A stretch of DNA of 64,000 nt. Source: Dictyoglomus thermophilum H-6-12. GTDB lineage: Bacteria; Dictyoglomota; Dictyoglomia; Dictyoglomales; Dictyoglomaceae. The stretch lies in NCBI RefSeq assembly GCF_000020965.1, contig NC_011297.1, forward strand, positions 682,001-746,000. The letters are read 5' to 3'. A program made the translations under genes and the position numbers. How positions within the stretch are numbered: the stretch's first letter is position 1; the number at the start of each line of letters is the position of its first letter. Of this stretch, positions 1-64,000 are shown one piece after another. Below the pieces are notes generated by a model, which worked only from the letters and a program-made list of their open reading frames with translations, was not told the origin of the DNA and made no database searches.

Positions 1-1753
1 TCAAACTGAGAAGGTTTGGAGTATGGGTGAAGGAGAAAAACTTCCTGTTGCTTTTGTAGTTAATAAACTTGACAGGGAAAACTCGGACTTTTTTGAGGTA
101 GTTAAATCTATTCAGGAAAGATTTGGAAGTAAAGCTATTCCTATTTATATTCCCATAGGTAAAGAAGGTAATTTTAACGGTGTTATTGATTTGTTAGAAG
201 GCAAGGCTTATATATATAAAGATGAAAAAGGAGATGCTGAAGTTTCAGATATTCCCTCTGATTTAAAATCTGATTATGAAAAGCACAGACAACAGCTTAT
301 TGAGACCATAATAGAGTTTGATGAAGAACTTTTACAAAAGTACTTAGAAGGAGAAGAAATATCTGGAGATTTAATCCTTAAGACTCTAAAGGAGGCTTTT
401 AAAAATAGAGAGATCTTCCCTATTTTCCCTGTATCCTCTTTTAAAAATATTGGAGTTTCAAAACTTCTTGATGCTGTAGTTTCCTTCTTCCCAAGCCCTA
501 AAGAACGTCCTGCTCTTCCTATAGAAGATACAAAAACAGGAGAAACAAAGACCATATCTATTGGTGAGAAAAATGGGCTTTTAGCTTTTGTATTTAAGAC
601 TTCCGCTGATCCCTTTGTGGGTAAGATAAGTTATGTGAGGGTTATTTCTGGGGTTCTAAGACCAGATTCTAACTTATTCAATGTAAATAAAAGTGTACAA
701 GAGAAGATAGGAGGACTTTTCTTCCAAAGAGGAAAAAATCAAGAGCCTGCTACCGAGATAAATGCAGGCGATATTGGGGTTATTACTAAATTAAAGGAAA
801 CGTCTACAAACGAAACTTTGGGAGATAAAGATAATTCAGTAAAAGTTATTCCTGCTGAATTTCCTGAGCCAGTGTTTGCAGTAGCTGTAGTTCCTAAGTC
901 TAGAGCAGACGAGGATAGAATGAGTACTGCTATTGCTAGAATTCTTGATGAAGATCCTACTTTGAGAGTTCAGAGAAATATTGAGACCAATGAAACCTTA
1001 ATCTATGGCTTAGGAGATTCGCATCTTGAGGTAGTAGTTGAAAGAATGCAGAGAAAGTTTGGTGTTAATGTAACTCTTGGTACCCCTCAAGTGGCGTATA
1101 GGGAAACCATAAGAGCTACAGCAAAGGCAGAAGGAAAGGTTAAGAAACAAACAGGTGGAAGAGGCCAATATGGACATGTATGGCTCGAACTTGAACCTCT
1201 TCCAAGGGGTGCAGGATTTGAATTTGTAGATAAGATTGTAGGCGGAGTAGTACCAAAGAATTATATACCAGCGGTAGAAAAAGGTGTAAGAGAAACGATG
1301 GAAAAAGGTATTCTTGCTGGATATCCTATTGTAGATGTTAGGGTGACGTTGTTTGATGGATCTTATCATGAGGTGGACTCCTCAGATATGGCGTTTAAGA
1401 TTGCAGCTTCTAAAGCTTTCAAAAAAGGTTTCTTAGAAGCCAAACCTGTTCTTCTTGAACCAATAATGATGGTAGAGATAACAGCTCCCGATGAATATAC
1501 TGGAGATATAATTAGTGATTTAAACGGTAGAAGAGGAAAAGTAACCTCTATAGAGGCGTTAGGCAAATTGCAAGTGATAAAGGCTCTTGTTCCTCTTGCA
1601 GAAATGTTAAGATATTCTTCCGTATTAAAGTCTATAACTCAAGGAAGAGGATCATATTCTATGAAGTTTTCCCATTATGAAGAAGTTCCTGCAAAAATCC
1701 AAGAGGAAATAATTGCTAAAGCTAAACCTAGAGCTGAAGAAGAAGAGGAATGA
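1..1753 (+). CDS. Elongation factor G-like translational GTPase (3' part)
   Basis: The frame is open from base 2, so the gene starts outside the window and the ATG at 23 is internal. Visible are the G4 motif NKLD (bases 62-73), then EF-G domains II to V, with typical C-terminal signatures EYTGDIISDLNGRRG, VPLAEMLRYSS and ITQGRGSYSM. The G1-G3 motifs must lie upstream. EF-G proteins drive tRNA-mRNA translocation and ribosome recycling in the cytoplasm. Divergence across domains II-IV suggests one of the second EF-G types found in many thermophiles rather than the canonical fusA product, but this cannot be settled here. The acidic C-terminus ends in an ATGA overlap with the next gene, which indicates translational coupling. 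Confidence 0.9.
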   Translation, partial: QTEKVWSMGEGEKLPVAFVVNKLDRENSDFFEVVKSIQERFGSKAIPIYIPIGKEGNFNGVIDLLEGKAYIYKDEKGDAEVSDIPSDLKSDYEKHRQQLIETIIEFDEELLQKYLEGEEISGDLILKTLKEAFKNREIFPIFPVSSFKNIGVSKLLDAVVSFFPSPKERPALPIEDTKTGETKTISIGEKNGLLAFVFKTSADPFVGKISYVRVISGVLRPDSNLFNVNKSVQEKIGGLFFQRGKNQEPATEINAGDIGVITKLKETSTNETLGDKDNSVKVIPAEFPEPVFAVAVVPKSRADEDRMSTAIARILDEDPTLRVQRNIETNETLIYGLGDSHLEVVVERMQRKFGVNVTLGTPQVAYRETIRATAKAEGKVKKQTGGRGQYGHVWLELEPLPRGAGFEFVDKIVGGVVPKNYIPAVEKGVRETMEKGILAGYPIVDVRVTLFDGSYHEVDSSDMAFKIAASKAFKKGFLEAKPVLLEPIMMVEITAPDEYTGDIISDLNGRRGKVTSIEALGKLQVIKALVPLAEMLRYSSVLKSITQGRGSYSMKFSHYEEVPAKIQEEIIAKAKPRAEEEEE

Positions 1754-1962
1754 TAGAGAAGATCCAGGTTGGAGATATTTTAGAACTTCCTAAGAAGCAT
1801 CCTTGTGGTGGAAGCAGATGGATAGTGCTTTTTTCAGGGGTTGACATAAAACTTAAATGCGAAAAATGTGGAAGAATAGTAATGCTTCCTAGAATGGAGG
1901 TTAGGAGAAAAGCTAAAAAGGTGGGAGAAGTAAGTTTGGAGGAACTTTCGAAGTATGAATGA
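1750..1962 (+). CDS. DUF951 family small protein
   Basis: A 70-residue protein matching the DUF951 family in length and in the motifs HPCGG near residue 17, LKCEKCGRIVM near residue 36 and PRMEVRRK. The cysteines (CGG plus CEKC) look like a small zinc-binding unit, which is an inference. The function is not known to me; family members are commonly found next to translation genes. The start overlaps the EF-G stop by four bases, and its own end overlaps proB by eight, so the three genes form one tight operon. Confidence 0.8.
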   Translation: MIEKIQVGDILELPKKHPCGGSRWIVLFSGVDIKLKCEKCGRIVMLPRMEVRRKAKKVGEVSLEELSKYE

Positions 1963-3070
1963 TTGGAAAAGGATTGTGGTAAAAGTAGGTACTTCAAGTA
2001 TTACTGATGAGAGGGGAAATCCTTCTGGAGAAAAGATTTTGTCATTAGTTAGGGAATGTGTAAAACTTATGAGAGCTAATAAGGAGGTAGTGCTTGTATC
2101 GTCAGGTGCTATTGCCTCTGGCAGAGAAATAATGCAGAAGCTCTCTAAAAGGAAAGATCTTCCTGCAAAACAAGCTCTTTCGGCCGTTGGACAAGTAAGG
2201 TTGATGCAGTATTATTCTCAGCTTTTTTCTATATTTAAACAGCCTATTGCTCAAATACTTCTTACTGCAGAAGATCTCAGAGATAGGAAAAGGTATATAA
2301 ATATCTCTCAAACCTTCGAGACATTAATAGAAGAAAAAGTTGTACCAATTGTTAATGAGAACGATACAGTAGCTGTGGAAGAAATAAAAATAGGTGATAA
2401 CGATACTCTTTCGGCAAAGGTGGCTTGTGCTATTAATGCAGATCTTCTTGTAATCTTATCCGATGTGGAAGGATTGTATTCGGAAGATCCTAATTTATCA
2501 CCTAATGCTGTATTAATAAGAGATATCTATGAAATTGATGAAAAAATAGAGAAGATAGCTGGTCCAGGAAAAGGTACTGGTGGAATGTATACTAAAGTAC
2601 AAGCTGCTAAGATAGTAACAGAGGCGGGTATTCCTATGATTCTTGCAAAAGCAGATTTAGAAAATGTTCTTGAGAGAATAGTTCTAAAAAAAGAAAAAGT
2701 TGGAACGATGTTTTATCCAGTAGAGAGGCATCTAAATAGAAGGAAGCATTGGATGCTTTTTATGGCAAAACCTCAGGGAAAAGTATATATAGATGATGGG
2801 GCAAAAGATGCTCTATTGAAAAAGGGTAAAAGCTTGCTTCCTGTTGGAGTTAAAAAGATAGAAGGAGAATTTGTAAGAGGAGATACGGTAAGTATTTTAG
2901 ATCTTACTGGAGAAGAAATTGGACGTGGGATAACGAATTATGATAGTTCTGAATTGGAAAGGATAAAGGGTAAAAATACTGAGGAAATAAAAAATATTTT
3001 AGGTGAGGATTTTTACGAGGAAGTAATTCATAGAAATAACTTGGTATTAATAAACCGAGGGGACTCTTAA
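1955..3070 (+). CDS. proB: Glutamate 5-kinase
   Basis: Phosphorylates L-glutamate to glutamyl 5-phosphate, the first step of proline synthesis, in the cytoplasm. The 371 residues fit a full-length ProB: an amino-acid-kinase domain (about 1-260) with VKVGTSSI at the N-terminus, VSSGAIASG, NENDTV and the LSDVEGLY and GTGGMYTK motifs, followed by a C-terminal PUA domain (about 275-350) with DDGA and LLPVGVKKIEGEF. No proA is visible in the window. The start codon sits within the end of the DUF951 gene, and a terminator follows immediately. Confidence 0.95.
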   Translation: MNDWKRIVVKVGTSSITDERGNPSGEKILSLVRECVKLMRANKEVVLVSSGAIASGREIMQKLSKRKDLPAKQALSAVGQVRLMQYYSQLFSIFKQPIAQILLTAEDLRDRKRYINISQTFETLIEEKVVPIVNENDTVAVEEIKIGDNDTLSAKVACAINADLLVILSDVEGLYSEDPNLSPNAVLIRDIYEIDEKIEKIAGPGKGTGGMYTKVQAAKIVTEAGIPMILAKADLENVLERIVLKKEKVGTMFYPVERHLNRRKHWMLFMAKPQGKVYIDDGAKDALLKKGKSLLPVGVKKIEGEFVRGDTVSILDLTGEEIGRGITNYDSSELERIKGKNTEEIKNILGEDFYEEVIHRNNLVLINRGDS

Positions 3071-3085
3071 GAGTCCCCTTTTCTT
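3057..3085 (+). terminator. Rho-independent terminator after proB
   Basis: A perfect 20-base palindrome (GGGGACTCTT with AAGAGTCCCC, 3059-3078) overlaps the proB stop and is followed by TTTTCTTT. It ends the EF-G/DUF951/proB operon. The same hairpin lies downstream of the minus-strand tRNA-Ala and may help end that transcript too. Confidence 0.85.
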
Positions 3086-3095
3086 TACCATATTT

Positions 3096-3170
3096 TGGTG
3101 GAGGCGATGGGATTTGAACCCACGACCTCTTGCATGCGAAGCAAGCGCTCTCCCACTGAGCTACGCCCCC
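3096..3170 (-). tRNA. tRNA-Ala (anticodon CGC)
   Basis: The reverse complement folds as a 75-nt cloverleaf with encoded CCA: acceptor GGGGGCG/CGCCTCC, D stem GCTC/GAGC, anticodon stem CTTGC/GCAAG, loop TTCGCAT, and T loop TTCAAAT. The acceptor stem has a G3-U70 wobble pair, the universal alanine identity element. Position 34-36 reads CGC, so it decodes GCG. The gene stands alone between convergent proB and divergent efflux genes. Confidence 0.95.
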
Positions 3171-3201
3171 ATTTAATTATTTCTGTTAGATGTCTATTTA
3201 G

Positions 3202-3230
3202 TTTATAAGTGATAAAAGCCTTTTTGTCAA
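3202..3230 (-). promoter_or_regulatory. Sigma70-type promoter of tRNA-Ala
   Basis: On the minus strand TTGACA (3230-3225) and TATAAA (3207-3202) are separated by 17 bases. The expected start near 3195 lies about 25 bases before the tRNA 5' end. Confidence 0.8.
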
Positions 3231-3254
3231 ATGTTTTTAAAAGAAATAAAATTG

Positions 3255-3260
3255 TATAAT
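3255..3260 (+). promoter_or_regulatory. Candidate -10 box of the efflux operon
   Basis: A perfect TATAAT lies about 50 bases upstream of the ABC ATPase start. I see no convincing -35 at 16-18 bases, so this is a weaker promoter call. Confidence 0.45.
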
Positions 3261-3310
3261 GTACCGTCTTAATAAAAAGAATCTTTCCTAGAAAGGATGT
3301 GAGAGAGAAA

Positions 3311-4018
3311 ATGGATGATATTTTTGTTTTAGAAAATGTGGTAAAGATATATAAAATGGATGGTGTAGAGACAGTAGCGCTGAATGGGGTTTCTTTAAGG
3401 GTAAAAAGAGGAGAATTCATAGCAATAATGGGGCCGTCTGGTTCGGGTAAATCTACCATGATGCATCTTATGGGTTGTCTTGATAGACCTACGTCAGGCA
3501 AGATTTATTTTGAGGGAAAAGATGTATCTCAACTTTCTGATGATGAACTTGCAGAGATAAGGAATAAGAAAATAGGCTTTGTCTTTCAGAGCTTCTATCT
3601 TCTTCCTCGTTATGATGCCATTCAAAACGTAGAACTCCCTCTTATATATAGAGGGGTTCCTCCTAAGGAGAGAAAAGAGAAGGCAAAATTAATGCTTGAG
3701 AGAATGGGGCTTGGAGATAGATTACATCACAGGCCGACTCAGCTTTCAGGGGGACAGCAACAAAGGGTTGCTATTGCAAGAGCTTTGATTGTAGATCCTG
3801 TAGTTCTTCTTGCTGATGAGCCTACAGGAAATTTAGATTCAAAGTCCAGTCATGAAATAATGGAGCTTATCAGTAAACTTCATAAAGAGGAGAATTTAAC
3901 TATTATACTTGTTACTCACGAGATTGATATTGCAAGTTATGCTGAAAAGATTGTTAGAATGCAAGATGGCAAGATAGTAGATATTGAGGATAAGAAGAGG
4001 GAGAAAAGCCATGTTTAG
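3311..4018 (+). CDS. MacB/LolD-type ABC transporter ATP-binding protein
   Basis: ATPase that powers the permease encoded at 7710. It has Walker A GPSGSGKST, Q-loop FVFQSFYLL, signature LSGGQQQRVAIARAL, Walker B VVLLADEPTGNLD and the H-loop VTHE, in the arrangement typical of the MacB/LolD/FtsE group. A GTG at 3299 in the same frame would add four residues, but it abuts the AAAGGA motif; ATG 3311 is preferred, though its spacing of 13 is a little long. This is the first gene of a six-gene run (ATPase, two TolC-like proteins, adaptor, permease, small exported protein), so it very likely serves a MacAB-type tripartite efflux pump. Confidence 0.92.
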   Translation: MDDIFVLENVVKIYKMDGVETVALNGVSLRVKRGEFIAIMGPSGSGKSTMMHLMGCLDRPTSGKIYFEGKDVSQLSDDELAEIRNKKIGFVFQSFYLLPRYDAIQNVELPLIYRGVPPKERKEKAKLMLERMGLGDRLHHRPTQLSGGQQQRVAIARALIVDPVVLLADEPTGNLDSKSSHEIMELISKLHKEENLTIILVTHEIDIASYAEKIVRMQDGKIVDIEDKKREKSHV

Positions 4019-5354
4019 GAAACTTATGTTTTCTCTTTTTATAATTTTTTTGTTACTTACAACTTTTGTCTTTGCCGAGGATTATTTAACTCTCGAGGAT
4101 CTGAAGCCTTTGCTGACTAATTCTCCTCTCTATAAGATCTATCAAGCACAATATAATAGTAGCTTACAAGAATATTATCTTGCTTATTCTAGTTTAAAAC
4201 CACAACTTTCTTTACAGATATCCTATAATCAAGGGGAAACAAGTGTAACCTTAAATAATGTTACTTCTACAAGCGAATCAAAATCGGGAAATTTATCCTT
4301 AAATTTTTCTCAAATTCTTTTTACAAAAGGACAGGCGGGTATAAATGTAAAACTGGCTGAGTTAAATTTAGAACAAGCAAAGAACGATTTCAAGAATAAT
4401 GTTCAAAATTTATACTATCAATTTTTGCAAAACTTTTATAACCTATATCTTGCCCAGGAACAGCTAAAAATATATGAGGAGAGTTACAAACTTGCTAAGA
4501 GGCAAGAAGAAGTAGCAGAGAAACAATTCAAAGATGGTCTAATAAATGAGATTAGTTTTATGGATTATAAGCAAAAAGCAAAACTTGCAGAGATAAATTA
4601 TAATTCTGCAAAGAATAATTTAGAATTAAGTTATAAATCTCTTGAAAATCTTTTAGGCAAAACCCTTCCACGAAAACCTGTAAAACTTGGTGTAAAATAT
4701 GAGCCTGTTACCTATTCCTACGATGAGTTAATATCAAGGTTATATTCCAATAATTTGACCATTAAAAATTCCAAGCTTGATATTGAGAAAGCCAAGATAA
4801 ATCTTGAAAAATCTAATATTCCTCCTTGGAATATCTCTGTCAGTGGAAGTTTTACTTCAGGGAATACTACTTATGCTTTATCTTTTGATACTCAGAATTA
4901 TGTCCTTAATACTTCAATAAATCCAAGTTGGAGTACCTCGCAAAAAAATAGTAGTGAAAACATATGGAACTTTAGAATTTCTTTCAGTACACCTATATTA
5001 GATGGTGGTAGTAAAAATATTAGTAAAAATCAGGCTCAACTTTCTTTAGAGAGCTCTCAAATAAATTATGATAAGACTAAAAAAGACGTAGAGCTTAGTT
5101 TTTTGAAAACTTACTATAATCTTTTAATAGCTCAAGAGAGCATAAAACAGAAAGAGCTTGTTCTGGAACAAAAGAAAGCTAATTTAGAGGCTCAAAAAAT
5201 AAGATATAATCTTGGTTTGATCACGGATCTTGATCTTAAAAATTATGAAATTGATTATATGCAGGCAAATTACGATCTTGAAAGTTCAATCTTGAATTTT
5301 AATCTCCAGAAAGTTCAACTGTTTATTCTTTTAGGAGATTTGGAGGTGAACTAA
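4011..5354 (+). CDS. TolC-family outer-membrane efflux protein
   Basis: 447 residues with a signal peptide ending near TFVFA|ED (residues 1-22). The TolC two-repeat pattern is clear: long helices rich in Ala, Gln, Asn and Lys interrupted by two beta-rich segments, about 60-100 (QLSLQISYN) and about 270-330 (ISVSGSFTSG, RISFSTPILDGG), which form the outer-membrane barrel. It should be the exit duct for the pump encoded around it. The ATG at 4011, eight bases inside the end of the ATPase gene, has a good ribosome site (AGAGGGAG) and begins the signal peptide; in-frame extension upstream would spoil that peptide. Confidence 0.88.
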   Translation: MFRKLMFSLFIIFLLLTTFVFAEDYLTLEDLKPLLTNSPLYKIYQAQYNSSLQEYYLAYSSLKPQLSLQISYNQGETSVTLNNVTSTSESKSGNLSLNFSQILFTKGQAGINVKLAELNLEQAKNDFKNNVQNLYYQFLQNFYNLYLAQEQLKIYEESYKLAKRQEEVAEKQFKDGLINEISFMDYKQKAKLAEINYNSAKNNLELSYKSLENLLGKTLPRKPVKLGVKYEPVTYSYDELISRLYSNNLTIKNSKLDIEKAKINLEKSNIPPWNISVSGSFTSGNTTYALSFDTQNYVLNTSINPSWSTSQKNSSENIWNFRISFSTPILDGGSKNISKNQAQLSLESSQINYDKTKKDVELSFLKTYYNLLIAQESIKQKELVLEQKKANLEAQKIRYNLGLITDLDLKNYEIDYMQANYDLESSILNFNLQKVQLFILLGDLEVN

Positions 5355-5357
5355 TCT

Positions 5358-6389
5358 ATGTTTAAAAAATTTTTTATAGTTTTTATGTCTCTTGTTTTAT
5401 TGTGTTCTATATCTTTTTCTCAAGAGAAAAAAATATTGTCTATTGAAGAGGCTATAGACATTGCGTTGAAAAATAATGGGGATCTTCTAATAGCGAAGAT
5501 TAACTTAGACAATGCTTCTCTCGATTATGAAAATAAGAAGAAAGATCCTACTACTTTGGTATTAGCCTTGAAACAATCTGAACTAAGTTTAAACCTTGAG
5601 AAAGTTAGATATGAAAATACCAAATTACAAGTCATGCAAAGTGTAAGGAATGCATATTTTAATGTTTTAGAGGCACAAGCTCAAGTTAGATTAAATGAAA
5701 AGCAATTGACTTATTATGAAGAGGTTTTTAATGCTACAAAAGCAAAATATCAGGTGGGAAATGCTACCGCAACTGATGTGAGTCAAGCTGAGTTAAACTA
5801 TCTGTCTGCGGTGAATTCTTTAAAAACTGCCCAAAATAATTTAACAATATATTGGAGCCAATTTTGGCAAACTCTTGGAATATCACCTATGGAGGGTGTG
5901 ACTCTAAAAGAGCCTGAATTAAAATCATTCAGTTTTAATTTTGATGAATTGTTTAACATAGCTAAAGACAATCTTCCTTCTTTAGTGCAGGCTAAAAATA
6001 ATGTTGAACTTTATGAACTTCAGGTCAAACTTTATGACAACGATTATACACCTAAGGCCACATTGATATCTGCAAAGAACTCTCTTGAAAGTGCAAAAAA
6101 ATCTTATGAACAATCTTTAAATAATGCAAAAGTAACTATTGCTCAAAGATTAGAACAGCTTAATGCAAGTCTAAAGGACTTAGAAATTCAACAAAAAAAT
6201 TTAGATCTTGCTAAAGAAAATTACAAGATAGCACAACTTAAGTTTGATGCTGGTTTAATAACAAAAATTGATCTAATGAGTGCTGAAATAAACATCATAA
6301 AGGCTGAAAATAATTACTATTCTTCTCTCCATAATTATTGGAAAAATTTAGACAGTCTATCATTGGCTATAGGGAAAGCTCTTTATTAG
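5358..6389 (+). CDS. Short TolC-like protein lacking the barrel segments
   Basis: 343 residues with a signal peptide (to about CSISFS|QE) and a TolC-like start (SIEEAIDIALKNN). The helical repeats align by pattern with the preceding TolC protein, including AKYQVGNATATDVSQAE and AQLKFDAGLITKIDLMSAE. At the two places where TolC proteins carry beta strands (near residues 59 and 226), the chain passes directly from helix to helix through KKDPTT and DNDYTPKAT. The length deficit of about 104 residues matches loss of both beta segments. It may be a periplasmic helical-barrel partner of the full-length TolC rather than a pore; this is inference. It sits three bases after the first TolC gene. Confidence 0.8.
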   Translation: MFKKFFIVFMSLVLLCSISFSQEKKILSIEEAIDIALKNNGDLLIAKINLDNASLDYENKKKDPTTLVLALKQSELSLNLEKVRYENTKLQVMQSVRNAYFNVLEAQAQVRLNEKQLTYYEEVFNATKAKYQVGNATATDVSQAELNYLSAVNSLKTAQNNLTIYWSQFWQTLGISPMEGVTLKEPELKSFSFNFDELFNIAKDNLPSLVQAKNNVELYELQVKLYDNDYTPKATLISAKNSLESAKKSYEQSLNNAKVTIAQRLEQLNASLKDLEIQQKNLDLAKENYKIAQLKFDAGLITKIDLMSAEINIIKAENNYYSSLHNYWKNLDSLSLAIGKALY

Positions 6390-6404
6390 TTGGAGGTTGA
6401 AATT

Positions 6405-7700
6405 ATGAAAAGGAAATTATTTATTATCTTTGTAATTTTGATTCTAGTAGGGGTTGGACTTTGGTGGGGATTTGGAAGAACAAACAAAGGTAATAAAAAT
6501 AATGTTACTCTTAATACCTATACAGTAAGAAGGGGAGATTTAACTATTACTGTTTCTGGGAGTGGGATTTTAGAAGCTGAGAGAAGCCTTGATATAACAA
6601 GTAAGGTCTCAGGCACAGTGATATATGTAGTTGAAGAAGGTAAAAGGGTTAAAGAAGGTGATGTTTTAGTAAAAATTGATCCAACAGACTATCAGAATGC
6701 TTATCAGCAAGCTTTAATTGCTTATGAGAATTATGAAAATTCTTATGAACAAGCTAAGTTAAATTATGAGACTCAGAAAAGACAACTTGAGAAAAATTTG
6801 AAAGACGCACAAATAACTAGAGATAATGCATATATAGAATATCAAAATGCTAAAAATAATCTTGAAAGGATCGAAGAATTATTTAAAAAAGGTTTTGCTT
6901 CCCAAAGTGATTTAGATACAGCAAAATTCAATTTTGAAAAGGCAAAGAATTCTTTAACTCAAGCAGAGTCTAATCTAAAATTGGTAAAGGAAAACTATGA
7001 CAGCCAATTAAAAAGTTTACAAAAAGAACTTGAAGCAAGTAAACTTTCTTTGGAAAAGGCTAAGATAGATCTTTCGAACGCTAAAAGAAATTTAGAAAAT
7101 ACTATAATTAAAGCTCCCTTTTCAGGGATTGTAGCAAATGTAAACGTTGTTAAAGGCCAAAATATATCTTCAAATACGGTATTGATGACTCTTCTTGATA
7201 CTAAAAATGTGGAACTTTCTCTTGAGGTAGATGAAACAGATATTGGCAAGGTTTCAGTAGGTCTTCCTGTAAGAATCTCCTTGGATGCTTTTCCTGATGA
7301 AGAATTTGAAGGTAAGGTTATTAGGATATCTCCTACAGCTACCATTTCTAATAATATTCCTATTTTTAAGGTAAGGGTCAGAATTCCTAATGAAGATTTA
7401 AGATTAAAGGTAGGAATGAGTGCCGATGGAGATATCATTCTTTTAGAAAGAAAGAATGTTCTTCTTGTTCCTCTAAAGGCTGTGAAAAAGACAGAAAGAA
7501 GAAGTTATGTGGAAGTATTGAAGCCAAATGGAGAAAGGGAACTGGTTAGGGTAACTCTCGGAGAAGATGATGGGACAAATGTAGTGGTTGAAAGTGGATT
7601 AAAGGAAGGAGATATAGTAATTCTTCCATCTTCAAGTACCACTTCTACCAGTAGAAATCAACAAGTTCAAATGAGAATTCCTGGAGTGCCTTTGAGGTAG
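6405..7700 (+). CDS. Efflux periplasmic adaptor (MacA/HlyD family)
   Basis: Membrane-fusion protein linking the inner-membrane permease to the TolC duct. It has an N-terminal membrane anchor (about 4-24), a first lipoyl half (VSGTVIYVVEEGKRVKEGDVL), a long coiled-coil hairpin (about 95-230), a second lipoyl half (IKAPFSGIVANVNVVKGQNI), a beta-barrel domain and a membrane-proximal domain (ESGLKEGDIVILP). The ATG at 6405 lies eight bases after GGAGG; the in-frame TTG at 6390 overlaps that site and is rejected. It directly precedes the permease gene. Confidence 0.92.
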   Translation: MKRKLFIIFVILILVGVGLWWGFGRTNKGNKNNVTLNTYTVRRGDLTITVSGSGILEAERSLDITSKVSGTVIYVVEEGKRVKEGDVLVKIDPTDYQNAYQQALIAYENYENSYEQAKLNYETQKRQLEKNLKDAQITRDNAYIEYQNAKNNLERIEELFKKGFASQSDLDTAKFNFEKAKNSLTQAESNLKLVKENYDSQLKSLQKELEASKLSLEKAKIDLSNAKRNLENTIIKAPFSGIVANVNVVKGQNISSNTVLMTLLDTKNVELSLEVDETDIGKVSVGLPVRISLDAFPDEEFEGKVIRISPTATISNNIPIFKVRVRIPNEDLRLKVGMSADGDIILLERKNVLLVPLKAVKKTERRSYVEVLKPNGERELVRVTLGEDDGTNVVVESGLKEGDIVILPSSSTTSTSRNQQVQMRIPGVPLR

Positions 7701-7709
7701 GTGAAAGAT

Positions 7710-8927
7710 ATGATCTTAGAACTTATAAAAATGGCTATTAATAATTTTAATACAAATAAATTAAGGACATTTCTTACTACTTTAGGGATAATCATTGGTG
7801 TTGCTGCCGTGGTCACACTAATGTCCTTAGGAGAAGGAACTAAGGTTACAATTGAGAGGCAGTTTACCTCTTTAGGATCAAATCTCTTGACAGTTTTCCC
7901 GAGATTTGGAAGAGGAGTAGGGCTTGTAAGAGGTACTCCGAGAAGTTCAATTACCAATGATGATTATGAAGCTTTGTTAAAGGAATTAGACCTAAGTAAG
8001 ATTGTAGCAATAGTTCCTTATACCTCTAGAAATGTTCAGGTTAAATATAAGGCTCAGAATACAAATACACAAGTGATTGGTACATCTCCTGAGTATTTAA
8101 ATTTGAGGGAAATTAAAGTGGCTAGTGGAGATTTCTTTTCTGAAGAAGAATATAAGGGAAGTAAAAGGGTTGCAGTTTTGGGATCCTCTGTTGCAGAGAC
8201 ATTATTTGATAATGAAGATCCTATTGGGCAAAGTATAAAAATTTCGGGTATTACTTTCAAAGTTATAGGGGTACTTGAACCTCAGGGTCAACTTGGTGGT
8301 TTTGCTAATCTTGATGATATGATATTTATTCCTTTGACTACTTTTCAAAGGAAAATTCAGGGAGGGAATTATTTAAACAGTATCTATGTATCCGCAGTAA
8401 GTCCCGATGTAATGAATGATTTACAATCTAAAATAGAGGAGATTTTAAGGAAAAAACATAAAATAACAGATCCTAATAATGATGATTTTGTAGTTCAAAA
8501 TCAATTAACTATCCTTTCTTCATTGAACCAATCAATGCAGACTTTGACTTTGTTCTTGGCAGGAATTGCTGCTATTTCTCTTCTTGTAGGAGGAATAGGA
8601 ATAATGAATATTATGCTTGTGAATGTAACGGAAAGAATAAGAGAGATAGGTATAAGGAAGGCTGTTGGGGCAAAGGCAAGATATATCCTATATCAGTTTT
8701 TAATCGAGTCAGTTATTGTATCTGTTGCTGGTGGTATATTAGGGATACTTTTGGGAATTGTATTATCTCAAGTTATAAAATCTTTTTCAGGTCTTTCTGC
8801 TGTTGTAACTTTATATCCTGTGGTACTTTCCTTTACTGTTTCTGCACTCGTAGGAATTTTCTTTGGATACTATCCTGCTTATAGGGCTTCTAAATTAAAT
8901 CCTATCGATGCCTTAAGATATGAATAA
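7710..8927 (+). CDS. MacB-like ABC transporter permease (FtsX fold)
   Basis: About 405 residues: a first membrane helix (NKLRTFLTTLGIIIGVAAVV), a large periplasmic MacB_PCD domain (about 50-270), then three C-terminal helices of the FtsX domain (IAAISLLVGGIGIMNIMLV, IREIGIRKAVGA, and the ending PAYRASKLNPIDALRYE). It pairs with the separate ATPase at 3311, unlike E. coli MacB in which both are fused. MacB-type pumps work by mechanotransmission and expel substrates from the periplasm; the substrate here is unknown. ATG 7710 has AGGTGA five bases upstream and is preferred over GTG 7701. Confidence 0.92.
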   Translation: MILELIKMAINNFNTNKLRTFLTTLGIIIGVAAVVTLMSLGEGTKVTIERQFTSLGSNLLTVFPRFGRGVGLVRGTPRSSITNDDYEALLKELDLSKIVAIVPYTSRNVQVKYKAQNTNTQVIGTSPEYLNLREIKVASGDFFSEEEYKGSKRVAVLGSSVAETLFDNEDPIGQSIKISGITFKVIGVLEPQGQLGGFANLDDMIFIPLTTFQRKIQGGNYLNSIYVSAVSPDVMNDLQSKIEEILRKKHKITDPNNDDFVVQNQLTILSSLNQSMQTLTLFLAGIAAISLLVGGIGIMNIMLVNVTERIREIGIRKAVGAKARYILYQFLIESVIVSVAGGILGILLGIVLSQVIKSFSGLSAVVTLYPVVLSFTVSALVGIFFGYYPAYRASKLNPIDALRYE

Positions 8928-8938
8928 GGGGGATAAAA

Positions 8939-9514
8939 ATGAGGTGGACAAAGAGATATGTATCTTTTATTTTTATCTTCTTGCTTCTTATTTCTATAGT
9001 TGGGGCTCAGACTCAGTCTCAACCTCAAAGAAGGGCTTTTATGTCTCAAGAAGTGCAGTATTTGACAAGATTAATAAGAGACTTAAGAGAACTTGATAAG
9101 GATAAGAAGGTAACTATAACTAAAAGTCAAGCTCAAAAACTTATCCCTATACTTCAAGAGCTAGGTAAGGTAAGTGAATTACCTAAGAAAGAAGCCGATA
9201 AATTTATTAACCGTATTGAAGGTGTGCTTACAGATGCTCAATTAACCTATCTTGATAAGTTGCAAATAGAGAGACAAAAGAGATTAGAGGAGATGAGACA
9301 AAGAATGTCTCAACAACAATCTTCTGCTCAACAGCCTCAATTTAATCCCCAATGGAGAAATCAACAGAATTTTCAAATATCTGAGAAGGAAAGGCAGGAA
9401 TTTCAAAAGTTTATGGATGCTTGGAGTAAAGGAAAACCTCTAAATCCCTTTTATCATTTATCCATCTATAAGAAACAACTTAATGATCTTATTGATTACT
9501 TGAAGAAAAAATAA
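8939..9514 (+). CDS. Small exported helical protein of the efflux operon
   Basis: 191 residues with a signal peptide (residues 1-23, ending SIVGAQ). The rest is highly charged and predicted helical, with a Gln-rich stretch (about 115-150). The pattern SQAQKLIPILQELGK followed by LTDAQLTYLDKLQIERQKRL recalls the Spy/LTXXQ type of periplasmic helical proteins that sense growth factors or bind misfolded protein, but I cannot assign a family firmly. It begins 11 bases after the permease and is probably the last gene of the efflux operon. Confidence 0.75.
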   Translation: MRWTKRYVSFIFIFLLLISIVGAQTQSQPQRRAFMSQEVQYLTRLIRDLRELDKDKKVTITKSQAQKLIPILQELGKVSELPKKEADKFINRIEGVLTDAQLTYLDKLQIERQKRLEEMRQRMSQQQSSAQQPQFNPQWRNQQNFQISEKERQEFQKFMDAWSKGKPLNPFYHLSIYKKQLNDLIDYLKKK

Positions 9515-9564
9515 GAAAATCAAAAATAGATTAATTATTAGATTTAGAAGGGGGAGGTGATCTT

Positions 9565-11049
9565 GTGTATATTCTTGCCTTAGATCAGGGTACTACAAGT
9601 TCAAGGGCTATAATATTTGATTCTTTGGGGAATATAATAGGTGTGGCCCAAAAGGAATTTCCTCAGATTTTTCCAAAACCTGGTTGGGTGGAACACAATC
9701 CATGGGATATATGGAATTCTCAAAGGGAAGTAATGTTTGAAGCTATAGAAAAAGCAAAGATAAAGCCCAAAGAAATTTCTGCTATTGGAGTTACAAATCA
9801 GAGAGAGACTACTATTGTGTGGGATAAAGATACGGGACAACCAATACATAATGCTATTGTTTGGCAATGTAGAAGAACTGCAGATTATTGTGAGAGATTA
9901 AAAAAAGATGGACTCTCAGAGCTTGTTAAAGAAAAGACTGGTCTGGTTATAGACGCATATTTTTCTAGTCCTAAGATAAAGTGGATTCTTGATAATGTTC
10001 CTGAGGCAAGAAAAAAGGCAGAACAAGGAAAGCTACTTTTTGGTACTGTTGATACCTGGCTTATATGGAATTTAACGGGGAGAAAAGTTCATGCTACAGA
10101 TTACACTAATGCCTCAAGGACTATGCTGTTTAACATAAAAAATTTAGATTGGGATGATGAACTTCTTGAAATAATGAACATTCCTCGTAATATGTTACCT
10201 AAACCTCTTCCTTCTAGTTATTTTTATGGTGTTTGCAATATATTTGAGGATGCAGAAATTCCTATAACAGGTATAGCAGGTGATCAACAGGCTGCATTAT
10301 TTGGACAGTGTGGCTTCGAAGAAGGCATTTTGAAGAATACTTATGGTACAGGATGTTTTATACTTCTTAATACTGGAAAAGATATCAAATATTCCTCAAA
10401 AGGTTTAATTACTACTGTAGCTTATGGAATTGGTGATGATGTGCATTATGCTCTTGAAGGTAGTGTGTTCATAGCAGGAGCTGTAATTCAGTGGCTTCGA
10501 GATAATCTTGGAATTATTAAGAACTCTTCCGAAAGTGAAATTTTGGCAAAAATGGTAGAAGACAATGGTGGAGTATATTTTGTTCCCGCATTTGTAGGTC
10601 TTGGTGCACCTTATTGGGATATGTTTGCGAGAGGTTTGATTATTGGTATCACAAGAGGTGTAAAGAGAGAACATATTGTAAGAGCAGCTTTAGAATCTAT
10701 AGCTTACCAGACTAATGATGTGATAGAGCTTATGGAAAGTGAAACAGGTATAAAAATAAAGGAGCTAAGAGTAGATGGAGGGGCTTCGGCAAACAATTTT
10801 CTTATGCAATTCCAGTCAGATATATCTAATTTAAAAGTTGTGAGACCTTATATTACCGAGACTACCTCTCTTGGTGCAGCTTTTCTGGCGGGTCTTAAAG
10901 TAGGCATATGGAAAGATCTCAATGAGATTAAGAGAATTTGGAGAGAAGAAAAGATATTTACTCCTGGTATGCCTGAAGAGAAAAGAAGATATTATTTAGC
11001 AAAGTGGAAAGAAGCCGTAACAAAAGCAAGAGGTTGGGAGAAAGAATAA
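9565..11049 (+). CDS. glpK: Glycerol kinase
   Basis: Phosphorylates glycerol to sn-glycerol 3-phosphate in the cytoplasm (FGGY kinase family). The 494 residues match GlpK closely: DQGTTSSRA at residues 6-14, GVTNQRETT, the catalytic Asp near 240 in [21 protein letters not shown], and the C-terminal ADP-binding [13 protein letters not shown]. The start is GTG with a very strong site (GGGGGAGGTGATC) just upstream. No glycerol facilitator or glycerol-3-phosphate dehydrogenase is adjacent; it is flanked by two small exported proteins, so its placement gives no regulatory clue. Confidence 0.97.
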
Positions 11050-11139
11050 AAATTTTGGAAATAAAAGATAAGGAAGATATGTCTAATTTAGATGTAGATG
11101 GGAAGTGGTAATTAAGGCTGAAGGGGAGGTATAGAAAAA

Positions 11140-11751
11140 ATGAGAAAGATTATAAAGATATTTGCAGTAATCTTAGTTATATTAGTGATGTTTTTAAGTT
11201 TTTCATACGCTTCTCCTTTTAGAGGTAATCCTCTGATATTAAAGGAGAGAACAAGATTGCAATTTTCTCAAGAATATAGAAATCTGATTAGAGAAAGAGA
11301 TCGAATTGAGGCTCAGATTCAACTTCTTTTGAGAAGTGGAAAAGTAGATTCTGAAGAGCTTCAAAAATATTTGGGAAAGTTAAAGGATTTGGATGACAAA
11401 ATCTATACAAAATTTAAAAAAGATCTTATAGATGATCTTTCTAAGGTTTTAAAACTAAAAGAAGAACAAATACAGAAAGTAGAAGATTTACTAAATAAAT
11501 ACTTAGATGAGATTAGAAATTTGAGAATACAATTGCGAGATAAAAACTTAGAGATGAGAACTTTGGAAGAAAATCAGCAGGATAGGCAGAAAGAGCTTAG
11601 GGAGGAAATATATAAGATAAAAAATGAAATAAGGGATAAGCAGAAGACAATGTTCAAAGAATTAAAGCAGGTACTTGATCAGGAACAATTTAGAATTCTT
11701 GTAAGATTAATGCAGAGATATAATATAAGGATAAGAATTAAGGTGTTTTAA
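11140..11751 (+). CDS. Exported Spy/CpxP-like helical protein
   Basis: 203 residues with a signal peptide (about 1-25, FLSFSYAS). The mature part is a near-continuous charged coiled coil, with repeated Lys/Glu/Arg heptads and a C-terminal LDQEQFRILVRLMQRY that resembles the LTXXQ-type repeat of Spy/CpxP proteins. Such proteins act as periplasmic chaperones or envelope-stress sensors. The gene lies 27 bases upstream of an ECF sigma / anti-sigma / RseB-like set, which supports an envelope-stress role. The family assignment is tentative. Confidence 0.7.
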   Translation: MRKIIKIFAVILVILVMFLSFSYASPFRGNPLILKERTRLQFSQEYRNLIRERDRIEAQIQLLLRSGKVDSEELQKYLGKLKDLDDKIYTKFKKDLIDDLSKVLKLKEEQIQKVEDLLNKYLDEIRNLRIQLRDKNLEMRTLEENQQDRQKELREEIYKIKNEIRDKQKTMFKELKQVLDQEQFRILVRLMQRYNIRIRIKVF

Positions 11752-11778
11752 ATTATTAGGAAAGCAAAGGAGAATATT

Positions 11779-12450
11779 ATGGAGAAGAGTATAATCAATA
11801 TAATTAAAGGAAAATACCCCCTTTCAAGTCATACCTCCCAGCCGTCTCCCCTTGGCTGGGAGGAAAAGAATAAATTTTCTGATCAATCTTTAATCTCTCT
11901 AATAAAAAATGGTGATAAAGAGGCTTTTAATATATTGGTAAAGCGATATGAAAAAAAGGTTTTAAATATTCTTTATCTCCAACTTGGTAATATTCCTGAT
12001 CTTGAAGATCTTGCTCAAGAAGTTTTTATTAAAGTTTTCAAGAACTTAAATAGATTTAGAGGTGAGGCAAAATTTTCCACATGGATCTATAGGATTACTA
12101 TAAATGTTGCTCACGATTACAAAAGAAAATTTAAAGAAAGTTATTCCTTAGATGAACCCATAGGAGAAGACGAAGAAGACACTTTTGAAAAGGTTATATC
12201 GAGTGATGAAGAAGATCCACTCTCTATTGTGGAGAAAGAAGATATAAAGAAAAAATTACATAAACTAATAAAAGAGCTTCCTAAAGAATATCAGGAAGTT
12301 TTAATTTTGAGAGAATATGAGGGTCTGTCTTATGAAGAAATATCCGAAATTCTTAGGTGTCCTATCGGTACTGTAGAGTCTCGCCTTTATAGAGCAAGAA
12401 AGGAGCTGAAAGAGAAATTGTTGAAGGAAGTAGGGAATTATGCATTGTAA
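11779..12450 (+). CDS. ECF-type RNA polymerase sigma factor (RpoE-like)
   Basis: 223 residues. Region 2 (about 35-105) contains PDLEDLAQEVFIKVFKNLNRF and the DNA-melting FSTWIYRITINVAHDYKR; region 4 (about 150-215) has LPKEYQEVLILREYEGLSYEEI and GTVESRLYRARKELKEKL. ECF sigma factors direct transcription of envelope-stress genes and are held inactive by a membrane anti-sigma factor, here encoded immediately downstream with an 11-base overlap. The first 30 or so residues are an extra, non-sigma extension partly encoded by a perfect DNA hairpin (11834-11863). A good ribosome site (AAAGGAGAA) supports the ATG at 11779. Confidence 0.93.
   Translation: MEKSIINIIKGKYPLSSHTSQPSPLGWEEKNKFSDQSLISLIKNGDKEAFNILVKRYEKKVLNILYLQLGNIPDLEDLAQEVFIKVFKNLNRFRGEAKFSTWIYRITINVAHDYKRKFKESYSLDEPIGEDEEDTFEKVISSDEEDPLSIVEKEDIKKKLHKLIKELPKEYQEVLILREYEGLSYEEISEILRCPIGTVESRLYRARKELKEKLLKEVGNYAL
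11834..11863. repeat. Perfect 10-bp inverted repeat inside the sigma gene
   Basis: CCTCCCAGCC (11834-11843) and GGCTGGGAGG (11854-11863) flank a ten-base loop GTCTCCCCTT. It is markedly GC-rich compared with its surroundings and is translated as part of the N-terminal extension (residues about 19-29). It could be an inserted palindromic element or an RNA structure that tunes sigma synthesis. Confidence 0.75.
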
Positions 12451-12883
12451 AGAAGTTAAAAGACTTCTCTCTGCATATATAGATGGAGAAATTTCTCCTG
12501 AGAAAAAAGGAGAAATTGAGGAGCATCTTTCTTATTGTATTGATTGTAAGAAGGAGCTCATACTTCTGGAGAGATTAATAAAAGAAATTCATAATATTCC
12601 CGAAATGGTGCCTTCGGAGGATTTTAGTGAGAAATTATGGATAAAAATGACTCTTGAAGGAGAGAAAGATGGATCTTTTAGTATTTGGAAGAGAATTTTT
12701 ATTGTTTTAGGTACTGCCGTGGTATTTTTAGGGCTAATCTTTATTATTCAAAATTACATTAATCAGTTTTTGAATAAGCAAAACAATAATATTTATATAT
12801 ATTATGAGTTGCATGGAAAAATGACAAATTCTACTTTTACCCGTGAGAACAATCTAGTTGATTTAGTATTATTTAGAGAATAA
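12440..12883 (+). CDS. Anti-sigma factor with zinc-finger (ZAS) domain
   Basis: 147 residues. The N-terminal part has the zinc anti-sigma pattern: MHCKEV, AYIDGEISPEKKGEIEEHL and then HLSYCIDC, giving the His-Cys-Cys metal site. A single membrane helix lies at about 83-103 (IFIVLGTAVVFLGLIFIIQ), followed by a short extracytoplasmic tail. It should bind the ECF sigma factor encoded upstream, to which it is translationally coupled by an 11-base overlap, and release it on an envelope signal. The tail lacks an obvious sensor domain, which the next gene may supply. Confidence 0.88.
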   Translation: MHCKEVKRLLSAYIDGEISPEKKGEIEEHLSYCIDCKKELILLERLIKEIHNIPEMVPSEDFSEKLWIKMTLEGEKDGSFSIWKRIFIVLGTAVVFLGLIFIIQNYINQFLNKQNNNIYIYYELHGKMTNSTFTRENNLVDLVLFRE

Positions 12884-12885
12884 CA

Positions 12886-13878
12886 ATGTATAAGTCACTT
12901 TTCTTTCTTTTAATTATACTCTTTGTCGTCTTAACCTTTGCTGTTGAACCTATGGAGATTATTAAAAACTATGCATTAAACAGTGGTAGGATTCCCTATG
13001 AAGGAATAGAAGTTTCTATTTTATTTGCTAAACCTGATTTTCCAAGAACAAGTACGGTTAGGGTTATTGCTAATGGAAAATATGTTGTCAGAAGAGATTA
13101 TCTTTCTCCCCCTTTTATGTTGGGAAAGATCAACATAGATAACGGGAAATTTCAATATGACTTTGATCCCAAGAAAAATTTGGTAAGAATCTCTCCTTCG
13201 AGTAATGCTTTTTTAAACAGGGATGAGATAAATCAGCGAATAAACCTTATTAGAAGGAATTTTTATGCAAAATTAGAGGGAGAAGAGGTATATCTTGGAA
13301 GAAAAGTATATGTGTTATCAGTCACTTCTGTGTATACAAAGAAGTTGGTTTTAAAACTTTGGATTGACAAAGATAAATACGTTCCTTTGAGAATAGATAA
13401 ATATAATGGAGATGGTATTTTGGTGGGAAGGGTAATGTTTGTTGAAATTAACTTTAATCCTAAGATATCTGATGAGCTATTTGATTTAAATATTCTCAAG
13501 GATAAAGATGTAAAAATAGAAGAAACGAGGTTGAAAGAAGAAAAATTAGAGAATATAGATGTACCATTGAATTTTCCTTTAGGATATTCTCTCATTAAAC
13601 ATTACACCCTATGGGAGAAAGAAGACAGATTTACTCACTATTTTAAATACACCGATGGGTTGAATGATGCCTCTTTATTTAAAGGTTTGATGCCTTTTAA
13701 TCTTCCTGGTAAGCCTGTAAATATAGATGATTTTCATGTTTTTTATGATTCTAACATCCTATGGAAATCCATTTCTTGGTTAGATGGAGATAGATTTTTC
13801 TTGTTAATAGGTGATTTTCCAAAAGATTATTTAAATAAAATAATTAGTGCTTTTGTAAAACCTTCTGTTATTAAGTAA
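12886..13878 (+). CDS. RseB/MucB-like sigma-regulatory exported protein
   Basis: 330 residues with a signal peptide (about 1-19). The N-terminal half resembles the LolA/RseB fold (repeated beta strands, for example YVVRRDYLSPP, KLVLKLWIDKDKYVPLRIDKY, GRVMFVEINFNP), and the C-terminal part has the smaller second-domain pattern of MucB/RseB. In the E. coli system RseB binds the anti-sigma factor in the periplasm and senses mislocalised envelope molecules. The position directly after sigma and anti-sigma genes (two-base gap) makes this role likely; sequence similarity alone is modest. The 3' end overlaps the convergent gene by 48 bases. Confidence 0.68.
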   Translation: MYKSLFFLLIILFVVLTFAVEPMEIIKNYALNSGRIPYEGIEVSILFAKPDFPRTSTVRVIANGKYVVRRDYLSPPFMLGKINIDNGKFQYDFDPKKNLVRISPSSNAFLNRDEINQRINLIRRNFYAKLEGEEVYLGRKVYVLSVTSVYTKKLVLKLWIDKDKYVPLRIDKYNGDGILVGRVMFVEINFNPKISDELFDLNILKDKDVKIEETRLKEEKLENIDVPLNFPLGYSLIKHYTLWEKEDRFTHYFKYTDGLNDASLFKGLMPFNLPGKPVNIDDFHVFYDSNILWKSISWLDGDRFFLLIGDFPKDYLNKIISAFVKPSVIK

Positions 13879-14502
13879 AAAGTTCTTAAGAAAGCAGTTG
13901 TTTGAGCAACTTTTACATTCTCTTTTTCCGTGTTCTACGATTAGGGCGTGATACTCCTGAAAGAGTTGATAGATAGGGAAAAGAGACTTGTGAAATATTT
14001 CTTGCCATTCATTATAGGATAAGTTAAGTTTACCTATCTCTAAACAAGTAAAAATTTTTTTTGTATAGTTATCTATCACAAAAAGAGGTCTGTTAAAGAC
14101 GTAAAGGAGTATTGAGTCTACAGTTTCTTTACCTAAACCGTTTATTTTAAGTAGTTCTTCTCTTAACTCTTTTGTTGATTTTTTATTCATAGAGATAAGA
14201 TCTCCCTTATATTTTTCCACAAAGTACTTGAGGAAATTTTTTAGTCTTTTTGCTTTTATTTTGTAGAAACCCACAGGCCTTATTAATATTGATAGTTTCT
14301 CTTCGTCTAAGGAATAAAGTTTAAATGGATCAAGAAGATGCTCCTCCTTTAGGTTTTTTATAGCTTTTTCCACATTTCTCCAGTTTGTAGCCTGGGTTAA
14401 AATTGCACCGACAATAACCTCAAAAGGTGTATCTGCAGGCCACCAATACTGTGGGCCATATCTGTCAAAAAGTAATTTGAAGATATCCTCAATAGGGTTC
14501 AA
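13831..14502 (-). CDS. Endonuclease III-related DNA glycosylase (COG2231/MagIII-like)
   Basis: 223 residues of the HhH-GPD superfamily. Recognisable are FEVIVGAILTQATNWRNVEKAI near residue 28, the helix-hairpin-helix LLKINGLGKETVDSILLY, and VIDNYTKKIF, whose Asp corresponds to the catalytic Asp. At the position of the endonuclease III Schiff-base Lys (GVGRKT) there is Glu (GLGKET), as I recall for MagIII-type 3-methyladenine glycosylases, so a monofunctional glycosylase is expected. The C-terminal cysteines (ECKSCSNNC) do not fit the usual C-X6-C-X2-C-X5-C iron-sulfur spacing. The start is TTG and overlaps the purH stop by four bases. Confidence 0.82.
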   Translation of the reverse strand: MNPIEDIFKLLFDRYGPQYWWPADTPFEVIVGAILTQATNWRNVEKAIKNLKEEHLLDPFKLYSLDEEKLSILIRPVGFYKIKAKRLKNFLKYFVEKYKGDLISMNKKSTKELREELLKINGLGKETVDSILLYVFNRPLFVIDNYTKKIFTCLEIGKLNLSYNEWQEIFHKSLFPIYQLFQEYHALIVEHGKRECKSCSNNCFLKNFLLNNRRFYKSTNYFI

Positions 14503-15995
14503 TGTCTGAAATGCCTGGAGGATATCATTACTAATATTAGGTTATTCTTTTCTGCTGCTTCTATTACTTCATTATCTCTTATAGATCCTCCTGGTTGTAT
14601 GATTGCTTTTATTCCGTATTTTGCTGCTAATTCTATGGAGTCTGGGAAAGGAAAGAAAGCATCTGATGCAAGATATGCTTCTTTAGCCTTTTCACCTGCT
14701 TGCTCTAGAGCAATTTTTACTGCATTTACTCTATTCATTTGTCCTGCTCCTATCCCTAAAGTCTGCTTATCTTTGCTTACCACTATAGCATTGGATTTAA
14801 CATGTTTTACAACTTTTAGGGCAAAAATCAATTCTTCCATATCCTTTTGTGTAGGTTTTGCTGAGGTTTTGACTTCATAATTATCAAAAAGGATATCGTT
14901 AAAACTTTGTACCAAGACTCCTCTTCTTAGAGATCTTATTTCAAAGGGATTTTCTGGTATGTCTTCTCTATATTTTAAAACTCTGAGATTCTTTTTCTGA
15001 GAAAAGACTTTTAATGCTTCTTCTTTATATGATGGAGCTACTATTACTTCGAAAAAGTGTTTTGTGATCTCTTTGGCCACATTTTCATCTATCTCAAAGT
15101 TACATGCTACAATACCACCATAGGCAGACACAGGATCGCTTTCAAAGGCTTTAATAAAAGCCTTTAAACTATCATTATCCGATGCAACACCACAGGGATT
15201 GTTATGTTTTATTATAGCTACAGTTGGTTCATCAAATTCTTTTATCAAGTTCCAAGCAGAATCGGTATCTAATAGATTGTTATATGAGAGTTCTTTTCCC
15301 TGATATTGGATAAAAGGTAAATCTTCATCGTTTAATGTATAGAAACCTGCTTTCTGTTGTGGATTTTCGCCGTATCTTAGGTCTAGTTTTTTGGTAAGGT
15401 TAAGGGAGATGACATCTTCGAAGGTTTGAGCAAGATAATTCATAATGGCGTTGTCATAAGTACTTGTTATAGAAAAGGCTTTTATGGCCATTCTTCTCCT
15501 AAATTCTAAACCATTATCTTCTTTTTCTAGATAATTTATAACTTCGTCATAATATTTAGGAGAGGGGACTACAAGGACAAAGGGAAAGTTTTTAGCTGCA
15601 GCTCTTAAGAGAGAAACACCTCCTATATCTATATTTTCAAGAGCTTCCTCCAAAGTTGTATTTTTGTTCTTTATTACTTGTTGGAACGGATACAGATTGC
15701 AAACTACGATGTCAATTAATGGTATATTTTCTTTTTTTAGGTCTTCCATATCTTTAGGGTTATCTCTTCTTGCTAGAATTCCTGCAAATATCTTAGGATG
15801 TAAGGTTTTTACTCTTCCACCAATAAGTTCTGAAAAACCCGTCAATTCTGATGTTTCTTTCACTTCAAACCCTTTTTCCTTAAGATATTTTGCTGTGGAA
15901 GAAGTGGCAAGAAGAGTATATCCTTTATTTATTATTTTATTACAGAGTTTCTCAAGATCTGTCTTGTCCCAGACACTGATGAGAGCATATTTCAT
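14499..15995 (-). CDS. purH: Bifunctional AICAR transformylase / IMP cyclohydrolase
   Basis: Catalyses the last two steps of IMP synthesis. The 498 residues contain the N-terminal MGS-like cyclohydrolase domain (about 1-190: VWDKTDLEKL, GGRVKTLHPKI, DIVVCNLYPF, NIDIGGVSLLRAAAKN) and the transformylase domain (LRYGENPQQKAGFY, ELSYNNLLDTDSAW, IKHNNPCGVA, ASDAFFPFPDSIELAA, QPGGSIRDNEVI, RHFRH end). No other purine gene is nearby. The order bfn, purH, glycosylase with short gaps suggests one minus-strand operon from the promoter at 16526-16554. Confidence 0.97.
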   Translation of the reverse strand: MKYALISVWDKTDLEKLCNKIINKGYTLLATSSTAKYLKEKGFEVKETSELTGFSELIGGRVKTLHPKIFAGILARRDNPKDMEDLKKENIPLIDIVVCNLYPFQQVIKNKNTTLEEALENIDIGGVSLLRAAAKNFPFVLVVPSPKYYDEVINYLEKEDNGLEFRRRMAIKAFSITSTYDNAIMNYLAQTFEDVISLNLTKKLDLRYGENPQQKAGFYTLNDEDLPFIQYQGKELSYNNLLDTDSAWNLIKEFDEPTVAIIKHNNPCGVASDNDSLKAFIKAFESDPVSAYGGIVACNFEIDENVAKEITKHFFEVIVAPSYKEEALKVFSQKKNLRVLKYREDIPENPFEIRSLRRGVLVQSFNDILFDNYEVKTSAKPTQKDMEELIFALKVVKHVKSNAIVVSKDKQTLGIGAGQMNRVNAVKIALEQAGEKAKEAYLASDAFFPFPDSIELAAKYGIKAIIQPGGSIRDNEVIEAAEKNNLILVMISSRHFRH

Positions 15996-16018
15996 ATTTC
16001 AATATACCCTCCTTAATA

Positions 16019-16492
16019 TTATTGTTTTTTGAATTCATCAGGATTTAAATTTTGAAGTAATTTAGTAAGCTCCTCTTCTGCACTGTATTCCTCTATGAAT
16101 CCTGCTTCTTCTATAAGTTTTGAATCTACATAGATTGGAGAGTTAGTTCTTAGAGCAAGAGCCATTGCATCAGAAGGCCTTGAGTCTATTTCTAATGTCT
16201 TATCTTCCACATTTAGGTATATAGTAGCGTAAAAAGTATTCTCTTTTAAAGAATGGATAAATACTTTTTCTACTTTTGCATCTAAAGCCTCGATTATATT
16301 TTTCATTAGGTCATGAGTAAGAGGTCTTCCTATGTCTATTTTTTCAAGAGCAATCGCAATAGCATTAGCTTCAAAAGGACCTATCCATATAGGAAGGAAC
16401 CTTTTTCCTTCGTTTTTTTCGCGGAGTATTACTACAAACTGGTTTGTCTGTGGGTCTAAACTTAGTCCTGCTATATAAACCTCTACCATCAT
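16019..16492 (-). CDS. Bifunctional nuclease (BFN/DUF151) family protein
   Basis: About 157 residues of the BFN/DUF151 family: an N-terminal VEVYIAGLSLDPQTNQFVVIL, then FLPIWIGPFEANAIAIALE, PLTHDLM, and IDSRPSDAMALALRTNSPIYVD. Family members are reported to have both RNase and DNase activity in plants, while the bacterial role is poorly known. A GTG at 16501 lies within the ribosome site AGAGGTGA, so the ATG at 16492 is the likelier start. The C-terminus carries an acidic extension typical of bacterial members. Confidence 0.85.
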   Translation of the reverse strand: MMVEVYIAGLSLDPQTNQFVVILREKNEGKRFLPIWIGPFEANAIAIALEKIDIGRPLTHDLMKNIIEALDAKVEKVFIHSLKENTFYATIYLNVEDKTLEIDSRPSDAMALALRTNSPIYVDSKLIEEAGFIEEYSAEEELTKLLQNLNPDEFKKQ

Positions 16493-16525
16493 AAAGTTCA
16501 CCTCTTTTTGGTAGATGTTTCTTTT

Positions 16526-16554
16526 ATATTAGCTTAAATATCCTACTTTGTAAA
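16526..16554 (-). promoter_or_regulatory. Promoter of the bfn-purH-glycosylase operon
   Basis: Minus-strand TTTACA (16554-16549) and TAATAT (16531-16526) with a 17-base spacer, about 34 bases upstream of the bfn start. It is back to back with the plus-strand promoter at 16561. Confidence 0.6.
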
Positions 16555-16560
16555 TTGTTA

Positions 16561-16569
16561 TGGTATAAT
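16561..16569 (+). promoter_or_regulatory. Extended -10 promoter of the EamA transporter gene
   Basis: TGGTATAAT (TATAAT at 16564-16569 preceded by TGn) ends ten bases before the ATG at 16580, with no ribosome site between. Transcription should begin at or almost at the start codon, giving a leaderless or nearly leaderless mRNA. Confidence 0.65.
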
Positions 16570-16579
16570 TCAGTTTTGT

Positions 16580-17452
16580 ATGAGGTATGATGAGTTAAAG
16601 GGATTGCTTATTCTTACATTAATAACTTTTGTTTGGGGTAGTACTTTTTCTTTTACAAAGATTGCTCTTGAAGTATTTACTCCATTTTTCTTGCTTTTTT
16701 TAAGGTTTCTACTTGGAGCTTTTGCATTATTTCTGTTTCTGATATTAAAAAGGCAAAGGATTTCTATAAATTTCTCGGGTGTTATCTTAGGAATTATAAA
16801 CTTTAGTGCTATCGCTTTTCAAACCTTTGGTCTTAGATATACCACTGCTACTAAAACAGCTTTTATTACTGGGCTTTCGGTCCTTTTAGTGCCTTTTTTT
16901 GAAAAATTAGTTTTTAAAAACAAAATTTATTGGAATCTTTGGTTAGCTGTATTTACAGGATTTATAGGACTTATCTTTTTAACCACAGATTTTTCATCGA
17001 TCTCTACAATTAATTGGGGAGATTTCCTGGTTTTAGTTTGTGCCGTTCTATATGCTATTCAGATTGTATATATCTCTTATGTAGTGGAGCGCAGAGAGAT
17101 ATTTGATCTTGCTTTTTCTGAAATTTTATTTACTGCTATCTTTTCTTTTTTGTTTTTTTTAATTTTTGAACCAAGAAATCTCCCCTTAAATTTTATTCTC
17201 AAAAATTCTTTGTCTGTTATTTATTTAGGAATTGGTGCTACAGCTTTTACTCTGACCTTACAACTTGTTGGACAAAAATATGTTTCTCCTACTAAATCTG
17301 CCTTAATCTATAATTTGGAACCAGTGTTTGCTACTTTATTTGCCTTTTTACTTCTCTCCGAAAAATTAAATTTTCAGCAAATCATAGGAGCATCCTTAAT
17401 ATTGATATCTTTATTTATCTCTATTCCCTCATCCTTTCAAAATAAGTCCTAA
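16580..17452 (+). CDS. EamA-family (DMT) transporter
   Basis: 290 residues with about ten hydrophobic helices arranged as two EamA repeats. The first begins ITFVWGSTFSFTKIAL and the second ends with the typical SALIYNLEPVFATLFAFLLLSEKL and IIGASLILISLFIS. Such permeases export or import amino acids, nucleosides or related metabolites; the substrate is not predictable here. There is no Shine-Dalgarno sequence before the ATG, and a -10 box lies ten bases upstream. The 3' end overlaps the convergent ribU-like gene by 32 bases, with no terminator visible between them. Confidence 0.9.
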   Translation: MRYDELKGLLILTLITFVWGSTFSFTKIALEVFTPFFLLFLRFLLGAFALFLFLILKRQRISINFSGVILGIINFSAIAFQTFGLRYTTATKTAFITGLSVLLVPFFEKLVFKNKIYWNLWLAVFTGFIGLIFLTTDFSSISTINWGDFLVLVCAVLYAIQIVYISYVVERREIFDLAFSEILFTAIFSFLFFLIFEPRNLPLNFILKNSLSVIYLGIGATAFTLTLQLVGQKYVSPTKSALIYNLEPVFATLFAFLLLSEKLNFQQIIGASLILISLFISIPSSFQNKS

Positions 17453-17954
17453 TAGAAGATATTGATATCAACAAATAGGATATTATGGAGTTTATTCCTG
17501 CCTTTATCAGGTTAAAAGGAATTATAACTGGTAAAATCAGTGGATAAATAGTACTTCTTGGTACTCCCAAATATATGGGAGTAAAAATAATATTTGCTAT
17601 AGCCATAACTATAGCCATGCTTATGGTTCCAAGAACAAGGCCTAATATTAAATTTTTAGTTTTCTTATAAACATATCCGGCAACGCTAACTAGAGTACCA
17701 GAAGCCAAAAAGTGCATTAGAGCTCCAATTGGTCCTCCTTGTCCTGTGAAAACTGCCATTAATATTGCTACTATAAGAGTTGAAAGTAGTCCATAAGGTA
17801 CTCCTATTTGGGTTGATATTAAGATTAAAGAAATATCGCCTGGGTCATAAAGTAGATATGGTGCTTGAGGAAGAATAGGAAAATAGATAGTGATAGAAAG
17901 AATGATTGATAATGCTGTAAGAATTGATACTAATACAAGTTTTTTGGTGGCCAT
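17421..17954 (-). CDS. ribU: Riboflavin ECF transporter substrate-binding subunit (RibU-like)
   Basis: 177 residues, five or six membrane helices, with the ECF S-component start ATKKLVLVSILTALSIIL that contacts the energising subunit through its Ala/Leu-rich first helix. The LLYDPGDISLILISTQIGVPYG segment is typical of RibU. The riboflavin assignment is strongly supported by the FMN riboswitch and intrinsic terminator directly upstream. RibU works with shared EcfA, EcfA' and EcfT subunits, which are not encoded in this window. The ribosome site (AAAGGGAGG) is clear. Confidence 0.9.
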   Translation of the reverse strand: MATKKLVLVSILTALSIILSITIYFPILPQAPYLLYDPGDISLILISTQIGVPYGLLSTLIVAILMAVFTGQGGPIGALMHFLASGTLVSVAGYVYKKTKNLILGLVLGTISMAIVMAIANIIFTPIYLGVPRSTIYPLILPVIIPFNLIKAGINSIISYLLISISSIRTYFERMRE

Positions 17955-17989
17955 AATTTTACCTCCCTTTGAAATATTTATTTATATAC

Positions 17990-18024
17990 AAAAAAAGCCC
18001 TGAAGGCATATACCTTCAGGGCTT
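17990..18024 (-). terminator. Riboswitch-controlled intrinsic terminator
   Basis: An 11-bp perfect stem AGCCCTGAAGG (17996-18006) and CCTTCAGGGCT (18013-18023) with a six-base loop, followed on the minus strand by a run of T. It lies between the FMN aptamer and the ribU start, where ligand-dependent termination is expected. Confidence 0.88.
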
Positions 18025-18040
18025 TTTTCCAAAAAATTAA

Positions 18041-18214
18041 ATTACCTTCTCCCATCCGGACTATACCGTCGGCTCTGGATTCTCACCAGATCTGCAAGCC
18101 TTTTGGCTTGCTCGCAGGCTTAGGTAGCTCTATCTATTTAGAGCTACCATCACTGCCGGTCGGGAATTGAGAGGAACTTTTATTGTTCCTCTCTCACCCT
18201 GCCCCGAAGGTAAT
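18041..18214 (-). promoter_or_regulatory. FMN riboswitch (RFN element)
   Basis: Read on the minus strand the sequence shows the conserved RFN blocks: CTTCGGGGCAGGGTGAGAG at the 5' side, ATTCCCGACCGGCAGTGATGG in the middle, then GTGAGAATCCAGAGCCGACGG and TAGTCCGGATGGGAGAAGG at the 3' side. The closing P1 stem is ATTACCTTC (18214-18206) with GAAGGTAAT (18049-18041). Two variable arms are visible (GTAGCTCTA/TAGAGCTAC and GCAAGCC/GGCTTGC). FMN binding should favour the downstream terminator and switch off riboflavin uptake. Confidence 0.96.
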
Positions 18215-18222
18215 TTTATGAA

Positions 18223-18251
18223 ATTATATCTAAAATTCTATTTTGTTTCAA
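18223..18251 (-). promoter_or_regulatory. Promoter of the FMN riboswitch-ribU transcript
   Basis: Minus-strand TTGAAA (18251-18246) and TATAAT (18228-18223) with a 17-base spacer. The expected start near 18216 coincides with the first base pairs of the aptamer P1 stem. The -35 lies inside the 3' end of the degV gene. Confidence 0.78.
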
Positions 18252-19143
18252 TATCGATAGACAAATTTGAAGGATAAGCTATTACTCCTACAGTTCCTGG
18301 TCCTGCATGTACGCTTAGGGCTGCACTTAGTTTATTTACTATTATGTTTTTTATTTCAAATACTTTTGAGATCTCTTCTTTAAGCTTTTTCACTTCTTCT
18401 TCAGCACTTGCGTGTAAGAATCCGATATTTAGAAATTTCTTATCTTTAAAAAAGTTATTCATATGGGAGACTATCTTCTGGTAGGCTTTTACTCTTCCTA
18501 TAGCTTTGTCAAGAGCAACTAAAACCCCATCATGATCTACAGATATTATAGGATTTATTTTTAGCATCTCTGCGAGTAGATATTTAGCCTTTCCTATTCT
18601 TCCTCCTGCTGCAAGAAATTTTAGAGTATCATTTGTAAAGGCATGGAATAAATTACTCCTTACCTCATTGATATGTTCTATTGTTTTTTTTAGATCCCAT
18701 CCTTTAAGAGAAGCTTTTGCAGCTTCTATCACCATAAAACCAGTCCCTAAGGATACACTCTTGGAATCTAAAACTTCTATTTCAGCCTCGGGCTCTTCCT
18801 CCTTAATGATTTGTTTTGCTGTATTTGCAGATTGGAAAGCTCCACTTCCCCATGAGGTCATATGGATGCTTAAAACTCTTTTCCCTTCCTCTAATATTTT
18901 TTTGAAAGTTTCATAGTATTCTCCAACTCCAGGACAGGCTGTTTTAGGTAATTTGCTTAAATCTTCTGTCTTTTCTAGATAGCTCCAAACTTCCTCTGGA
19001 GTTATTTCTATACTTTCTTTAAAGGATCTTCCCTCTAAGTGTATATAGTAGGGAATAACTTCTATACCTAAAGCCTTGCTGATTTCTTCTGGTATATCGG
19101 CAGTACTGTCGGTTACTACTTTAAATTTTAAGTCCTTTTCCAT
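18238..19143 (-). CDS. DegV family fatty-acid-binding protein
   Basis: 301 residues covering the two DegV lobes. Typical signatures are VVTDSTADIPEEI at the N-terminus, SCPG-like KTACPGVGEYYETF, LSIHMTSWGSGAFQSA, VLDSKSVSLGTGFMV, LKFLAAGGRIGKAK and the C-terminal SVHAGPGTVGVIAYP. DegV/FakB proteins bind fatty acids and present them to a fatty-acid kinase (FakA), which is not seen here. A clear ribosome site (AGGAGG) precedes the ATG. Transcription is divergent from the GH3 gene. Confidence 0.92.
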   Translation of the reverse strand: MEKDLKFKVVTDSTADIPEEISKALGIEVIPYYIHLEGRSFKESIEITPEEVWSYLEKTEDLSKLPKTACPGVGEYYETFKKILEEGKRVLSIHMTSWGSGAFQSANTAKQIIKEEEPEAEIEVLDSKSVSLGTGFMVIEAAKASLKGWDLKKTIEHINEVRSNLFHAFTNDTLKFLAAGGRIGKAKYLLAEMLKINPIISVDHDGVLVALDKAIGRVKAYQKIVSHMNNFFKDKKFLNIGFLHASAEEEVKKLKEEISKVFEIKNIIVNKLSAALSVHAGPGTVGVIAYPSNLSIDIETK

Positions 19144-19185
19144 TTTTAGATCCTCCTAAGAAAATAGCATTTTAAAAAACAATTT

Positions 19186-19214
19186 ATTATAAAACATGTT
19201 CTTAAGAGAATAAA
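19186..19214 (-). promoter_or_regulatory. Candidate promoter of the degV-like gene
   Basis: Minus-strand TTTATT (19214-19209) and a perfect TATAAT (19191-19186) at 17-base spacing, 43 bases before the start codon. The -35 is weak. Confidence 0.45.
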
Positions 19215-19265
19215 GTATATTTTGAAAGTATGAAAGTTTCACTTTTATTTTTGTGCGAGTTTAGA

Positions 19266-19296
19266 TATAATTAAAGCTAGAAATAAAAACGTTTTT
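19266..19296 (+). promoter_or_regulatory. -10 box and palindromic candidate operator before the GH3 gene
   Basis: TATAAT at 19266-19271 is followed by the palindrome AAAAACGTTTTT (19285-19296) just upstream of the AAAGGAGG ribosome site. A central CG with A/T flanks is typical of LacI-family operators, and the position downstream of the -10 would allow repression. No consensus -35 is seen. Confidence 0.45.
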
Positions 19297-19313
19297 CTAA
19301 AGGAGGTAAAGGA

Positions 19314-21602
19314 ATGGAAGAGAAAGAATTATCAAAAAAAGTTAAGGATTTGATTGCTAAGATGACCCTTGAAGAGAAGATTGCTCAATTACAAGCTGTT
19401 TATGGTAAGGATTTAGTAGATGAGAATGGTAATTTTTCAGAGGAAAAGGCTGAAAAGCTTTTGAAGAATGGTATTGGGCAGATTTCAAGGGTGGCTGGAG
19501 AAAGAGGAGTAAGTCCTGAGAAGGCAGTCGAGCTTGCCAACAAAATTCAAAAATTTTTGAAAGAAAAAACAAGACTTGGAATTCCAGCAATAATTCACGA
19601 AGAATGTTTAAGTGGATTTATGGCTCAAGGAGCAACAGTATTTCCTCAGGCTATTGGTATGGCAAGTACTTTTGAACCTGAACTTATAAGAAGGGTAAGC
19701 GATGTTATAAGACAACATATGAAGGCAGCTAATGTTCATCAGGGTCTCTCTCCTGTTCTTGATATCCCAAGAGATCCAAGATGGGGTAGGACAGAGGAAA
19801 CTTTTGGGGAAGATCCTTATCTTGTATCAAGAATGGCTACGGAATATGTAAAAGGACTTCAGGGAGAGGATTGGAGAGAGGGAATTGTAGCTACAGTTAA
19901 ACATTTTACAGCTTATGGTATTTCTGAGGGAGCGAGAAATTTAGGACCTGCAAAAGTTGGAGAGAGAGAACTTAGAGAAGTTTTCCTATTTCCTTTTGAG
20001 GTAGCAATAAAAGAAGGACAAGCAGGATCCTTAATGAACGCATATCATGAGATAGATGGAGTGCCCTGCGCTTCTTCAAAGTTTTTGTTAACAAAGATTT
20101 TAAGATGGGAATGGGGTTTTAAGGGTTATGTAGTATCTGACTATATAGCTGTAAGAATGCTTGAAAACTTCCATAAAGTAGCAAGAGATGCAAAGGAGGC
20201 AGCAGTACTTGCTTTGGAAGCTGGAATTGATATTGAACTTCCAAGTGTAGATTGCTATGGCGAGCCGTTGATTCAAGCAGTAAAAGAAGGTTTGATATCT
20301 GAAGAAGTTATAAATGCTTCTGTTGAGAGAGTTTTAAGAGCAAAATTTATGCTTGGCTTGTTTGATGATAATTTAGAAAAGGATCCTAAGAAAGTATATG
20401 AGGTTTTTGATAAACCGGAATTTAGAGATTTGTCAAGAGAAGTTGCAAGGAGATCAATAGTACTTCTTAAGAATGATGGGACATTACCACTTTCCAAAAA
20501 TCTTAAGAAGGTTGCAGTGATCGGCCCTAATGCAGATAATCCTCGTAATCTACATGGAGACTATAGTTACACAGCTCATATTCCATCAATAGCAGAAGGT
20601 CTTGAGGGAGTAAAAGTAGAGGAAAAATGTGTAGTGAGAACTGTAAGTATTTTGGAAGGGATAAGGAATAAAGTGTCTCCTGAAACTGAAGTATTATATG
20701 CTAAGGGCTGTGACATTATTAGCGACTCTAAGGATGGGTTTGCTGAAGCTATAGAGATGGCTAAAGAGGCTGATGTAATTATAGCTGTAATGGGTGAAGA
20801 AAGTGGACTATTCCACAGAGGAATTTCTGGTGAAGGAAATGATAGGACAACATTAGAGCTTTTTGGTGTTCAAAGAGATCTATTAAAGGAACTTCACAAA
20901 CTTGGTAAGCCAATCGTTCTTGTACTTATTAATGGAAGACCACAGGCCTTAAAATGGGAGCATGAGAATCTCAATGCAATTTTGGAAGCATGGTATCCAG
21001 GAGAGGAAGGTGGAAATGCAGTTGCTGATGTAATTTTTGGAGATTATAATCCTTCTGGAAAGCTTCCTATTTCTTTCCCAGCTGTGACAGGACAAATACC
21101 TGTCTATTATAATAGAAAACCATCTGCCTTTAGTGACTATATAGATGAGTCAGCTAAACCTTTATATCCTTTTGGTCATGGACTCTCTTATACAACTTTT
21201 GAATATTCTGACCTAAAAATCTCTCCAGAGAAGGTTAATTCGTTAGAAAAGGTCGAAATTAGCTTTACTATTAAGAATACGGGTAATAGAGATGGTGAAG
21301 AAGTAGTTCAATTATATATCCATGATCAAGTGGCAAGCTTAGAAAGACCTGTTAAGGAATTAAAGGGCTTTAAGAAGATATATCTTAAACCTGGAGAATC
21401 AAAGAGAGTAACTTTTACTCTTTATCCTGAGCAGCTTGCCTTCTATGATGAGTTTATGAGATTCATTGTTGAAAAGGGTGTCTTTGAAGTAATGATTGGT
21501 AGTTCTTCTGAAGATATAAGACTTATGGGAACCTTTGAGGTACTGGAGACAAAAGTAATTACAGAAAAAAGAAAATTTGCAAGTGATGTTAAGGTAGAGT
21601 AA
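19314..21602 (+). CDS. Glycoside hydrolase family 3 beta-glycosidase
   Basis: 762 residues without a signal peptide, so probably cytoplasmic. The N-terminal barrel has the GH3 motifs KMTLEEKIAQL, ATVFPQAIGMASTF, LSPVLDIPRDPRWGRTEE, VKHFTAYG and the nucleophile Asp276 in GYVVSDYIAV; the second domain follows (RRSIVLLKNDGTLPL, AVIGPNAD, AWYPGEEGGNAVADVIFGDYNPSGKLPIS), then a fibronectin-like C-terminal domain (PVKELKGFKKIYLKPGES). It hydrolyses terminal beta-linked glucose or xylose from oligosaccharides; the exact specificity is not readable from sequence. It starts the carbohydrate region. Confidence 0.94.
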   Translation: MEEKELSKKVKDLIAKMTLEEKIAQLQAVYGKDLVDENGNFSEEKAEKLLKNGIGQISRVAGERGVSPEKAVELANKIQKFLKEKTRLGIPAIIHEECLSGFMAQGATVFPQAIGMASTFEPELIRRVSDVIRQHMKAANVHQGLSPVLDIPRDPRWGRTEETFGEDPYLVSRMATEYVKGLQGEDWREGIVATVKHFTAYGISEGARNLGPAKVGERELREVFLFPFEVAIKEGQAGSLMNAYHEIDGVPCASSKFLLTKILRWEWGFKGYVVSDYIAVRMLENFHKVARDAKEAAVLALEAGIDIELPSVDCYGEPLIQAVKEGLISEEVINASVERVLRAKFMLGLFDDNLEKDPKKVYEVFDKPEFRDLSREVARRSIVLLKNDGTLPLSKNLKKVAVIGPNADNPRNLHGDYSYTAHIPSIAEGLEGVKVEEKCVVRTVSILEGIRNKVSPETEVLYAKGCDIISDSKDGFAEAIEMAKEADVIIAVMGEESGLFHRGISGEGNDRTTLELFGVQRDLLKELHKLGKPIVLVLINGRPQALKWEHENLNAILEAWYPGEEGGNAVADVIFGDYNPSGKLPISFPAVTGQIPVYYNRKPSAFSDYIDESAKPLYPFGHGLSYTTFEYSDLKISPEKVNSLEKVEISFTIKNTGNRDGEEVVQLYIHDQVASLERPVKELKGFKKIYLKPGESKRVTFTLYPEQLAFYDEFMRFIVEKGVFEVMIGSSSEDIRLMGTFEVLETKVITEKRKFASDVKVE

Positions 21603-21603
21603 T

Positions 21604-21628
21604 AAAAGGGGGAGCAAGACTCCCCCCT
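21604..21628. terminator. Hairpin between convergent GH3 and RraA-like genes
   Basis: GGGGGAG (21608-21614) and CTCCCCC (21620-21626) with a five-base loop. A T-rich run (TTTTATT) follows on the minus strand, so it fits a terminator for the RraA-like gene; on the plus strand the following bases are CTTAAG, so it would be weaker for the GH3 gene. Confidence 0.7.
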
Positions 21629-21634
21629 TAAGCA

Positions 21635-22333
21635 TTATAAAACGGTATTGTCGTAATTCCATCCCATTTTATCGTATAACTTCCTTCTTGAATCTTTATC
21701 TAAATTAAGTTCCTTTCTTGCAAGTTCTGCTACTACAGGGGCTTTATCCCTAGGAACTACTAAAACTCCATCGCCATCTGCGATAATTACATCCCCAGGG
21801 TTGACTGTTACTCCCTCTATATTTATAGGAATGTCCATGGCATCATATTGTAATCTTCCAATAACAGTTTTTTGAGAGACAAATTTGCTCCAAAAGGGAA
21901 TCTTTTGTAGAATAAGCTCATCGGTATCTCTTGGTCCTCCATTTGTAAGGTATCCAACTACTCCTTTTGAAAATCCATATAAAGAGTTATTTGATCCCAT
22001 GAGACCTGCGTCTACACTGCTTTGATCTATCACAATAAAATCTCCTTTTTTTACCTCTTCAAGCCAAGGATAGGGACAGATATGGGTATAATAATAGCCC
22101 ATCCATTCAGAATATTCTTCTGGAGTTAATTTAGGTATTTCTCCTCTATAGGGTATATATCTTACTGTTTTTGCTATGCCAACTACTCTGATTCTAAATA
22201 AAGGTTTTATGGTGTAAGGGATGCTAAAATTATTGTGTAAGAGAAGATAATCTAGTCCATCTCTTACATCCGCTACTCGTAATCCTTTAAATAATTCGAT
22301 TAGTTCGAGATTTTCTTTCTCACTAAAATTCAT
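21635..22333 (-). CDS. RraA-like protein / HMG aldolase family
   Basis: 232 residues with the RraA/HMG-aldolase fold: VADVRDGLDY near the N-terminus, GSNNSLYGFSKGVVGYLTNGGPRDTDEL (residues about 120-147, containing the metal and substrate Arg-Asp pair), and VNPGDVIIADGDGVLVVP. Members are either class II aldolases for 4-hydroxy-4-methyl-2-oxoglutarate type substrates or RNase E regulators; the aldolase branch is likelier in this lineage. The protein is longer than RraA (about 160 residues), with an extra segment (about 50-105). It is coupled to the upstream PPC-domain gene, with its ribosome site overlapping that gene's end. Confidence 0.78.
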   Translation of the reverse strand: MNFSEKENLELIELFKGLRVADVRDGLDYLLLHNNFSIPYTIKPLFRIRVVGIAKTVRYIPYRGEIPKLTPEEYSEWMGYYYTHICPYPWLEEVKKGDFIVIDQSSVDAGLMGSNNSLYGFSKGVVGYLTNGGPRDTDELILQKIPFWSKFVSQKTVIGRLQYDAMDIPINIEGVTVNPGDVIIADGDGVLVVPRDKAPVVAELARKELNLDKDSRRKLYDKMGWNYDNTVL

Positions 22334-22335
22334 GG

Positions 22336-22776
22336 TTAAACCTCCTCTATAAAAGATATATTATTCTCTTTCAGTTTTCTGACCAAGTTATGATTTTTGC
22401 TGTCTAAGATTAGTAAGGTAAACTCTGCTAGATATAAAACCTGAGAATTATATTCAAGATGTCCCGAATATGTGTTTCTAAGGTCTGAAGCAACAAAATG
22501 TAGGTGAGGCTCATAGTTTATTATTAAACCTTGAGTTGATGATAGCTCAAAAGGACCTTCAAGAGTTATATATTCATTCTTAGGCTTCTCCTCAGTGGTT
22601 AAAACCCGATGAAAAGAGAGTCTCTTTAAAGTTCCTATTCCACTTATAACACAGCTATTTTTTATTTTATTTTCTTTTAAGTAACTTATGATTGTTTCTA
22701 ATAATAACTCTCCAGGATAAAAGTTGAGTATTAAAACGTCTTGTGAAGAGGATGAGGACAAATGAAAGGCTTTCAT
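22336..22776 (-). CDS. PPC/DUF296-domain protein
   Basis: 146 residues matching the PPC (DUF296) domain: a Ser-rich N-terminus, CVISGIGTLKRLSFHRV, and the metal-type histidine pattern PHLHFVASDLRN followed by SGHLEYNSQVLYLAEFTLLIL. In plants the domain occurs in AT-hook proteins; stand-alone bacterial members have unknown roles. Co-transcription with an RraA-like gene suggests a shared metabolic function, but I cannot say which. The ribosome site (AAGGAGG) is good. Confidence 0.75.
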   Translation of the reverse strand: MKAFHLSSSSSQDVLILNFYPGELLLETIISYLKENKIKNSCVISGIGTLKRLSFHRVLTTEEKPKNEYITLEGPFELSSTQGLIINYEPHLHFVASDLRNTYSGHLEYNSQVLYLAEFTLLILDSKNHNLVRKLKENNISFIEEV

Positions 22777-22869
22777 CTTATAACCTCCTTATGAGATTTT
22801 AATATATTTTAAACCAAAAATTTCCTGGATTGACTATCTTCTATAAATATGATACCTTTTAAATAAAAA

Positions 22870-22878
22870 TGGTATTAT
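22870..22878 (+). promoter_or_regulatory. Extended -10 promoter of the AraR-like regulator gene
   Basis: TGGTATTAT (TATTAT at 22873-22878 with TGn before it) lies 21 bases upstream of the ATG at 22900. A leader of roughly 15 bases is expected, and only a weak ribosome site (GGGAA) is visible. Confidence 0.5.
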
Positions 22879-22899
22879 ATTGGTTGGGAATAAAAATAT

Positions 22900-23931
22900 A
22901 TGGGTATATCGCCTTTAGTTAAAGAGAAAATTAAAGAGGAGTTGCTGAAAATAATTGAAAGTAGTAGAAAAGATGACTATGTAAAAATCTCTTCTGAGAG
23001 AGAACTGGCTCAAATCTTTGCTGTGAGTAGGACCACTATAAGAAGTGTGATAAAGGAACTAATAGAAGAAGGAATGTTAGTACAAATTCAAGGGAAAGGA
23101 ACTTATATAACCCCTAAAACAGAAAAATTTGTTTATGTTTTGAATTCTCCAGATTTAAAAAGCGATGATCCTTTTTACTCTAAATTTTTTGTGGAATTAA
23201 CGAATAAACTTACAAAAAAAGGTTTTAATTTGAATTTTATATCCATGGATAGAATTGCTCGAAAAAAAGACAAGGAAGTGCCAGTACTCATTATAGGGGT
23301 AATTAATGACGGAACTATTGAAAAACTTAAAAATAATTTCAGATATTTAATTTCTATTGAGCAGTATTTTAATCATGATGAAATCATTCAGATTTCTGTA
23401 GATGATTATAGAATAGGTTGGTCTGCGGCAGAGGCCCTCATTAAGAGAAATCACGATTATATTATTCATCTTTGTGGACCAGAGAGATATACGGCACCTC
23501 GTTTAAGAAAGTTGGGCTTTTGGGATAGAGTTAAAATTGAGCCTAAGGTAAAATATGAAATAATTGAGGGAAAGATGAATTATAAATCGGGTTATGAATT
23601 AGGTGAAAAGGTCTTAGAGATTTTTAATAAAGAGAAAAGAAGTAAAATTGGAATTTTTGCTGCAAATGACTGGATGGCTATAGGCTTGATGCAGAGGTTG
23701 AAAGAGGCTGGTGTTATAGCAGGTAGGGACTTAAGCGTTATTGGATGTGATGATGTTCCTTTATCGACGGAGGTTGTTCCTAATTTGACTACTTTTAAAT
23801 GGGATATTGAGAAAATTGTGGAAGAAATTTTGGGGGTTTTGAGTGATATAATAAACAAAAGAAAGTCTGTTTTTGATAAAAGAGTTCTTGTGCCTGCTGA
23901 ATTTGTAATAAGACAGACTCTAATGGATTGA
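22900..23931 (+). CDS. AraR-like transcriptional regulator (GntR-type HTH plus LacI-type sensor)
   Basis: 343 residues. The N-terminal winged helix (about 5-70) is GntR-like: KISSERELAQIFAVSRTTIRSVIKELIEEGMLVQIQGKGTYI. The remainder is a periplasmic-binding-protein-like effector domain of the LacI/AraR type, with YRIGWSAAEALIKR, GIFAANDWMAIGLMQRLKEAGV and LSVIGCDDVPLSTEVVPNLTTFKWD. AraR in Bacillus has the same combination and represses sugar genes until its sugar binds. It sits directly upstream of the galactan transporter genes, which it probably controls. The promoter of that operon begins within its stop codon. Confidence 0.88.
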   Translation: MGISPLVKEKIKEELLKIIESSRKDDYVKISSERELAQIFAVSRTTIRSVIKELIEEGMLVQIQGKGTYITPKTEKFVYVLNSPDLKSDDPFYSKFFVELTNKLTKKGFNLNFISMDRIARKKDKEVPVLIIGVINDGTIEKLKNNFRYLISIEQYFNHDEIIQISVDDYRIGWSAAEALIKRNHDYIIHLCGPERYTAPRLRKLGFWDRVKIEPKVKYEIIEGKMNYKSGYELGEKVLEIFNKEKRSKIGIFAANDWMAIGLMQRLKEAGVIAGRDLSVIGCDDVPLSTEVVPNLTTFKWDIEKIVEEILGVLSDIINKRKSVFDKRVLVPAEFVIRQTLMD

Positions 23932-23957
23932 CAAGATCTTATATGACTAAATATAAT
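23928..23957 (+). promoter_or_regulatory. Promoter of the MalEFG-type galactan transport operon
   Basis: TTGACA (23928-23933) and TATAAT (23952-23957) with an 18-base spacer; both hexamers are perfect. The -35 overlaps the regulator's stop codon. The leader of about 110 bases contains a strong unaccompanied Shine-Dalgarno-like GGGGGAGGTGA (23996-24006) far upstream of the real start. Confidence 0.85.
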
Positions 23958-24072
23958 ATAATTAAGTGGTGTTTAATTGGTTCTAAAATGGTATGGGGGA
24001 GGTGAAAGAAAAAGGCAAAGAAATTAAAATTATAAGCTCTCTCCTAAAATAATCTCAAAAAGGGGGTTCATT

Positions 24073-25269
24073 ATGAAAAAATTAGGTTATGTATTAATTT
24101 TAATCTCTTTAATGATTCTTTTCCTTAGTTTGACGGGAGCACAAACTAATAAGATTACTGTTTGGTGCTCTGAAAAGCAGGTAGATATTCTCCAAAGATT
24201 AGGAGAGGAATTTAAGGCTAAATATGGAGTCAGTGTTGACGTTCAATATGTAGAATTTGGCTCTATTAAGCCTAATTTTTTAACGGCTGCTCCTCAGGGT
24301 AAAGGGGCAGATATAATTGTGGGTGCTCATGATTGGGTAGGTGAACTGGTAGTAAATGGCTTATTGGAACCTATTAGTCAGTTCAAAGATCAAAATCAAT
24401 TTTATGCTACAGCTTTGAATGCCTTCTCTTATGGTGGTAAACTCTATGGTTTGCCCTATGCTATGGAGGCTATTGCACTAATCTATAACAAAGATTATGT
24501 AAAGCTTCCACCTTCTACTTTTGATTCCTTAATCTCAACTGCAAAAAGAATAGATACTGCTTATAAAGGAAGGGTTAGAGGCTTCATAACTAGTGGAACA
24601 GAATTCTACTATGTAGCACCTGTTCTTTTTGGTTATGGTGGTTATGTATTTAAAGAGACACCAAAAGGTCTTGATGTTTCTGATATTGGTCTTGCGAATC
24701 CTGGAGCTATAAAAGGCGCAAAACTTTGGAAGAGGCTTTTTGATGAAAAGATTTTAACACCTGGAGATAATTATCAGATAATGGATTCCATGTTTAAAGA
24801 AGGAAAGGCAGCAATGATTATTAATGGACCATGGGCTGTCAAGGCTTATAAAGATGCAGGTATAAATTATGGGGTAACTGTAATACCAAGCTTAGAGAAA
24901 GGTGTAGTGGCAAAGCCTTTTGTAGGGGTTCAGGGATTTATGATAAATGCAAAATCTCCTAATAAGATTCTTGCAAGAGATTTCGTACTCAACTATATAG
25001 CTACAAAAGATACAATGTACAAGATTTATCTGGCAGATCCAAGAATTCCTGCAAGAAAAGATGTCCTTTCTATGATTAAAGATAATCCTGATATAGTTGG
25101 TTTCACAAAGAGTGCAGCAAATGGTATACCTATGCCTAACGTTCCTGAAATGGCTTTTGTTTGGAGTGCTATGAATGATGCTCTTAACTTAATTGCAAAT
25201 GGGAAGGCAACTCCTGAGGAAGCTTTAGAAAATGCAGTGAAAGCAATAAAAGCTCAAATTAAGAAGTAA
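24073..25269 (+). CDS. MalE-type ABC transporter sugar-binding protein
   Basis: 398 residues with a signal peptide (about 1-24, SLTGAQ). It belongs to the extracellular solute-binding family 1: ITVWCSEKQVDILQRLGEEFKAKYGV, KGADIIVGAHDWVGELVVNGLLEPIS, YGLPYAMEAIALIYNKD, MFKEGKAAMIINGPWAVKAYKDAGI and RDFVLNYIATKDTM. It should capture oligosaccharides outside the membrane for the permeases encoded next. Adjacency to a GH53 galactanase points to galacto-oligosaccharides, although MalE-like proteins also bind maltodextrins; this is inference. A ribosome site (AGGGGG) precedes the ATG. Confidence 0.92.
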   Translation: MKKLGYVLILISLMILFLSLTGAQTNKITVWCSEKQVDILQRLGEEFKAKYGVSVDVQYVEFGSIKPNFLTAAPQGKGADIIVGAHDWVGELVVNGLLEPISQFKDQNQFYATALNAFSYGGKLYGLPYAMEAIALIYNKDYVKLPPSTFDSLISTAKRIDTAYKGRVRGFITSGTEFYYVAPVLFGYGGYVFKETPKGLDVSDIGLANPGAIKGAKLWKRLFDEKILTPGDNYQIMDSMFKEGKAAMIINGPWAVKAYKDAGINYGVTVIPSLEKGVVAKPFVGVQGFMINAKSPNKILARDFVLNYIATKDTMYKIYLADPRIPARKDVLSMIKDNPDIVGFTKSAANGIPMPNVPEMAFVWSAMNDALNLIANGKATPEEALENAVKAIKAQIKK

Positions 25270-25287
25270 AAGATAAAGATAAATAGT

Positions 25288-25315
25288 GGTGGTCCAGAGA
25301 TAACTCTGGGCCACC
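25288..25315 (+). repeat. Intercistronic hairpin between binding-protein and MalF-type genes
   Basis: GGTGGTCCAGAG (25288-25299) pairs with CTCTGGGCCACC (25304-25315) through eleven Watson-Crick pairs and one G-U, with loop ATAA. No T run follows, so it is more likely an mRNA stabiliser of the binding-protein message than a terminator. Confidence 0.7.
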
Positions 25316-25335
25316 TGAGGAGGGTGGATAATTTG

Positions 25336-27060
25336 ATGTTAAAATTAACAAAATTTGTCTTATGGTTTTTATTAGCGTTAGTTAATGCTCTTCTTTTTTG
25401 GGCAGGAGTATACCTGATTCAAAACTATTATTATGAACTTGGCGCAATTATAATAATTGCTTTAATCCTTATAGATTTTTTTATATTTAATCCTAAAGCT
25501 TATCCTTATAGGTATACAATTCCTGCTCTTATTTTTTTATTTTTACTTGTCATTTATCCCATATACTTTACCATAAAAACTGCTTTTACTAACTACGGAA
25601 CTGGACACATATTTACTCGTCAAGAAGCTGTTGAGAGATTATTATACGATCCTAATTATACTTATGTGGTTGAGAAAAATCCTATAGACTTTAAAATTTT
25701 TGCTGTTTACAAGGATGAAAAGCCTACAGAATCCTTTCTTGTGTTATTTAAAATAGGTGGAGAGACATATTTGGGGAAAATGCCTATTCCTACTGTAAGG
25801 AAAGGCACTGAAGTTTTGCTTAGGGAAGGTAAACTTTATAAAATAACTTCTTCTAAGGTAACAATAGATGGAGTATCTTACGAGTTTCAGCCTACTCTAA
25901 AAGATGTGAATCAAATAATTTCTAAGGATAAAGTTTACAAATTGCTATATTCTTCTGAGGATCTCAGTTTAGAGAGAAATACTTATTATTTCATCTTGTT
26001 AATACAAAAATATCTTTCTAATGCGGAGTATATAGATCAAGAAACAGGAAGAATAGTGGGAGTTAAGGTAGATACTGATGGTAGGTGGAAATTCTTTTTT
26101 ATCAATAGGCTATATCGCCTTTCTTTTGAAGAAGTAAAAGCAGGTGATAAGACTTATAAAAAGAGTGTAATAATAAACACAAAGACTCAAAAACCCTTGA
26201 TAGAGGAGAAAGGATCTTTTTATGATCTTGACGAAAATGGCAATAGGGTTTTCTTGATAGGTTATACTGCCTTTGTAGGGTTGGAGAACTTTGAGAGAAT
26301 CTTTAAAGATGAGAGAATATCTAAACCCTTTTTAAATATTTTTATATGGACTGTGGAATGGTCTTTATTTACCGTACTATTATCCTTCTCTATAGGCCTT
26401 ATTTTTGCTCTTGCTTTAAACAACAGAAGATTAAAGGGTAGAAATGTTTATAGAACACTTTTGATAATTCCTTGGGCAATCCCCTATTTTATATCGGTTT
26501 TGACATGGAAAAATGGTATATTCAATGAGACTTATGGAATTCTAAATAAGATAATACTTCCTATGATAGGATTGAATCCAATAAAATGGTTTAATGATCC
26601 CTTCTGGGCAAAGGTAATATGCATAATTGTTAATACTTGGCTTACATTTCCCTATATGATGACCATATCTTTAGGAGCTCTCCAGTCAATTCCTGATGAA
26701 CTTTATGAGGTGGCTGCGATTGATGGTGCTGGAAGATTTGCAAGATTTAGATACATAACCCTTCCTATGCTTTTAACTATTGTAGCTCCTCTTTTAATAA
26801 GTAGTTTTGCCTATACTTTCAATAATTTTACTCTAATTTATCTCTTAACAGCAGGTGGTCCTCCAATGGTTTCTGCAACCACGCCAGCTGGACATACTGA
26901 TATTTTGATATCCTATGTTTATAAGCTTGCTTTTGAGGGAAGAGGTCAAGAGTTTGGTTTTGCAAGTGCTATTTCTATTTTGATATTTTTCTTAGTTGCT
27001 GGTATAAGTTTGATCAATTTCAAAATATCGGGTTCTTTTGAAGAGGTAAGAGGTGAATAG
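25336..27060 (+). CDS. MalF-type ABC transporter permease with large periplasmic domain
   Basis: About 574 residues: three N-terminal membrane helices (within 1-80), an extracytoplasmic domain of roughly 230 residues (about 85-315) comparable to the MalF P2 loop, then the permease core with VGLENFERIFKDERI, further helices and the EAA loop ELYEVAAIDGAGRFARFRYITLP near residue 455. It forms the sugar channel with the next gene's product. Starts at GTG 25324 and TTG 25333 are also possible; GGAGG lies at 25319-25323, so TTG 25333 fits spacing best and ATG 25336 slightly less well. Confidence 0.9.
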   Translation: MLKLTKFVLWFLLALVNALLFWAGVYLIQNYYYELGAIIIIALILIDFFIFNPKAYPYRYTIPALIFLFLLVIYPIYFTIKTAFTNYGTGHIFTRQEAVERLLYDPNYTYVVEKNPIDFKIFAVYKDEKPTESFLVLFKIGGETYLGKMPIPTVRKGTEVLLREGKLYKITSSKVTIDGVSYEFQPTLKDVNQIISKDKVYKLLYSSEDLSLERNTYYFILLIQKYLSNAEYIDQETGRIVGVKVDTDGRWKFFFINRLYRLSFEEVKAGDKTYKKSVIINTKTQKPLIEEKGSFYDLDENGNRVFLIGYTAFVGLENFERIFKDERISKPFLNIFIWTVEWSLFTVLLSFSIGLIFALALNNRRLKGRNVYRTLLIIPWAIPYFISVLTWKNGIFNETYGILNKIILPMIGLNPIKWFNDPFWAKVICIIVNTWLTFPYMMTISLGALQSIPDELYEVAAIDGAGRFARFRYITLPMLLTIVAPLLISSFAYTFNNFTLIYLLTAGGPPMVSATTPAGHTDILISYVYKLAFEGRGQEFGFASAISILIFFLVAGISLINFKISGSFEEVRGE

Positions 27061-27062
27061 AT

Positions 27063-29306
27063 ATGGTTGAGAAAAAGACTTATTGGTTAACTCATATTGT
27101 TTTATGGATCTTAATTCCTATTATATTGTTTCCAGTGGTCTGGGTGGTTAGTACTTCTATAAGGAGAGATGAGGCTGCTTTTTCTACTAAGATCTTCTCT
27201 TCAAGGGTATCCTTACAAAATTATAAAGATCTCATTGCTCCCGAGAAGAATATGCCTGCTCTTGTTCAGGAAATTCAAAATCTTATAATGTTAACACCAC
27301 CTTATGATAATTGGGACAGAAAGAGGATTGAAAGAGAGATAGAAAGGGATATTTCTGCTTTGAAGTCATATATAGAAGAGACTAATACCAGGTATAACGA
27401 GGTAGAGAAGAACTATAAAGCCCTAAACGATTATTTGTCTTTAAAAACCGATAACATTAAGACAAGCCTATACGAGTTAATAGAAAGCTTAAAGGAATAT
27501 TTAGAAAAAAATCTTCCTAAGGAAGGAAAAGAAGGTGATCTATCTTTAAAATTATCCAAGTTAAAAAAGCTAAGGGAAAAGATTGAAGAATTAAACAGTA
27601 AAATATATCAGAATAGGGTTAAATATAATAGGTTTTTGGAAAAACTTAGTTTAATTCAGAGAGAGATCTTAGAGATAGATAAAAAAATTAATGCCCTGAA
27701 TAATGAAGTTGTAAGTCTAAATAGTAAGTTTAGTGATTTCTCGCTGGTAAGTTATAAAGAAAATTCTTATATTGAAGAAGCACAATCTGCTCTAATTAGT
27801 AAACTATCCCGATACTCAGATTTTAGTTTAGTGACCCAGAATATTAAAAATCTTTATCAAAAATTGAAATATCTTTCACCAAAGGATATTGAATACACTT
27901 ATCTTCAAACGTCTCTTTTTAAAATTTCTAAAGAGCTTAATAATTTGATTGATCAATTTGATAAGAAAGTTGTAGAGTTAAGCGCATATGATAAAAAAAT
28001 TGCACTTTTAAATCAAGAGAACGAATTTCTTGAGATGCAGAAGGAGCTTCTTCAAGGTCAAGAAGAGAACATAGAGGAAGAGGTAAAGCCATTAACGAAG
28101 ATTGATAAGTTAAAGGAGTTTATATCTTCTCTTGATAGTAAGTTAAATAAAATTCAGATGTTTGGTAACTTAGACGATTTGGTTAATGAAGTCTCTAATT
28201 GGGAGAGTGAATTTAGAGAATTTGTTACCTCATATATTATTGATTACGGAAGAGATAGTTTAAGCTCAAAGATTGAAAGTACTGCGGAAGGATTAAAGTG
28301 GTTTAATGATTACAAAACTTTGAAGGAAAGATTTGTAAGCTTTTCTTCTTACTTAAGTAAAAATTTAGAAAAGGCTAGCGATTTAACATCTAGAATAGAA
28401 AATAAATGGAGAGAAGTTTTTGAGAAGAATCTTCAAGGGAATAGATTATATCTTTCTGAGCTTGATGATTTATACAATTTAATAAAGACTGATTTTGTAA
28501 ATTTTGTAAGTGCTAACATGAATATTGTATCTAAAAAGGCTGGAGATCTAATGGATATAATTCCTTTTAAAGAAGCAAAGAAATGGCTTGATAGAATAGA
28601 TAACGGAGTATTTAGAATAGATCAAATTTGGAAACAAAAGACAAAACATTACTTTTTAAAATGGGTTAGAAATTCTATCTTGGTATCAGGAATAGCAGCT
28701 ATTATAACTACTTTAATATGTTCTCTTGCAGCCTATCCATTTAGTAGGATGAGATTTTGGGGCAGGAGATATGGTATTTTGACTCTTCTTCTTATTCAGA
28801 TGTTTCCTAGTGCAGTTTATATGATTGCTATATATACTCTACTTAATATCCTGGGTAGATTTATTCCATTTCTTGGGCTCGATACTCTTTCAGGTCTTAC
28901 CTTTGTTTATTTGGGAAATATTGCCTATAACATGTATCTTATAAAAGGATATTATGATACTATACCTGATTCTCTTGAAGAATCCGCTATGATTGATGGA
29001 GCCACCAGGTTTCAAACTTTTTACAAGATTGTATTACCTTTAGCAAGACCTATCCTAACTGTTGTGGTGATTCTTACATTTATGAATATCTTTAATGAGT
29101 TTATCTTTGCACGAATAATCCTTCAAGATGCTCAGAAATATACTTATGCTATTGGTCTATGGACTTTCTCTTCAGGGCCCTATCAAACAGAGTGGGGGTT
29201 ATTTACTGCTGCTGCTCTTCTTGGTATGTTACCTATGACTATATTATTCCTATCTTTGCAAAGGTATATTGTAAGTGGTTTGACTAAAGGAGCAGTTAAA
29301 GGATAG
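27063..29306 (+). CDS. MalG-type ABC permease with giant coiled-coil insertion
   Basis: 747 residues, against about 280-300 for an ordinary MalG. After the first helix (about 9-31) and the usual FSTKIFSSRVSLQNYKDL segment, a charged helical region runs from about residue 58 to 525 (many Lys/Glu/Leu heptads, no membrane helix), before the core resumes at WVRNSILVSGIAAIITTL (Trp534) and continues through the EAA loop DSLEESAMIDGATRFQTFYKIVLP near 636. The insertion should lie outside the membrane. I recall similarly oversized MalG proteins in Thermotogales. No ATPase gene is in the operon. Confidence 0.9.
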   Translation: MVEKKTYWLTHIVLWILIPIILFPVVWVVSTSIRRDEAAFSTKIFSSRVSLQNYKDLIAPEKNMPALVQEIQNLIMLTPPYDNWDRKRIEREIERDISALKSYIEETNTRYNEVEKNYKALNDYLSLKTDNIKTSLYELIESLKEYLEKNLPKEGKEGDLSLKLSKLKKLREKIEELNSKIYQNRVKYNRFLEKLSLIQREILEIDKKINALNNEVVSLNSKFSDFSLVSYKENSYIEEAQSALISKLSRYSDFSLVTQNIKNLYQKLKYLSPKDIEYTYLQTSLFKISKELNNLIDQFDKKVVELSAYDKKIALLNQENEFLEMQKELLQGQEENIEEEVKPLTKIDKLKEFISSLDSKLNKIQMFGNLDDLVNEVSNWESEFREFVTSYIIDYGRDSLSSKIESTAEGLKWFNDYKTLKERFVSFSSYLSKNLEKASDLTSRIENKWREVFEKNLQGNRLYLSELDDLYNLIKTDFVNFVSANMNIVSKKAGDLMDIIPFKEAKKWLDRIDNGVFRIDQIWKQKTKHYFLKWVRNSILVSGIAAIITTLICSLAAYPFSRMRFWGRRYGILTLLLIQMFPSAVYMIAIYTLLNILGRFIPFLGLDTLSGLTFVYLGNIAYNMYLIKGYYDTIPDSLEESAMIDGATRFQTFYKIVLPLARPILTVVVILTFMNIFNEFIFARIILQDAQKYTYAIGLWTFSSGPYQTEWGLFTAAALLGMLPMTILFLSLQRYIVSGLTKGAVKG

Positions 29307-29333
29307 TCTTTAAATTTTAGGAGGATATGAAAT

Positions 29334-31184
29334 ATGAGAAAACTAACTATATTAATTTTGATGGGGGTTTTTATGCTAACTTTGGGATATGCCGAAACTA
29401 AGGTAGTTGTAAATCCTATAGAAAATATATCCAAAGATTTCATTAAGGGCATTGATATATCAATGTTGTATGAGATTGAGAAAAATGGAGGAAAGTTTTT
29501 TGATAATGGGGTTCAAAAAGATCCGCTTCAAATACTAAAGGATCACGGAGTTAATTGGGTGAGAGTAAGGATATGGAATGATCCTTACGATGAGAAAGGC
29601 AATCCTTATGGTGGAGGAAATTGCGAATATAAAAGTATGACCGAACTTGCTAAGAGAGCAAAAGCTCTGGGATTAAAAGTACTTGTGGATTTTCATTACA
29701 GCGATTTTTGGGCTGATCCTGGTAAACAGGAAAAGCCAAAGGCGTGGAAAAATTTAAAAGGTAAAGCCCTTGAAAAAGCAGTTTCTGATTTTACATATCA
29801 GGTGATTAAGTACATGAGAGATAATAGAGCTTTACCTGATATGGTGCAGATTGGTAACGAAGTTAATAATGGTTTTTTGTGGCCTGATGGTAAGCTTATT
29901 GGAGATGATGCAGGAGGTTTTGAGAATTTTGTTAGGTTGTTCAATGCTGGAGCAAGTGCTGTAAGAAAAGTGGATAAGAATATTAAGATAGCTGTGCATC
30001 TTGCTGAAGGTGGAAATAGTGCATTATTTAGATGGTTTTTTGGAAATGTTTTAAGTTTAAAAATGGACTTTGATGTTATCGGAGTATCTTATTATCCCTA
30101 CTGGCATGGCACCTTGGATGAATTGAGGGAAAATTTAAACAGTATTGCTCTCTGGTTGAATAAGGAGATAGCAATTTTTGAGACTGCTTATGCATGGACT
30201 TTAGATGATGCTGATGGACATCCAAACATTTTTGGTGGAGACCTGTGGAAGATAGGAGGATATAAGCCTACAATTCAAGGACAAGCTACAGCTATAAGGG
30301 ACATAATGGATGTAATAGCTAATATACCAAATAATAAAGGTTTAGGAATATTCTATTGGGAGGGTTGTTGGATACCTGTAAAGGGAGCAGGATGGAAGCA
30401 AGGAGAAGGCAATCCATGGGAAAATCAAGCTCTATTTGATTTTAAAGGGAATGCTCTTCCATCTTTAGATGTGTTTAATCTTGTTTATAGAAAAGAGAAG
30501 GTTTATTCAAAACCAATAGAAGTTTTGTCCGAGATAAATATAAAAATTTCTACAGGAGAGATACCTAATTTGCCTGAAAAGGTTAAAGTGCTATTTGATG
30601 ATGACTCAATTAGAAGTATGAAAGTTAAATGGGATGTTATTGATCCAAAACTTATTGCAACTCCTGGAGAGTTTAAGTTAAAAGGAATTATTGATGAAGT
30701 ACAAAAAGAAATATATGCAAATATTCAGGTGAGTGGTCAGAAAAATTATATACAGAATCCAAGCTTTGAATCTGGAACTCTTTTCCCTTGGAAGGTTGAA
30801 GGAGATATCTCTGCTGTAAAGGTTGTAAAGGCAACTCCTCCTCAGAATGCAAAGTCAGGGGATTACGCTCTTAACTATTGGCTTGATAAGCCTTTTAAGT
30901 TTGAGTTATACCAGGTTGTTAAGGATCTTAAACCTGGTAAATATAAGGTTAGTTTTTGGATTCAAGGTGGCGGAGGAGAAAATTTAGTAAGGTTTAAAGT
31001 TAGTGGATACGGGGGTGAAGATAGATATATTGACATAACTAATACTGGTTGGTTAGAGTGGAAAAATCCTACTATAAGCAATATTGAAGTTACTACGGGA
31101 GAGATTAAAATAAGTATAATAGTGGATGGAAATACTGGAAACTGGGCATGGATAGATGATTTTGAGTTGAAAGAACAAGAGTAG
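29334..31184 (+). CDS. Secreted arabinogalactan endo-beta-1,4-galactanase (GH53) with C-terminal binding module
   Basis: 616 residues with a signal peptide (about 1-20). The GH53 barrel (about 35-400) shows KGIDISMLYEIEKNGG, VNWVRVRIWNDPYD, VLVDFHYSDFWADPGKQEKPKAW, the acid/base Glu176 in QIGNEVNNG and the nucleophile Glu283 in IFETAYAWT. A small Ig-like/bacterial domain follows (about 400-475), then a beta-sandwich carbohydrate-binding module (about 478-616: NPSFESG, WIDDFEL) like the galactan-binding module I recall on Thermotoga GH53. It cuts beta-1,4-galactan outside the cell, feeding the transporters encoded on both sides. Confidence 0.93.
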   Translation: MRKLTILILMGVFMLTLGYAETKVVVNPIENISKDFIKGIDISMLYEIEKNGGKFFDNGVQKDPLQILKDHGVNWVRVRIWNDPYDEKGNPYGGGNCEYKSMTELAKRAKALGLKVLVDFHYSDFWADPGKQEKPKAWKNLKGKALEKAVSDFTYQVIKYMRDNRALPDMVQIGNEVNNGFLWPDGKLIGDDAGGFENFVRLFNAGASAVRKVDKNIKIAVHLAEGGNSALFRWFFGNVLSLKMDFDVIGVSYYPYWHGTLDELRENLNSIALWLNKEIAIFETAYAWTLDDADGHPNIFGGDLWKIGGYKPTIQGQATAIRDIMDVIANIPNNKGLGIFYWEGCWIPVKGAGWKQGEGNPWENQALFDFKGNALPSLDVFNLVYRKEKVYSKPIEVLSEINIKISTGEIPNLPEKVKVLFDDDSIRSMKVKWDVIDPKLIATPGEFKLKGIIDEVQKEIYANIQVSGQKNYIQNPSFESGTLFPWKVEGDISAVKVVKATPPQNAKSGDYALNYWLDKPFKFELYQVVKDLKPGKYKVSFWIQGGGGENLVRFKVSGYGGEDRYIDITNTGWLEWKNPTISNIEVTTGEIKISIIVDGNTGNWAWIDDFELKEQE

Positions 31185-31241
31185 GAAAGGCAAGGGGGCC
31201 TTTATAAATAAAATAATTTATTACTTTATGGAGAGGTTAAG

Positions 31242-32816
31242 ATGAAGAAGTATATAGTTTTTTTATTGGTTTTATTGCTTTTCGTAAGTTTTGCTAACTC
31301 TCAAACCCCCAAAAGAGGTGGTACACTAGTTTTTGGAAGAGGGGGAGATTCGGTTAAGTTGGATCCAATAAATGTTACTGATGGTGAATCTTTAAGAGTT
31401 ACTCATCAAATTTTTGATACTTTAGTGAAGTATAAGCCTAATAATACCGAAGTAGTACCCTCTTTAGCTGTAAAATGGACAGTATCAAAAGATCAAAAGG
31501 TTTGGACCTTTTATCTTAGAAAGGGAGTAAAATTTCATGATGGTACTCCCTTTAATGCTCAGGCAGTAAAATTTAATTTTGATAGATGGAGAGATCCTAA
31601 GAATCCTTATCATTTTGGGGGAGAATTTGAATACTGGGGATATATGTTTGGTGGATTTCCAGGGATTGTTAAATCTGTAGATGTAATAGATGATTATACG
31701 GTAAAAATTACTTTAACAAAACCTTTAGCACCGTTTCTTTCTAACCTTGCAATGCCATGCTTTGCCATAGCGAGTCCTACAGCTATTAAGAAATATAAGG
31801 AAGATTTCTTTAAAAATCCCGTAGGAACAGGACCTTTTAAGTTTGTTTCCTGGATTAAAGGAGATAAAATTGTCCTCGAGGCGAATAAAAACTATTGGGA
31901 TGGTGCTCCTTACTTAGATAAGATAATATTTAGATCTATTCCAGATAATTCAGCAAGATTTATGGAACTTGAGGCAGGGACTGTAGATATTATTGATGGT
32001 ATTAATCCAGAGGACGTGGAGAGGGTAAAACAAAATAAAAACTTACAACTCTTTATAAGGCCAAGTTTAAATGTATGCTATATTGCAATGAACATGGATA
32101 AGAAGCCCTTTGATGATATAAGGGTTAGGTTAGCTATAAATTATGCTATAGATAAAAAAGCAATTGTAGATGCTTATTATCCTAAAGGATTTGCCATGGT
32201 AGCAAAGAACCCTATTCCTCCTAGCTTATGGGGATATAATGATAAGATCCAAGATTACTCATATGATCCTGAGAAGGCTAAGAAGTTGTTAGCAGAGGCA
32301 GGATATCCTAATGGTTTCAAGACTACCTTATGGGCAATGCCTGTTAATAGGCCATACATCCCTCAACCAATGAAGGTAGCAGAAGCAGTACAGAGTTATT
32401 TAAAAGCCGTAGGTATTGATGCTGAAATCGTTACTTATGATTGGGGAACATATCTTCAAAAGACCGAGAATGGTGAACACGATATGGCTTTCTTAGGTTG
32501 GACAGGAGATAATGGTGATCCTGATAATTTCTTCTATGTCCTTTTAGATAAAGACAATGCGGTAAAAGGAAGTGCGGGTAATATTGCTTTTTATAGATCT
32601 GACGAATTACATGAAATACTTATTAAAGCTCAAACTATATCTAACCAAAAAGAAAGAGCTAAATTATACGAAAAGGCTTGTGAGATAGTCCATCGTGATG
32701 TTCCATGGGTAATATTGGCTCATACAATGCCACCTCTTGCTGGAAAAAAGACAGTTCATAATTATATTCCTCATGCAACAGGAAGTGAGCCGCTTAACAA
32801 AGTTTGGAAAGAATAA
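31242..32816 (+). CDS. Opp/Dpp-type ABC transporter substrate-binding protein (SBP family 5)
   Basis: 524 residues with a signal peptide (about 1-20, SFANS). SBP family 5 features are clear: KRGGTLVFGRGGDSVKLDPINVTDGESL, VVPSLAVKWTVSKDQKVWTFYLRKGVKFHDGTPFNAQAVKFNFDR, NPVGTGPFKFVSWIKGDKIVLEANKNYW and LAINYAIDKKAIV. In thermophiles such proteins often bind oligosaccharides rather than peptides, and the position after a galactanase gene suggests galactobiose or a related sugar; this is inference. A short weak hairpin (AAAGGC/GCCTTT, 31186-31203) separates it from the galactanase gene, and a terminator-like hairpin follows it. Confidence 0.9.
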   Translation: MKKYIVFLLVLLLFVSFANSQTPKRGGTLVFGRGGDSVKLDPINVTDGESLRVTHQIFDTLVKYKPNNTEVVPSLAVKWTVSKDQKVWTFYLRKGVKFHDGTPFNAQAVKFNFDRWRDPKNPYHFGGEFEYWGYMFGGFPGIVKSVDVIDDYTVKITLTKPLAPFLSNLAMPCFAIASPTAIKKYKEDFFKNPVGTGPFKFVSWIKGDKIVLEANKNYWDGAPYLDKIIFRSIPDNSARFMELEAGTVDIIDGINPEDVERVKQNKNLQLFIRPSLNVCYIAMNMDKKPFDDIRVRLAINYAIDKKAIVDAYYPKGFAMVAKNPIPPSLWGYNDKIQDYSYDPEKAKKLLAEAGYPNGFKTTLWAMPVNRPYIPQPMKVAEAVQSYLKAVGIDAEIVTYDWGTYLQKTENGEHDMAFLGWTGDNGDPDNFFYVLLDKDNAVKGSAGNIAFYRSDELHEILIKAQTISNQKERAKLYEKACEIVHRDVPWVILAHTMPPLAGKKTVHNYIPHATGSEPLNKVWKE

Positions 32817-32821
32817 GGAAA

Positions 32822-32853
32822 AGGGGGAAGTTTATCTTCCCCCCTCTTTTTTA
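32822..32853 (+). terminator. Intrinsic terminator or attenuator after the SBP gene
   Basis: GGGGGAAG (32823-32830) and CTTCCCCC (32836-32843) with a five-base loop, followed by CTCTTTTTT. It lies between the binding-protein gene and its permease genes, so partial read-through would keep binding protein in excess over permease. Confidence 0.82.
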
Positions 32854-32874
32854 CAATTGGGGTGATATAAACTA

Positions 32875-33876
32875 ATGAAGGAATATATAATAAAAAGACT
32901 ATTGCTTTTAATCCCTATTTTAATTGGAGTTTCCTTTATTTCTTTTATATTAATAAGATTGATACCTGGAGATCCTGCTAGGGTGATCTTAGGAGAAAGA
33001 GCAACTCCTGGCGAGCTAGCACGTATTAGAGAAGAGCTTGGTTTGAATAAGCCAATTTTAATACAATACTTGATTTTTTTGAAACAGCTTATAAAAGGAG
33101 ACCTTGGAAGATCTATTGTGACTAGAGAAAAAGTTATCAATGAAATTATGATTAGATTTCCAGCTACTATTGAGTTGACCTTGTTTTCTATGTTTATAGC
33201 AAGCTTTTTGGGGATATTTTTCGGAATTTTAGCATCTCTAAAGCCTGGATCTATTGTTGACACTTTTGTTATGTTTCTTGCTCTTGTAGGAGTGTCTATG
33301 CCTATTTTTTGGTTAGGTCTTATGTTAATATGGTTTGGGGCTCTCTATTTAGGGTGGTTCCCTCCTTCAGGAAGATTAGATGTAGATATAAACTTGAATG
33401 TTATAACAAACTTTTACTTGATTGACAGCGTTTTAACAGGTAATTTTAAAGCCTTCTTCAACTCTTTGTATCATCTTATCTTACCGAGTATTGCCTTATC
33501 CTCGGTACCTATGGCAACAATTGCAAGAATGACAAGGTCAAGTATGTTAGAGGTGCTAAATCAAGAGTACATTTTAGTAGAATATGCTAAGGGTTTACCA
33601 AAAAGAAGAATCATTTTACGATCTGCTCTAAGAAATGCATTAATCCCCATTATTACTGTGATTGGGCTAGAATTTGGGTTTTTGTTGGGAGGGGCTATTA
33701 TGACGGAGACTATATTCTCATGGCCTGGAATGGGAAGACTAGTATATGATGCTATAATGTCTCGAGATTATCCGTTAATACAAGGAGCCATATTGCTATC
33801 AGCCTTATTATTTGTAATAATTAATCTTATAGTGGATATAATATATGTTTTTATCGATCCAAGAATACGCTATTAG
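32875..33876 (+). CDS. Opp/Dpp-type ABC permease (DppB-like)
   Basis: 333 residues with the DppB/OppB layout: N-terminal helix KRLLLLIPILIGVSFISFILIRL, the signature GDPARVILGERATPGELARIREELGL, and about six helices, with the EAA-like VLNQEYILVEYAKGLPKRRIILRSALRNALIPIITVIG and the C-terminal TETIFSWPGMGRLVYDAI. It forms half of the membrane channel for the substrate delivered by the preceding SBP. It begins 22 bases after the terminator-like hairpin. Confidence 0.92.
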   Translation: MKEYIIKRLLLLIPILIGVSFISFILIRLIPGDPARVILGERATPGELARIREELGLNKPILIQYLIFLKQLIKGDLGRSIVTREKVINEIMIRFPATIELTLFSMFIASFLGIFFGILASLKPGSIVDTFVMFLALVGVSMPIFWLGLMLIWFGALYLGWFPPSGRLDVDINLNVITNFYLIDSVLTGNFKAFFNSLYHLILPSIALSSVPMATIARMTRSSMLEVLNQEYILVEYAKGLPKRRIILRSALRNALIPIITVIGLEFGFLLGGAIMTETIFSWPGMGRLVYDAIMSRDYPLIQGAILLSALLFVIINLIVDIIYVFIDPRIRY

Positions 33877-33893
33877 GTTAGGGGAAGATGATA

Positions 33894-34754
33894 ATGAAAA
33901 AGGTAAATTTAGGTCAAAAGTCCTCAAGAAGAATTTTGAAAAAATTTTTAAGGCATAAGACAGGGATTTTAGGGGCTTTTTTGCTTTTTTCTTTCATTCT
34001 CTTAGCTGTATTTGCTGACTTAATAACACCATATGATCCTTATACCCAAAATTTAGTTGAAAGATTACTTCCACCATCTCCTAAGCATTTTTTCGGTACT
34101 GACTATGCAGGAAGGGATATTTTTACAAGGATTATTTATGGAGCAAGGATCTCGCTTACCGTAGGATTTATATCTGTTTTTTTTGCTTTATCTTTTGGAG
34201 TCTTTTTAGGACTAATTTCAGGATATTTTGGGGGTTTGTGGGATGTTTTAATAATGAGATTAATTGATATAATGCTTGCTTTTCCAACAATACTTCTTGC
34301 TATTGGTATTGTGGCTGTTTTAGGACCAAAATTGGAAAACACTATGATTGCTGTTGGTATTGTCTCTATTCCAACCTTTGCAAGGATAGTTAGAGCTTCA
34401 GTCCTTTCAGTAAAAGAAAAAGATTTTATTGTTGCTGCAAAAGCTGTAGGCGTAAGTACGGGAAAAATCTTGTTAAAGCATATCTTGCCTAATATTGTTG
34501 CTCCTATAATTGTACAAGCTACTTTGGGCATAGGTTCTGCAATACTTGAGGCTGCTGGTCTTTCTTTTTTAGGGCTTGGGGCAAAACCTCCAACTCCCGA
34601 ATGGGGTGCTATGCTTTCTGAATCTCGACAATATTTGAGAACTGCTCCTTGGACTGTTGTTTTTCCAGGACTTGCTATAATGATGTTAGTCCTTGCATTC
34701 AATCTTTTTGGGGATGCGTTGAGAGATGTATTTGATCCAAAGTCCTATAAGTGA
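33894..34754 (+). CDS. Opp/Dpp-type ABC permease (DppC-like)
   Basis: About 286 residues: N-terminal helix ILGAFLLFSFILLAVFADLITPYDP, then HFFGTDYAGRDIFTRIIYGARISLTVGF, VLSVKEKDFIVAAKAVGVSTGKILLKHILPN and FLGLGAKPPTPEWGAMLSESRQYLRTAPWTVVFPGLAIMML, all standard for DppC/OppC. ATG 33894 is nine bases from AGGGGA and preferred over ATG 33888. The DppD and DppF ATPases that normally follow are absent; mgsA comes next instead. Confidence 0.92.
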   Translation: MKKVNLGQKSSRRILKKFLRHKTGILGAFLLFSFILLAVFADLITPYDPYTQNLVERLLPPSPKHFFGTDYAGRDIFTRIIYGARISLTVGFISVFFALSFGVFLGLISGYFGGLWDVLIMRLIDIMLAFPTILLAIGIVAVLGPKLENTMIAVGIVSIPTFARIVRASVLSVKEKDFIVAAKAVGVSTGKILLKHILPNIVAPIIVQATLGIGSAILEAAGLSFLGLGAKPPTPEWGAMLSESRQYLRTAPWTVVFPGLAIMMLVLAFNLFGDALRDVFDPKSYK

Positions 34755-34766
34755 GGTGTAGCTAAA

Positions 34767-35228
34767 ATGGGTTATAAAGAGATTGTTATGGGGAAACAAA
34801 AGAGAATTGCCTTAGTGGCTCATGATAACAAAAAACAGGAATTATTAGAATGGGCAAGGTTTAACAGAGGAACATTGTCTAACCATATTCTGTATGCTAC
34901 TGGAACTACTGGTGATATTTTAGAAAAAGAACTTGGTTTAAAAATAATAAAATTTTATAGTGGTCCACTTGGAGGAGACCAACAGATTGGAGCAAAAATT
35001 GCAGAAGGGGAGATAGATTTTCTCATATTTTTCTGGGATCCATTAGAACCACTCCCTCATGATCCTGATGTAAAGGCACTTCTTAGAATTGCTGTGGTAT
35101 GGAATATTCCTATAGCTTCGAATAGAGCTACAGCTGATTTTATAATCTCCTCTCCACTAATGAATATGGAGTATGTAAGGCTTGTTCCTGACTATGAGGC
35201 TTATGTTCACAGAAAATTGAATTTGTAA
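34767..35228 (+). CDS. mgsA: Methylglyoxal synthase
   Basis: 153 residues. Converts dihydroxyacetone phosphate to methylglyoxal and phosphate, a cytoplasmic bypass of lower glycolysis that relieves sugar-phosphate build-up. Key features: [33 protein letters not shown], the catalytic Asp71 in [38 protein letters not shown] and the conserved [13 protein letters not shown]. It lies 12 bases after the DppC-like gene with its own GAGGTG site and is probably co-transcribed with the sugar transporter, which would link sugar influx to this safety valve. Confidence 0.95.
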
Positions 35229-35261
35229 AATTTTATCACAAAATATATTGATTTTATTATG

Positions 35262-35290
35262 TTGACATCTAATTATTTTAAAAGTATAAT
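35262..35290 (+). promoter_or_regulatory. Strong consensus promoter of the SLH outer-membrane gene
   Basis: TTGACA (35262-35267) and TATAAT (35285-35290) with a 17-base spacer, a perfect match to the major sigma consensus, as expected for an abundant envelope protein. The start is expected near 35297. Confidence 0.92.
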
Positions 35291-35296
35291 TTAATT

Positions 35297-35445
35297 GAGT
35301 TGTTGTGAAGGGAGGTGGTGAGAGAAATCCTTAATGTTACTCGTTTTAAGTACGGTCTTAATGAGAGATTTAGAGAGGAAGCTCTTTATCCTTTAAAGGA
35401 TAAAGGTAGCTCTCTCTAAAAAAATATTTATTGTGGGAGGGTCGT
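35297..35445 (+). promoter_or_regulatory. Structured 5' leader of the SLH gene with possible upstream ORF
   Basis: The leader of about 150 bases carries a long hairpin: TTTAGAGAG (35369-35377) pairs with CTCTCTAAA (35412-35420), AGCT (35380-35383) with AGCT (35408-35411), and the tip is the perfect palindrome TTATCCTTT/AAAGGATAA (35386-35403). Upstream, GAAGGGAGGTG is followed by a GTG (35318) that opens a 33-codon frame ending at 35419, the base of the hairpin. The short spacing makes translation doubtful. A stabilising role for an abundant mRNA is plausible. Confidence 0.5.
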
Positions 35446-37293
35446 ATGAGTAGGAGGATTTTAAGTTTAGTATTAATGGTATTCTTAGTCTTAAGTGTTT
35501 CTTATGCACAGGTAGGTAAATTTAAGGATGTTCCATCTAATCATTGGGCAGCAGAAGCAGTTAAGTACTTAACAGATTTAGGGATAATTTCTGGAATCAA
35601 ACCTGATACTTTTGCTGGAGATCTATATGTAACAAGATATCAAGTTGCTGTCTTACTCTATAAGTTAATACAAGCTCTACAAACTGGTAAAATAGCCTTG
35701 CCTGCAACCGATGTTAGTGAACTTAAAGACCTTGTTTCTCAACTCCAGGATGAATTGCAGCTTATTGGAGCAAACGTAGAAGATTTAATGAATGCGTTAC
35801 AAGATCTTGATTCAAGAGTTTCTGACTTAGAAACAGCGATTACTGAGAAAGTGGGAGTAGAAGATGTAGAGAATATAGTCAATGAGGCACTTGCGGATGT
35901 AAATGCAAGGCTTGATGATTTAGAGGCAAAGATAGAAGCTATAGAAAAAGTGGAAATTACTCCTGAACAAATTGAGGCAGTAGTTGGAGATAAGTTAGAG
36001 CAACTTGTAGAATCAAAAATGGAGGAGTTAACTAGCAGAGTTACTGATCTTGAGGGATTTGTTACTGACTTAGATTCAAGACTTGCAGATGTTGAGGCAG
36101 CATTAGTAGATAAGCCATCTTTAGATGAAGTAGAGGCAATGATTGAGGAGAAATTAGGTTCAATTGAGGTTCCAGATGTGGAGGAGTTAACTGGCAGAGT
36201 TACTGATCTTGAGGATAGGGTTTCGGCAGTTGAAACAAGACTTGATGATGTAGACAGTGCAATTTCTGATATTATGAGTTCAGTAGATGATCTAAATGCA
36301 AATCTTGTAGATCTTTCTGGAAAGGTCGATGAGGTACTTGCATTAAAAGATCAACTTGATGAGTTAATAGCAAGGATAGAATCTATACAGGGTATAGAGA
36401 TTCCTGTAGAACTTGATGAGATTAAATCATTCATAATGGATTTAGACTCAAGGTTAACAGAGCTTTCTACCAGTGTAGATGATCTAAGTACAGTAGTAGC
36501 TGATTTACAATCTCAGATTGATGATATTAATTCGAAATTTGATCAAGTTAATACAAATATTGATAATATCAACTCTTCTATAGAAGCTCTATCTACCAGT
36601 GTGGACGATCTATTTGTGCTTAATGATGGAGTATCTACAAGATTAGATGAAACAGTAAATAGATTAGTTACTTTAGAAGAGAGGGTGGCTACTCTTGAGA
36701 ATAAAGCTACTGTAGAGAAGAATTTTGCATTGGATTTAAGATTTACAGTAAAAGTTGGTTTGGCCACAAGAACCCCAGTGAATACTCTTACAACAAAGTT
36801 AACATTTAATTTGATGCCTAGTGTAAAACTCTTCTTACAATCTGTGAGTAGTGCTAGTGGAATTGATATGTCTGGTGGTGTAGATGCAAGCATGCCAATT
36901 AGCAAAGATATAACAGGTGTTGCAGGAGCTTCATATGATAATGGTAAGTTCTCAGTTTATGGTGGTGTGAAGCTTGCGATGTTAAAGAATGCTGTAATTG
37001 ATGTTATAGTAGGAGTTCCAGATGTTATGGCTCTTGGCAGTGGAGAACTAAAAGATACAGTATCTTTGAAGATTGGTGGATCTTATAAATTAACTGATAA
37101 AGTTAGCTTAACAGGATATGCAACAAATCTTGAAGGTGGTGCAGCAGCAGCTAATTTTGCAGTAGTGTATGCTGTAGATCCTAAGGCTGATCTATCTTTA
37201 GGATTGTACTTGTACGGTCTAGGAAATCTACTTGGAGGTAATTTTGACGCTGTCCAAAAATCCGTAGTATTCTCTGCAGGAGCTTCCTTCTAA
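35446..37293 (+). CDS. SLH-domain, coiled-coil, beta-barrel outer-membrane tether (OmpM/Omp-alpha-like)
   Basis: 615 residues. A signal peptide (about 1-22, SVSYAQ) is followed by one SLH domain (about 25-75: FKDVPSNHWAAEAVKYLTDLGIISG), a long left-handed coiled coil (about 80-420, repeated SRVTDLE, LDSRL, SVDDL heptads) and a beta-rich domain (about 425-615) ending in Phe, the usual outer-membrane barrel signature. Such proteins span the periplasm, with the SLH binding the cell wall and the barrel held in the outer membrane. ATG 35446 has GGGAGGG just upstream; a TTG at 35431 overlaps that site. The gene stands alone between a consensus promoter and a terminator. Confidence 0.88.
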   Translation: MSRRILSLVLMVFLVLSVSYAQVGKFKDVPSNHWAAEAVKYLTDLGIISGIKPDTFAGDLYVTRYQVAVLLYKLIQALQTGKIALPATDVSELKDLVSQLQDELQLIGANVEDLMNALQDLDSRVSDLETAITEKVGVEDVENIVNEALADVNARLDDLEAKIEAIEKVEITPEQIEAVVGDKLEQLVESKMEELTSRVTDLEGFVTDLDSRLADVEAALVDKPSLDEVEAMIEEKLGSIEVPDVEELTGRVTDLEDRVSAVETRLDDVDSAISDIMSSVDDLNANLVDLSGKVDEVLALKDQLDELIARIESIQGIEIPVELDEIKSFIMDLDSRLTELSTSVDDLSTVVADLQSQIDDINSKFDQVNTNIDNINSSIEALSTSVDDLFVLNDGVSTRLDETVNRLVTLEERVATLENKATVEKNFALDLRFTVKVGLATRTPVNTLTTKLTFNLMPSVKLFLQSVSSASGIDMSGGVDASMPISKDITGVAGASYDNGKFSVYGGVKLAMLKNAVIDVIVGVPDVMALGSGELKDTVSLKIGGSYKLTDKVSLTGYATNLEGGAAAANFAVVYAVDPKADLSLGLYLYGLGNLLGGNFDAVQKSVVFSAGASF

Positions 37294-37313
37294 TATCTGC
37301 TGATTGGAAAATC

Positions 37314-37345
37314 AAGGGGAGGGAAGAAAATCCCTCCCCTTTTTT
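37314..37345 (+). terminator. Rho-independent terminator after the SLH gene
   Basis: GGGGAGGGA (37316-37324) and TCCCTCCCC (37331-37339) with loop AGAAAA, followed by TTTTTT. It separates the gene from the convergent flavoprotein gene. Confidence 0.92.
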
Positions 37346-37362
37346 ATTTCCTACAGGAGTAT

Positions 37363-38553
37363 TTAAAAAATTGATTTTAGAATTTTAGGGGTGAATTTTG
37401 ATAACTTATAAAATTCTTTATTTTTTAATAAATTAGGAATTGTTTTAAGTACTGATGTCTGATAAGCAGTATCTCCAAAGTTTTCAATGTTTCTTATAAT
37501 TTCTTCAGAATTAATTATTTTATATATCTCATTCAAATCACTATCACTTAATTGGTTTAAAAACTTTCTTACTATTTTTGTGAATTTTAACTCTTTACCA
37601 AATTTTTTATAAGTTAACTTGGGAAATGTTTTTAAATGATTAATATTGTTATCCTCAAGATATTTTTTAACTTGTTCTATAGCTATTTGGGCTCCTTGTA
37701 ATCCAAAGTATATACCTCCACCTGTGGTAGATTTGTTGTATCCTGCAGCATCTCCAACAATGAGGATATTGGGATAATAATATTCTTCATAAGGTCCTAA
37801 AATAGGTATAATTCCACCATAGGACTTTATTATTTCTATACCCGAATTTCGGGTTTTTTTTAGATTGTTTAAAAATTTATCAAGAAATATTTTAGGATTC
37901 TCATTAGGTTGGACTGCTACACCGATTTTCGTAAGGTTTCCATAAGGAGAAACCCAAAGGAAAAAGCCTTTTGAATAAGTAGAACCAAGATAAACCTCTA
38001 CGCATTCTTTATCTAGAAGTTCTAATCCTATTACTTCATATTGAAGGGATACGAGATAAGGATTAGGCTTGAGACCTAATCTTTTGGCAAATTGCCGTTT
38101 TGCACCTTCAGCGTTTATTATTACTTTTGCTTCAATCTTTCTTCTTCGATTTTTTTCTTCTATGATTAGTCTTGTTGCTTCGTTTTCAATTTCAATTCCA
38201 ATAGCCTTTGCTGATAACAGTAAAGTACAGCCATTTTTTCCAGCTAATTCTGCCATGTTTTTGTCAAAGAGAGAACGATCAAGAATGTAGGAGTCAGGCT
38301 TACTTTTTTTTAATTTTATAAAATTCCCATTGGGAAAGAAAAAATATCCCCCTTTTAAGCTATTCCTAATGGATTCCTTAGGAAGAGGGAATTCTTCAAA
38401 GGCATGAATGCTTAGTTTACCCAAACAGTGTAGGGGTTCTCCTATTTTGCTGTGCTCTTCTATTATGAGAGTTTTTATATTATTTTTCCCTGCTAAGTAA
38501 CCTGCAAAACTTCCTACGGGTCCACCACCAACTATTACTAGGTCCCAAATCAT
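37363..38553 (-). CDS. Geranylgeranyl reductase-family flavoprotein
   Basis: 396 residues of the FAD-dependent geranylgeranyl reductase / FixC group: the dinucleotide-binding VIVGGGPVGSFAGYLAG at the N-terminus, IIEEHSKIGEPLHCLGKLS with the family's Cys, SYILDRSLFDKNMAELA, INAEGAKRQFAKRLGL, and the second FAD motif ILIVGDAAGYNKSTTGGGIYFGLQGAQIA. Members reduce isoprenoid double bonds or act as related oxidoreductases; lipid or quinone side-chain reduction is possible here but unproven. Its start overlaps the end of the aminotransferase gene by four bases and it has no ribosome site of its own, so translation is coupled. Confidence 0.82.
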   Translation of the reverse strand: MIWDLVIVGGGPVGSFAGYLAGKNNIKTLIIEEHSKIGEPLHCLGKLSIHAFEEFPLPKESIRNSLKGGYFFFPNGNFIKLKKSKPDSYILDRSLFDKNMAELAGKNGCTLLLSAKAIGIEIENEATRLIIEEKNRRRKIEAKVIINAEGAKRQFAKRLGLKPNPYLVSLQYEVIGLELLDKECVEVYLGSTYSKGFFLWVSPYGNLTKIGVAVQPNENPKIFLDKFLNNLKKTRNSGIEIIKSYGGIIPILGPYEEYYYPNILIVGDAAGYNKSTTGGGIYFGLQGAQIAIEQVKKYLEDNNINHLKTFPKLTYKKFGKELKFTKIVRKFLNQLSDSDLNEIYKIINSEEIIRNIENFGDTAYQTSVLKTIPNLLKNKEFYKLSKFTPKILKSIF

Positions 38554-39764
38554 ATAGTTATTCTTTCTTTCTCTCTTTCTTTATATTCTTCCCACGCTTT
38601 TATGAGTCTTCTTACACCTTCTTCTACTTTATCCACTGGTACTTGAGAGAAAGAGATTCGAGCAGTGTTTTTTCCTTCTTGGGATACAAAGAACTCTTCT
38701 CCAGGGACAAAACTTGTTTTGTTATTTAATGCACACTCTGCGAGTTTATAGGTATCTACCCATTCTGGAAAGGTTAAGAAAAAGAAAAATCCACCTTGAG
38801 GATAATTCCAGTTAGCGATATTTTTGAAGGTATTTTCTAAGGCTATTTTTAAAGCGTCTCTCTTTTCTTTGTATGCTTTTCTCAATTTTTTAACATGCTT
38901 TTCAAGGAAACCTAATCTCCAATATTGGTATATCATTTTTTGATTCAGAGTTCCTGAACAGAGGTCAGAGGCTTCTTTTAATCTTACAAGGGCATTTATT
39001 ACTTCTTTATGGCCGATTACAAAACCTGTTCTTAGGCCTGGAGATAAAATTTTCGAGAAGCTTCCTATGGTTATAATTTTTTCACTACCGGAGATGGTTA
39101 GAAGAGGAGGTAGAGTGTCAGTATCATAGGAGAGCAAACTATATGCTAAATCCTCTACTACGAAGAAATCATATTTTTCAGAGAGTTCTAAGATTTTTCT
39201 TCTTCTCTCTATGGCAAGACATGTGCCTGCTGGGTTAGAAAAGTCAGGAACTATATAAAGCAATTTTACTTTCTCATTTAGATTTGATAGTACCTCTTCT
39301 AAATAATCTGTATTGATACCATATTCGTCTTGTGGAATTCCAATAAGTCTATCGGTAAACATACTCCATGCTTGTATAGTCCCAAGATAGCCTGGTTCCT
39401 CTATTAAGGCAATGTCATTCTCATCAAGAAATAATTTCCCAAGCAAATCTAAGGCTTGTTGAGATCCTTCTGTTAGTATTATGTTTTCTGGATTTATTGT
39501 TAAAGACCATTTATTGAAAAATTGTTCCCCAATTAGCTGTCTTAGTTTTATATCTCCAATAGTTGACGAATATTGAAAGGCACGATTTCCTTCTGTCCTA
39601 AGTACTTCTTCATAGGCGTATCTTAGTTCTTCCACTGGGAAGAGGTTATTGTCTGGTAGACCTCCTGCAAAAGAAATAGTTTCTGGATCTTGAGCTAAAA
39701 CAAATTTTGACATAGCATCAGAGGTTCTTTGGGCTATTCTTTTTGAAAATTTTTTGCACCCCAT
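38550..39764 (-). CDS. PLP-dependent aminotransferase (aspartate fold, 2-aminoadipate type)
   Basis: About 404 residues of fold-type I: SFAGGLPDNNLFPVEEL, the phosphate-binding TEGSQQALDLLGKLFL, PGYLGTIQAW, VPDFSNPAGTCLAIERR with the conserved Asn-Pro, VVEDLAYSLLSYD, and the PLP lysine Lys238 in GSFSKILSPGLRTGFVIG. This ARO8/LysN-like subgroup acts on 2-aminoadipate, aromatic or branched-chain amino acids. ATG 39764 lies nine bases from AAGGAG; an upstream in-frame ATG at 39812 lacks a site. The next gene (flavoprotein) is translationally coupled. Confidence 0.9.
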   Translation of the reverse strand: MGCKKFSKRIAQRTSDAMSKFVLAQDPETISFAGGLPDNNLFPVEELRYAYEEVLRTEGNRAFQYSSTIGDIKLRQLIGEQFFNKWSLTINPENIILTEGSQQALDLLGKLFLDENDIALIEEPGYLGTIQAWSMFTDRLIGIPQDEYGINTDYLEEVLSNLNEKVKLLYIVPDFSNPAGTCLAIERRRKILELSEKYDFFVVEDLAYSLLSYDTDTLPPLLTISGSEKIITIGSFSKILSPGLRTGFVIGHKEVINALVRLKEASDLCSGTLNQKMIYQYWRLGFLEKHVKKLRKAYKEKRDALKIALENTFKNIANWNYPQGGFFFFLTFPEWVDTYKLAECALNNKTSFVPGEEFFVSQEGKNTARISFSQVPVDKVEEGVRRLIKAWEEYKEREKERITI

Positions 39765-39792
39765 CTTCCCACTCTCCTTAACTTTTTCACAA

Positions 39793-39821
39793 AAATTAGC
39801 ATAATTATTCAATTAAGTCAA
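39793..39821 (-). promoter_or_regulatory. Promoter of the aminotransferase-flavoprotein operon
   Basis: Minus-strand TTGACT (39821-39816) and TAATTT (39798-39793), 17-base spacer, with an extended TGC before the -10. The start codon follows after about 28 bases. Confidence 0.6.
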
Positions 39822-39840
39822 GATATAATTTTAGAAATTT

Positions 39841-40773
39841 TTAGTATATTTTTGTAACTCTTACTTTATTCTCTAAGTTGAATATTTCCTTAATTTGTTC
39901 CTCTTGGGTGATTTCTACATATTTTGTTTTGACATATCCAGTAGCACAGGCCAATTTTATAGCCTTAATAGGATCTTTATAATTTTTAAGACCATAGATA
40001 AATCCTGCTAAGAATGAATCTCCTGTTCCCCATTGAATACCATTATTAGGAGGTAAAGCGGATTTATAGATATGGTTTTCTATTCCAATTAGAGCTCCTT
40101 TTTTTCCAAGGGATATAATGGGGTACTTTATATTATAGTTTTTTAGGAAGCTAATGGCCTGAATATAGTTATTTCTGTTTTTGAGTTTGAATTTTAATAA
40201 AGTTTCAATTTCTTCTTTGTTTGGTTTAACAATATCTGGGGATTCCTTTAAGGCTTCTTTTAACACATTATCTCTTGCATCTACTACTTTAATTATTTTA
40301 GGATTTTTTATTTCTTTCAACATTAAAGCGTAGATCTCTGCAGGGGTCTCTGGAGGAACACTTCCTGATATTATTACTATCTCAGAATTTTTAACATTTT
40401 CTCTAAAGATCTTAAAGAACTTTTCCCATTCTTCATTTCTTATTCTATTTCCAGCTCCGTTTAATACAGTAAAGGTATTTTTTTTATCCTCTTTTATTCC
40501 TATAGCAAACCTTGTTTTACCTTTAGTTTCTACAAATTCATAATCAATGTCTCTTATATTTAATTCTTCTTTTAAAATTATACCTGTAGATCCTCCACAA
40601 AATCCAATAATTTTAACCTTTTCTCCAAAAGCTTTCAAGGTTTTTGCCACATTTATTCCCTTTCCACCAGGTATCATTTCTTCCTTATAAGATCTATTCA
40701 CTTTGTTTTTTTGAAATTTTTGAGTATAAAAAACTATATCTAGACTTGGATTTATATTCACCACTAAGATCAT
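39841..40773 (-). CDS. PfkB-family sugar-phosphate kinase (1-phosphofructokinase/tagatose-6-phosphate kinase type)
   Basis: 310 residues of the PfkB (ribokinase) family, hexose-phosphate kinase branch: VVNINPSLDIVFYTQKF at the N-terminus, the first signature IPGGKGINVAKTLKAFGEKV, IVIISGSVPPETPAEIY, DIVKPNKEEIETLL and the anion-hole motif WGTGDSFLAGFIYGL with catalytic Asp252. This branch phosphorylates fructose 1-phosphate or tagatose 6-phosphate. The latter would fit galactose use, but no PTS or lac genes are present, so the substrate is undecided. A ribosome site (AAGGAG) precedes the ATG; the gene is divergent from the TPR gene. Confidence 0.85.
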   Translation of the reverse strand: MILVVNINPSLDIVFYTQKFQKNKVNRSYKEEMIPGGKGINVAKTLKAFGEKVKIIGFCGGSTGIILKEELNIRDIDYEFVETKGKTRFAIGIKEDKKNTFTVLNGAGNRIRNEEWEKFFKIFRENVKNSEIVIISGSVPPETPAEIYALMLKEIKNPKIIKVVDARDNVLKEALKESPDIVKPNKEEIETLLKFKLKNRNNYIQAISFLKNYNIKYPIISLGKKGALIGIENHIYKSALPPNNGIQWGTGDSFLAGFIYGLKNYKDPIKAIKLACATGYVKTKYVEITQEEQIKEIFNLENKVRVTKIY

Positions 40774-40791
40774 CTTTAAGCTCCTTATTAG

Positions 40792-40819
40792 TTGATTTTA
40801 GTTTTAAATATATTATACT
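40792..40819 (+). promoter_or_regulatory. Promoter of the TPR gene (leaderless arrangement)
   Basis: TTGATT (40792-40797) and TATACT (40814-40819) with a 16-base spacer. Only seven bases separate the -10 from the ATG at 40827, so the transcript should start at or beside the start codon. A minus-strand TATAAT (40817-40812) overlaps this -10 and may serve the divergent kinase gene. Confidence 0.65.
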
Positions 40820-40826
40820 TTTAAAT

Positions 40827-41429
40827 ATGAAAATGGATATTACTGATTTATTAAAAAAAGCAGATGATTTTAAGCAGAAAGGTAAGTTATATAAAGCCAT
40901 AACTCTTTATGAAAAGATTTTATCAGAGATCAATGATGACGAACTTTTAAGCTGGCTTAGGATAACTCTTGCTGATCTCTATTTTTGGGTAAAAGAATTT
41001 GATAAGGCTAAAAGATTAATAACTGATAATATTGATCATAATCCTAAAGAAGCTTTTAATTACTATTTTATGGGATTTGTTTTAGTCGGAGAAGGAGATT
41101 TACATACTGCAAAGGAGTATTTTAAGTTAGCCTGTGATATAGAACCTGAGAATGCAGAGTATCTGAGAGGATTAGGGTTAGTTGAATTTTTATTGGGCAA
41201 TTATGAGATTTCAGAAAGGATCTTAAGAGAAGTTCTAAGGATAGATCCTGATAACAGTGCTGCAAGAGATAATCTAATTGAATTATTGATAAAAGTTGGA
41301 AAGATAGAAGAGGCAGAGGAGGAAATATTTGAATTTAGGAAAAAAGATCCAAAGGATTGGCAAATTCTTTATAGAGTTCAGGAACTTAGGAATAGAAAAA
41401 AAGAGATAAAAGAGGGAGGAAGCTTATAG
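40827..41429 (+). CDS. Tetratricopeptide-repeat protein
   Basis: 200 residues composed of about four TPR units: [93 protein letters not shown] and [29 protein letters not shown]. No signal peptide or membrane helix is seen, so it is probably a cytoplasmic scaffold; no partner is evident. The frame is open further upstream, but there is no promoter or site there, and the -10 box just before the ATG at 40827 fixes the start. It converges on ftsH with a six-base overlap. Confidence 0.82.
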
Positions 41430-43247
41430 AGCTTCCTCCACTTTTGATGTATCTTTTGAAAGATATTTATCAATTTCAGTTCCTTCAAGAGTTTCCTTTT
41501 CCATGAGTATTTTTGAAAGTTCTCTTAGTACATCTTCATGATTTTTTAGTAAATCGAGGGCTTTATTATACATTTTATCTATTATACTTTTTATTTCTTC
41601 ATCTATAACTCTTGCAGTTTCTTCAGAATAATTTTTAATTTGCATTAAATCTTTACCCAAGAATATTTCTGAATGATTTTCTCCAAGAGAGAGATTTCTT
41701 AATTTCTCACTCATTCCATATTCACACACCATTTTTCGAGCAAGTTCTGTAGCTCTCCTTAAATCGTCAGCAGCGCCAGAGGTTGGTTGTCCAAAGATTA
41801 ATTCTTCGGCAGCCCTTCCTCCTAAAAGTACCGTAATTTCAGCTTCTAATTCTCTTTTAGTGAGTAAGTACCTGTCTTCTTCTGGCAATTGAAGGGTATA
41901 TCCTAAGGCAAGTCCTCTTGGAATAATGGTAACTTTATGGACAGGAGTTGCTTCGGGAATTAGTTTGGCAACTAAGGCATGCCCTAACTCATGAAAAGCA
42001 ACGATTTCTTTTTCTTGCGGTCTTAAAATTCGATTCTTCTTTTCCGGACCTGCTATGACCTTTTCAATGGCTTCTTCAAATTCCTCCATGTTAATTTCTC
42101 TCTTGTTTTTTCTTGCTGCTAGAATAGCTGCCTCATTTACTAGATTTGCAATATCAGCGCCTACAAACCCGGGAGTACTTTTAGCAATTATATCAATATT
42201 AACATCTTTTCCTATTGGTTTTCCTCTTAGATGAACTTCTAATATTTTTTTCCTGCCTTCAAAGTCTGGTCTATCTACAATTACTCTTCTATCAAAACGC
42301 CCTGGCCTTAGTAGGGCAGGATCTAAGATATCAGGTCTGTTTGTAGCTGCAAGTACTATAACATTAGTATTTTCATCAAAACCATCCATTTCTACTAAAA
42401 GTTGGTTCAATGTTTGTTCTCTTTCGTCGTGGCCTCCACCAAGCCCTGCTCCTCTATGTCTTCCTACAGCATCAAGCTCATCAATAAAGATAATTGAAGG
42501 GCTCAATTTTTTAGCCTGGGTAAATAGATCTCTTACTCTTGCAGCTCCTACTCCGACAAACATTTCTACAAATTCTGAGCCGCTTATAGAAAAGAAGGGT
42601 ACATTGGCTTCTCCTGCTACAGCTCTTGCAAGTAATGTTTTACCAGTTCCTGGTGGGCCTACAAGAAGTATTCCTCTAGGAATTCTTGCTCCTAATTGTC
42701 TATATTTCTGTGGATATTTAAGAAAGTCTACAACTTCTTTGAGCTCTTGTTTTGCCTCATCGGCTCCAGCTACGTCAGCAAAGGTTACTTTTGGTCTGTT
42801 GTCAAGAAATAGTCTTGCTCTACTTCTTCCAAAGGAAAATGCCTGATTATTGCTACCTTGAATTTGTCTAAACATCATCCAGAAGAAGAAAATAAGAATT
42901 AGATAGGGAGCGAAGCCTAAAAGAAAACTTATCCATATAGATGTAGTTTCTGGAGGTCTAACCTCAACTTCTACATCATTTCTTACAAGAGTGGGTATAA
43001 GATTTGGATCCTGAGAAGGAATATATACTTTGAATTTTGTTCCATCTCTAAAGAGACCTGTGGCGTCATTCTCTCCTATTTCTACTTTATATACTTCTTT
43101 ATTTTCAACATATTTTAAAAACTCTGTATAAGAGATTTGTCTTTCTCTATTATTTAAATTAAGAGAGTTAGGATTAATAAAAGTGTATACTAAAAAACCA
43201 ATCAAAAAGATTATTATAAGTCTCTGAATTAAGCCCCTCCAGTTCAA
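41424..43247 (-). CDS. ftsH: ATP-dependent zinc metalloprotease FtsH
   Basis: 607 residues. Membrane-anchored AAA+ protease that degrades unassembled and regulatory membrane proteins. Two N-terminal membrane helices (about 7-24 and 105-125) flank a periplasmic domain; the AAA module has Walker A GPPGTGKT (Lys203), Walker [12 protein letters not shown], the SRH region [20 protein letters not shown], and the protease site HELGH at His419. The start is TTG, nine bases after a GGAGG that overlaps the end of tilS. The tRNA-Met, tilS, ftsH order with tiny gaps implies one transcript; tilS-ftsH adjacency is common in bacteria. Confidence 0.97.
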
Positions 43248-43251
43248 TTAT

Positions 43252-44619
43252 TTAAACCTCCTTCTTTAGGCTAAGATGTAGTATTGTTTGGGTATCGTTG
43301 GTGACTTTAGCAATATCCGACCTTATTACCCCTGGAATCCATAATATCTTATCTTTATAAGTCACCAAGGGAATAATCTTTCTTTTCCATTTTGGGATCT
43401 TTTTATCCACAAAAACATCTTGTACCTTTTTACTTTTTCCTTCAAGTCCAAAAGGCTCTATTCTATCTCCCTCTTTCCAGTTTCTAACTATTAACTCCTT
43501 AGCTTTTATTTTATCATAGTCAAAATATGCATGCCACAAATCTTTAAAATTGAAAGGCTCTCCTTCGTTTCTTATCAATTCTGCTTTTAGGATTTCTCCT
43601 GTAGGAAGCTTAACCTCTCCAGGTATAGGAAGTATAATTATAAATTCATGTTTTTCTTTTTTATAGATATATATTTTCTGGTTGTAAAGATAGATTTCTG
43701 TATTTCCTATTTCTAAAGTTTTGCTACCTTCCATAATACTCATCTCTCTGAGAATATAAAATATTGCTTCGTTTGATAACTCTTCATTAAAATTTTTGAA
43801 GATCTCCTTCAAAACTCTGATTTTTATAGCATCATGTAAAAGTTTCCAACCTTCATTTTCTATTTCTATTACATTATTAGATCTTTTTAGACCATCAAAA
43901 TATTTCTTGGAAAGTTTTTCTAAGAGATCATTCTCAATAGATAGTATGACGCTTTGAGAAATAATACTTTGAGGAAACTGTGGTATATTTTCTTTAAGGA
44001 AAGGAATTAGTTGATATCTAATTCTGTTTCTTAAAGTAATTGGTAAAAGATTTGTAAAATCATCGACATATTTTAAATTTTTTCTTTTACAATACTCAAG
44101 AATTTCTTCCTTTGAGAGTATAATAATAGGTCTTATGAAATTATCTCTTTTGGTGGGTATGCCACACAAACCCTCTATTCCATATCCTTTAAAGAAACTC
44201 ATAATTATAGTTTCTATTTGGTCATCTAAGGTGTGTCCTAAAGCAATTTTATTAAATTTGATCTTTTCTGAAAATTTTATAAGGGCTTTGTATCTTTCTT
44301 CTCTGAGGGTCTTTTCCGTAAAATCTGTAGTATAAATGTCAAGAAAGGAATAAGGAATGCTTCTAGATGTGGCATAGTCTTTAATTATTTCTTTTTCTAT
44401 GTAAGTATTTGAGCGGACATGGTGGTCTATGTATACAATATATAAATTCAAGTTAAGAATAGAAGATAAATTATATAAAATTTCGGATAAGGCTATAGAA
44501 TCACTCCCACCAGAAACACTTAAAATAATAGAGTCCCCCTGAGATATGAGGGACTCGCTTTTTATAAAATCTAAGACTTTTTTTTCTATATAATCTAAAT
44601 TACTTATATCCTTAGTCAC
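43252..44619 (-). CDS. tilS: tRNA(Ile)-lysidine synthase
   Basis: 455 residues. Modifies C34 of the tRNA-Ile with CAU anticodon to lysidine, so that it reads AUA. The N-terminal ATP-pyrophosphatase domain has the P-loop ILSVSGGSDSIALSEIL (near residue 31), VYIDHHVRSN and ALGHTLDDQIETIIMSFFKG; the middle contains LLPITLRNRIRYQLIPFL; the C-terminal TilS domain follows (VRNWKEGDRIEPFGLEGKSKKVQDVFVDKKIP). The frame stays open into the adjacent tRNA gene, but an ATG there (44661) cannot be the start. GTG 44619, three bases after AAGGAAA, is the best candidate. Confidence 0.93.
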   Translation of the reverse strand: MTKDISNLDYIEKKVLDFIKSESLISQGDSIILSVSGGSDSIALSEILYNLSSILNLNLYIVYIDHHVRSNTYIEKEIIKDYATSRSIPYSFLDIYTTDFTEKTLREERYKALIKFSEKIKFNKIALGHTLDDQIETIIMSFFKGYGIEGLCGIPTKRDNFIRPIIILSKEEILEYCKRKNLKYVDDFTNLLPITLRNRIRYQLIPFLKENIPQFPQSIISQSVILSIENDLLEKLSKKYFDGLKRSNNVIEIENEGWKLLHDAIKIRVLKEIFKNFNEELSNEAIFYILREMSIMEGSKTLEIGNTEIYLYNQKIYIYKKEKHEFIIILPIPGEVKLPTGEILKAELIRNEGEPFNFKDLWHAYFDYDKIKAKELIVRNWKEGDRIEPFGLEGKSKKVQDVFVDKKIPKWKRKIIPLVTYKDKILWIPGVIRSDIAKVTNDTQTILHLSLKKEV

Positions 44620-44625
44620 TTTCCT

Positions 44626-44701
44626 TGGTGGCGGTGCAGGGATTCGAACCCTGGACACCACGGTTATGAACCGTGTGCTCTAACCGCTGAGCTACACCGC
44701 C
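44626..44701 (-). tRNA. tRNA-Met (anticodon CAT, elongator type)
   Basis: A 76-nt cloverleaf with encoded CCA: acceptor GGCGGTG/CACCGCC, D arm GCTC/GAGC, anticodon stem CACGG/CCGTG with loop TTCATAA, and T loop TTCGAAT. The acceptor has G4-C69 and G5-C68. As I recall, tRNA-Ile2, the TilS substrate, has C4-G69 and C5-G68, and bacterial elongator tRNA-Met begins GGCGG. The elongator assignment is therefore favoured, though it lies directly upstream of tilS. Confidence 0.9.
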
Positions 44702-44721
44702 AATTTTTTCTTTTCAAATGA

Positions 44722-44750
44722 ATTATAATAAAAATTTTTGTTTTAGACAA
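44722..44750 (-). promoter_or_regulatory. Promoter of the tRNA-Met-tilS-ftsH unit
   Basis: Minus-strand TTGTCT (44750-44745) and TATAAT (44727-44722) with a 17-base spacer, 20 bases before the tRNA 5' end. Confidence 0.75.
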
Positions 44751-44753
44751 TAC

Positions 44754-44782
44754 TTTACGAAGAATAAAACTTATGATAAACT
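44754..44782 (+). promoter_or_regulatory. Candidate promoter of tRNA-Leu
   Basis: TTTACG (44754-44759) and TAAACT (44777-44782) at 17-base spacing, with TATGAT overlapping at 44772. It is weaker than the divergent promoter on the other strand. Confidence 0.4.
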
Positions 44783-44812
44783 TTTAAACCAAAGAGAGGT
44801 TTAGGGATTACC

Positions 44813-44900
44813 GCCGGAGTGGCGGAATGGCAGACGCACTGGACTTAAAATCCAGTGGGGAGCAATCCCCGTGCCGGTTCGAGTCCGGCCTCCGGCACCA
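44813..44900 (+). tRNA. tRNA-Leu (anticodon TAA)
   Basis: An 88-nt class II tRNA with encoded CCA: acceptor GCCGGAG/CTCCGGC, anticodon stem CTGGA/TCCAG with loop CTTAAAA, a long variable arm GGGGAGCAATCCCC, and T loop TTCGAGT. It decodes UUA and possibly UUG. Confidence 0.96.
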
Positions 44901-44943
44901 TTCCAACCCCTCTTTAAATATTAATTAAAAGAGGTGTGAGATA

Positions 44944-45249
44944 ATGCCAGACAGAGATTATGAAGAAGATATAATTGTTTTGGAGGGTGAAGACGGAACT
45001 ACTTATGAGTATATTGTAAGAGATTTTGTCGAGGTAGATGATAAGACTTATGTTCTTCTCACCCCTAAGGATTCTGAGGATATGGAGGAAGTGTATATAT
45101 TTCGTTGCAGGCTTGCAGAAAAGGATGGTGAACTATATATAGAAGCTCTTGAAGAAATAGAAGACGACGATGAGTATGAGAGAGTTGTTGAGGCACTCGA
45201 GGAAGAAGAAGAGTGGGAGGAAGAGGATTGGGAAGAAGAAGATCAATAA
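44944..45249 (+). CDS. DUF1292 family protein
   Basis: 101 residues with the DUF1292 pattern: DIIVLEGEDGTTYEYIVRDFVEVDDKTYVLLTPKD followed by VYIFRCRLAEKDGELYIEALEEIEDDDEYERVVEAL. The function is unknown to me; in Firmicutes the family is found near mltG/yceG genes, as here. The C-terminal tail is extremely acidic (EEEEEWEEEDWEEED). Its ribosome site AAAGAGGTG can pair with CCTCTTT (44909-44915) just after the tRNA-Leu 3' end. The last 80 bases overlap mltG in another frame. Confidence 0.82.
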   Translation: MPDRDYEEDIIVLEGEDGTTYEYIVRDFVEVDDKTYVLLTPKDSEDMEEVYIFRCRLAEKDGELYIEALEEIEDDDEYERVVEALEEEEEWEEEDWEEEDQ

Positions 45250-46261
45250 TTATTCTCTCTATTTCTTATTAATTGTTTCTCTTATATTTTTTATAGGATT
45301 CCTTTTTTACTTAGACTTAACCGCTCCTAAGAGTAAGATAAGGAGAGACATAGAGGTATATATACCTGAAGGTTCCTCTGCTTATAAGATTGCGGATATT
45401 CTTTTTGATAATGGATTAATAAAGTCTAAAAAAATCTTTATTGTGACTACGAAATTATTAGGCAAAGAAAAAGAGCTTAAGAGTGGATATTATTTATTGT
45501 CTCCTTCCTACTCCATTTTTGATATATTGGATGCTATAACCCAGGGGAAAGGTGTAAGAGTAAAAGTTACGATTCCTGAGGGAAGTAGTTTAAAAGATAT
45601 AGCTAATATACTCTCTGAGAAATTGAATCTCTCTGTTGAGAGGTTTATAAAACTTTGTAATGACAAAGATTTTATCAATAGTGTGATACGGGATTATAAA
45701 GATTTTTTGGGAAGCCATGAGGATATTAAAACTCTTGAAGGTTATTTATTTTCTTCAACTTATTATTTTAATAAAGGAGTAAAAGAGGAGGATGTTATAA
45801 GATTTCTTGTAAAGAGTTTTTTCTATCAAGTGAGAAATAACATACCTGAGTATAAAGATAGACTTAAAGCTTTGAATTTATCTTTTAAGGATTGGATTAT
45901 TTTAGCATCCATTGTAGAGAAAGAAGCTAAGGTTAATGAAGAGAAACCTCTTATTGCAGGTGTATTTATAAATCGTTTAAGAAAAGGCTATAAATTACAA
46001 TCTTGTGCAACAGTAGAATACATTTATGGATTCAAAAAGCCTGTGCTTTTGTATAAAGATCTGGAGGTTGATTCTCCATATAATACCTATATATATTATG
46101 GACTTCCTCCTTCTCCAATTTGTTCTCCAAGCTTGGAATCTTTGAAAGCGGTACTTTATCCTCAAGGAGATTATTTGTTTTTTGTGGCGAAAGGAGATGG
46201 TACTCATTTCTTTACTAAAACTTACGAAGAACACCTAAAGGTCCAAGGAATGAAAAAATGA
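45170..46261 (+). CDS. mltG: Endolytic murein transglycosylase MltG (YceG-like)
   Basis: About 363 residues. Cleaves nascent peptidoglycan strands at the outer face of the inner membrane. A Lys/Arg-rich cytoplasmic N-terminus (within 1-25) precedes one membrane helix (about 29-48). The LysM-like part (IPEGSSAYKIADILFDNGLI, IPEGSSLKDIANIL) comes next, then the catalytic domain with the conserved Glu in ILASIVEKEAKVNEEKPLIAGVFINRL, LQSCATVEYI and SPYNTYIYYGLPPSPICSPSLESLKAVL, and LFFVAKGDGTHFFTKTYEEH. The start at 45170 or 45176 lies inside the DUF1292 gene, because no usable start codon follows the overlap. Confidence 0.9.
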   Translation: MSMRELLRHSRKKKSGRKRIGKKKINNYSLYFLLIVSLIFFIGFLFYLDLTAPKSKIRRDIEVYIPEGSSAYKIADILFDNGLIKSKKIFIVTTKLLGKEKELKSGYYLLSPSYSIFDILDAITQGKGVRVKVTIPEGSSLKDIANILSEKLNLSVERFIKLCNDKDFINSVIRDYKDFLGSHEDIKTLEGYLFSSTYYFNKGVKEEDVIRFLVKSFFYQVRNNIPEYKDRLKALNLSFKDWIILASIVEKEAKVNEEKPLIAGVFINRLRKGYKLQSCATVEYIYGFKKPVLLYKDLEVDSPYNTYIYYGLPPSPICSPSLESLKAVLYPQGDYLFFVAKGDGTHFFTKTYEEHLKVQGMKK

Positions 46262-46269
46262 GGTGTTCT

Positions 46270-46791
46270 ATGTTAGATATATTAAAGCCTAAGAAGTTTG
46301 TAGAATCAATATTTGATATTGATTTTGAAGATTTATATAAGAGAGGTTATAGGGGTATAATCTTTGATCTTGATAATACCATAGTTCCTTGGAATGGAAA
46401 TGAGCTCGATCCTAAGACAAGAGATCTGATTGAAAACATTAAGAAAATAGGTTTTAAGGTGGTTATTTTATCAAATAATTGGTCTCAGAAAAGAGTAAAA
46501 TATTTTTCAAAAATTATGAAACTTCCTGCATTAGGATCTGCTTTTAAACCTAGGGTTAGATCTTTCAAAAAAGCTATGGAATTGATGGATACAGAACCTA
46601 CAAATACTTTGGTTGTTGGTGATAGAATATTAACAGATATATTTGGAGGAAATAAAATTGGAATGTATACTATATTAGTAGCACCTATTGATAAAAATGA
46701 GATATGGATAAAAAAATGGACGGTAAGAAAATTAGAAAATTGGCTTTTAGATCTCTGGATTAAAAGGGGAGAAATTACTAAGGGGGAATAA
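46270..46791 (+). CDS. YqeG-family HAD phosphatase
   Basis: About 173 residues. HAD motif I is IIFDLDNTIVPW (Asp33), motif II VVILSNN, and motif III NTLVVGDRILTDIFGGNKIGM, as in the YqeG group that includes phosphatidylglycerophosphate phosphatase-like enzymes. The substrate is unknown, although phosphatidylglycerol synthesis is a possibility. ATG 46258 overlaps the mltG stop, but GAGGTG lies between it and ATG 46270, which is the better start. Confidence 0.85.
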   Translation: MLDILKPKKFVESIFDIDFEDLYKRGYRGIIFDLDNTIVPWNGNELDPKTRDLIENIKKIGFKVVILSNNWSQKRVKYFSKIMKLPALGSAFKPRVRSFKKAMELMDTEPTNTLVVGDRILTDIFGGNKIGMYTILVAPIDKNEIWIKKWTVRKLENWLLDLWIKRGEITKGE

Positions 46792-46792
46792 A

Positions 46793-49414
46793 ATGGATTC
46801 GATTAATATTAATGAGAGATTAATAGGAATTTTAAAGAGTAGAAACATTGTTCCTGCTGCAATTTTAGATAATATCCTCTCTAACTTAAGAGGGAAGGAT
46901 ATACAAGAAATTTTGTTGGAAGAAGGGTTGATTTCTAAGGAAAAGTTAGTAGATTTACTTAGTGAGATTTTAGGGTGGAAGGTACTTGTAGGTAAAGAGT
47001 TTAAGCCTAATGAAGAAGCAGCAAAAAGTATTCCGCCGTTTTTAACTAAGTTTCATAATTTTATTCCTCTTGGAATTGAGGAAAAAACCATTAAAGTGGG
47101 ATTCTTTCCTCCTGTAAAACCAACAGCTATCGAGGATATAAGACTATTAACTGGTTATGATGTGGAACCTTACCTTTTAAAAATCAGCTCAGGGGAAGAG
47201 GATTTGTCTTCTTTAATTGCTGCTCCTAAAACTACTAATGTAGATATTGATTTGGAACCTGAGAAAGTTGAAGAACCTTTAAAGGGAATCGAAATCGGTA
47301 CATGGGATGAATCGGAGTTAAATAAAATTATCGAGGAATTGACTCCTGAAGGAGGAATTTTGGAGGAAAGTTCAAGTGCTTCTTTACTAATCGATAATCA
47401 AGAATCTCAGACTATATCTCCTGGTGAAACGTCAGAAGCTAAACAAGAGGAGAATATGCCAACTATTGAAGTAAAAGAGGAATCAATTTCAGAAGTATTA
47501 TCTCAAATAGAGGGTGTTGAGGTTGTAGAGGAGGAAAAGGTTGAGAGAATAGAAGAGGTTCAAGAGGCTGAAAAGGTAGAAGAAAAGCAAAAGGAAGGTT
47601 TTAAAAAAACTGAAAAAGATTTGGCTGATAAGATTATTGAAAGTATCAGGAGTAGTTTATCATCTGCAGATAAAAAAGGATTGGATGAAAAGAAGGTTGC
47701 AAAACCTTCAACAAGAAGAACAGGGAGGAGAAAATTATTAGGTGAGGTTTTACTTGAAAAAAATCTGATTACTAAAGAACAGCTTGATGAAGCATTGGCT
47801 CTTTCTTCTAAGAAAGGTATAAGACTTGGAGAAGCCTTGTTGGAATTAAAGTTATTAGATGATGTAGCATTAGCTAAGCTTTTAAGCGAGCAATTTGATA
47901 TTCCCTTTAAGTCTTTAAAAGAGGTAAAAATTGACCATGATCTTGCTAAGCTAATTTCACCTCAGAAAGCAAGAGAGAACCTGATTCTTCCTTTATATAG
48001 GGATAATGGAAGAATTGTTGTAGGAATAGTAGATCCAAGTAATATTTTAGCCTTAGATGATCTACGTATGGTTACAAGAAGCGAAGTTTTTCCTGTTATA
48101 GTTCCGAGAAATGAGCTTATAGATGCTATAAACCAGATATGGGGTAGTGAAGAGGTGGAGAAGGTTTTAGAGGAAATTATTGTGCAAAAGGAAGAGGAGG
48201 AGACCCAATATCAGGAGGTCTCTCTTGAGGAAATTTCGTCTCAGGAAGGTCCTATAGCAAAATTAGTTAATAGTATTTTGGTAGATGCTGTGAAAAGAGG
48301 GGCTAGCGATATTCACATCGAACCTACAGAAAAGAATGTAAGGGTAAGATTCAGAATTGATGGTGTTCTTCACGAGATAATGTTTATTCAAAAGAGATTT
48401 CAGGCGGCAATAGTTTCGAGAATCAAAATTATGAGTGATATGGATATATCAGAAAGAAGGATTCCTCAAGATGGAAGAATAAAAGCAAATATTAAAGGAG
48501 AGGTTTATGATTTTCGTGTGTCTACTCTTCCTGGAGTTTTTGGAGAAAAGGTGGTTTTAAGAATTCTCGGTAGAGGCTCCATATCTTTAAGCCTTGAGAG
48601 TTTAGGTTTTTCTGAGCACAACTACGAGAGATATTTAAAGATGTTGAAAACTCCTTACGGAATAATATTAGTGACCGGACCTACAGGAAGTGGTAAGTCT
48701 ACCACTCTTTATGCTTCTTTGAACATGATAAATTCTCCTGATATAAACATTATTACTGTGGAAGATCCTGTAGAGTATCAGCTTCCGGGAATTCACCAAG
48801 TACAGGTTAATCCAAAGGCAGGTCTTACCTTTGCTTCAGCGTTAAGATCCATATTAAGACAAGACCCTGATGTGGTACTTGTGGGAGAGATTCGTGATGA
48901 GGAGACTGCAAGAATTGCTATTCAAGCTGCATTGACAGGTCACTTAGTGCTTTCAACTTTACATACTAATGATGCTCCGTCTGCTGTTACGAGATTGATA
49001 GATATGGGAATTGAGCCTTTCCTTATTAGTTCTTCTTTATTAGGGGCTGTGGCCCAAAGACTTGTAAGGACTATATGTCCTAATTGTAAGGCTCCTTACG
49101 AACCTACTAAGGAGGAAATAGAGGCTATAAAGGCTACTTTGGGAGATATAGATTTGTCAAATGTAACTTTTTACAAAGGCAAAGGTTGTCCTAAGTGTAA
49201 CGGAAAAGGATATAAGGGAAGAACTGCTATTCATGAGATTATGCTCATGAATGATGAGATAAGGGACTTGGTATTAAAGAAGGCATCGAGAGAGACCATA
49301 AAAGAAGTTGCAAGAAAACACGGTATGGTAACCTTAAGAGAAGATGGAATGCAAAAAGTTTTAAAAGGTATGACTACAGTTGAAGAGGTAATGAGAGTAA
49401 CTGCTGCAGATTAA
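46793..49414 (+). CDS. pilB: Type IV pilus assembly ATPase PilB
   Basis: 873 residues, longer than the usual 560 because it carries two MshEN-type N-terminal domains (about 1-150 and 315-460) joined by an acidic, Glu-rich linker. The ATPase follows: GASDIHIEPTEKNVRVRFRIDGV, Walker A GPTGSGKST near residue 633, the Asp box ITVEDPVEY, Walker B PDVVLVGEIRDEETA, the His box LVLSTLHTNDAPSAV, and a tetracysteine zinc site CPNC...CPKC. It powers pilus extension or a related secretion or uptake system. Duplicated MshEN domains, which can bind cyclic di-GMP in relatives, suggest control by a nucleotide second messenger (inference). Confidence 0.95.
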   Translation: MDSININERLIGILKSRNIVPAAILDNILSNLRGKDIQEILLEEGLISKEKLVDLLSEILGWKVLVGKEFKPNEEAAKSIPPFLTKFHNFIPLGIEEKTIKVGFFPPVKPTAIEDIRLLTGYDVEPYLLKISSGEEDLSSLIAAPKTTNVDIDLEPEKVEEPLKGIEIGTWDESELNKIIEELTPEGGILEESSSASLLIDNQESQTISPGETSEAKQEENMPTIEVKEESISEVLSQIEGVEVVEEEKVERIEEVQEAEKVEEKQKEGFKKTEKDLADKIIESIRSSLSSADKKGLDEKKVAKPSTRRTGRRKLLGEVLLEKNLITKEQLDEALALSSKKGIRLGEALLELKLLDDVALAKLLSEQFDIPFKSLKEVKIDHDLAKLISPQKARENLILPLYRDNGRIVVGIVDPSNILALDDLRMVTRSEVFPVIVPRNELIDAINQIWGSEEVEKVLEEIIVQKEEEETQYQEVSLEEISSQEGPIAKLVNSILVDAVKRGASDIHIEPTEKNVRVRFRIDGVLHEIMFIQKRFQAAIVSRIKIMSDMDISERRIPQDGRIKANIKGEVYDFRVSTLPGVFGEKVVLRILGRGSISLSLESLGFSEHNYERYLKMLKTPYGIILVTGPTGSGKSTTLYASLNMINSPDINIITVEDPVEYQLPGIHQVQVNPKAGLTFASALRSILRQDPDVVLVGEIRDEETARIAIQAALTGHLVLSTLHTNDAPSAVTRLIDMGIEPFLISSSLLGAVAQRLVRTICPNCKAPYEPTKEEIEAIKATLGDIDLSNVTFYKGKGCPKCNGKGYKGRTAIHEIMLMNDEIRDLVLKKASRETIKEVARKHGMVTLREDGMQKVLKGMTTVEEVMRVTAAD

Positions 49415-49432
49415 TGGGAGGTATAGAGATAT

Positions 49433-50515
49433 ATGAAAGAAGAACTTTCGATTATTGAGATTCTCCAAAGTGCTCTTCAAAAGGAAGCCTCAGATGTGCA
49501 TATTACATCAGGAATTCCCCCAGTTTTTCGTATAAAGGGACATTTAATACCTCAAACCCAATATCCTACACTTACGCCTCAATTAACTTATAGACTTATA
49601 TTTAGCCTTTTGACTGAAGAGCAAAAGCAAAAATTACAGGAAAATAAAGAGTTGGATTTCTCAGTAGGAATCAGCGGAGAGGGTAGGTTTAGAGTAAATG
49701 CTTTTTGGCAAAGAGGAAGCCTTGCAGCAGTATTTAGATTAATACCTTGGAAAATTCCAACAATAGAGGAGTTAAGGTTACCATTAGTTTTGAAAGATTT
49801 GGCTGCTCTTCCAAGAGGACTAATACTAGTAACTGGACCTACAGGAAGTGGTAAGTCTACTACTCTTGCTTCTATGATTGACTATATAAACTCAAATTTT
49901 AGTAGGCATATTATTACTATTGAGGATCCTATTGAGTATTTACATACTCACAAAAAGTCTATTGTTAACCAAAGAGAAGTAGGAAGCGATACCTATTCTT
50001 TTGCAAATGCTTTAAGGTCAGCTTTAAGAGAGGATCCTGATGTAATCCTCGTGGGTGAGATGCGAGACTTAGAAACCACAGCTATAGCCATAACGGCAGC
50101 AGAGACAGGACACTTAGTAATGGCTACTCTGCATACTGTAGATGCTGTACAAAGTATAGAAAGAATTGTAGACCAATTCCCTGCCCATCAGCAGCAACAG
50201 ATAAGATTGCAACTTTCTGGAGTTATACAAGGTATCATATCTCAACAACTTTTACCAAGAAAGGATGGCACAGGAAGAATTGTTGCAACAGAGATTTTAA
50301 TTGGAATTCCAGCTGTAAGAAGTTTGATAAGAGAAGGAAAAACCCCACAAATATATAGTGTAATTCAAACGGGGGGAAGATATGGAATGCAAACAATGGA
50401 TCAAAGTCTTGCAGATCTTGTGAAAAAAGGACTTATTTCTCAAGAAGTAGCCTTTGAAAGGGCAGTGAATAGAGAGGAATTAATCCGTCTTTTGGGGGGA
50501 GAAGTAAGGAGGTGA
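49433..50515 (+). CDS. pilT: Type IV pilus retraction ATPase PilT
   Basis: 360 residues: EASDVHITSGIPPVFRIKGHL, the Walker A GPTGSGKSTTLASMIDYIN, IITIEDPIEYLHTHKKSIVNQREVG, Walker B PDVILVGEMRDLETTAIAITAAETGHLVMATLHT and the retraction-specific C-terminal motif AIRNLIRE-like VRSLIREGKTPQIYSVIQTG. It depolymerises pili and enables twitching or DNA uptake. It lies 18 bases after pilB with a GGGAGG site. Confidence 0.96.
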   Translation: MKEELSIIEILQSALQKEASDVHITSGIPPVFRIKGHLIPQTQYPTLTPQLTYRLIFSLLTEEQKQKLQENKELDFSVGISGEGRFRVNAFWQRGSLAAVFRLIPWKIPTIEELRLPLVLKDLAALPRGLILVTGPTGSGKSTTLASMIDYINSNFSRHIITIEDPIEYLHTHKKSIVNQREVGSDTYSFANALRSALREDPDVILVGEMRDLETTAIAITAAETGHLVMATLHTVDAVQSIERIVDQFPAHQQQQIRLQLSGVIQGIISQQLLPRKDGTGRIVATEILIGIPAVRSLIREGKTPQIYSVIQTGGRYGMQTMDQSLADLVKKGLISQEVAFERAVNREELIRLLGGEVRR

Positions 50516-50523
50516 GGGGATAG

Positions 50524-51753
50524 ATGGCTAAAGTATATGTTTATCAAGCACGAAATATGAAAGGTGAGTTAGTCACTGGAGAATATGAAGCAGAAAACAT
50601 GAGAGAGGTAGCCATAAGGTTAAGAGGAATGAATTTGTACCCTATAAGAATAGAGGAGAAAAGAACGCCCTCCTCATTTTTCAGTTTAACATTAGCGCCT
50701 AAAAAGGAAAGAGTTGGAAAGGTAAAGTTAACGGATCTTACAGTGTTTACAAGACAGTTTGCTACAATGATTAATGCAGGCCTTTCTCTTTCTACTTGTC
50801 TAAATATTCTCTCTGAACAGAGTGAAAGTAAAGCATTAAAGCAGATACTAAAGGAAGTTCAGAGAATGGTAGATGAAGGAAGTTCTCTTTCTGAGGCTTT
50901 TGCAAAATTTCCTGATGTTTTTTCTCCTTTATATATAAATATGGTGAAAGCAGCAGAATCTGCTGGAACCCTCGATGAAACTTTGGAAAGACTTGCAGTG
51001 ACTCTTGAAAAGCAACAGGAATTAAGAAGAAAAATAAAATCTGCCATGACTTACCCAGTTATAGTGTTGATCATTGCTATTGGAGCTGGTTTTGGCATGT
51101 TGACCTTTCTTGTTCCTATATTTGCAGGTATGTTTGAAAGTATGGGAGCTCAACTTCCTTTACCTACTGCCATACTCTTAAAGATGAGTAAATTTATAAC
51201 TAGCAATATTCTTTTGATTTTGCTTGGGGCAATAATTTTAGTGCTGGGAGCCATAAGAGCTTGGAAGAATCCTAAGATAAAGGATAAAATAGACGAAATA
51301 ATTTTGAAGATTCCAGTTTTTGGAGGCTTAATTCAAAAGACCTCAGTGGTAAATTTTGCGACCACTCTTGCAGCTCAGGTAAGAACTGGAGTTCCTATCC
51401 TTCAAGCATTACAGCTCGCCGGACAAACAGCAGGAAATAGTGTGTTTAGAAAAGCAATTGATTTAACAAGGCAAAGGGTTAGAGAGGGAGAAAGAATTGC
51501 GCCTGTTTTAAGGGAAACAAAGGTATTCCCACCAATGGTGGTACATATGATATCTATTGGAGAAGAATCTGGTTCTTTGGAACAAATGTTAAATAAGATC
51601 GCAGAATTTTATGAAGGTGAAGTAGCAGCAGCGGTTGAGAGTTTGACTTCTCTTATTGAGCCTTTAATGATGGTATTTGTGGGTGGTATAGTTGGTGGAA
51701 TGCTAATTGCATTATACCTACCTATATTCACCATGTTCCAGTACATAAAATGA
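50524..51753 (+). CDS. pilC: Type IV pilus inner-membrane platform protein PilC
   Basis: 409 residues with two GspF/T2SSF domains. Visible are VYQARNMKGELVTGEYEAENMREVAIRLR, LTVFTRQFATMINAGLSLSTCLNIL, then helices around 170-225, the second domain TTLAAQVRTGVPILQALQLAG, MISIGEESGSLEQMLNKIAEFYEGEV, and the last membrane helix MMVFVGGIVGGMLIALYLPIF. It anchors the assembly ATPases to the membrane. Its stop overlaps the start of the following sigma factor gene (ATGA). Confidence 0.95.
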   Translation: MAKVYVYQARNMKGELVTGEYEAENMREVAIRLRGMNLYPIRIEEKRTPSSFFSLTLAPKKERVGKVKLTDLTVFTRQFATMINAGLSLSTCLNILSEQSESKALKQILKEVQRMVDEGSSLSEAFAKFPDVFSPLYINMVKAAESAGTLDETLERLAVTLEKQQELRRKIKSAMTYPVIVLIIAIGAGFGMLTFLVPIFAGMFESMGAQLPLPTAILLKMSKFITSNILLILLGAIILVLGAIRAWKNPKIKDKIDEIILKIPVFGGLIQKTSVVNFATTLAAQVRTGVPILQALQLAGQTAGNSVFRKAIDLTRQRVREGERIAPVLRETKVFPPMVVHMISIGEESGSLEQMLNKIAEFYEGEVAAAVESLTSLIEPLMMVFVGGIVGGMLIALYLPIFTMFQYIK

Positions 51754-52457
51754 TAAAACCCGCTTTAGAGCTTTGGCTAAAGTATAGAGAAACAGGGGAT
51801 AAAAAAGTTCTTGAGGAACTCCTTGAAGTTTTTGATGATCTGATATACTACTGGGCTTCAAAGTTTACTTCTTATGGAGAGCCTTTAGAAGACTTAGTAC
51901 AAATAGGTTATCTTGGCTTTTTAAAGGCTGTTGAAAACTATGATCCTGAAAAGGGTGATCTTTCCACATACATTTCTCATTACGTATTAGGTGAAATAAG
52001 GCATCATTTAAGGGATAAAATAGATAAAATAAAAATTCCAAGAAGTGTTAAGGGTTTGATAAATAAGATGGATAATTTTATAAAAGAGGTGTGGGAAAAG
52101 GAAAATAGATCTCCTTCTTGTGAGGAAATTGCGAAGCATCTAAATATTACTGTAGAATCGGTAGAAGAGCTTTTTAAAATTAAAGAGGCTATGATGACTG
52201 TATCTCTGGAAGATTTAGAGATTGAGATGGATAGAATAAGAGCTGAGAAATTAGAATCTTTTAAACTTCCAATAGAAGATAAGATTGCCTTAGAACAAGC
52301 ATTAGCTAAACTTCCTGATATACAAAGAAAGGTAATTGAGTATATTTTTTATCAGGACTTAACTCAAACAGAGGTAGCAAAAATATTAAAGATATCCCAG
52401 TCACAGGTTTCGAGAATATTAAGGAGTGCTTTGGAGAAGTTGAAAGAAATGCTTTAA
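51750..52457 (+). CDS. Alternative sigma-70 family factor (SigB/SigF/FliA-like) in the pilus operon
   Basis: 235 residues of a group 3 sigma factor. Region 2 has GEPLEDLVQIGYLGFLKAVENYDPEKGDLSTYISHYVLGEIRHHLRD; region 3 covers KIPRSVKGLINKMDNFIKEVWEKENRSPSCEEIAKHL; region 4 has LPDIQRKVIEYIFYQDLTQTEVAKILKISQSQVSRILRSALEKLKEM. The family runs sporulation, motility or general-stress regulons in other bacteria. Translational coupling to pilC and position just before two prepilin genes suggest it controls pilus or competence genes here; target promoters are not identified. No anti-sigma gene is adjacent. Confidence 0.9.
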   Translation: MIKPALELWLKYRETGDKKVLEELLEVFDDLIYYWASKFTSYGEPLEDLVQIGYLGFLKAVENYDPEKGDLSTYISHYVLGEIRHHLRDKIDKIKIPRSVKGLINKMDNFIKEVWEKENRSPSCEEIAKHLNITVESVEELFKIKEAMMTVSLEDLEIEMDRIRAEKLESFKLPIEDKIALEQALAKLPDIQRKVIEYIFYQDLTQTEVAKILKISQSQVSRILRSALEKLKEML

Positions 52458-52498
52458 TTATTCTCTTTGCCTTGGTATGAATAGAAGATGTTTAAAAA

Positions 52499-52507
52499 TG
52501 GTATAAT
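52499..52507 (+). promoter_or_regulatory. Extended -10 promoter of the first prepilin gene
   Basis: TGGTATAAT (TATAAT 52502-52507) lies 43 bases upstream of the prepilin ATG. No consensus -35 is present, as with other extended -10 promoters in this window. Confidence 0.6.
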
Positions 52508-52550
52508 ATTAATCAAAAGAAAAATTTTTGAGGGAAGGAGGACCCGAAAA

Positions 52551-53006
52551 ATGAGAAGAGAGAGAGGTTTTACACTAATTGAGTTGATGGTAGTTATTGT
52601 GATCATTGCAATTTTAGCAGCAGTAGCACTTCCAAACTTTATGGGAGCAACTGAGAGAGCAAGAGAGTCTGCAGTAAGAAGTGCTATGAAGACTATCCAA
52701 ACAGCATTAGAGATGTATGCAACAGAACATAGTGGAACATATACGAATGATTTAAATGGTATATTGCCTCATTTACCCGGCAATAAATTCCCTAATAGTC
52801 CTGCAACGAATTCTCCTTATGTTATTGGTCAAAACCTTATGCAAGCTAGCGGTAATCCTCCATCTACACCAGTCTTGAATACTAACCCTAACACTAATGA
52901 GCAATATGCTATAGTTTACTTATATAATCCTGTAGAGAATTCCTATACTTTAAAGGGGTATAATAGGACTAACACTAAAGAAGTTTTGACTCTTTCAAAC
53001 AAGTAG
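52551..53006 (+). CDS. Type IV prepilin (major-pilin-like)
   Basis: 151 residues. A six-residue basic leader (MRRERG) is cut before Phe by a prepilin peptidase, and the N-methylated helix follows: FTLIELMVVIVIIAILAAVALP with the conserved Glu5. The globular part has the pseudopilin-like segment ARESAVRSAMKTIQTALEMYATEHSGTY and no cysteines. ATG 52551 is nine bases after AAGGAGG; an upstream in-frame ATG at 52488 would give an unlikely 27-residue leader. A strong terminator follows, so this gene may be expressed as its own transcript. Confidence 0.93.
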   Translation: MRRERGFTLIELMVVIVIIAILAAVALPNFMGATERARESAVRSAMKTIQTALEMYATEHSGTYTNDLNGILPHLPGNKFPNSPATNSPYVIGQNLMQASGNPPSTPVLNTNPNTNEQYAIVYLYNPVENSYTLKGYNRTNTKEVLTLSNK

Positions 53007-53032
53007 TTGATCAATAATCTTATATGGTTAGG

Positions 53033-53078
53033 CTAAAGGACAAGCCTATCAGGGGCTTGTCCTTTATTTTATCTTTTT
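53033..53078 (+). terminator. Terminator between the two prepilin genes
   Basis: AAAGGACAAGCC (53035-53046) pairs perfectly with GGCTTGTCCTTT (53054-53065), loop of seven bases, followed by ATTTTATCTTTTT. It should isolate the first pilin mRNA or allow limited read-through. Confidence 0.88.
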
Positions 53079-53097
53079 ATAAGGTAGGGAAATACTT

Positions 53098-53520
53098 ATG
53101 AATAAGATGGGGTTTACATTAGTTGAGCTTCTTGTAGTGATTGTAATTATATCAATTCTTGCTCTTGTTGGAATAGCAGGCTACTCTATATATGTAGAGA
53201 GGGCAAGGGAAAGTTCTGCCAGGAGTGCTCTTAAGGCTATACAAGTTGCTTTAGAGATGTATTCTACAGATAACAAAGGGAAATATCCTATTGCAAACAA
53301 TTTAAGTGAGCTAAAATTTCAGATATTAAATTATTTGCCAGGTAGAGAATATCCAGATAATCCTTCCAACAACATGCCATACTCTGATGAAAATAATGAT
53401 CACTACAAGATTTCCTATACTTATGATCCTTTAGAGAACCGTTATACATTGACAGTTATGGATAGGTATAATATAAAGAGATTATATTTTTTGTCTAACA
53501 GTATTTCCTTCTTACATTAG
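53098..53520 (+). CDS. Type IV prepilin-like protein (second)
   Basis: 140 residues with a very short leader, MNKMG, then FTLVELLVVIVIISILALVGIAGYS. It is homologous in pattern to the preceding pilin (ERARESSARSALKAIQVALEMYSTDNKGKYP), indicating tandem duplication, with a different C-terminal part lacking cysteines. It may be a minor pilin. No promoter other than read-through from the upstream gene is evident; a moderate ribosome site (AAGGTAGGGA) is present. Confidence 0.9.
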   Translation: MNKMGFTLVELLVVIVIISILALVGIAGYSIYVERARESSARSALKAIQVALEMYSTDNKGKYPIANNLSELKFQILNYLPGREYPDNPSNNMPYSDENNDHYKISYTYDPLENRYTLTVMDRYNIKRLYFLSNSISFLH

Positions 53521-53540
53521 GAGAAAAAGGAGTGATTAAT

Positions 53541-53963
53541 ATGGCAGAGGACAGATGGAAGAAACTATGGGATACTCTAAAGCCTCAGATAGCTTCGGCA
53601 ATTCAAAAGGCGGGAGAGACTGCTCAAAAAGCTGGTGAAGTAATTTCAGAGATGGCAAAGACTCTTGGTAAAGAGTCTGCTAAACTCGCTAAAATTGGAA
53701 AATTAAAGGCAGATATTCTTATTCTTGAAGGAAATAAAGATAACCTTTTAAGAAAGCTTGGAGAAAAGTTATACCAATTATATAAGAATGAGGAAGAGAT
53801 TAAGAAAGAAGTATTTTCTGAGCTTGTGAAAGAAATCGAGGAATTAGATAAGAAGATTTTAGAGAAACAGAAAGAGATAGAAAGCATAGCAAAAGAGGAG
53901 AATTTGAATCCAGAAGATATCGAAAAAATTCCTGCTGTTGAAGATGAAGAAAAGAAAGATTAA
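53541..53963 (+). CDS. Uncharacterised cytoplasmic helical protein
   Basis: About 140 residues, almost wholly helical. The N-terminal half looks amphipathic with an 11-residue-like repeat (AIQKAGETAQKAGEVISEMAKTLGKESAKLAK); the C-terminal half is a coiled coil (about 60-125), ending in an acidic tail. No signal peptide, cysteine or known catalytic motif is visible. Its position between pilin genes and radC does not define a role. ATG 53541 is eight bases after AAGGAG and preferred to GTG 53532. It overlaps radC by 20 bases. Confidence 0.75.
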   Translation: MAEDRWKKLWDTLKPQIASAIQKAGETAQKAGEVISEMAKTLGKESAKLAKIGKLKADILILEGNKDNLLRKLGEKLYQLYKNEEEIKKEVFSELVKEIEELDKKILEKQKEIESIAKEENLNPEDIEKIPAVEDEEKKD

Positions 53964-54630
53964 AGATTTTCCTACTTCTGAAAGACCAAGGGAAAGATTA
54001 TTAAATTATGGAGAAAAAGCTCTTTCGGATGTTGAACTTCTTGCTATTATTTTGAGGACAGGAGATAAAAAATATTCTGTTTATGAGCTTGCTCAAAATT
54101 TGATAATTGATTTTGGAAGTTTAAGGAGAATTGCAGAAGTTGGAATAGGAGAGCTTATTAAATATCCTGGAATTGGTGTTACCAAGGCTATTCAAATAAA
54201 AGCAAGTATTGAACTTGGAAGAAGGATATTTTCTGAGAAAAAGAGCTACTTTGGGGAAAGCATCTCAAATCCTTATGACGCTTTTTTAATCTTTAAGGAA
54301 GATATGTTTGATCTAAAAGAAGAGCATCTTTTTTGTATTTATATGGATATAAAGAATAAGTGTTTGAGTAAAAGGCTTATTGCAAAAGGCGATTTGAATA
54401 TTGTGTATGCTTCTCCAAGGGATATTTTTAAATATGCTCTTCAGGAGAATTCTGCTAAAATAATTCTTGCTCATAATCATCCATCGGGAGATCTTACTCC
54501 CAGTGAAGATGATGTAATCTTTACAAAGAGATTAATTGAGGCTGGAAAAATTTTAGGGATTGAGGTTCTTGATCATCTCATTATCCACAATGAAGATTAT
54601 TTGAGTTTGAAGGAAAAAAATTTTATATAA
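53944..54630 (+). CDS. radC: RadC/JAB-domain protein
   Basis: About 228 residues: the N-terminal UPF0758 part (KIKDFPTSERPRERLLNYGEKALSDVELLAIILRTG), a helix-hairpin-helix (GIGELIKYPGIGVTKAIQIKASIELGRR), and a C-terminal JAB/MPN+ domain with the metal site HNHPSGDLTPSEDD near residue 178. Historically named a repair protein, its real function remains uncertain. ATG 53944 is used because the TTG at 53938 adds nothing recognised. Confidence 0.93.
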   Translation: MKKRKIKDFPTSERPRERLLNYGEKALSDVELLAIILRTGDKKYSVYELAQNLIIDFGSLRRIAEVGIGELIKYPGIGVTKAIQIKASIELGRRIFSEKKSYFGESISNPYDAFLIFKEDMFDLKEEHLFCIYMDIKNKCLSKRLIAKGDLNIVYASPRDIFKYALQENSAKIILAHNHPSGDLTPSEDDVIFTKRLIEAGKILGIEVLDHLIIHNEDYLSLKEKNFI

Positions 54631-54631
54631 T
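54626..54631 (+). promoter_or_regulatory. Possible -10 box directly before polA
   Basis: TATAAT at 54626-54631 overlaps the radC stop codon and ends six bases before the polA ATG, which has no ribosome site. A leaderless polA transcript is possible, but chance occurrence in AT-rich DNA cannot be excluded. Confidence 0.4.
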
Positions 54632-54637
54632 CTTATT

Positions 54638-57208
54638 ATGGAGCAGAAATCTCTGTGGGATCTTTTTCAAGAAAATACCGAGAAAGAGTCCAAAAGGAAG
54701 ATTCTGATTATTGATGGCTCAAGCCTCATATACAGGGTTTATTACGCCCTTCCCCCTTTAAAGACAAAAAATGGTGAATTAACTAATGCTCTTTATGGCT
54801 TCATAAGAATACTTTTAAAGGCCGTAGAAGATTTTAATCCTGATCTTGTAGGCGTTGCCTTTGATAGACCTGAACCTACTTTTAGGCATGTGATTTATAA
54901 AGAGTATAAGGCTAAGAGACCACCTATGAAGGATGATTTGAAAGCGCAGATACCATGGATAAGAGAATTTCTAAGGTTAAATGATATACCTCTATTGGAA
55001 GAGCCTGGCTATGAAGCGGATGATATAATAGCTACTATAGTGAATAAATATAAGGATGATTTAAAATATATTCTCTCTGGAGATTTAGATCTTTTGCAAT
55101 TAGTCTCGGACAAAACCTTTCTAATACATCCTCAAAAGGGAATTACTGAGTTTACTATTTATGATCCAAAAGCTGTAAAGGATAGGTTTGGAGTAGAGCC
55201 CTATAAGATTCCCTTATACAAAGTATTAGTAGGGGACGAATCTGATAATATTCCAGGAGTAAATGGAATAGGTCCTAAAAAGGCCTCAAAGATTCTTGAG
55301 AAAATTTCAAGTGTAGATGAATTTAAAAGTAAAATAAAAGTTTTGGATAGTGATTTAAGGGAGCTTATTGAGAAAAATTGGAATATTATTGAAAGAAATT
55401 TAGAACTTGTTACTTTAAAAAATATAGATAAGGATCTTATTCTTAAACCCTTCGAGATTAAAAGAGATGAAAAAGTAATAGATTTTTTGAAGAGATATGA
55501 ACTTAAGAGTATTCTTCAAAAGTTATTTCCTGATCTTCAAGAGGAAGAAAATATAGAGATTAAAGATGTCGAAGAGATCAATTTTAATGAGGTAGAAAAA
55601 GAAGGCTACTTTGCCTTTAAATGTCTTGGAGATAGGGCTTTTGAGGGTATTTCTCTTTCCTTCAAGGAGGGGGAAGGATATTTTATATCTCCTTTTGATT
55701 TCAATAATGAGATAAGAAAGAAGATTGAAAATATAATTTCTTCAGAGAATGTTAAAAAAATTGGCTCTTATATTCAAAGAGATTTACATTTTTTAAACTG
55801 TAAAATAAAGGGCGATGTATTTGATGTTAGTCTCGCATCTTATCTTTTGAACCCTGAAAGACAAAATCACTCTCTTGATATTTTGATAGGAGAGTATCTA
55901 AATAAAACCTCTTTTATTCCTCAAAAATACGCTGGTTATCTTTTTCCGTTAAAGTCTATTCTTGAGGAGAGGATAAAGAATGAAGGGTTAGAATTTGTAC
56001 TTTATAACATAGAGATTCCATTAATCCCTGTACTTTACTCCATGGAGAAGTGGGGGATAAAGGTAGATAAGGAATATTTAAAACAGCTTTCTGATGAATT
56101 CTGCGAGAGAATTAAAAAATTGGAAGAAGAGATATATGAACTTGCAGGAACCAGATTTAATCTCAATTCTCCAAAACAACTTTCTGAAGTTTTATTTGAG
56201 AGGTTAAAACTTCCTTCTGGTAAGAAAGGAAAAACAGGATATTCTACGTCGTCTTCTGTGCTTCAAAACTTAATAAATGCTCATCCTATAGTGAGAAAAA
56301 TCCTCCAATATAGAGAACTCTATAAATTGAAGAGTACTTATGTGGATGCTATTCCTAATCTGGTTAATCCACAAACAGGTAGAGTTCATACAAAATTTAA
56401 TCCTACAGGTACAGCTACAGGAAGAATAAGTAGTAGTGAACCTAATCTTCAGAATATTCCTATAAAAAGTGAAGAAGGTAGAAAGATAAGAAGAGCCTTC
56501 GTGTCAGAAGATGGATATTTTCTTGTATCTCTTGATTATTCTCAGATAGAGCTAAGGATTATGGCTCATCTTTCTCAGGAGCCTAAATTAATATCTGCCT
56601 TCCAAAAAGGAGAGGATATTCATAGAAGAACAGCATCGGAGATTTTTGGAGTGCCAGAGGAAGAAGTTGATGATCTTTTAAGGTCAAGGGCAAAGGCCGT
56701 TAATTTTGGAATTATTTATGGTATCTCTTCTTTTGGACTTTCTGAGACTGTAAGTATTACACCAGAAGAGGCAGAGAAATTTATAGACTCGTATTTTAAG
56801 CACTATCCAAGAGTGAAGCTTTTTATAGATAAGACTATTCATGAGGCAAGAGAAAAACTGTACGTTAAAACCTTATTTGGCAGAAAAAGATATATTCCTG
56901 AGATTAAGAGCATAAATAAACAGGTAAGGAATGCCTATGAAAGGATAGCAATAAATGCGCCAATTCAGGGAACAGCTGCTGATATTATAAAACTTGCCAT
57001 GATAGAAATTTACAAGGAGATTGAAAATAAAAATCTCAAGTCAAGAATACTCCTTCAAATTCATGATGAGCTTATTCTTGAAGTGCCAGAGGAGGAGATG
57101 GAATTTACTCCTTTAATGGCAAAGGAAAAAATGGAAAAGGTGGTAGAACTTTCGGTTCCTCTTGTAGTTGAAATCTCGGTAGGTAAAAATCTTGCTGAAT
57201 TAAAATGA
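54638..57208 (+). CDS. polA: DNA polymerase I
   Basis: 856 residues. The 5'-3' exonuclease domain (about 18-310) has IIDGSSLIYRVYYALPP, YEADDIIATI, SGDLDLLQLV and GDESDNIPGVNGIGPKKA. The middle domain (about 315-480) resembles a 3'-5' exonuclease but its first motif reads FAFKCLGD, lacking the Asp and Glu of the active DTE motif. The polymerase domain has motif A VSLDYSQIELR near Asp634, motif B RAKAVNFGIIYGIS, and motif C QIHDELILEV near 809. It fills gaps in repair and removes RNA primers. The neighbouring genes are repair genes, with coaE overlapping by four bases. Confidence 0.97.
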   Translation: MEQKSLWDLFQENTEKESKRKILIIDGSSLIYRVYYALPPLKTKNGELTNALYGFIRILLKAVEDFNPDLVGVAFDRPEPTFRHVIYKEYKAKRPPMKDDLKAQIPWIREFLRLNDIPLLEEPGYEADDIIATIVNKYKDDLKYILSGDLDLLQLVSDKTFLIHPQKGITEFTIYDPKAVKDRFGVEPYKIPLYKVLVGDESDNIPGVNGIGPKKASKILEKISSVDEFKSKIKVLDSDLRELIEKNWNIIERNLELVTLKNIDKDLILKPFEIKRDEKVIDFLKRYELKSILQKLFPDLQEEENIEIKDVEEINFNEVEKEGYFAFKCLGDRAFEGISLSFKEGEGYFISPFDFNNEIRKKIENIISSENVKKIGSYIQRDLHFLNCKIKGDVFDVSLASYLLNPERQNHSLDILIGEYLNKTSFIPQKYAGYLFPLKSILEERIKNEGLEFVLYNIEIPLIPVLYSMEKWGIKVDKEYLKQLSDEFCERIKKLEEEIYELAGTRFNLNSPKQLSEVLFERLKLPSGKKGKTGYSTSSSVLQNLINAHPIVRKILQYRELYKLKSTYVDAIPNLVNPQTGRVHTKFNPTGTATGRISSSEPNLQNIPIKSEEGRKIRRAFVSEDGYFLVSLDYSQIELRIMAHLSQEPKLISAFQKGEDIHRRTASEIFGVPEEEVDDLLRSRAKAVNFGIIYGISSFGLSETVSITPEEAEKFIDSYFKHYPRVKLFIDKTIHEAREKLYVKTLFGRKRYIPEIKSINKQVRNAYERIAINAPIQGTAADIIKLAMIEIYKEIENKNLKSRILLQIHDELILEVPEEEMEFTPLMAKEKMEKVVELSVPLVVEISVGKNLAELK

Positions 57209-57813
57209 GCTATAAGATTGGTATAACAGGTGGTATTGGCACAGGAAAGTCTCTTGTAAGTAATATTCTGAAGGAACTTGGAATAATTGTCATAAGTGCT
57301 GATGAGATTGTAAGAGAGCTTCAGAAAGATCCTTATTATCTGCAGAAAATTAGAGAAATTTTTGGGGATAATGTTTTTGATAAAGGTAACCTCGATAGGA
57401 AGAAACTTGCAAAGATAATTTTTTCAGATTCTGATGCAAGAAGAAAATTAGAGAATCTTCTTCACCCGCCTGTCCTAGAAGAAATTAAAAAGAAATTAGA
57501 AGAGCTTAAGGAAAGAGATATAATTGCTGTGGAGGTTCCTCTTTTGTTTGAAGTGGGGATTGAAGATTGGTTTGATGAAATCTGGGTTGTTTACGCTCCA
57601 TTTGAGCTTCAACTTGAAAGAATTGTTAATAGAGATAATATATCAAAAGAAGATGCTGTTGCAAGAATAAGAGCTCAAATCCCTATAGAAGAAAAGCTTA
57701 AAAAAGCTGATTTTGTAATCTACAATGATAAAGATATAGAGAGTACTAAAAATCAAATTAAAGAAAGAGTTTCAACCATATACAGAATGATATATAATAA
57801 AAATTTGGAGTAA
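57205..57813 (+). CDS. coaE: Dephospho-CoA kinase
   Basis: 202 residues. Phosphorylates dephospho-CoA at the ribose 3'-OH, the last step in CoA synthesis. P-loop [17 protein letters not shown] at the N-terminus, [11 protein letters not shown], the lid-region sequences [10 protein letters not shown] and [22 protein letters not shown], and [22 protein letters not shown]. The start overlaps the polA stop (ATGA). A polA-coaE order is common among Firmicutes. Confidence 0.95.
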
Positions 57814-57815
57814 AT

Positions 57816-59804
57816 ATGAGTGGATTTATATTAGTTTCTGAATTCAAACCCTGTGGTGATCAGCCTCAGGCTATAGAGAAACTTACCGAAGGAGTTAAGA
57901 GGGGTCTTAGATATCAGACCCTTATAGGGGTTACTGGTTCTGGAAAAACTTTTACCATGGCAAATATTATAGCAAATGTACAGAAGCCTACCCTGGTTAT
58001 TGCTCCTAATAAAACTTTAGCAGCCCAGCTTTATAGTGAGTTTAAAGAGTTTTTTCCCTACAATGCTGTGGAATATTTTGTAAGCTATTACGATTATTAC
58101 CAACCCGAAGCTTACATTCCCCAAACGGATACTTATATAGAAAAGGATGCAGATATTAATGACAGAATAGATAGGTTGAGACATAGTACTACAAGTTCTC
58201 TCTTGTCTCGGAGAGATGTAATAGTAGTGGCAAGCGTTTCATGTATATATGGCTTAGGTTCTCCTACCGATTATGCAGAAATGATCCTTATGGTAAAGAG
58301 AGGAGAAGATCTTCCAAGAGATACTTTACTTAGAAAACTTATTAAACTTCAGTATGAAAGGAACGATTATGAATTTACTAGAGGAAAGTTTAGGGTAAGA
58401 GGAGACGTAGTAGAAGTTTTTCCCATAGGCGGAGAGACCGCTATAAGGATTGAGTATTGGGGAGATACCATTGAGAGGATTTCAGAGATTGATCCTCTGA
58501 ATGGAAAAAGAGTTGTTGATTTTAATGAGGTTTTTATATATCCTGCGACTCACTATATAGCTCCTACAGAAAAGATGGAAAGAGCTATTGAGTCTATAAA
58601 AAGAGAGCTTGAGGAAAGGCTTGAAGAGTTGAGATCTCAAGGTAAATTTCTTGAAGCAAAAAGACTTGAAGCAAGAACTCTTTATGATATAGAACTTTTG
58701 AGAGAAGTAGGATATTGTAAAGGAATTGAAAACTATTCAAGACATTTTGATGGAAGAAAACCAGGAGAGCCTCCTTATACCCTTCTTGATTATTTTCCTG
58801 ATGATTTTCTTGTATTTATCGATGAGTCCCATTTAACCATTCCTCAACTTAGAGCCATGTATCATGGTGATAAGTCGAGAAAGGACAATTTGGTAGAGTA
58901 TGGTTTTAGATTACCCTCTGCCTATGATAATAGACCCTTAACCTTTGAGGAATTTTGGGAAAGAGTTCCTCAAGTAATTTTTGTTTCTGCTACTCCCGCA
59001 GAGTTTGAGTTGTCAGTGTCAGAACAGGTTGTAGAACAGCTTATAAGACCTACAGGACTTCTTGATCCTGAAATAGAAGTGCATCCTACAGAAGGACAGA
59101 TAGACCATTTAATATCTGAGATAAAAAAGGTAGTAGCTCGTGGAGAACGAGTACTTGTTACTACACTTACCAAAAGAACAGCAGAAGATCTTGTTGAGTA
59201 TCTTTCAAATCTTGGTATCAATGTTACTTATCTCCATTCCGAGATAGAAACTTTGGAAAGAACAGGGATTTTGCAGAGTTTAAGACTTGGAAAGTTTGAT
59301 GTCCTTGTAGGAATAAACTTGCTTAGAGAAGGGCTTGATCTTCCTGAAGTATCTTTGGTGGCAATCCTTGATGCAGATAGGGAAGGATTTTTGAGATCAG
59401 AAAGATCTCTTATTCAGGTAATGGGAAGGGCTGCAAGAAACGTAAATGGTAAAGTAATAATGTATGCGGATGTGATAACGGACTCTATGAGGAGAGCTAT
59501 TGAAGAGACACAAAGAAGAAGAAGAATTCAAATGGAATATAACCAGGCTCATGGTATAACTCCAAAGAGTATCAAAAAACCAGTAAAAGAGGTATTTGAT
59601 TTTGTTGAAGCAGTATCAGAGAAAAAAGTTGATTATAAAGCAGTCTCTAAAAAGTTATCTATAGATGAGATTGAAGAGGTAATAAAACAACTTGAAAAGG
59701 AAATGTATGAAGCAGCTGCAGAGCTTGATTTTGAAAAGGCTGCCTATTTGAGGGATCAGATTAAAGAATTAAAAAATGAATTGAAAAAGAAGACAAGATT
59801 ATGA
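57816..59804 (+). CDS. uvrB: UvrABC system protein B
   Basis: 662 residues. Damage-verifying helicase-like subunit of nucleotide excision repair. Walker [30 protein letters not shown], the beta-hairpin region [15 protein letters not shown] with [15 protein letters not shown], the helicase motifs [72 protein letters not shown] and AARN, and a C-terminal UVR motif (about 620-655, [21 protein letters not shown]) that contacts UvrC. It overlaps uvrA by four bases. Confidence 0.98.
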
Positions 59805-62644
59805 GCGAGTATATTAGGATACGAGGGGCTAGAGAGCACAACCTAAAGAATATTAACTTAGATCTTCCAAGGAATAAATTGATAGTATTTACTGGTATTA
59901 GTGGCTCAGGCAAATCATCCCTTGCCTTTGATACTATTTATGCTGAGGGTCAGCGAAGATATGTGGAATCTCTGTCTACTTATGCAAGACAGTTTTTAGG
60001 ACAGCTAAATAAGCCTGACGTGGATGTCATCGAAGGACTTTCACCTGCTATTTCTATAGATCAGAAGACCGTCATAAAGAATCCTAGATCTACGGTAGGT
60101 ACTGTTACAGAGATTTATGACTATCTTAGACTTCTTTTTGCAAATATAGGAAAGCCTCATTGTCCTTTCTGTGGTATAGAGATTTCTGCTCAAACCTCTC
60201 AGGAAATTGTGGAAAAGATATTGTCTTGGGATGAAGGTACAAGGATTCAGATATTATCGCCTGTGGTTAGGGGAAGAAAGGGTGAGTATAAAAAACTCTT
60301 GGATAATTTAAGAAAAGAGGGGTTTTTAAGAGTAAAGATTGATGGAGAAATGTATTCTCTTGAAGATGAGATAGAATTGGATAAAAATAAAAAGCACGAT
60401 ATATATGTAGTTATAGATAGATTGGTAATAAAACCCGATGTAAGGACAAGACTGGCAGACTCAGTAGAGCTTGCTTTAAAACTTAGTGAGGGGCTTGTAT
60501 TAGTTGAAAAGTATTTGGAGGATGGAAAATTTGAAGAACATATATTTAGTGAGAATTTTTCTTGTCCCATATGTGGTTTCAGCTTTGGAGAGATAACTCC
60601 AAGGCTATTTTCCTTTAATAGTCCTTATGGAGCTTGTCCTGCTTGTTCTGGACTTGGTGGGAAAAAGGAGTTTGATCCTGACCTTCTTTTGGACTATGAG
60701 AAATCAATCTCTGAAGGGGCTATAATTCCATGGGGAAAAGAAATCTCACCATATTATAGGATTTTACTTACCAACGTTGGGAAAAGGTTGGGTTTTACTC
60801 TTGATACTCCTTTGAAGTTTTTTACTGAAAACCAATTAAAGGCTCTTCTTTATGGAGTTCCCTTTGCTGTTGAGGTATATTTACCCGATTGGGATATAGA
60901 TGGATATAGGCATTTTGAGGGTTTGATAAATATCTTTAACAAGAGGTATCAAGAGACAGAGTCTGAAGATGTGAGGACTTTTTATGAAAGATTTATGGTA
61001 TTTTCTCCATGTAGTGTTTGTAATGGAAAGAGGCTTAAAAAGGAAGCCTTGTCGGTTTATATTAATGGAAAAAATATAGCAGATGTTTCCTCCATGAATA
61101 TGCTGGAATTAAGGGAATTTTTTGAGAACCTTAACCTATCTGAAAGAGAAAAGATAATTGCCTCTCCAATACTAAAGGAGATTCTTCAGAGGGTAAATTT
61201 TCTTATTGAGGTAGGGGTTGACTATCTTACCCTTGATAGATCTGCAGATACTTTGTCGGGAGGAGAGTCTCAAAGGGTTCGTCTCGCTACTCAAATTGGG
61301 TCAGGACTTGTAGGGGTTATATATGTGTTGGATGAGCCAAGCATAGGTTTACATCCAAGAGATAATGAGAAGTTGATTAAGAACCTAAAGAGTTTAAGAG
61401 ATCTTGGCAATACAGTCATAGTTGTGGAACATGATGAAGAGATAATGAGATCGGCAGATTTTATTGTAGATATAGGGCCAGGTGCAGGTGAAAAAGGAGG
61501 AGAAATTGTAGTAGCAGGTCCTCTCTCAGAAGTTCTGAAACATCCTACTTCTATTACTGCTCAATATTTAAGAGGTGAAAGACAAATACCTATACCTAAA
61601 AAGCGAAGAAGTATAGGAAGAAGATGGTTAGAGATTAAAGGAGCTAGGGCAAGAAATTTAAAGAATATAGATGTTAGAATTCCTCTTGGAACTTTTGTTT
61701 GTCTTACTGGAGTCTCAGGCTCTGGAAAGAGTACCCTTGTGGAGGAGATAATATATCCTGCTTTACAAAAGGCAATTCATGGTAAGAAGATAAAAAGCGA
61801 ATATTACGATGAAATAAAAGGTACAGAGTATATTGATAAAGTTATAGTGATAGATCAATCTCCTATAGGAAGAACTCCTCGTTCTAACCCAGCTACTTAT
61901 ACTAATCTTTTTACCGAAATCCGAGAACTTTTTGCCCAACTTCCTGAGGCAAAGATGAGAGGATACAAGCCAGGCAGATTTAGTTTTAATGTTAAGGGGG
62001 GAAGGTGCGAAGCTTGTAAAGGCGAGGGAATGGTAAAAGTTGAAATGCATTTTTTACCTGATATTTATATCCCTTGTGAAGTATGTAAAGGAAAAAGATA
62101 TAATAGTGAGACTTTAGAGATAACTTATAAAGGAAAAAATATAGCAGATGTTCTTGACATGAGTGTGGAAGAAGCACTGGAATTTTTTGAAAATTTCCCA
62201 TCCATAAGGAGAAAGTTAGAAACTTTGTACGATGTAGGTCTTGGTTACATAAAATTAGGACAGCCTGCCACTACCCTTTCTGGGGGAGAAGCACAAAGAA
62301 TTAAGCTTGCAGCTGAGCTTTCTAGAAGAAGTACAGGAAAGACTTTTTATATCCTTGATGAACCTACCACAGGACTCCATTTTGCTGATGTAGAAAAGTT
62401 ACTAAATCTTCTTCATAGACTGGTAGATCAAGGAAATACGGTTCTTGTTATAGAACATAACTTAGATGTGATAAAAACTGCTGATTATATCATTGATTTA
62501 GGACCAGAGGGTGGAGATAGAGGGGGAGAGATTATAGCCGAAGGAACTCCCGAAGAAGTTGCTATGAATGGGAGATCTTATACAGGGAAGTTTTTAAGAA
62601 AAATACTTTTTAAGGAAGAGGCAAAAAGTGAAAGGTGCTCTTAA
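59801..62644 (+). CDS. uvrA: UvrABC system protein A
   Basis: 947 residues. The damage-recognition ATPase of nucleotide excision repair, with two ABC modules. The first has Walker [25 protein letters not shown] and signature [19 protein letters not shown]; zinc-finger cysteines are CPFC near 120, CPICGFSFG with CPACSGLG, and the second module's [19 protein letters not shown] with [10 protein letters not shown]. The second ATPase has [15 protein letters not shown] and [19 protein letters not shown] frame-overlapping ogt gene begins before its stop. Confidence 0.98.
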
Positions 62645-63110
62645 GTTAGATAAAGGGTTTATAGTAGTGGAATATGAAAGTAGTCTGATTAAGAGAGTAT
62701 ATTGGACAAATGAATCTGAAGAAGAGAAGAATTTTCCAGGAAGAGAACTTTTTATTGATTACTTTTCAGGTAAAAAAGTTGATTTTGGTGAGTTAAATAT
62801 TGATTTGACTGAGTTTCCTTCTTTTTTTAAGAGAATTTATGAGGTTGCAAGAAGAATACCCTATGGAAAGGTTACAAGTTATAAGAGTATTGCAGAACTT
62901 ATTGGAAATAGTAAGCTTCAGAGGGTTGTAGGAAATGCTATGAAAAACAATCCTTTCTTGATTATAGTCCCATGTCATCGAGTTGTAAAAAGTGATGGAA
63001 GTTTAGGAAATTTTTCTCTTGGAGTCGAATTTAAAAAATACTTATTGACCTTAGAGGGGGTAAGGTTGGAGAATGAAAAGGTATCTTGCTTTAGATATTG
63101 GTGGTACTAA
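62628..63110 (+). CDS. ogt: Methylated-DNA-protein cysteine methyltransferase
   Basis: 160 residues. Transfers the methyl group from O6-methylguanine to its own Cys116 in the motif IIVPCHRVV. The C-terminal methyltransferase domain also has [42 protein letters not shown], and [21 protein letters not shown]. The N-terminal domain is short. Start is GTG, 16 bases inside uvrA, with GGAAGAGG upstream. The C-terminus extends past the usual end because it overlaps the next gene by 38 bases. Confidence 0.95.
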
Positions 63111-64000
63111 GATTGCCTGCGGAAGGTTTACTGAAGACGGTCTTTTAGAAGAAAAGATTTTATTCCCCACAAGAGCAGAAAGAGGTTATAAAGAGATTTT
63201 AAAAGATATAGTTTCTGTACTTTTAAGGTTGAAGACTGAGGATACTATAGCTCTTGGAGTTGGTACTGCAGGTCCCCTTGATAGAATTAAAGGAGAGATA
63301 TATTCTCCGCCTAATCTCCCAGGTTGGGATGGTGTTCCTCTAAAGAAAGATCTTTATGAAAATTTGAAAATTCCTATTTTCATTGACAATGATGCTAATG
63401 CTGCTTGTTTAGGAGAATATATTTTTGGTGCTGGAAAAGGAGTAAAAAATATGGTTTATGTTACAGTAAGCACTGGTATAGGTGGAGGAATTATTATAAA
63501 TGGTAGTTTAGTACATGGAGTAAGGGATAGTGCTGGAGAAGTGGGGCATCAAACCATAGTTCCTGATGGTCCTTTATGTAATTGTGGAAATAAAGGATGT
63601 TTAGAAGCTCTCTCTTCGGGCACTGCTATAGCTAAAAGAGCAATGGAAGAAATTAATAGTGGAAAGGATACTATATTAAAGCAATGGGCGAAAAATGAAA
63701 AAATAACTGCGAAGCATGTTAGGGAAGCTATGCTTATGGGGGACGAAGTTGCGAGAGAGATTTGGAATAACGCTATGGAATATTTGGGTATAGGCATAGG
63801 AAATATTATTACCATTGTTTCGCCTGAAAGAGTGGTTATAGGTGGAAGTATTGGGCTTTCAGGTAAAGATGTAATTGAAAAAATAAGAGAAGTGGTTAAG
63901 CGGAGGGTTTTTCTTGTGCCTGTAGATATGGTAGATATAGTTCAAGCAGAATTAGGCGAAGATGTAGGTATATATGGTGCTTTTGCGGTAGCTTTAGTAG
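63073..64000 (+). CDS. ROK-family sugar kinase, glucokinase-like (3' end outside window)
   Basis: The frame from ATG 63073 stays open to the window end (309 codons), so the gene is nearly complete. Features: [16 protein letters not shown] at the N-terminus, VGTAGPLDRIKGEIYSPPNLPGWDGVPL, the catalytic Asp in IFIDNDANAACLGEY, STGIGGGIIINGSLVHGV, AGEVGHQTI, the zinc motif CNCGNKGCLEAL near residue 169, and SPERVVIGGSIG. ROK members include glucokinase, N-acetylmannosamine kinase and others; glucokinase is likely but not certain. It begins 38 bases before the end of ogt, in another frame, with GGTTGGAGA as a possible site. Confidence 0.92.
   Translation, partial: MKRYLALDIGGTKIACGRFTEDGLLEEKILFPTRAERGYKEILKDIVSVLLRLKTEDTIALGVGTAGPLDRIKGEIYSPPNLPGWDGVPLKKDLYENLKIPIFIDNDANAACLGEYIFGAGKGVKNMVYVTVSTGIGGGIIINGSLVHGVRDSAGEVGHQTIVPDGPLCNCGNKGCLEALSSGTAIAKRAMEEINSGKDTILKQWAKNEKITAKHVREAMLMGDEVAREIWNNAMEYLGIGIGNIITIVSPERVVIGGSIGLSGKDVIEKIREVVKRRVFLVPVDMVDIVQAELGEDVGIYGAFAVALV

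Follow-up and report, generated by a model that had tools for sequence, protein, structure and literature searches.

A MalG-like permease of Dictyoglomus thermophilum with a predicted periplasmic coiled-coil arm of the Thermotogota type

The window, the whole 64,000-nucleotide stretch of Dictyoglomus thermophilum H-6-12 DNA that was analyzed, comes from a genome assembled as a single contig of 1,959,987 bp. It carries a malEFG operon with the following genes, all on the + strand. The solute-binding protein gene malE (24073..25269; nearest solved structures those of Thermotoga maritima MalE1, 6dtu and 2gha) is followed by malF (25324..27060; 578 aa, assigned by domain matches), by the malG-like permease gene, which is one uninterrupted open reading frame of 747 aa (27063-29306), and by a gene whose domain match is to a GH53 endo-galactanase with a Big_4 domain (29334..31184). 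Beside the operon is a probable regulator with domain matches to a GntR HTH and Peripla_BP_3 (22900..23931); the neighbor of the operon in the Thermotoga-like genome G149 is a LacI-family regulator (L156:3503-4504). Elsewhere in the window, 35431-37293 encodes a 620-aa protein with an SLH domain and a long coiled coil, which resembles envelope connectors of the Omp-alpha/SlpA type.

The permease core comprises MalG residues 525-747 (28635..29303, +; domain matches and alignment) and has an EAA-type motif, EESAMIDGA, at about 639-647. The PF00528 match is confined to residues 555-740 and that of the NCBIfam MalG model to 530-747. The protein passes the BPD_transp_1 (PF00528) cut-off (57 bits vs 26.4) and misses that of the MalG equivalog NF008231 (241.2 bits vs 261), for which reason we file it as MalG-like and not as a certified equivalog. 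The first membrane helix, residues 8-31 (27084..27155, +), has its hydropathy peak at 14-26, aligns with E. coli MalG 10-59 and is part of a helix predicted by AlphaFold2 at 8-39. E. coli MalG can be aligned with residues 4-54 and 531-747 of the window protein, leaving an extra segment of 468 aa, residues 57-524 (27231..28634, +), between TM1 and TM2. The first-pass annotation had placed a coiled-coil insertion of roughly 465 residues after the first helix, at about 58-525, and the alignment, hydropathy and AlphaFold2 model bear it out to within a residue at each end. Its description of the insert as charged and free of membrane helices likewise holds, as 33% of the residues are charged and no hydropathy peak above 1.5 is seen in a 19-residue window. 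The insert has 0 cysteine and 8 prolines, and its helices show a heptad-like hydrophobic periodicity of 3.4-3.6 residues that is equalled by 0-12 of 1000 shuffles. No Pfam domain is found in it above the curated cut-off, SLH and other wall-binding domains give no match, and the PDB profile matches are to generic coiled coils. Among 55 PF00528 matches genome-wide, this MalG is the only long single-permease frame; the frames of 525-596 aa were read as MalF or as fused pairs, partly from their lengths and neighboring matches.

In E. coli MalG, TM4 and TM5 are joined by the EAA loop, which is cytoplasmic, and hence, by homology, the TM1-TM2 loop of the window protein is periplasmic. The same membrane-helix parity with E. 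coli MalG agrees with the outer-side location that had been proposed for the insert and, on this homology, rules out a cytoplasmic one. A fusion of two genes by sequencing error, one of two outcomes named at the outset as refuting the observation, is excluded by intact orthologues and purifying selection. The orthologue in G001 is intact and 78% identical, and dN/dS between the two is 0.14 for the insert and 0.009 for the core. Helix F (helices as defined below) is 79% identical to its G001 counterpart, helices D and E about 70%, A-B 61% and the tip 46%. The intact orthologue, the dN/dS values and this gradient argue that the insert is translated and constrained, its base more than its tip. 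The analysis thus shows that, in place of an ordinary periplasmic loop P1, the window MalG has a homologous segment of about 468 residues that is helical throughout and subject to purifying selection.

AlphaFold2 was run on MalG 46-532 alone (mean pLDDT 90.3, pTM 0.69) and on the full protein (31-sequence alignment), for which the mean pLDDT was 77.8 and the core scored low, probably because that alignment contains long MalG only. On the + strand, the predicted helices follow each other as helix A (86-149; 27318..27509), the proximal outgoing strand of the arm as judged from overlays; an elbow region (150-164; 27510..27554) of reduced pLDDT; helix B (157-222; 27531..27728), the distal outgoing strand; a distal tip (223-275; 27729..27887) with two short helices within 235-269, the least conserved part in the G001 comparison; helix D (276-366; 27888..28160), assigned with the help of overlays as the distal returning strand; helix E (370-457; 28170..28433), the proximal returning strand; and helix F (465-523; 28455..28631), the best-conserved part of the insert, which ends in the invariant W523 beside TM2. 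In VIA-align overlays, MalG 158-342 (helices B and D) matched the dynein stalk 3wuq with an rmsd of 1.2 over 127 residues, and longer stretches of the insert matched SMC arms at 19 Å over 219 residues and a chemoreceptor hairpin at 30 Å over 293 residues; VIA Z for these coiled-coil overlays was at most about 11.7, a range common for long helices. Foldseek with the insert alone returned nothing below E 0.001 (best E 1.9e-03). Parts of the insert are like the dynein stalk (3wuq), the SMC arm (5xg2) and the chemoreceptor hairpin (2ch7) in shape; such helical arrangements are common, and no sign of shared descent was seen. The prediction is accordingly that the insert folds in the periplasm into a single long coiled-coil hairpin, antiparallel and bent, which ends distally in a small tip. 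By helix length in the model, its two segments would measure about 95 Å each, which gives only a rough estimate of reach. A similarly rough two-rod calculation finds the overlay rmsd of 20-30 Å compatible with an elbow bend of about 75-105 degrees; it disfavors a full 180-degree fold-back, weakly, being computed without coordinates. The elbow is also where lengths differ. Thermotogota carry on average about 75 additional residues there, and G002/L058 keeps such a segment. The window MalG lacks it, and its insert is for this reason shorter than the region in Thermotogales MalG. Across species the insert ranges from 467 to 652 aa.

The first-pass annotation had pointed to an oversized MalG in a similar Thermotoga cluster. 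Such a protein exists: it is TM1202, which has a paralogue (PMC2246101), and about 96 of 103 Thermotogota genomes have a match to the long MalG better than about 1e-88, mostly in frames of about 780-960 aa (a few fragments at contig ends are included in the count). The insert is about 30% identical to the Thermotoga-type proteins. A scan of 84,980 species for the pattern RRD[ENQ]AAFS[PTS], a filter that divergent members could escape, returned 37 loci, all from Thermotogota or Dictyoglomaceae except one metagenome-assembled genome (L075), whose MalF groups with that of Dictyoglomota. A profile of the insert run against 386 genomes matched only the family of the window genome and Thermotogota, bar a few weak matches (E about 1e-6) that look like chance coiled-coil similarity. 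Long frames in other phyla were rejected as insert-bearing MalG, being high-GC reading-frame artefacts or permeases with unrelated, smaller inserts. Within the genomes searched, the arm is therefore shown to be restricted to Thermotogota and Dictyoglomota. G004, a member of the same family as the window genome, has a short MalG only, the long gene being apparently absent. Three further loci are of note. Another permease from Thermotogota (L024:4995-7214; 739 aa, core 27% identical) bears, at the site of the MalG arm, a hydrophilic insert that seems unrelated. The long malG frames of L034 (G100:C17) and L084 are broken by stops, through decay or assembly error. At L157, a MalF frame of just 415 aa (L157:9007-10254) stands beside a long MalG (L157:6509-9010) and an alpha-amylase gene, a situation like that of the frameshifted malF2 of T. 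maritima (PMC2246101).

The MalG tree was built from the permease core only, excluding the insert. In it the insertion-bearing permeases, whose phylogeny the first-pass annotation had suggested as a check, form a single clade with support of 100/99, one state change suffices, and Dictyoglomota lie inside Thermotogota. Constraining the long clade of Thermotogota to exclude Dictyoglomota costs 26.8 log units for the MalG core, which is only mildly significant (p-AU 0.037), and 40.0 log units for MalF (p-AU 0.0006); a grouping of every MalG from Dictyoglomota as one clade is rejected (p-AU 0.0028). The MalF tree places Dictyoglomota as the sister group of the operons L059, L060, L061, L062 and L065, which mostly bear GH53; at L061, unlike the other four, no GH53 match was found nearby. 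The order malE-malF-malG-GH53 is common to Dictyoglomota and the GH53-bearing Thermotogota operons. A single origin of the arm is strongly supported. Given the nesting of Dictyoglomota in Thermotogota and the common gene order, transfer is the simplest reading, and the malE-malF-malG-GH53 operon probably passed from Thermotogota to Dictyoglomota. That the arm was kept in the transferred operon argues that it matters for function.

GH53 and GH3 genes occur in the operon context of the long MalG, and the GalR regulon of T. maritima includes the galactose-inducible ganEFG (PMC3750489); taken together, these would suggest galactosides as the substrate. The nearest solved relatives of the window MalE, however, are MalE1 and MalE2 of T. 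maritima, both maltose-binding proteins. It had further been supposed that the large insert is a conserved trait of thermophile galactan transport. Conserved it is, but the rest of that supposition falls away: the long MalG of L157 adjoins alpha-amylase and GH4 genes, most long-MalG operons have no GH53 in their neighborhood, and Mesotoga (L091), a mesophile, carries a long MalG. The arm is thus specific to neither galactan nor thermophiles, and a galactan-specific role for it is ruled out by the operon neighborhoods.

The partner permease is enlarged as well. P2 scoring across related loci places the P2 loop of the window MalF at residues 85-335 (251 aa; 25576..26328, +). Wherever P2 was scored beside a long MalG it has 244-270 aa, whereas in short-MalG operons it has 182-190 aa or 109 aa, or is nearly absent (31-38 aa). 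A block in mid-loop accounts for some of the increase. In E. coli, MalE touches P1 of MalG as well as P2 of MalF (Daus et al. 2007, as cited in PMC3150292). The joint enlargement of the two MalE-facing loops, with the arm in P1, points to the docking site and favors, indirectly, a link of the arm to the binding protein. As the P2 enlargement and the arm share a single clade, they represent one evolutionary event and the correlation is unreplicated. We tentatively propose, at somewhat less than even chances, that the arm and the enlarged P2 jointly build an extended docking cradle or tether in the periplasm. Such a cradle would hold soluble MalE at the mouth of the importer, and it could be useful where the outer envelope stands far from the inner membrane. 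As the tip evolves fast, shape or length would seem to outweigh a conserved partner there. Against the cradle, P1 and P2 are both short in E. coli, which docks its MalE all the same; conservation is poor at the tip and along most of the coil; and G004, from the same family, seems to do without the long gene. A broader version, in which P1 arm and P2 loop enlarged together make the importer a periplasmic device for retaining or relaying MalE, in an operon mobile between phyla, appears rather doubtful to us; we know of no such mode of substrate delivery in other importers.

An arm of this predicted length, two segments of some 95 Å, could instead reach peptidoglycan or the outer envelope, so that the importer would be anchored close to pores in the outer membrane or to enzymes at the surface. 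Ballooning envelopes with coiled-coil spacers, Omp-alpha among them, are known from Thermotoga (PMC3387000), and a variable tip could track a variable partner. We nonetheless regard a role as envelope spacer or anchor as unlikely. The genome's remaining PF00528 permeases work in the same periplasm without such an insert, the insert length varies between species over the range given above, and connectors of the Omp-alpha/SlpA type have an SLH domain or an outer-membrane barrel, whereas the insert lacks any SLH or wall-binding match. The conservation of the membrane-near base and the enlargement of MalF P2 in the same systems would also fit a hairpin that packs on P2, or on a second transporter, and so stabilizes or pairs importers. 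Packing at the base needs no long distal section, however, and heat stability alone fails to explain an arm that is present in Mesotoga, which leaves a device for assembly or stability with a small share of the probability. It is less probable again that the arm is a tolerated insertion of little function: rapid sequence change, variable length and unrelated inserts at the same site in other permeases are what weak constraint would produce, but dN/dS is 0.14, the arm is near-universal in Thermotogota and it was kept after transfer to another phylum. A scaffold for the secreted GH53 galactanase or other polymer-degrading enzymes is the most improbable, since GH53 lies directly 3' of malG in Dictyoglomota and several Thermotogota operons but not near most long malG genes, one of which adjoins amylase and GH4.

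The long-MalG clade bears on the question of how, across a wide periplasm, a binding protein reaches its transporter, for which MalFGK2-MalE serves as the model among type I ABC importers. E. coli MalG (2r6g_G) aligns with the window core end to end (E 1.3e-56; about 42% identical in a Foldseek overlay), and it too has the EAA motif and a partner MalF with a P2 loop; its P1 is a short loop, whereas that of the window MalG is the coiled-coil arm. The same genome offers a closer comparison in a short MalG paralogue (G000:C1:549358-550008; 281 aa), whose core is about 60% identical. This paralogue has its own malE and malF, lacks the insert, is paired with a MalF P2 of 182 aa and does not belong to the long clade. 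A genome that has both kinds of MalG, each with a MalF P2 of corresponding size, is a natural experiment. Noll et al. 2008 (PMC2246101) described, for MalG1 and MalG2 of Thermotogales, a region of about 500 hydrophilic residues lying between TM1 and TM2, stated that its function was unknown and found it in no other MalG. We found no later functional account of the arm in the open-access literature searched. Thermotogales MalG1 and MalG2 are like the window MalG in the TM1-TM2 region, the malEFG operon and the P2-bearing MalF, and where their operons bear GH53 the gene order is also the same; the window protein differs in coming from Dictyoglomota and in its shorter insert. The Dictyoglomota case removes the published confinement of the region to Thermotogales. 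The arm itself, then, is already described in that order, and what is new is its presence in Dictyoglomota, its pairing with an enlarged P2 and the fall in conservation from base to tip.
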